Shown here one piece after another: positions 1 through 19,076 of a stretch of DNA of 19,076 nucleotides; positions within the stretch are counted from its first letter, which is position 1; the number at the start of each line of letters is the position of its first letter. The stretch covers positions 1-19,076 of the forward strand of contig JALLBK010000672.1 in assembly GCA_036940085.1 (NCBI GenBank). Direction: 5' to 3'. The notes under the pieces were generated by a model. The model saw nothing but the letters and a program-made list of their open reading frames with translations. It was not told the DNA's origin and made no database searches. A program made the position numbers and the translations under genes. The stretch is from Discostella pseudostelligera. Lineage: Eukaryota > Bacillariophyta > Thalassiosirophyceae > Thalassiosirales > Thalassiosiraceae.

Positions 1-305
1 GCTATCGTAGCGACGAGCCCGCGCGGTGGCGGTGCATCCGACGACGGACAGGATGCTCACGCCCGTCGACGGACAGACTTAGAGGATCCACGTGGAAAAT
101 TATTTGGTGCATCTTGAAGGAGAGAGGTGTGACGTCAGCCTCGTCAATGTGTTGGATCTATCGCTCGGTATCTACGATATCGGCGCGGGAGAAGAAGACG
201 CGACGGTGACGATGACAAGAGGAAGACCGTGATGCCATGCCCAGTAGAACCACTAATTATACAGACACCAACACAATAACAATAACATCCGTCGCGATAT
301 CTACC
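1..305. other. Upstream region of DXR
   Basis: No gene is recognised in this stretch. It holds the presumed DXR promoter and 5' UTR, with a perfect CRE palindrome TGACGTCA at 130-137 and an upstream in-frame ATG at 237. The end of a gene to the left cannot be excluded because the window starts here. Confidence 0.5.
130..137. promoter_or_regulatory. CRE-type bZIP palindrome upstream of DXR
   Basis: TGACGTCA is seen about 170 bp upstream of the chosen DXR start. TGACGT/ACGTCA elements are known bZIP targets and act in CO2/cAMP-responsive diatom promoters. Function here is inferred from motif and position only. Confidence 0.4.
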
Positions 306-2073
306 ATGAAGCTCTCCGCCGCCGCCGCCGTAGTTGTTCTATCAGGCTGTTTATCATACAACGTCTCCTCCTTTTCTCCATCATCTGGGAGCAGTCTCAC
401 TCGTACTTCTAGTATCAATAGCAGCAGTTCTTCACTCAATGTCTTCTCTCCGCCCGGATCCGCCGGCACCGGTGCCGGATGGATCGATCCCTCCGCACCC
501 GTAAACACCGCCGCCTCACTCCAAAAAACACTCTCCGAATCACTCAAGGGATCCACCTTCCAAAAACGTATCTCAATCTTAGGCTCTACGGGTAGTATCG
601 GCACACAAACACTGGATATTGTCGATGCCTGTCCACAAAACTTCGTCGTTGACGCCTTGAGTGCCGGGAACAATGCCCGTCTCATGGCAGAGCAAGTTAT
701 GAAATATAAACCACAGGTGGCTAGTCTTTCGACACCCGAGGCAGCGGAGGAGTTGAAATCAATTCTAGAGGAATTGAAATGTACCAATATGCCACGGATC
801 GTTCATGGACCCGAGGGGATTGTGGAGGCAGCGACAGTTTCGACTGCCGACACTGTGGTGACTGGAATTGTTGGCTCCGCAGGTCTACTGCCCACAATTG
901 AGGCAATTAAATGTGGAAAGGATATTGCCTTAGCCAACAAGGAGACATTAATTTCCGGTGGACCCGTCATTAATCCCCTAGTGGAAAAATATGGTATCAA
1001 CATGCTTCCCGCCGATAGTGAACACTCGGCCATATTCCAATGTTTGCAAGGCGTGCCACCGGGTGGATTGCGTCGTGTAATATTAACTGCCAGTGGTGGG
1101 GCATTTCGTGATTTAAGCAAGGAGGAATTGTTTGATATGTGTAAGAATGATCCACGGGCTGTGCAGAAGAAGGCGACTACACATCCTAATTGGGATATGG
1201 GGGCGAAGATTACGTTGGATAGTGCTACTATGATGAATAAGGGGTTGGAGGTACGTTGCGTTTTGATCTTTCGCACTTTGTTTGTGTGATGAGCAGAAGA
1301 AGATGATGATGAGTAAGAGGTGGAGGACTGCATCGCATATTTTCAATGACTTGGAGAATAGCGACGCCGTTGGATGTGTGCGACAACAATGAATTGATTT
1401 GATCGAAACCTCTTCAGTAGGATAGATCGATCCGCGGTCGAAAATCTCTTCTTGTTATTGCCCATCATCTTATCGTCTCTTTGTGGAACTAACTCACCGT
1501 TGATTCTGTTCCAATACCTCTCTCTGTGTGTAGGTCATTGAAGCGCACTACCTCTTTGGCGCAAGCTACGACGATATTGACATTGTCATCCATCCCCAAT
1601 CCATTGTACACTCCATGGTCGAGACGCAGGATACATCCTGCATTGCACAATTGGGATGGGCAGATATGCGCTTGCCCATTGTGTACAGCGTCTCATGGCC
1701 GCATCGACTCAAAATGCCATACAAACCATTGAATCTTGCTGAAATTGGTAGTTTGACATTCAAGGCTCCCGATCGGGAGAAGTACCCCTGTATACAGTTG
1801 GCATATGATGCTGGGCGTATGGGTGGTACCATGACGGCGGTTTTGAATGCCGCGAACGAAGCTGCGAATGAGATGTTCCGGGAGGATGTGGGTTTGGGAT
1901 TTCTGGACATTCCAAAGTTGATCGAAGGAGCGATGGAGGCGCACAAGGAGGATTTTAAGAATAAGGATGTCACGTTGGATGATATTTTGAGTTGTGATGC
2001 ATGGGCTAGGGAGTATGTTGCCGAAAAGACAAAGAATGTAGCCTCAAGCAGTGAGCCTATCTTGATAGTGTGA
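306..2073 (+). CDS. DXR: 1-deoxy-D-xylulose 5-phosphate reductoisomerase (DXR), plastid, two exons
   Basis: Converts 1-deoxy-D-xylulose 5-phosphate to 2-C-methyl-D-erythritol 4-phosphate with NADPH, the committed step of plastid MEP isoprenoid synthesis. Exons are 306-1250 and 1534-2073; the intron (1251-1533, 283 bp, GTACGT...GTGTAG) is phase 0 and gives 494 aa. The exon join restores [14 protein letters not shown], a DXR signature. Visible motifs: NADPH-binding GSTGSIG (residues 93-99), [21 protein letters not shown] (metal ligands D237 and E239 by family analogy), HPNWDMG, then MMNKGLE with the third ligand E315 as the last residue of exon 1. I chose ATG 306 because it begins a signal peptide ([14 protein letters not shown]) followed by VSS|FSPSS, an ASAF-like diatom plastid cleavage site. 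An in-frame ATG at 237 would bury that signal. Length is normal for the family plus presequence. The gene converges on the thioredoxin-fold gene to its right. Confidence 0.97.
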
Positions 2074-2391
2074 ACCGTGGGACACAACAACATTTTGGGA
2101 TTAAAGTGGCACGTTAAGGGATGGAATAAGATGTAAATTATTCGACAATTCGTATGATATGAGCAAATCTTCTTCGGTGTCACTGATTTTCATGACGAGT
2201 AGTTTAAGGTTTCGACAACAACAACATATGACTACCGATAATGGCAAGGCAAAAGATGCATTTGTTTTCAGTTGTCACAACTAATGATGCACCAAATCGC
2301 AAATCATTACTCGATCATTCACATAAACAAATGCTGTGTTGCTTTCCCATATCGGAGCATGCCAACAATGTGCCGCGTCGTCTGCTTCATC
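2074..2391. other. Convergent 3' region between DXR and the thioredoxin-fold gene
   Basis: This 318-bp stretch holds no gene. It contains both 3' UTRs and the SECIS-like fold at 2258-2334 (minus). Short open frames here lack family resemblance. Confidence 0.7.
2258..2334 (-). promoter_or_regulatory. Candidate SECIS element in the 3' UTR of the thioredoxin-fold gene
   Basis: Read on the minus strand, starting 58 nt after the TAG stop. GCATTTGTTT (2334-2325) pairs perfectly over 10 bp with AAACAAATGC (2267-2258) as helix I. After a 7-nt internal loop on each side comes an AUGA (2318-2315) facing UGA (2277-2275), giving the tandem G.A pairs of a SECIS core. Helix II follows: 2313-2303 pairs with 2288-2278 (11 steps, one G.G mismatch, one G.U). 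The apical loop is 14 nt (2302-2289). The usual unpaired AA or CC of the apical loop is absent, so this is non-canonical. A local AGTTG/CAACT hairpin (2282-2270) competes with the base of helix II. Found by eye; not scored by any program. Confidence 0.45.
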
Positions 2392-3447
2392 CTACCCCAA
2401 TGTTCCTGCCAGCTCTTCAAATATCTCCACAAAGGTACTCGAATCCTGCGCCCCCGAAAATCCATACGGTCTACCGACGCTTTCACCTCCCTGCACTGCT
2501 GATACAATAAAATATGGTACACCTTGGATATTGTAATGTCTCCTTCCCAATTGAATCTCCTTCATGACATCTTTGGCACCTGCGTTGGTTTCTAAATGAG
2601 AACGCAAANTGTCTCGTTCCCAATTGAATCTCCTTCATGACATCTTTGGCACCTGCGTTGGTTTCTAAATGAGAACGCAAATCCTGAACCTCCTCGTGGG
2701 TAATGCCCAATTTCTCAGTTCCAATTTTAACCAGCGTATCTGTCAATGAAACATTCTCTCCCCTCTCGTACATGGCCTCAAAGATGGCAGCATTGCATTC
2801 TGATGTGGTTGGTCTACTACTTACGTCGGGTCCTACTGCTGGTCTATTCGGGTTGGAGGTAATGTAGGCGATGAGCTGATGCGCCTTAAGAGTATTTGGC
2901 CATGTTTTCCAACTGTTGAAGTTGGCACCAACCTTTCGTCCGCTTCGTTTTAGGCCGTGTGTCCAACCAGAACTACCCCATCGACGGATATTGTAGCTCT
3001 CGAATTCTTCTCCCTCCGTTTTGGTGTTTGGATCGATTATGTATGGCTACGGTGATGTTGACGTAAAATAATGATGAGTGGAGGCGCTTGACAAAAAAGT
3101 ATGAATGAATATTATATCTAGAGTATGGCACATACCTTCCATTCCACATTGATATGCGGCCTCCCATCGGTAGCTGAAGACTGAAATGTGCTCACTGCAG
3201 CATTCAGCTTCTTTTGCCCGACGTAGCACCATGGTCAGGCGAGGTCGCTGAAGACAGTGACCGAAATATGCTTATTCACTGCCGATGGCGACACGGCAAA
3301 GGCAGAGGCGGTTGACATGGCTGCTGAGGGGGCTAATACGCGTCCGAAGACCCAGATTAAGAGCAATGTGGCGGTGGCGTAGGGGAGTGGTGGTGCCATT
3401 GCCATTGCCATCGCTATGGACGCCAACAAAATCCTTTTGTCTGTCAA
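2392..3447 (-). CDS. DsbA/FrnE-family thioredoxin-fold oxidoreductase, candidate selenoprotein (UPWC), plastid presequence
   Basis: DsbA-type thiol oxidoreductase of the FrnE branch. Exon 1 is 3447-3136, intron 3135-3047 (89 bp, GTATGT...GTAG, phase 0), exon 2 is 3046-2392. Exon 2 contains a 73-nt assembly artefact (72-bp duplicate plus N at 2609); removing it leaves 582 nt, exactly in frame, for a 297-aa protein ending at TAG. Residues 61-75 read ISVTVFSDLA-TGA-PWCY, so residue 71, the first Cys of the family CPWC motif, is encoded by TGA (3237-3235), with C74 normal. Downstream family features: VEWKPYIIDP across the splice, RRWGSSGWT, FNSWKTWPNT, KAHQLI, and the cis-Pro region IQGVPYFIV followed by YGFSGAQDS. 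The N-terminus has hydrophobic stretches and STASA|FAVSP (F50), an ASAF plastid motif. The alternative is a C-to-A change in a normal Cys gene; intact flanking frame and splice sites argue against decay. Confidence 0.88.
2537..2681. repeat. Assembly artefact: 72-bp direct duplicate around a single N
   Basis: Bases 2537-2608 and 2610-2681 are the same 72 bp apart from one mismatch (C at 2543, G at 2616), with the only N between them at 2609. It lies inside exon 2 of the thioredoxin-fold gene, where one copy codes the ETNAGAKDVMKEIQLG segment. Deleting one copy plus the N (73 nt) restores the open frame exactly. This looks like two overlapping contig ends placed side by side, not a biological repeat. 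Confidence 0.93.
3235..3237 (-). other. In-frame TGA, candidate selenocysteine codon (Sec71)
   Basis: On the minus strand the codons are GAC CTC GCC TGA CCA TGG TGC TAC, read as D-L-A-U-P-W-C-Y. The family has Cys at this position (CPWC), and TGA differs from TGC/TGT by one base. No GT-AG pair could splice it out, and the frame continues for more than 30 codons to a proper donor. Confidence 0.75.
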
Positions 3448-3748
3448 GCGAGGTCAAGCGTCAGGATTTTGAGCAAATAACTTCCACGTGGAGTTGGATG
3501 ATGAGAAAGTATTCCACATTGAGTCGAGATTCAATGACACGCTGACCATGAAGCTCAGGAGTTGGTATAGCAGCATCATTAGAAGCATGATGTTGATGTN
3601 GATTCAATGACACGCTGACCATGAAGCTCAGGAGTTGGTATAGCAGCATCATTAGAAGCATGATGTTGATGTGATGTTGGATCGGCTAAAGTTTACCCTA
3701 CGATCTGTATGATGCCTCTTTATGCCTATCGTACCATCTCACAATTCT
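3448..3748. other. Spacer with the upstream region of the thioredoxin-fold gene
   Basis: Contains the presumed promoter of the minus-strand thioredoxin-fold gene and the short 3' UTR of the HA-domain gene. Almost half of it is the 72-bp assembly duplicate. No gene is recognised. Confidence 0.6.
3528..3672. repeat. Assembly artefact: second 72-bp direct duplicate around a single N
   Basis: Bases 3528-3599 and 3601-3672 are identical over 72 bp with an N at 3600. The length and form match the first join, which points to an assembler overlap length. It lies in the spacer between two minus-strand genes, so no coding frame is affected; the true spacer is about 73 bp shorter. Confidence 0.93.
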
Positions 3749-5337
3749 TCACAGCGAAATAGGGTCAATGCCCGACGGAGGAGGATGCTCCTCCAATAAT
3801 CCAATAACTTGATGGTCTCCGATTTCCTCAATCGCTTCCTCATTGTGATAATGATACTCATCACTAAATGTGTGAACTTCCGACTGCTGTTGCTGTTGCC
3901 GTTGCTGCGCATGCTGCACTTGATCTATTAGTTGTTGGTCGTCCGACTCCACCGTCCTGCTTTTCTTTCCACGAGACCCCTCCCCTCCTGTACTCTTTCG
4001 CGGCTCCGACAGTGACTTGCGCCATTCCACACCCAATTCCGTTATCAATCGTATCTTCTCCTCGTCCAGTGAGCACGGATGTCCGGCTGCAAACATCAAT
4101 TGTTCCTTTCGTAAAAATGCCAAAAATAATGGTAACCGACGATAGACCTTCTTCGTGGGGACGCTAATCCCCTTCTTCCATTCCTTCTCTAATTTGTTGA
4201 CCTTGGTATGCCCATAGGTCTCTTTGAATGATACTAAATGATTGTACATGATGTCGAATTTGACGGTTTCATTGGATGTAGATCTGCCCTTAGTGTCCCA
4301 TATGAAGTTGATGGAGTCTAGTCTTTGTATTCGGTCGTCTGTCACTGTTTGTTTGAATCGAAATATCCGGACAGAATAAGTGAGACAGTGCATTCGAACT
4401 CTCCGTACCTCGACAGCAAAATAGCTTGACACTTACATTCCTGCTGCACAAGACCCTGTCGTTTATGACTCATGGCCGTCCGTAATCTAGAAACGAATTG
4501 TGCTAATTTCCTATTCTGCTTTTGGGTAATATTGAAATGTCCAAATTCGGCATGATACCGTCTCAATTCCTCAAAGTTGCTCTCCCATAATTGATCGGGA
4601 ACTGACCATACGAAACCAATCTAGTGTTCAGATTTAACAGAAATTTTTGTCAACGTGGTTAGAGAATAAACAATGCAAAATTGAAATCACACCACCGACG
4701 AATGCACGACGACACTCACCTTGTTCAATGCATCGACCCGATAATCCTTTATATGCTTCGTATCTCCATTCATAAAATATTTGTATGACGTTCGTTGATT
4801 TACCACCCACCGGTTCAACTTGATAATCTCCGAACTACTGCACTTGGTATCGCACGGCACCGTCGTGTCACCATCATGACTCTCCTTCCATTCAATTAAT
4901 TTGCGATACATGACATTCCATCGACATGGTTGTTGTAGCTGCTCTTCCATAATCTGTTGACGGTATCGTAATTTGAGATTTTCGACTTTGGCAACACTTT
5001 CGTCGTAGACTGATTTGGCCATGTCGTGTTGGCTCTGTGCGGCTTGCAGTATGGATGTAGCGGTAGTGAGATGAACGAGTGATTGTTGTTGATGGAGTTC
5101 TGCCTCGGCGAGATGGTGTTTGATAGTGCTGTAATAGACTGCCGTAGCTGTGGCGAGAGGTGGACGCACAGATGAAGTAGTATTCGAAGTCGAAGATTCG
5201 AAGTTCAAGTGATGATGATGTTGATGCAGCAGTTGCAGCACATGATCATGCTGCTTCGTCTCGGTGGCGGCGACGGCGTCGGCGGGTATCTCCATGGCCA
5301 TTATTTCCAACTCCAAATGGGGTAGATTAATTAGCAC
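3749..5337 (-). CDS. Helicase-associated (HA) domain protein, three exons
   Basis: Exons 5337-4720, 4620-4437 and 4344-3749; introns 4719-4621 (99 bp, GTGAGT...CTAG, phase 0) and 4436-4345 (92 bp, GTAAGT...ACAG, phase 1). Total 465 aa. Residues 65-135 form a Gln/His/Ala-rich likely coiled coil. Three HA-type modules follow: one in exon 1 (RWNVMYRKLIEWKESHDG, RWVVNQRTSYKYF, YRVDALNK-IGFVW), one mostly in exon 2 (WESNFEELRRYHAEFGHFNI to LTDDRIQRLDSINFIWD), and a third in exon 3 (FDIMYNHLVSFKETYGHTKV to KIRLITELGVEW). The C-terminus has a poly-Gln run and an acidic tail. HA modules are thought to bind nucleic acid; no helicase core is present here, as is common for free-standing diatom HA proteins. 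ATG 5337 could instead be one of the Mets at residues 13 or 15. It is head-to-head with the repeat protein at 5543. Confidence 0.85.
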
Positions 5338-5542
5338 CTCGGGGGGATATGAAATGTCTGTTCAAGTCTCAATTGACGACCTAAGGTCCGTCTCATGGTT
5401 GACGATTCTGATGCTCTCGTCGAATGGTGTGGTACTGGCCATGGCCATGGTCCGTCATGGTCATGGTCATGGGCATGGGCGGAAGTCGAGACGAGCGAGA
5501 GTCGAGTGGGTGATAGAGATCGCCAATGCCTTCAAATACACC

Positions 5543-6079
5543 ATGGACACCAAAATGAATAATCCTCCTCCTCCTCCCGCACTCAACCCCGACTACGTCG
5601 ATGTCGATGCCACCCAAGGCCGTCGTGCCGATGTCGAAGAGTATGCCAATCCAACCAACAATGCCACCTCCGCGTCCACTGGCAAAAGTGCGAGTCAAGT
5701 CGGAATGGCCGTCGTTACCGGAACCGTCACCGGCCTAACCAAGATGGCAAGCGGGGCAATGCGCATGGCTCGGGATATTGATGAGAAGCATCACGTTGTG
5801 GACAAGTCGAAGAGTGTCGTAAACTCGGTGGCATCTTCGGCTCGGAGTGTCGACGAAAAGCATCAGGTGACTGCCAAGACGAAGAAGGTGGCCAATGAGG
5901 CATTGGCCAAGGCCCGGGATGTCAATGAGAAGCATCATGTATCCGAAAAGACGATGAATGCGGCAAGTCACTCCGTGAAGCAGTTGGCATTGGGTGCGAA
6001 ATTCATTTCCAAGTCGATCAAGAGCAGTACCGCTTCGAAGGATGCCGATTCGAAGAAGGCTAGCTTGAACTTGGAATAG
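5543..6079 (+). CDS. Small protein with three 24-residue DEKHxV repeats (BPA1-tail-like)
   Basis: 178 aa from ATG 5543 (context ACACCATGG). The open frame continues upstream to 5264, but that stretch overlaps the divergent HA gene and encodes a low-complexity His-Gly run, so I prefer the later start. After a Pro run and an acidic segment come a Gly/Ala/Thr stretch (50-75) and three repeats: ARDIDEKHHV (76-85), ARSVDEKHQV (100-109), ARDVNEKHHV (124-133), spaced exactly 24 residues, each followed by a Lys-rich (S/T)-x-K-(S/T) helix. The DEKHxV...EKT pattern resembles the C-terminal part of plant RNA-binding proteins of the BPA1 (ACD11-partner) type and also LEA-like helices. No RRM is present. 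Function unknown; probably a soluble amphipathic helical protein. No intron is needed. Confidence 0.75.
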   Translation: MDTKMNNPPPPPALNPDYVDVDATQGRRADVEEYANPTNNATSASTGKSASQVGMAVVTGTVTGLTKMASGAMRMARDIDEKHHVVDKSKSVVNSVASSARSVDEKHQVTAKTKKVANEALAKARDVNEKHHVSEKTMNAASHSVKQLALGAKFISKSIKSSTASKDADSKKASLNLE

Positions 6080-6776
6080 AGATATTTTGCAACCGCCGAT
6101 TGCTTCGCGTACTGTTCACAGCTCCATCATCAATGTGATTACATCTAAGAGATGGTATTGGATGCCACATCATTTCAACACTTTCATTCGTCACGTGTAC
6201 GGTTGATGTCGAGCTTCAGTTATTGCATCCGACAATGGCATACTTCCTTTATTTATGTAAATGCAGCTTTCGCGAAGTTGATAGAATAATTATTTAGACA
6301 TGTGCATGCGTGTTCGATTGACAGTGTTTTATGTGAATTATTGTAGCGTGGCGATAGTAGAGATCGAGACGATAAGTTTTGGCCGCGAGCGACTTCCAAT
6401 TGTTCGATAGACTTGTTGTGTCCATTTATGCAAGAATTCATACAATGATCAAATCGCATAGCTTAGACCGCTTGTCTCAATTCATTTACGTTCTGCTGTG
6501 TACAATTTAAGTGAACAGGAACCAAACAGCAGGCACTCATGCCTGAAATGCCCCCTTTCACTTTCAGCTACTATCACAGTCATACATTTCCACTTGCACA
6601 CTAACCCTCCGTTTTTTACACTCCTTTCGAAGAATTCTTCGGCGGGTTCGACACCATGTTGTTATCACGTGTTGATACCATATAGCGGGCACACACTTCC
6701 GTAATGCGAATGCCCCGTTCACTTTAGTCATCCACTTTCACCAGTGACACACCATTCACCTATCATTCTACACACT
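6080..6776. other. Intergenic region with a diverged tandem duplicate
   Basis: This 697-bp stretch lies between two convergent genes. Nothing is recognised in 6080-6528. From 6529 onward it holds a diverged copy of the 3' end of the neighbouring gene (see the repeat entry). Short open frames here are not convincing. Confidence 0.6.
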
Positions 6777-6843
6777 TCATATCTCAAATTTCGCAGAGTT
6801 CTTTGACCGTCTCGACATCATGTTGGACTTATCACGAGCTGAT
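6529..6843. repeat. Diverged tandem duplication covering the 3' end of the unknown minus-strand gene
   Basis: 6529-6676 and 6685-6843 align along their length with small gaps. They share GCAGGCACTCAT / GCGGGCACACAC at the left, TTTCACTTT / GTTCACTTTA in the middle, and TCGACACCATGTTG / TCGACATCATGTTG plus TTATCACG at the right. The right copy contains the last ~22 codons of the gene ending at 6777; the left copy is non-coding and decayed. Confidence 0.6.
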
Positions 6844-7568
6844 CGTTCATCACGGACTGTTCGCCTTGTCGCCACACTCCTTCCGTCAGTATGCTTCGCC
6901 ACCTGACGCGTCCCTTTTCTTGATTCATTATTATACGCGACAGATCTAGCATCTGGACGGGGCATATTCCTCGATGAATTCATCGTTGGCTTGATATTGT
7001 CCGTGGGAGCACGAAGTTGTCGTTGTGATGAACCCTTGCTTTCGGCGATGCTACCACCAGTACCATTCTTGAGCTTGAGTCCACTGCGCTTATATCGTAG
7101 CAACAGCGGTTTCAACGATGTGGCTGGATTAATCTCCACACTTCCCGATGTCACACTGGCATGTTCTGCCGGCGACATGGATCTGTACTTTTTGTTGGTA
7201 TTTTTATCATAGTCATGTGCCATCTCTATCAAGGCACGGGGAGTTGTCACCTCGGATTCATCGACGCTGGAGCATTCAAAGCATTTGACAAATTTGACCG
7301 GTGGTGCACCCTGGAATACGAAGATTGCAATATCAGAGAGTCGTTCCCATAGGGTAGGGCTTGCCTTGTGCTCTGCTTCTATTTGCTTCGCCTTCTTCTT
7401 CCTCAAGATTTCTTTCTTCCTCCGTACTTCATCTTTGTAGGATTGGAGACTATCATAGGATCCATTGCAGCAAAATGTTGATATTATTGAGTCGACGAGG
7501 CTGCTTTCATCGGTGGCTTCGGTTGGTACTGTTGAGATCTCGTCGTCATCCATGGAGTGTTTCGGCAT
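6777..7568 (-). CDS. Hypothetical basic protein, unrecognised
   Basis: 263 aa, single exon, starting at ATG 7568. I do not recognise a family. What can be seen: an acidic, Ser/Thr-rich N-terminus (1-40) with a CC pair at 33-34; a strongly charged Lys/Arg/Glu helix (about 46-68); a short hydrophobic patch LWERLSDIAIFVFQG (73-87) followed by KCFEC (95-99); then a long Ser/Arg/Asn-rich, very basic, probably disordered C-terminus ending KNSAKFEI. No clear signal peptide. Its 3' end lies within a diverged tandem duplication. It is divergent from the CWF19-like gene across 523 bp. Composition would suit a nuclear or nucleic-acid-associated protein, but that is inference only. Confidence 0.65.
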   Translation of the reverse strand: MPKHSMDDDEISTVPTEATDESSLVDSIISTFCCNGSYDSLQSYKDEVRRKKEILRKKKAKQIEAEHKASPTLWERLSDIAIFVFQGAPPVKFVKCFECSSVDESEVTTPRALIEMAHDYDKNTNKKYRSMSPAEHASVTSGSVEINPATSLKPLLLRYKRSGLKLKNGTGGSIAESKGSSQRQLRAPTDNIKPTMNSSRNMPRPDARSVAYNNESRKGTRQVAKHTDGRSVATRRTVRDERSARDKSNMMSRRSKNSAKFEI

Positions 7569-8091
7569 ATTGATGATGGTAGATGGTGTGTAGGTGATGA
7601 TGATGATGCGTGCATGAATTGATTTCCAAATGACAATCGATTACACCTTACACCTATGTCGATGTCGTCAATTGATTGCTTGATGAGAATGCTACTGAAT
7701 GGACAAGGAAGACTCCGTCAACCACAACGAATGAATAGATGATATGCTCGGTTTATGCCATGGTTTGCTGCCGAGGTTGACATTGTTGAGCATTGTTCGG
7801 TTGTTGTGTTTGATAGAGAGCACATCATCCATTGAATAATTTCTATTCTTTCCATCCTCACGCAATTGGCGGTGGACGTCGAGAGAGAGCAAAGCAAAAT
7901 TTCTGCAGAATTGATTCCTACGTAGAGTTCGACTTCCCCATGAAATAATCCAAGGAGACGACATCCGCTAAATTTTTCATGTGTGTTGCTGACGTCAGTA
8001 TGGCCCGCCCCCGCCCGTCGAATGACACATCGATCATGACCGACGACCCCGTATCCAAACATAAACACATCTCTACTACCCGCCCCCGCCC
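7569..8091. other. Divergent promoter region
   Basis: 523 bp between the unknown minus-strand gene and the CWF19-like gene. It holds a CRE palindrome at 7990-7997 and the 13-bp GC-rich element CCCGCCCCCGCCC twice, at 8004-8016 and 8079-8091, the second directly abutting the ATG. Antisense open frames across it look like chance. Confidence 0.6.
7990..7997. promoter_or_regulatory. CRE-type bZIP palindrome upstream of the CWF19-like gene
   Basis: A second perfect TGACGTCA, about 95 bp upstream of the ATG at 8092, in the divergent promoter. Motif evidence only. Confidence 0.4.
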
Positions 8092-9774
8092 ATGATGTTG
8101 TCTGGAATAAAGACAGGGAAGCGAAAGAGGCCAATCTCCTCCGGAGCCGTTGGCGCTCCTATTAGTGATCGTAGTGCCGCTGTTGCTCCAACTACGGCGG
8201 CGGCTGATGGTGCCGGCACTGGTACTGCTGCTGTTGCTGTTGGTGGTGGCGGCGGCAGTAACAGCAATCAATCTGCTGCCGAGGCACTGCGCAGGAGCCT
8301 CCAAGTTGACGACGGCAACAAATCCAAACAACATGACGAATTAGATATTCAATCCAATCTCCACGCTCGTGCAACTTCCTTCAAAAATAATGAAATGGTC
8401 GTCCAAGGCATGCAAAATCGTGGTAGAATCTCCAACGATGTTGTTACGGCGAAGTCACAGGCCGATTATGAAACAATTGTCATCCATTCCGACAGTGCTG
8501 CTATGGGAAATAAAAGAACCATCCAATATGAACATGAGCATAACATTCGATACAATTCAAAAGGGAAATTATCACGTCATGCCCATGATCAGCTACGACA
8601 AAAGTCAGAACAAGACATGACCATTAATGAAATGGTGGCACAAGAAAAACGACAGCATGCCAATGACAACAACAACATGGATGACAATTATTTGCGCAAT
8701 GTAATAAAGATGGGGAGCAAGGGATACAAAAAGCTCGAGAAGGCTATGGGTATCCATTCACGCTCGGGTGCCGATGAGGATGATTACTTGCAAGATGCAT
8801 CCACGTTGCACAACCTATATCGATCGAACGATGATAAATTATCTCCCGCAGAATTGGAAGCTCGATCCAAATCACGTCAGATTGCTCATCATGATACATT
8901 GTCCAAGTGGACTGCCAAGAGTTGGTGGTGGATGGAATCACCATCATTTGATAAGAAGTATTTGATTGCATTGGGAGAGAAGGTTAGTTTGGTCATGACC
9001 CCGTCGCATCGACGATTGCATCAGCCGCAGCAGAAATCTTCTTCCAGAAATGGTGGTAGTAGCAGCAGTGGTGGTGGTGGTGTGTGGGAGGGTAGACAAT
9101 GTTATATTGTACCGTTACCATACAGCGAATCCTTCGTTGCTTTGGATGAAGAAGTTTGGTATGAAGTGAAACGATTTCAAAGAGCATTGCGACAAATGTT
9201 TTTGAAGGAGGGGAGGGGTGTGATATTTCTCGAAACTGTCATGAGGACTACTCGCTCAGCGTCGGGAGGGGCCGGAAGTGGGGTGGGAGGAGGTACGGCA
9301 TTGCAAGCAATGATGGATGTTATTCCCGTACCACTCTCAGTGGAGCGTGATGCACCATTGTATTTCAGGAGCGCTTTGGCCGAGGTGGCACAGGAGTGGG
9401 GAACTCATGGCTTGAAACCCATTACGTTGGATGGGCAGAAGAAGACGTTACGGAACTCCGTTCCGAAGATGGGGTTTCCCTACTTTTACTGTGGATGGGG
9501 AGACGACGAGGGGTATGTCCAGCTGATTGAAAATGAGGATGATGGCGACGATGTCGGAGATGATGGAGGAGGTGGCGGTGGTGGCATGAGAGGAGGAGGT
9601 GGATCGAAACGCTTCTCAAGAGACTTTGGAATAGATATCATTGGAGGAATGATGGACTGTGATCCTATTCGATTTCAACGAAAGAGTCTATCGGGAGATG
9701 GAGATCGAAGCGAGTTAGTTCAGTTTTGTGAAAAATGGAAAGAGTTTGATTGGACGTTAGAATTGGATGAATAG
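8092..9774 (+). CDS. CWF19/CwfJ-like splicing factor homologue (CWF19L2 type) lacking the Cys/His ligands
   Basis: 560 aa, single exon. The N-terminal ~265 residues are low complexity (Ala/Gly/Asn/Gln rich) with a basic helix NYLRNVIKMGSKGYKKLEKA. The CwfJ C-terminal domain 1 spans about 270-385: SPSFDKKYLIALGEKVSLVM, QCYIVPL, LDEEVWYEVKRFQRAL, GVIFLETVM. Domain 2 spans about 405-556: DVIPVPLS, APLYFRSALAEVAQEW, RNSVPKMGFPYF, GYVQLIE, FGIDIIGGMMD, WKEFDWT. This family works with the spliceosome or lariat-debranching machinery. The family's CxxC before the first strand and the His in GHC and PLxH are here S/W, RQC and PLPY, so the zinc/HIT-like centre is gone. Three Gly-rich insertions (about 320-331, 391-401, 491-504) lengthen the domains. 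Start may be the first or second of two adjacent ATGs. Confidence 0.9.
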   Translation: MMLSGIKTGKRKRPISSGAVGAPISDRSAAVAPTTAAADGAGTGTAAVAVGGGGGSNSNQSAAEALRRSLQVDDGNKSKQHDELDIQSNLHARATSFKNNEMVVQGMQNRGRISNDVVTAKSQADYETIVIHSDSAAMGNKRTIQYEHEHNIRYNSKGKLSRHAHDQLRQKSEQDMTINEMVAQEKRQHANDNNNMDDNYLRNVIKMGSKGYKKLEKAMGIHSRSGADEDDYLQDASTLHNLYRSNDDKLSPAELEARSKSRQIAHHDTLSKWTAKSWWWMESPSFDKKYLIALGEKVSLVMTPSHRRLHQPQQKSSSRNGGSSSSGGGGVWEGRQCYIVPLPYSESFVALDEEVWYEVKRFQRALRQMFLKEGRGVIFLETVMRTTRSASGGAGSGVGGGTALQAMMDVIPVPLSVERDAPLYFRSALAEVAQEWGTHGLKPITLDGQKKTLRNSVPKMGFPYFYCGWGDDEGYVQLIENEDDGDDVGDDGGGGGGGMRGGGGSKRFSRDFGIDIIGGMMDCDPIRFQRKSLSGDGDRSELVQFCEKWKEFDWTLELDE

Positions 9775-9967
9775 AGAGATTAGGTATGTTCATGTGTACT
9801 TGTTCTAATACGTTGGTATTGGATATTAATTGATACTTCGGTTCTATTGAAATTTGCTTTGAACCATGCCTATGACAGGACTCTGTTTGGACTATCTAAC
9901 ACTCACTGACAACGTTCAGTCATCCCTGAGCATTGAAGAATAAACAATGAAATAGAAACATCATGCA

Positions 9968-11183
9968 TCAATGGGCTGCTTCGAGTTTTGGCTGCTCCAG
10001 AGCGTTCATCTGCATTCCGATTTCGGCTTCAGTCGGCTTCAAATCATCCCGTTCATCTGCATTTGCCAAGTCTTCATCAGTTGTCTCTTTCGTCTCTTCA
10101 TATTGCATTTGACCAAAATGTGTAAACAACACATCGCGCTCGATGGCAGTCATACGATCAGTTGTCGCTAAATAGTCAGCAAATGATTCCGGATCTCTTC
10201 CAATGACTCTGTGAGTATCACCCTTGGGAAACGCCTCCTCGATTCCTGTCGCCTTGATCTTTTCTAGTGCAGCTGTTTGGGCGTCAAAGAAACTGAGTGG
10301 CTTTTCGACGTATTCGATCCTGATGCCGAGTTGATCCGTGAGAATATTGGCGACGTCTTGATCCGTGATGGGCATCGGTCCAGTCAATGTGTAGATCTGT
10401 CGTTTGGAAGTCTTGTTCAAGATAGCATCCACCGCCACATCCGCTACATCGTTGGGGCTGACGTAGTTGACTCCTTTACCGTCAGAAGCACCATGAAGCT
10501 GATGATTCTCTGTCAATGCCTTCCTCTCGAATTTGAGGTGGAAGATATTGGACATCAGATGCGACGCGCAAATAATTGTGACATCAAAGTTCGAGTGGCG
10601 TACAAGATCGCCATCACAAAGTGCGTGCTTGTGGACGAATGGAACGTCATGGAACCCATCATATGCGGCATTATCTGGGTCACCATAATGCAGGCTGGGG
10701 TGCTGTTCTGACTTAGGCTTCATTGAATGGTAGAACGAGAGTTTTACGATACGTCTCACGTGATTTGCGGAGCAAGACTTGAGAAACCTCGGGAACTTTT
10801 CATCCCAGGCACTGGAGTTCAATGGAAGAGTTACAAATACCGTTTTCACATCTTTCCTGCGTGGTAGGGAGTTGGTTGTGAATTATTCAATGCAATGCGG
10901 TTGTGACGACTTCATGAATTGAATGATAGACTCACAGAGCAGCAGAATAGGTAGACTCGTCTCCCCAAACAAATGGCACCCTTTCCATATTACTTGTTGG
11001 ATCTTTTTCCTTGAGCGGAGTTCTTGCACCCACGCGCACACCAGCAACCCCTGCGTCCACCAAACTCTTTACAACCCTGTGCCCTACGGCATCCGATCCA
11101 TCGAGGATTAGGATACGACCGTCATGTTCACAACCTACGGTTCTCCCTAGATGAAAGACCTTCTTAATCGCTGCGAGCTTCAT
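9968..11183 (-). CDS. NmrA-like / NAD(P)-binding Rossmann-fold protein, two exons
   Basis: Exon 1 is 11183-10936, intron 10935-10857 (79 bp, GTGAGT...GCAG, phase 2), exon 2 is 10856-9968; 378 aa. The join reads STYSAAL-KDVKTVFVTLP, as expected for an NmrA-type fold where the third strand precedes VFVTLP. The dinucleotide-binding loop is RILILDGSDAVGHRVV (23-38), a variant of the usual GATGxxG. Later features: RIVKLSFYHS, the substrate-pocket stretch FDVTIICASHLMSNI, YVSPNDVADVAVDAIL, and YTLTGPMPITDQDVANIL, all typical of NmrA/quinone-oxidoreductase-2-like proteins that sense or use NAD(P)H. The C-terminal ~40 residues are acidic. The catalytic role is unknown. I chose ATG 11183 over the in-frame 11225 because the latter only adds a short non-conserved stretch. 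No targeting signal is evident. Confidence 0.85.
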
Positions 11184-11549
11184 TTTTTTGGATTTTATGT
11201 GTGGAGAAAGAAATACGAGCGACAAGAGTTTGCCGATGAGAACTCTAATGTCAGTGGAATTCTCGTGTCAGACACTTCCACTCTCTGAGTATCTTTCACC
11301 TTGTCACACATCATAATATTTCAACAGCGAGGCTTCCTCTAGATGTTTTCACAACATTGACACTGTGCGTGGTCACTTTCTCCAAGTCGCTGAGTATTCC
11401 ATTCTTATGCTGGATGGCTGATCAGTTCTTGTTCCAATTTAGGTTTGAAGTAGCAGGTTACCTTGTTTCGCCTGAACTGGCGCAAGAGTTTCACTAGAAA
11501 TTCTAGAAATGTTCTACAACAATGGCATCATTGTTTACTAGGAGTACAA
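11184..11549. other. Intergenic region upstream of the NmrA-like gene
   Basis: 366 bp separating the start of the NmrA-like gene from the end of the HSF gene, both on the minus strand. It should contain the NmrA-like promoter. I see no recognisable gene, repeat or RNA. Confidence 0.5.
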
Positions 11550-12553
11550 TTATACCAATCCTGAAGCGTTTGTTTGCTTCCTTCCAGTGACTGAACAAAA
11601 ACTGCTGCTCCACTGGTAGGGCTGAACAGCTGGCTTTCCTGAGACCACACCTACTGCCGAAGAAAGACGGTGGCCCTCAAACTGAATCGGATGATAGGGC
11701 AGCGGAAAATGCTCCTGAATGTCATAGAAATTTGGTTCTGCCTCCACGTGCGGGAGCAACTTGCCTTTATTGGGCGCTACTCGCTTCAAAAGTACCGTGA
11801 GATGAGGAAGCCCTTTCAAGAAGCATTCGTGATAGTAGGCGTTATAATCATTTCCAGCCTGATGCAGACGCTTGAAGCCCCAACCAAAATCTGGCGAGTG
11901 AAAGTTTCATATTTGCTCTGCCCAAAGTATTTAGGCACGACGTCCCGAATAAGAAGCTCTTTATTGTGTATCTTCCATACCCTACCATGTGGCTGGACGA
12001 AAATGAAATTGGAGCGTGAGAACGATGCAGATCGGGGTGACGAGATCAAACAAAACTATTATCCTGAATCACAAGTTACTCTTACCATCCATGAGATGAT
12101 CTGTCTTTCAAGAGTTACGATATGATGTAAATTATCGATTATTAGAGCATCTAGCACACTGATCAGGTTGCTACGACATCATGTTCATCTTATTGACTTA
12201 CGCGAGCATATTCAGGATTGGAGAGAATCTGGTGCAATTTACTCGGGAAGGTAGAAAACCCGCTTTCGAGTAGGAAGTTCCTCTAAAGGGAAATTAGAGA
12301 AATCTCGATACGTATGATCAACGCGACGCCGCGGCGGAGCTCGATATACTGTCTGCGCCAAATGCTTCTGAGGAAGGGGAGGATCACTTGTTTGATACCC
12401 ATTAAATGATCCATTCCCAAGAAAACTCTGGGCGGTAGTAGTAGTGGCTCTCATTTCGACTTCTGCTTGGCAGTGCAGTGTTTGATTTCCAGAATATGTG
12501 TACATCCTCGAGCTAGAGAGTGAGATGAGTGCGTTCATTGAGCTGTGTCGCAT
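11550..12553 (-). CDS. Heat shock factor (HSF DNA-binding domain) gene with a microexon and two apparent frameshifts
   Basis: A winged-helix HSF transcription factor. Exon 1 is 12553-12202, intron 12201-12101 (101 bp, GTAAGT...ACAG), microexon 12100-12086 (15 nt, IISWM), intron 12085-11993 (93 bp, GTAAGA...CCAG), exon 3 is 11992-11550. The domain reads TFPSKLHQILSNPEYAR, IISWM, PHGRVWKIHNKELL, VPKYFGQSKYETFTRQ, WGFKRLHQAGNDYNAYYHE, FLKGLPHL, a near-complete HSF domain. Two shifts break the frame: one extra base around 12250-12265 (between LPTRKR and FSTFPSKL), and one missing base around 11890-11882 (between TRQ and WGFKRL). They cancel, so everything downstream is in frame to a stop at 11550. 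Either the gene is a recent pseudogene or the draft sequence has two indel errors; conserved splice sites favour the latter slightly. No oligomerisation coiled coil is obvious. Confidence 0.82.
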
Positions 12554-13042
12554 CGCATGTATCGAATGATACTGAATGATAGTATGGAATCGAGGATTGA
12601 GGGTATGGTAGGTAGATACTGGCTCGCTCCGTTACGTATCGAGATCTGCAATCGTCAACTATATCTTTCTTGGCATGATCTGTCATACGCCACTATTAGA
12701 TAATTCTCCGTGAGAACAACGACACCACAAGAGATTCAAGTGACAGAGATGACAGATAGATGAGTGCTTCGCACCGTGCAATCTCTCGAAGAGATAGCAA
12801 CAGAATCTCCCATCCACTTCTACAACAGATGAAAGACATTCCAAGATAATCTACGATATTCCAAGCCAAGCCAAGCGAGAGAGAAGATTAGTGTTGCCAT
12901 CTTTCCTTTTCTCCAGCACGAGATGATATGCCTGCCTCTGGCCTCTCACCGAGTGTCTGCGGAAAGCTGCAAACTGCTACGAAGATTGGGGATTGGGACA
13001 GGTTAACTGATGCCCAATGGATTCATGAATCGAATCATGATA
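12554..13042. other. Intergenic region upstream of the HSF gene
   Basis: 489 bp between the HSF gene start and the 3' end of the S49 protease gene, both on the minus strand. No gene, RNA or strong repeat is recognised; a short CCAAG tandem (three units) sits near 12860-12880. Confidence 0.5.
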
Positions 13043-15589
13043 TTACTTGTTGGGTGCGCCCTGAATTCGGACAGTCGTGATGCCTTGCTCTGTCCACGCC
13101 AGGAAAGACGATGCCGCTCGAAGAACCAAATTCTTGAACACATCGATCAAACCACCATTCTCAACCATCGCACGGTATGAATTCATGCGATGCTGGGGAG
13201 AAGGACCGCCAAAGAAACTCCACAACCCCATCGGTCTATGGTAGTTTATCAGCTTCATCACCCTTGCTCCGTGCCGCATTCTTTCGGAGATGTACTCATC
13301 GCTTGTAATGAGTCGATCGACCAATCCAAGTTTGATAGCCTGGACTCCGAGGAAGACATCGCCAGTTGCTACTTGATCCATGATATGTTCCGTATTTGAT
13401 TCATCACCATCATTATCACTCGCACCAAGTTGAAAGTACTTTCCCGCTTGCTTTGGGAAAGCACCAGACAGTACAGCTTCGGCGAAAGCCTCCTTCCTTG
13501 CTAATGCCACGTGATCACGAAATGCGTCGTGGATTCGATCGACCATGAGCTGCATTGCAATTACACCCTCCTTTGTTACATCCCCGATCATGCCCACTGG
13601 ATTCTTCATTTTCCCGCCACGAAACACGTAAGGACGAATCCCATACCCTTCCAGAGTTTTTTGCACATTGAGAGATTGGCCGATTACACCTATTGAACCA
13701 ACCATCGCAAACGGTGCACAATATAATTGACCGGGAGAGGACATGCATGCCATCATATACCCTCCAGATGCAGCAATGGAATCGATGCATATTGTCAGTT
13801 TGACGTTTGGATTAGACCGCAGACGTTGGAGATGGGATGCAGCGAGTCCATATTGTGATACACCTCCGCCCGGAGACTCCAGGAGTACAATTACCTCCAC
13901 GACTGGTTCGGGTGTTGCTGGTGTAGAATTCGGTTGAGTGGCATTACTAAGGCGGTCGACGATGTCCGTGCTGTCTGTGACTGTTGCATCTGGCGTAGTT
14001 GCGTTTGTTCCATTCATTGAAAGGTCTCCACCACTTCCTTGTTCATTGTTAGATGGTGTGCTTTCTTCCGTGAAGGCCAAATAATGAGTAATGAAGTTAA
14101 TCTGATCCCGAATGCTCTCCATTCTAGATGCCTGAGTATCAAGCTTCGTCATATCCAGTATTATCACTGTCCCATTATTGTATTCACTTGGATAACAATT
14201 CGTTGGACTTGGCAATGTACTTTTCTTGTCAGAAGCCGATGGAGCCTGTGCTGGCAATGGTGACTTGCGCGATGATGTTATCAGTGAGACCAATGACGCC
14301 ACACCACCACCAGAATTGTTCGATGTCCAATGACCACCTCCCCCGGTGGAAGCTCCTGTCGCTGCAGATACCATGGAATGAGTATCCAATGCCTTTCGAT
14401 ACGCACCCCAATCTCGAAAGTATCGTTCATTTAATAGTTCAAATGTGTAATGCTGTTCCAACGGTGGCAAATATGCCATTCGCTTTGCCAAGTCGGAATC
14501 TCCCCGTCCAAAGAGTAGGAAGAGGAGGTTCCCCATGGGACTGTCAGGGTCGGGTGGCATCCCACCTCCTCCACTACTTGTTACTCCTAGTAGTATGCGT
14601 AGGAGCATGGGTAGGATAAAATAGGATATATTCCGTGGCAGGAGAAGGAAGATTGAGAGAAGTATCAGCAGTGGAAGAATGGAAGGAGTGCGATGTCGTT
14701 TCGATAGTGGGGTTGATTGCTTCTGATCCAACGATTTGGTTGCATTCTGATTCTTTGTCATGTCATCCCTCTTTCCATTGTCATCATTCGATAAGGCAAT
14801 TGAGTTGACAGTATCATCATGAGCACGTGATGGTAAAAAGTATCTCCGTACAACCTCGACAACCAATATAAGTTTGGGAACATCTGTTGACCAATTGATC
14901 TTAATTTTTCGTTGGGATGTGATGGGATCCACTACTGTTGGAATAAGATGATAGTGACATGCCAACTCGAAAATATCTGACCGAAAGGCTATAATTGCTA
15001 GTAGTATGTAGGCGTGGACTTGATGTTGCCTGGCAAATTGCATGATACGTTTGTTGATGCTACTTTTGTGGGATTTGGAGCTTGGGTGCTCAGTTGTGGA
15101 TTTGCGACTTCGAAGAATTCTTGAATTGCCACTTTTGGGATTGTGTGATGTCGGTTTGGCATCTAGCGATGAATTAATCTCATCAGCGTTTTCTGGGTTG
15201 ACTTCGTCAACACTTTCATCGTCTTCATCGCTGCTGCTGTCGGTGTCAGCCCCATCATCATTGCGACTACGAAGATCTACGTCAGCGGCAGCGACATCAT
15301 AATCGGGATTTTCCTCAATACCACTCCCACTTCCTCCACCACGAATCCTTGAAAGAATGATGGTGGCATCGTAATGCGTAGGTAATGGCACAGCCTCACT
15401 TCTTGCGCGGCGACGTCGGCGGGGTACAAATAATTCTCTGCCCATCAGAAGTGATGCAGCCGCATCAACACCCCTGCCGCTGCCGCTGCCTCCATCGCCG
15501 AACTCAATGCCAAGTTTCGCATCGACAGGAGCTATTAGCAGATAGGCGGCCAATAGGAGCAATAAGTAGGCCGGCATTATTCCCATCAT
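13043..15589 (-). CDS. S49-family serine protease (SohB/SppA-like), membrane-anchored
   Basis: 848 aa, single exon. A signal peptide (MMGIMPAYLLLLLAAYLL, cleavage about VDA|K at 24) is followed by a long acidic Ser/Asp-rich region (90-145). Hydrophobic segments lie near 191-215, 238-250 and 303-337, so it is probably membrane-bound in the secretory or plastid envelope system. The protease domain spans about 470-775: VIILDM, VEVIVLLESPGGGVSQYGLA, the nucleophile region CIDSIAASGGYMMAC with Ser608, APFAMVGSIGVIGQ, and FRGGKMKNP where K660 or K662 should be the general base, then QVATGDVFLGVQAIKLGLVD. The GYGLAAS/ASGGYMMAC wording is closer to SohB than to SppA. A SohB domain is ~300 residues, so the first ~450 are a lineage-specific extension. 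No ASAF motif is seen, so plastid import is not supported. It shares a divergent promoter with the cupin gene. Confidence 0.92.
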   Translation of the reverse strand: MMGIMPAYLLLLLAAYLLIAPVDAKLGIEFGDGGSGSGRGVDAAASLLMGRELFVPRRRRRARSEAVPLPTHYDATIILSRIRGGGSGSGIEENPDYDVAAADVDLRSRNDDGADTDSSSDEDDESVDEVNPENADEINSSLDAKPTSHNPKSGNSRILRSRKSTTEHPSSKSHKSSINKRIMQFARQHQVHAYILLAIIAFRSDIFELACHYHLIPTVVDPITSQRKIKINWSTDVPKLILVVEVVRRYFLPSRAHDDTVNSIALSNDDNGKRDDMTKNQNATKSLDQKQSTPLSKRHRTPSILPLLILLSIFLLLPRNISYFILPMLLRILLGVTSSGGGGMPPDPDSPMGNLLFLLFGRGDSDLAKRMAYLPPLEQHYTFELLNERYFRDWGAYRKALDTHSMVSAATGASTGGGGHWTSNNSGGGVASLVSLITSSRKSPLPAQAPSASDKKSTLPSPTNCYPSEYNNGTVIILDMTKLDTQASRMESIRDQINFITHYLAFTEESTPSNNEQGSGGDLSMNGTNATTPDATVTDSTDIVDRLSNATQPNSTPATPEPVVEVIVLLESPGGGVSQYGLAASHLQRLRSNPNVKLTICIDSIAASGGYMMACMSSPGQLYCAPFAMVGSIGVIGQSLNVQKTLEGYGIRPYVFRGGKMKNPVGMIGDVTKEGVIAMQLMVDRIHDAFRDHVALARKEAFAEAVLSGAFPKQAGKYFQLGASDNDGDESNTEHIMDQVATGDVFLGVQAIKLGLVDRLITSDEYISERMRHGARVMKLINYHRPMGLWSFFGGPSPQHRMNSYRAMVENGGLIDVFKNLVLRAASSFLAWTEQGITTVRIQGAPNK

Positions 15590-16043
15590 GATACAATAAG
15601 GTGCCTACCTCAATCATCCGTCAGGGGTGGGGAAGCAAAAAATGAAAACGAAGTGTGGTTAAGATGGCGGGAAGAAGAAGTGTCTGGCGATGACAACAAC
15701 ATGGCATGTGAAAATGGCGGGATGGCGGGAAGAAGATCTGGTGTTGATGTGAAAATGGCGGGGAAAAATTGGCGGGAAGAAGTCATGGCGATGACGTGGC
15801 GGTGAAGTGAAATAGCGGGAAGAAGAATGGCTATGACGTGGCGATTGAGGAGAACATGGCGGGAAGAAGTCCATCATCGCCGCCCGCCCGCCCGCCCGCC
15901 GGCCGGCCATCGCTCCGCCATCACCATCACATCAGATCAGATCACATCACTACCCACTACCACTCCTTACTAGGAGTACTATTTACTACTTACTACTACT
16001 ACCGACCGTGCTTCCACTAAATTTCATCTACTGAACCAACGGC
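15590..16043. other. Divergent promoter region between the S49 protease and cupin-DUF952 genes
   Basis: 454 bp with no gene. It holds the GGCGGGAAGAAG repeat array (15666-15869), TGACGTGG (bZIP-like) motifs near 15792 and 15834, a CCCG-rich run near 15880-15907, and ATCAC/TACTAC simple sequence before the cupin start. Confidence 0.75.
15666..15869 (+). repeat. Tandem array of E2F-like GCGGGAAGAAG units
   Basis: GCGGGAAGAAG occurs five times in the same orientation, starting at 15667, 15725, 15772, 15815 and 15859; four are preceded by G (GGCGGGAA). Spacings are 58, 47, 43 and 44 bp. Further GGCGGG cores lie at 15716 and 15757. Between units the sequence TGGC(G/T)ATGACGTGGCG recurs, so the array is an imperfect ~44-bp minisatellite. 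GGCGGGAA is the reverse complement of the E2F/DP core TTCCCGCC, suggesting cell-cycle control, but this is inferred from motif alone. Confidence 0.7.
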
Positions 16044-17009
16044 ATGTCCTCCATCAGCGGTGGCATCCGTCTCGTCGGACAAGCTATCAAGGTGGTAGAA
16101 CATGATGGCCTGACTATCGAAGAAATCATCGGCAATGTCGCCACTCGAAATGATGACGCATCACTTGCGCTCGTGTCCATCACAAATCCAACCTGTGAAC
16201 CGTGGCTTACGCTCCACTATGACGAGTGGATACATGTCCTGGAAGGATACATCGAGTTATTGCACCATGCTGAGAATGCTAGTAATAATGACGATCATGA
16301 TGATGTTGCTAATAGTAATAGATCGCCAATGAAGACAGTTGTGAGAAAAGGTCAGACAGTATTCATCCCAAAGGGTAGTCGAATGCAGCCAGTATTTCCA
16401 GTACCAGCCAAGTATATACCACTATGCATCCCAGCTTTCTCTCCCGATCGTTGTGTCCGTGAGGAAGGAACCGAGGGAGAATTGTCATCTGTGTCAGCTA
16501 GATTGAATGAACTTCATCAAGCCGGCCAAAGTACTACCTCCGATACTCTTCCATCGTCAGCAGAAGAAGTGAATGTACAATTCAAGCACATCCAAGTTAT
16601 ATATCACATGTGCCAAAAATCACTCTACGACAAATCCATCTCGAACCAAACTGCCTATTTCCCACCCACCTTTATTCAAGATGGACGGTTCACACATGCC
16701 TCGGCTATACCAGCCACATTACTCAATACCGCCAATCATTTCTACAGTGGTACGTTGCCAGCAAATGAAGAATGGATATGTCTCGAACTAGATCGTGAGG
16801 TATTAGAAAAGAAATTGGGAATTGTAACATTATTCGAATGCGCCAAGGCAGTAGGTGATATTGATACCGATAAAGATTGGAGACGATTGGTGTTTCCGCA
16901 TATTTTTGGCGGCATACCTGCCCATGTGGAGGGTGTTGTGACGAACATTTACAATATGGTGAGGAATAGTGATGGTACCTTTCTAAGTATTGATGGTTTG
17001 GTTGATTAA
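16044..17009 (+). CDS. Cupin-DUF952 fusion protein
   Basis: 321 aa, single exon. Residues 1-140 form a cupin: EPWLTLHYDEWIHVLEGYIE (52-71), a degenerate cupin motif 1, then GQTVFIPKGSR (103-113) and VFPVPAKYIPLCIPAFSPDR, resembling cupins of the EutQ or ethanolamine-utilisation-like type. An Asn/Asp-rich insertion (76-92) sits between the two motifs. Residues 183-310 match DUF952: IQVIYHMCQKSLYD, DGRFTHASA (the GFIHxS-like signature), ANHFYSG, WICLELDRE, and FPHIFGGIP (284-292). Both domains occur in small-molecule enzymes or binding proteins, and no substrate is known for the fusion. The spacer (141-180) is Ser-rich. It is transcribed from the E2F-like array promoter and converges on the carrier gene; an AATAAA lies at 17019-17024, inside the 28-bp gap between the two stops. 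Confidence 0.85.
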   Translation: MSSISGGIRLVGQAIKVVEHDGLTIEEIIGNVATRNDDASLALVSITNPTCEPWLTLHYDEWIHVLEGYIELLHHAENASNNDDHDDVANSNRSPMKTVVRKGQTVFIPKGSRMQPVFPVPAKYIPLCIPAFSPDRCVREEGTEGELSSVSARLNELHQAGQSTTSDTLPSSAEEVNVQFKHIQVIYHMCQKSLYDKSISNQTAYFPPTFIQDGRFTHASAIPATLLNTANHFYSGTLPANEEWICLELDREVLEKKLGIVTLFECAKAVGDIDTDKDWRRLVFPHIFGGIPAHVEGVVTNIYNMVRNSDGTFLSIDGLVD

Positions 17010-17037
17010 AATGTAATCAATAAATCGTATGTGAAAC

Positions 17038-18368
17038 CTATCCGCCATTCAACGTGTCCAACACAAACTCGTACGTTACAAAGGTGATGGCCGCACTTGG
17101 TGCCACTCGTATCGCATTCGTTACACAGCCTTTGAAAAATCCATATGTTCCTTCATTCTTGTATATCTTCCCTATGCAATCTATTACTCCGGAATATTCA
17201 CGTTTTGTAATGATTATTTCTCCTGTCGCCTCGGACACCTCTATCGCCTGTGATCGTTGTTGGAGTCGAGCTTTGATGACCTGGAGTGGATATGTTGTTG
17301 TGCTTGCAACACTGAATGAAATATTAGGTCTTTAGAGTGGTGAACGATTTCTGGAAAGAGTAATAGAGCAACATCCACTTACAATTTCGACATGGCTCCC
17401 ATTACCAGATATCCCAACGAGTCCTGAAACCTCTCTCCGATTGTCAACTCTCTTCGTTCCTGGTGTTCGCTCTCTCTATTCTTCTTTCCATTGCTCATAA
17501 AGGTTGCAAAGTGTCCTTTCAGGAACTCATATGTCACGAATTGTATCCCACCGTGAGAGACGAGCATTAATGCCGGCACACTACCCTTGTACAATGCCAA
17601 TATTCCTTCCTCTTGTACTATTGTGTAGGCAGCATGAAACAGACCTCTGTACGCTGGTTTTACTTTCTGTTGCGCTTGATTTTGAGGTATGGATATTTGA
17701 TTTTGTAGCCGTGAATTTTGAAGCTGCAATCTTGTCTTAATTAGCCACAGTGGATTCGTCAACGCAACCATGCATGCACCTGCGAGGCAGGAAGCCCCAA
17801 AGTGATCTATCGGGCCGAGTCTCAGTTGCTGTTGATCTTTTGCCTCCGATGGAATTAATGTTACTTCAGAATTAATTCCCATCTTTCTTTTTGTCAATAA
17901 ATGGCTATTTGAACTTGCCTGTTTCTTGAGTAGCAGCATTTGCTTCTTAATCTCCTCATACAAAATGAAAAATCCACCCCAGCTCGCTGCTGATCCAATA
18001 ATGGCGGGAGATAGACCTCGATATAGGCCAATGTAGCCCTCATGACGTATCACTCCCCTGACAGTAGTGCAAATTGTCCGCGGTCTATCTATTGAATTAT
18101 TTGATGGTGAATGGTTGTGGTGCGCAGTATTAGATGATGATCCGTCCAGAGCAGAGTTGTTGCTGCGTGGCCGTTCGTCGACCTGCATCCGTACTTTGAT
18201 GAGATCTAATGGATACAATAAAATGGTCGACGCCGATCCGCCAGCAATGCCAGCGAGAAAGGAGGAGATGGGAGAAGTAGCCCTTGCGCTCGACGGCTTC
18301 TGCTGTGAACATTGTTGAGCTGAGGACGGCGTTGCCGCGGTTGCTGTGTCCGTCATGGTCATTGTCAT
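17038..18368 (-). CDS. Mitochondrial carrier family protein (folate/FAD/pyrimidine-nucleotide-like), two exons
   Basis: Exon 1 is 18368-17383, intron 17382-17312 (71 bp, GTAAGT...TCAG, phase 2), exon 2 is 17311-17038; 419 aa. The join reads AMSK-F-VASTTTYPLQ. Three carrier repeats each carry a signature: YPLDLIKVRMQ (52-62), NPLWLIKTRLQLQ (205-217) and YPLQVIKARLQ (336-346), followed by GLYRGLSPAIIG, ALYKGSVPALML and FFKGCVTNAIRVAP. Tryptophan-containing NPLW and SWGGFFILYEE suggest the SLC25A32/FLX1/RIM2 group that moves folate, FAD or pyrimidine nucleotides across the inner mitochondrial membrane; the exact substrate is not decidable by eye. Insertions of ~40 residues in loops (64-100, 145-185) are typical of diatoms. 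The Thr-rich start offers three in-frame ATGs at 18368, 18362 and 18356. Upstream lies an E2F-like palindrome. Confidence 0.93.
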
Positions 18369-18411
18369 TTATTCGTCATGCTATTCTTGGTGGTTTTGGT
18401 TGTGTTTAGCG

Positions 18412-18457
18412 GGCGGGAAACCCAGTGCTCTGCTTTTTGGCGGGCCTTTCCCGCCAA
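18412..18457. promoter_or_regulatory. E2F-like sites, including a palindrome, upstream of the carrier gene
   Basis: GGCGGGAAA at 18412-18420, then TTGGCGGG (18437-18444) and CCCGCCAA (18450-18457) forming a perfect 8-bp inverted repeat with a 5-bp centre; TTTCCCGCC at 18447-18455 is a full E2F/DP consensus. It lies 44-90 bp upstream of the first ATG of the carrier gene, between it and the partial gene. Confidence 0.6.
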
Positions 18458-18617
18458 TTCTTTCGTCGTACCAATGTGTGGATAGAATATCTTTTATCTA
18501 CAGCAGCAGAATAAGAAGATATCACTGTGTACACACTAGATCAACGCATCTCCGTATCAATTACAATTTACAATAGGTCTGTGATTAATTTGATTCAAAA
18601 GGGAGATTGAACAATGT

Positions 18618-19076
18618 TTACAGTGGGATATCTCCAATATTTTGAAGCATGTCAAAAAAAGAATCCTTCGATTGAGTTCGAGGAATGAAAGGCGAGTGAG
18701 TTGGAGGTGGCGGTGGCGGAGGTGGAGGCAGCGGAGGAAGGTGCATGGCACCCTTCATTGACGGTTTGTGGACTTGCTCCTGATAAGAATATCTTTCGTG
18801 ATGATCAAAGCGCAACGCATCCCCAATCGTTGTCGGATCTTCGACGAGGGTTATCAGATCCATTGCACCAGAGTATCCTCTTCTATGACAGGCTTGAGAT
18901 ACGCTCTCGCTGACAATCAGATCAAGCGGACTCTGGAGAGCGACAACAGATCTCATCGCTCGTTCAATCATCTCGTCTAGCGTCATCACTTCTCCAGTAT
19001 TAGGAGTCATCGGAATGCACATTACCTCGTTCAGGTTGTTGACAAACAAAATGTGACATGTTGCATCTCCAACCCC
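18618..19076 (-). CDS. Partial hypothetical protein, C-terminal end, running off the right edge
   Basis: The frame is open from the window edge (19076, reading GVGDATCHILFVNNLNEV) to the stop at 18618, giving the last 152 residues. Visible: a globular part with LDEMIERAMRSVVALQSPLDLI and CHRRGYSGAMDLITLVEDP, then a Pro run of about ten residues, and a short tail RTQSKDSFFDMLQNIGDIPL. I do not recognise the family, and the N-terminus is outside the window. The coding look (clean frame, balanced composition before the Pro run) supports a real gene; the poly-Pro could be a profilin- or SH3-type ligand but this is speculation. The first Met in the track lies inside the frame and is not a real start. 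Confidence 0.6.
   Translation of the reverse strand, partial: GVGDATCHILFVNNLNEVMCIPMTPNTGEVMTLDEMIERAMRSVVALQSPLDLIVSESVSQACHRRGYSGAMDLITLVEDPTTIGDALRFDHHERYSYQEQVHKPSMKGAMHLPPLPPPPPPPPPTHSPFIPRTQSKDSFFDMLQNIGDIPL

Follow-up and report, generated by a model that had tools for sequence, protein, structure and literature searches.

Proteins of the DsbA family that contain selenocysteine (Sec) are already known from eukaryotic algae. According to the main text of a survey that covered four diatoms, with 20–44 selenoprotein genes, DsbA is among the most widely distributed of the algal selenoprotein families (PMC7539508). The words chloroplast, subcellular, and signal peptide, and the stem localiz-, never occur in that main text. 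Sec-FrnE has been described in algae as well, but in the green lineage (Mamiellophyceae and M. viride; PMC6627142). The main text of that report does not contain "chloroplast", and its three passages with "plastid" are unrelated to FrnE. As presented in the main text of PMC2398784, the GOS marine metagenome set includes DsbA selenoproteins with UxxC (DsbA 1 and DsbA 2) or UxxV (DsbA 3), where U is Sec. The diatom protein that we describe here resembles this set by motif and domain: they share UxxC within Pfam's DSBA. Among titles and starts of abstracts in the open-licence literature, we found no plastid Sec-DsbA, and a search of that literature for diatom DsbA selenoproteins gave nothing besides PMC7539508. 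The diatom gene is an addition to the published algal DsbA selenoprotein family, and its presumed plastid address and the loop of its candidate SECIS set it apart.

We analyzed a stretch of 19,076 nucleotides from Discostella pseudostelligera (the window). Judging from its sequence and that of its relatives, a gene on the minus strand very probably encodes a Sec-containing thiol-disulfide oxidoreductase of the DsbA/FrnE type in this centric diatom, with the UGA at codon 59 recoded. Exon 1 (3136..3411, minus) begins with ATG at 3411-3409 and encodes the presequence and the active site; it is supported by the match of the joined reading frame to Pfam's DSBA. An 89-nt GT..AG intron (3047..3135, minus) separates it from exon 2 (2392..3046, minus), which ends with TAG at 2394-2392. 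The in-frame TGA at 3235..3237 (minus) is flanked by VTVFSDLA and PWCYVGQKKL and takes the position of the first Cys of CPWC, so that the active-site motif (3226..3237, minus) would be U-P-W-C; both the corresponding column in the homologues and the end of the related protein P0121 point to Sec at this codon. The cis-Pro loop GVPYF lies at 2509..2523 (minus).

Within exon 2, a 72-nt direct repeat (2537..2681, minus) breaks the frame. Because the two copies (2537-2608 and 2610-2681) share 99% identity and a single N (2609) joins them, we read the repeat as an assembly artifact. A second 72-nt/N duplicate, at 3528-3672 and upstream of the DsbA gene, we likewise read as an artifact of an assembly joint. 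With one copy of the frame-breaking repeat removed, the spliced frame has 285 codons, of which 58 precede the TGA and 226 follow it.

A sequence-only reading of this DNA had already proposed a TGA between SDLA and PWCYVG, normal splicing, an assembly duplicate, and the motifs GVPYF and SGAQ, and all of these are present. It also had the frame open for more than 220 codons after the TGA, which holds, and for 70 codons before it, which counts from a TTG at 3447. From the first ATG (3411), the TGA is codon 59 and not residue 71.

With Cys put at the TGA, the protein matches Pfam's DSBA (PF01323) with E = 4.1e-17 and 63 bits, as compared to a curated cut-off of 25.6 bits. The match covers residues 51-275, so the homology spans the TGA. 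The protein has the active site and the cis-Pro loop of DsbA/FrnE proteins, as UPWC (with Sec inferred) and GVPYF. In a search of NCBIfam, there was no family at E ≤ 1. By sequence, its relatives of known structure are FrnE from Deinococcus, which is the best match, and a DsbA oxidoreductase from Streptomyces. CPWC of Deinococcus radiodurans FrnE (PDB 5cnw and relatives) aligns residue by residue with the diatom protein; the bacterial protein has Cys at the first position, where we read Sec in the diatom. As a stand-in for the fold of the window protein, we used the AlphaFold model of P0073, a homologue with Cys (mean pLDDT of 93.8). The five best Foldseek matches to this model are D. radiodurans FrnE entries (TM 0.77-0.79) and the sixth is 3gl5 from Streptomyces. 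The model thus predicts a thioredoxin-type fold with a FrnE-like helical insert. Together, these results bear out the DsbA/FrnE membership that was proposed from the sequence.

If the TGA encodes Sec, then relatives should have Cys or TGA at this column, as the sequence-only reading had pointed out. We examined 120 listed homologues out of 212 above the threshold (the 120 include the window's own deposited protein, P0001) and placed the start of each on the query; these relatives are known from their protein sequences. Three of the 120 have Cys at the column (P0073 from Cylindrotheca fusiformis, P0086, and P0111). Another three (P0067, P0077, and P0120) have Trp, which we infer to be TGA that was translated under a code in which TGA is Trp. 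Another 24 of the listed homologues begin at query residues 62-75, and 17 of these begin exactly at Val64 of PWCYVG, which is five residues past codon 59; a GTG start just past a stop would place starts there. In four more, an unrelated lead is followed by CYVGQ or CYVAQ, and the other three are P0002, which skips the stretch, and P0068 and P0095, which have unrelated leads. We did not count the remaining 83 of the 120 as evidence, because they start later (25 in exon 1, including P0001, and 58 in exon 2) and introns can explain such starts. In these relatives, then, TGA is deduced from the ends of open reading frames and from the Trp calls. The residues on both sides of the TGA are conserved, and the upstream coding sequence is kept in P0067, P0073, P0077, P0086, P0111, and P0120.

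In a phylogenetic tree of the window protein and 42 of the 120 listed homologues, P0067 (with Trp) is sister to P0089 (with a start at Val64), with support of 100/99 and short branches, so the two kinds of protein are very probably the same gene. The Cys forms are in two places in the tree, which suggests repeated exchange between Sec and Cys, although few of the rows are resolved. We also sought relatives of the gene in collections of viral and genome contigs and found none there.

Could the TGA be an error of sequencing or assembly, with TGC or TGT as the real codon and an ordinary CPWC enzyme as the product? There are two clear assembly artifacts near the gene, and relatives with Cys exist, but we consider an error to be very improbable. 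When we used the 58 residues before the TGA as the query, a single protein was matched, P0121 (JGI), which is identical from MAPP to SDLA and ends at SDLA. P0121 is from other contigs (at most 1,366 bases, and presumably metagenomic) and has a different upstream start. Because it ends at the same codon, an error in the Discostella assembly is unlikely. The 17 starts at Val64 and the three Trp calls among the 120 listed homologues also argue against an error.

More improbable still is that the TGA arose recently by a mutation that disabled the gene, leaving a pseudogene. An in-frame stop and a deposited annotation that avoids it (P0001) would both fit with this, but both flanks are in an intact frame with conserved motifs, and the same interruption is implied for other diatoms. 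We give just as little credence to the deposited model itself, in which the start is downstream of the TGA and the shorter protein has no active site. P0001 (ACHAXH_004223 from Discostella pseudostelligera) is the NCBI protein that matches the DsbA gene; it has 218 amino acids and reads MVLRRAKEAECC and then TTDGRPH. Its first 12 residues are off-frame and need a splice within exon 1, it retains neither PWC nor the first strand, and it leaves out the upstream coding sequence that is conserved in the six homologues named above. The conserved flanks, the relatives with Cys or apparent TGA, and P0121 all strongly support Sec in a DsbA/FrnE enzyme. Because the Sec codon was taken for a stop, three NCBI models have lost or broken the active site of what seems to be a genuine selenoenzyme: P0001 from Discostella pseudostelligera, P0002 from Skeletonema marinoi, and P0011 from Thalassiosira exigua, which is flagged as low quality.

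The Discostella genome encodes components of the Sec machinery. Our search covered tRNA-Sec, SepSecS, and SPS2. We found a tRNA-Sec (77.9 bits), which ARAGORN names tRNA-SeC with anticodon TCA (UCA in RNA letters), as well as matches to SepSecS (E = 9e-97) and to SPS2 (E = 6e-61). The SPS2 match has one inner TGA, in LKG-TGA-ACKL.

Seven other genes from known families have TGA at a catalytic position (their codons were checked): SelT (FCTS-TGA; G000:C686), GPx (NVACE-TGA-GLTHSNY), SelM (SCSG-TGA), SelW (YCGG-TGA-GYG; G000:C41, about 1296, minus), MsrA (ASG-TGA-FWHPQ, which precedes the matched stretch; G000:C32, 1354-1990), and two DsbA-type genes. In SelT, SelW, SelM, GPx, MsrA, and SPS2, we take the TGA residues to be the catalytic ones. 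The two DsbA-type genes are on C722 (SDTI-TGA-PWCYIGKRRLE, across an intron; G000:C722, 1551) and C23 (SDTL-TGA-PN; G000:C23, 2431), and both appear to have TGA at the first active-site Cys, with the splice joins placed by reading. With SPS2 and the window gene, this gives nine TGA genes from six family searches. The same searches also gave members without inner stops: one match for Rdx, three for GPx, and five for MsrA. The genome search with PF01323 gave three matches, and the window's own gene was absent from them, so such searches miss genes. The Sec machinery and the other Sec genes give further backing to the Sec reading, as does a 3' UTR element with the shape of a SECIS.

This candidate SECIS (2258..2334, minus) begins 58 nt past the stop codon. 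Its helix I is formed by GCATTTGTTT and AAACAAATGC, which pair perfectly over 10 bp (2334-2325 with 2267-2258). Next come ATGTGA-ATGA (with ATGA at 2318-2315) and helix II (3 + 7 bp, one mismatch), which is capped by a loop of 14 nt. A TGA lies on the opposite side (2277-2275). The hairpin has the topology of a SECIS, with an NTGA/GA core and two helices. The apical loop, UUGCGAUUUGGUGC, does not contain AA/CC. The minimum-energy fold gives the SECIS arrangement, and its energy is unremarkable (z = -1.49; 21 of 200 shuffles are as stable).

We scanned for helix I, the NTGA/GA core, and helix II, using criteria that were set after the candidate had been seen, and among the 34 hits that the two strands of the window gave, the candidate scored highest (44 vs. 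34). Just 2 of 3,000 dinucleotide shuffles of the 319-nt UTR reached a score of 44. Among 20 stretches of 10 kb that we sampled from the genome (200 kb, both strands), none reached 44 and nine reached at least 39, so scores of 39-42 are by themselves unspecific. We also scanned a pool of 172,722 nt (both strands) that comprises the window and the fetched loci and is enriched in Sec genes. The top places in this pool are the 3' flanks of the DSBA gene on C23 (50), the window gene (44), MsrA (41), and SelW (39, a score shared by one place outside such flanks). The C23, MsrA, and SelW elements were detected after the criteria were fixed; the MsrA and SelW elements are about 90 nt and about 150 nt past their stop codons. 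The scores for GPx (35), SelT (33, two elements), and SelM (32) are no better than those of chance places, and in C722 the scan gives no element, with one visible by eye only.

The core GTGAATGA is common to the window candidate, both SelT elements, and SelM; it is absent from the others, and it also occurs at three other places in the loci. The 3' UTR of SelT (G000:C686, 2140-2307) has two tandem SECIS-like elements, both with GTGAATGACGAGA and CATCTTTGAAA. Downstream of the SelW gene is a long, stable hairpin with the shape of a SECIS, whose apical loop likewise has no 5' AA/CC. Seven SECIS candidates could be aligned only poorly by sequence, too poorly for a covariance model.

Rfam's SECIS_1 model gave no match in positions 1700-3700 of the window, and none in the genome at E ≤ 10. 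As a control, we ran it on three Sec loci, and it gave SelT 20.4 bits (E = 4.9) and GPx and SelM nothing. Because it matched just one of the three control loci, SECIS_1 is nearly blind here, and we do not count its silence against the candidate. A strict AA/CC hairpin finder found the GPx element and missed both SelT elements. It also gave a candidate in the window, antisense inside the DXP reductoisomerase gene (DXR), which we ruled out because of its place, its TTGA quartet, and its 4-bp helix I.

An early SECIS filter demands an unpaired AA or CC at 10-13 nt from the NTGA quartet, as described in PMC2375036, and the window candidate does not have this canonical feature. In the passage of that paper that lists the selenoproteins of Thalassiosira pseudonana, no DsbA is named; our guess is that the AA/CC filter could explain this absence. 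If a SECIS without AA/CC is functional, then looser SECIS filters are needed for diatoms.

We propose that the UGA at codon 59 would be decoded as Sec by the nuclear machinery, given that tRNA-Sec (UCA), SepSecS, and SPS2 were found, with the hairpin at 2334-2258 acting as the putative SECIS that directs the recoding. Sec59 would replace the attacking N-terminal residue of CPWC and, by analogy to the family, may form a selenenylsulfide with Cys62 during disulfide exchange with client proteins.

The presequence (3298..3411, minus) has a hydrophobic, signal-peptide-like stretch, LLLIWVFGRVLA, followed by ASAF at residues 35-38, and is a candidate bipartite plastid address. An ASAF-type motif after a signal peptide is the rule for plastid addresses in diatoms. 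From hydropathy, with a peak of 2.24, and from the motif, both in residues 1-38, it seems somewhat likely that the presequence sends the enzyme to the plastid. The sequence-only reading had made the same claim: the ASAF-type presequence that it named is present, and the plastid itself is a motif-level prediction. Alternatively, and with a fair claim of its own although we favor it less, the Sec enzyme might be in the ER or secretory pathway, or in the cytosol if translation begins at Met32, which would remove the signal peptide. The Skeletonema marinoi model, P0002, has no Phe motif, and P0067, P0073, and P0077 begin near the mature domain, as might be expected for a non-plastid enzyme. On the other hand, ASAF lies behind the hydrophobic stretch, and the presequence of P0121 is identical, including ASAF; in P0120, one of the Trp forms, a hydrophobic stretch is present together with VKAF; and CSAF occurs in the Sec-MsrA of the Discostella genome. 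The Sec-MsrA has a signal-peptide-like start with ATCSAF and is a second candidate plastid selenoprotein.

A plastid selenoprotein had been called unusual, which was too strong: Chlamydomonas has a nuclear-encoded, chloroplast-targeted Sec-GPx, although that is a different family and a primary plastid, as described in the text of PMC3095285. If the plastid address of the Discostella enzyme is true, then selenium would take a role in the disulfide chemistry of a secondary plastid. We tentatively speculate that diatoms may have a set of plastid selenoenzymes that includes the Sec-DsbA and the Sec-MsrA of this genome, each with a SAF-type presequence, and that the Sec-DsbA, which would depend on a SECIS without AA/CC, would escape AA/CC searches and be mis-modelled by gene callers.

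Discostella is a freshwater genus. The main text of PMC7539508 places its selenium-rich algae only in seawater; nine TGA genes were found in this diatom.

The window also contains other genes. DXP reductoisomerase, of the plastid isoprenoid pathway, has two exons (306-2073, plus; identified with Pfam) and is convergent with the selenoprotein gene. At 3749-5337 (minus), two stretches each match one helicase-associated (HA) domain in Pfam and are probably one gene that is split by introns. Further along are a CwfJ-like protein (8092-9774, plus), a Peptidase S49 protein of 848 amino acids (13043-15589, minus), and a mitochondrial carrier (17379-18368, minus).
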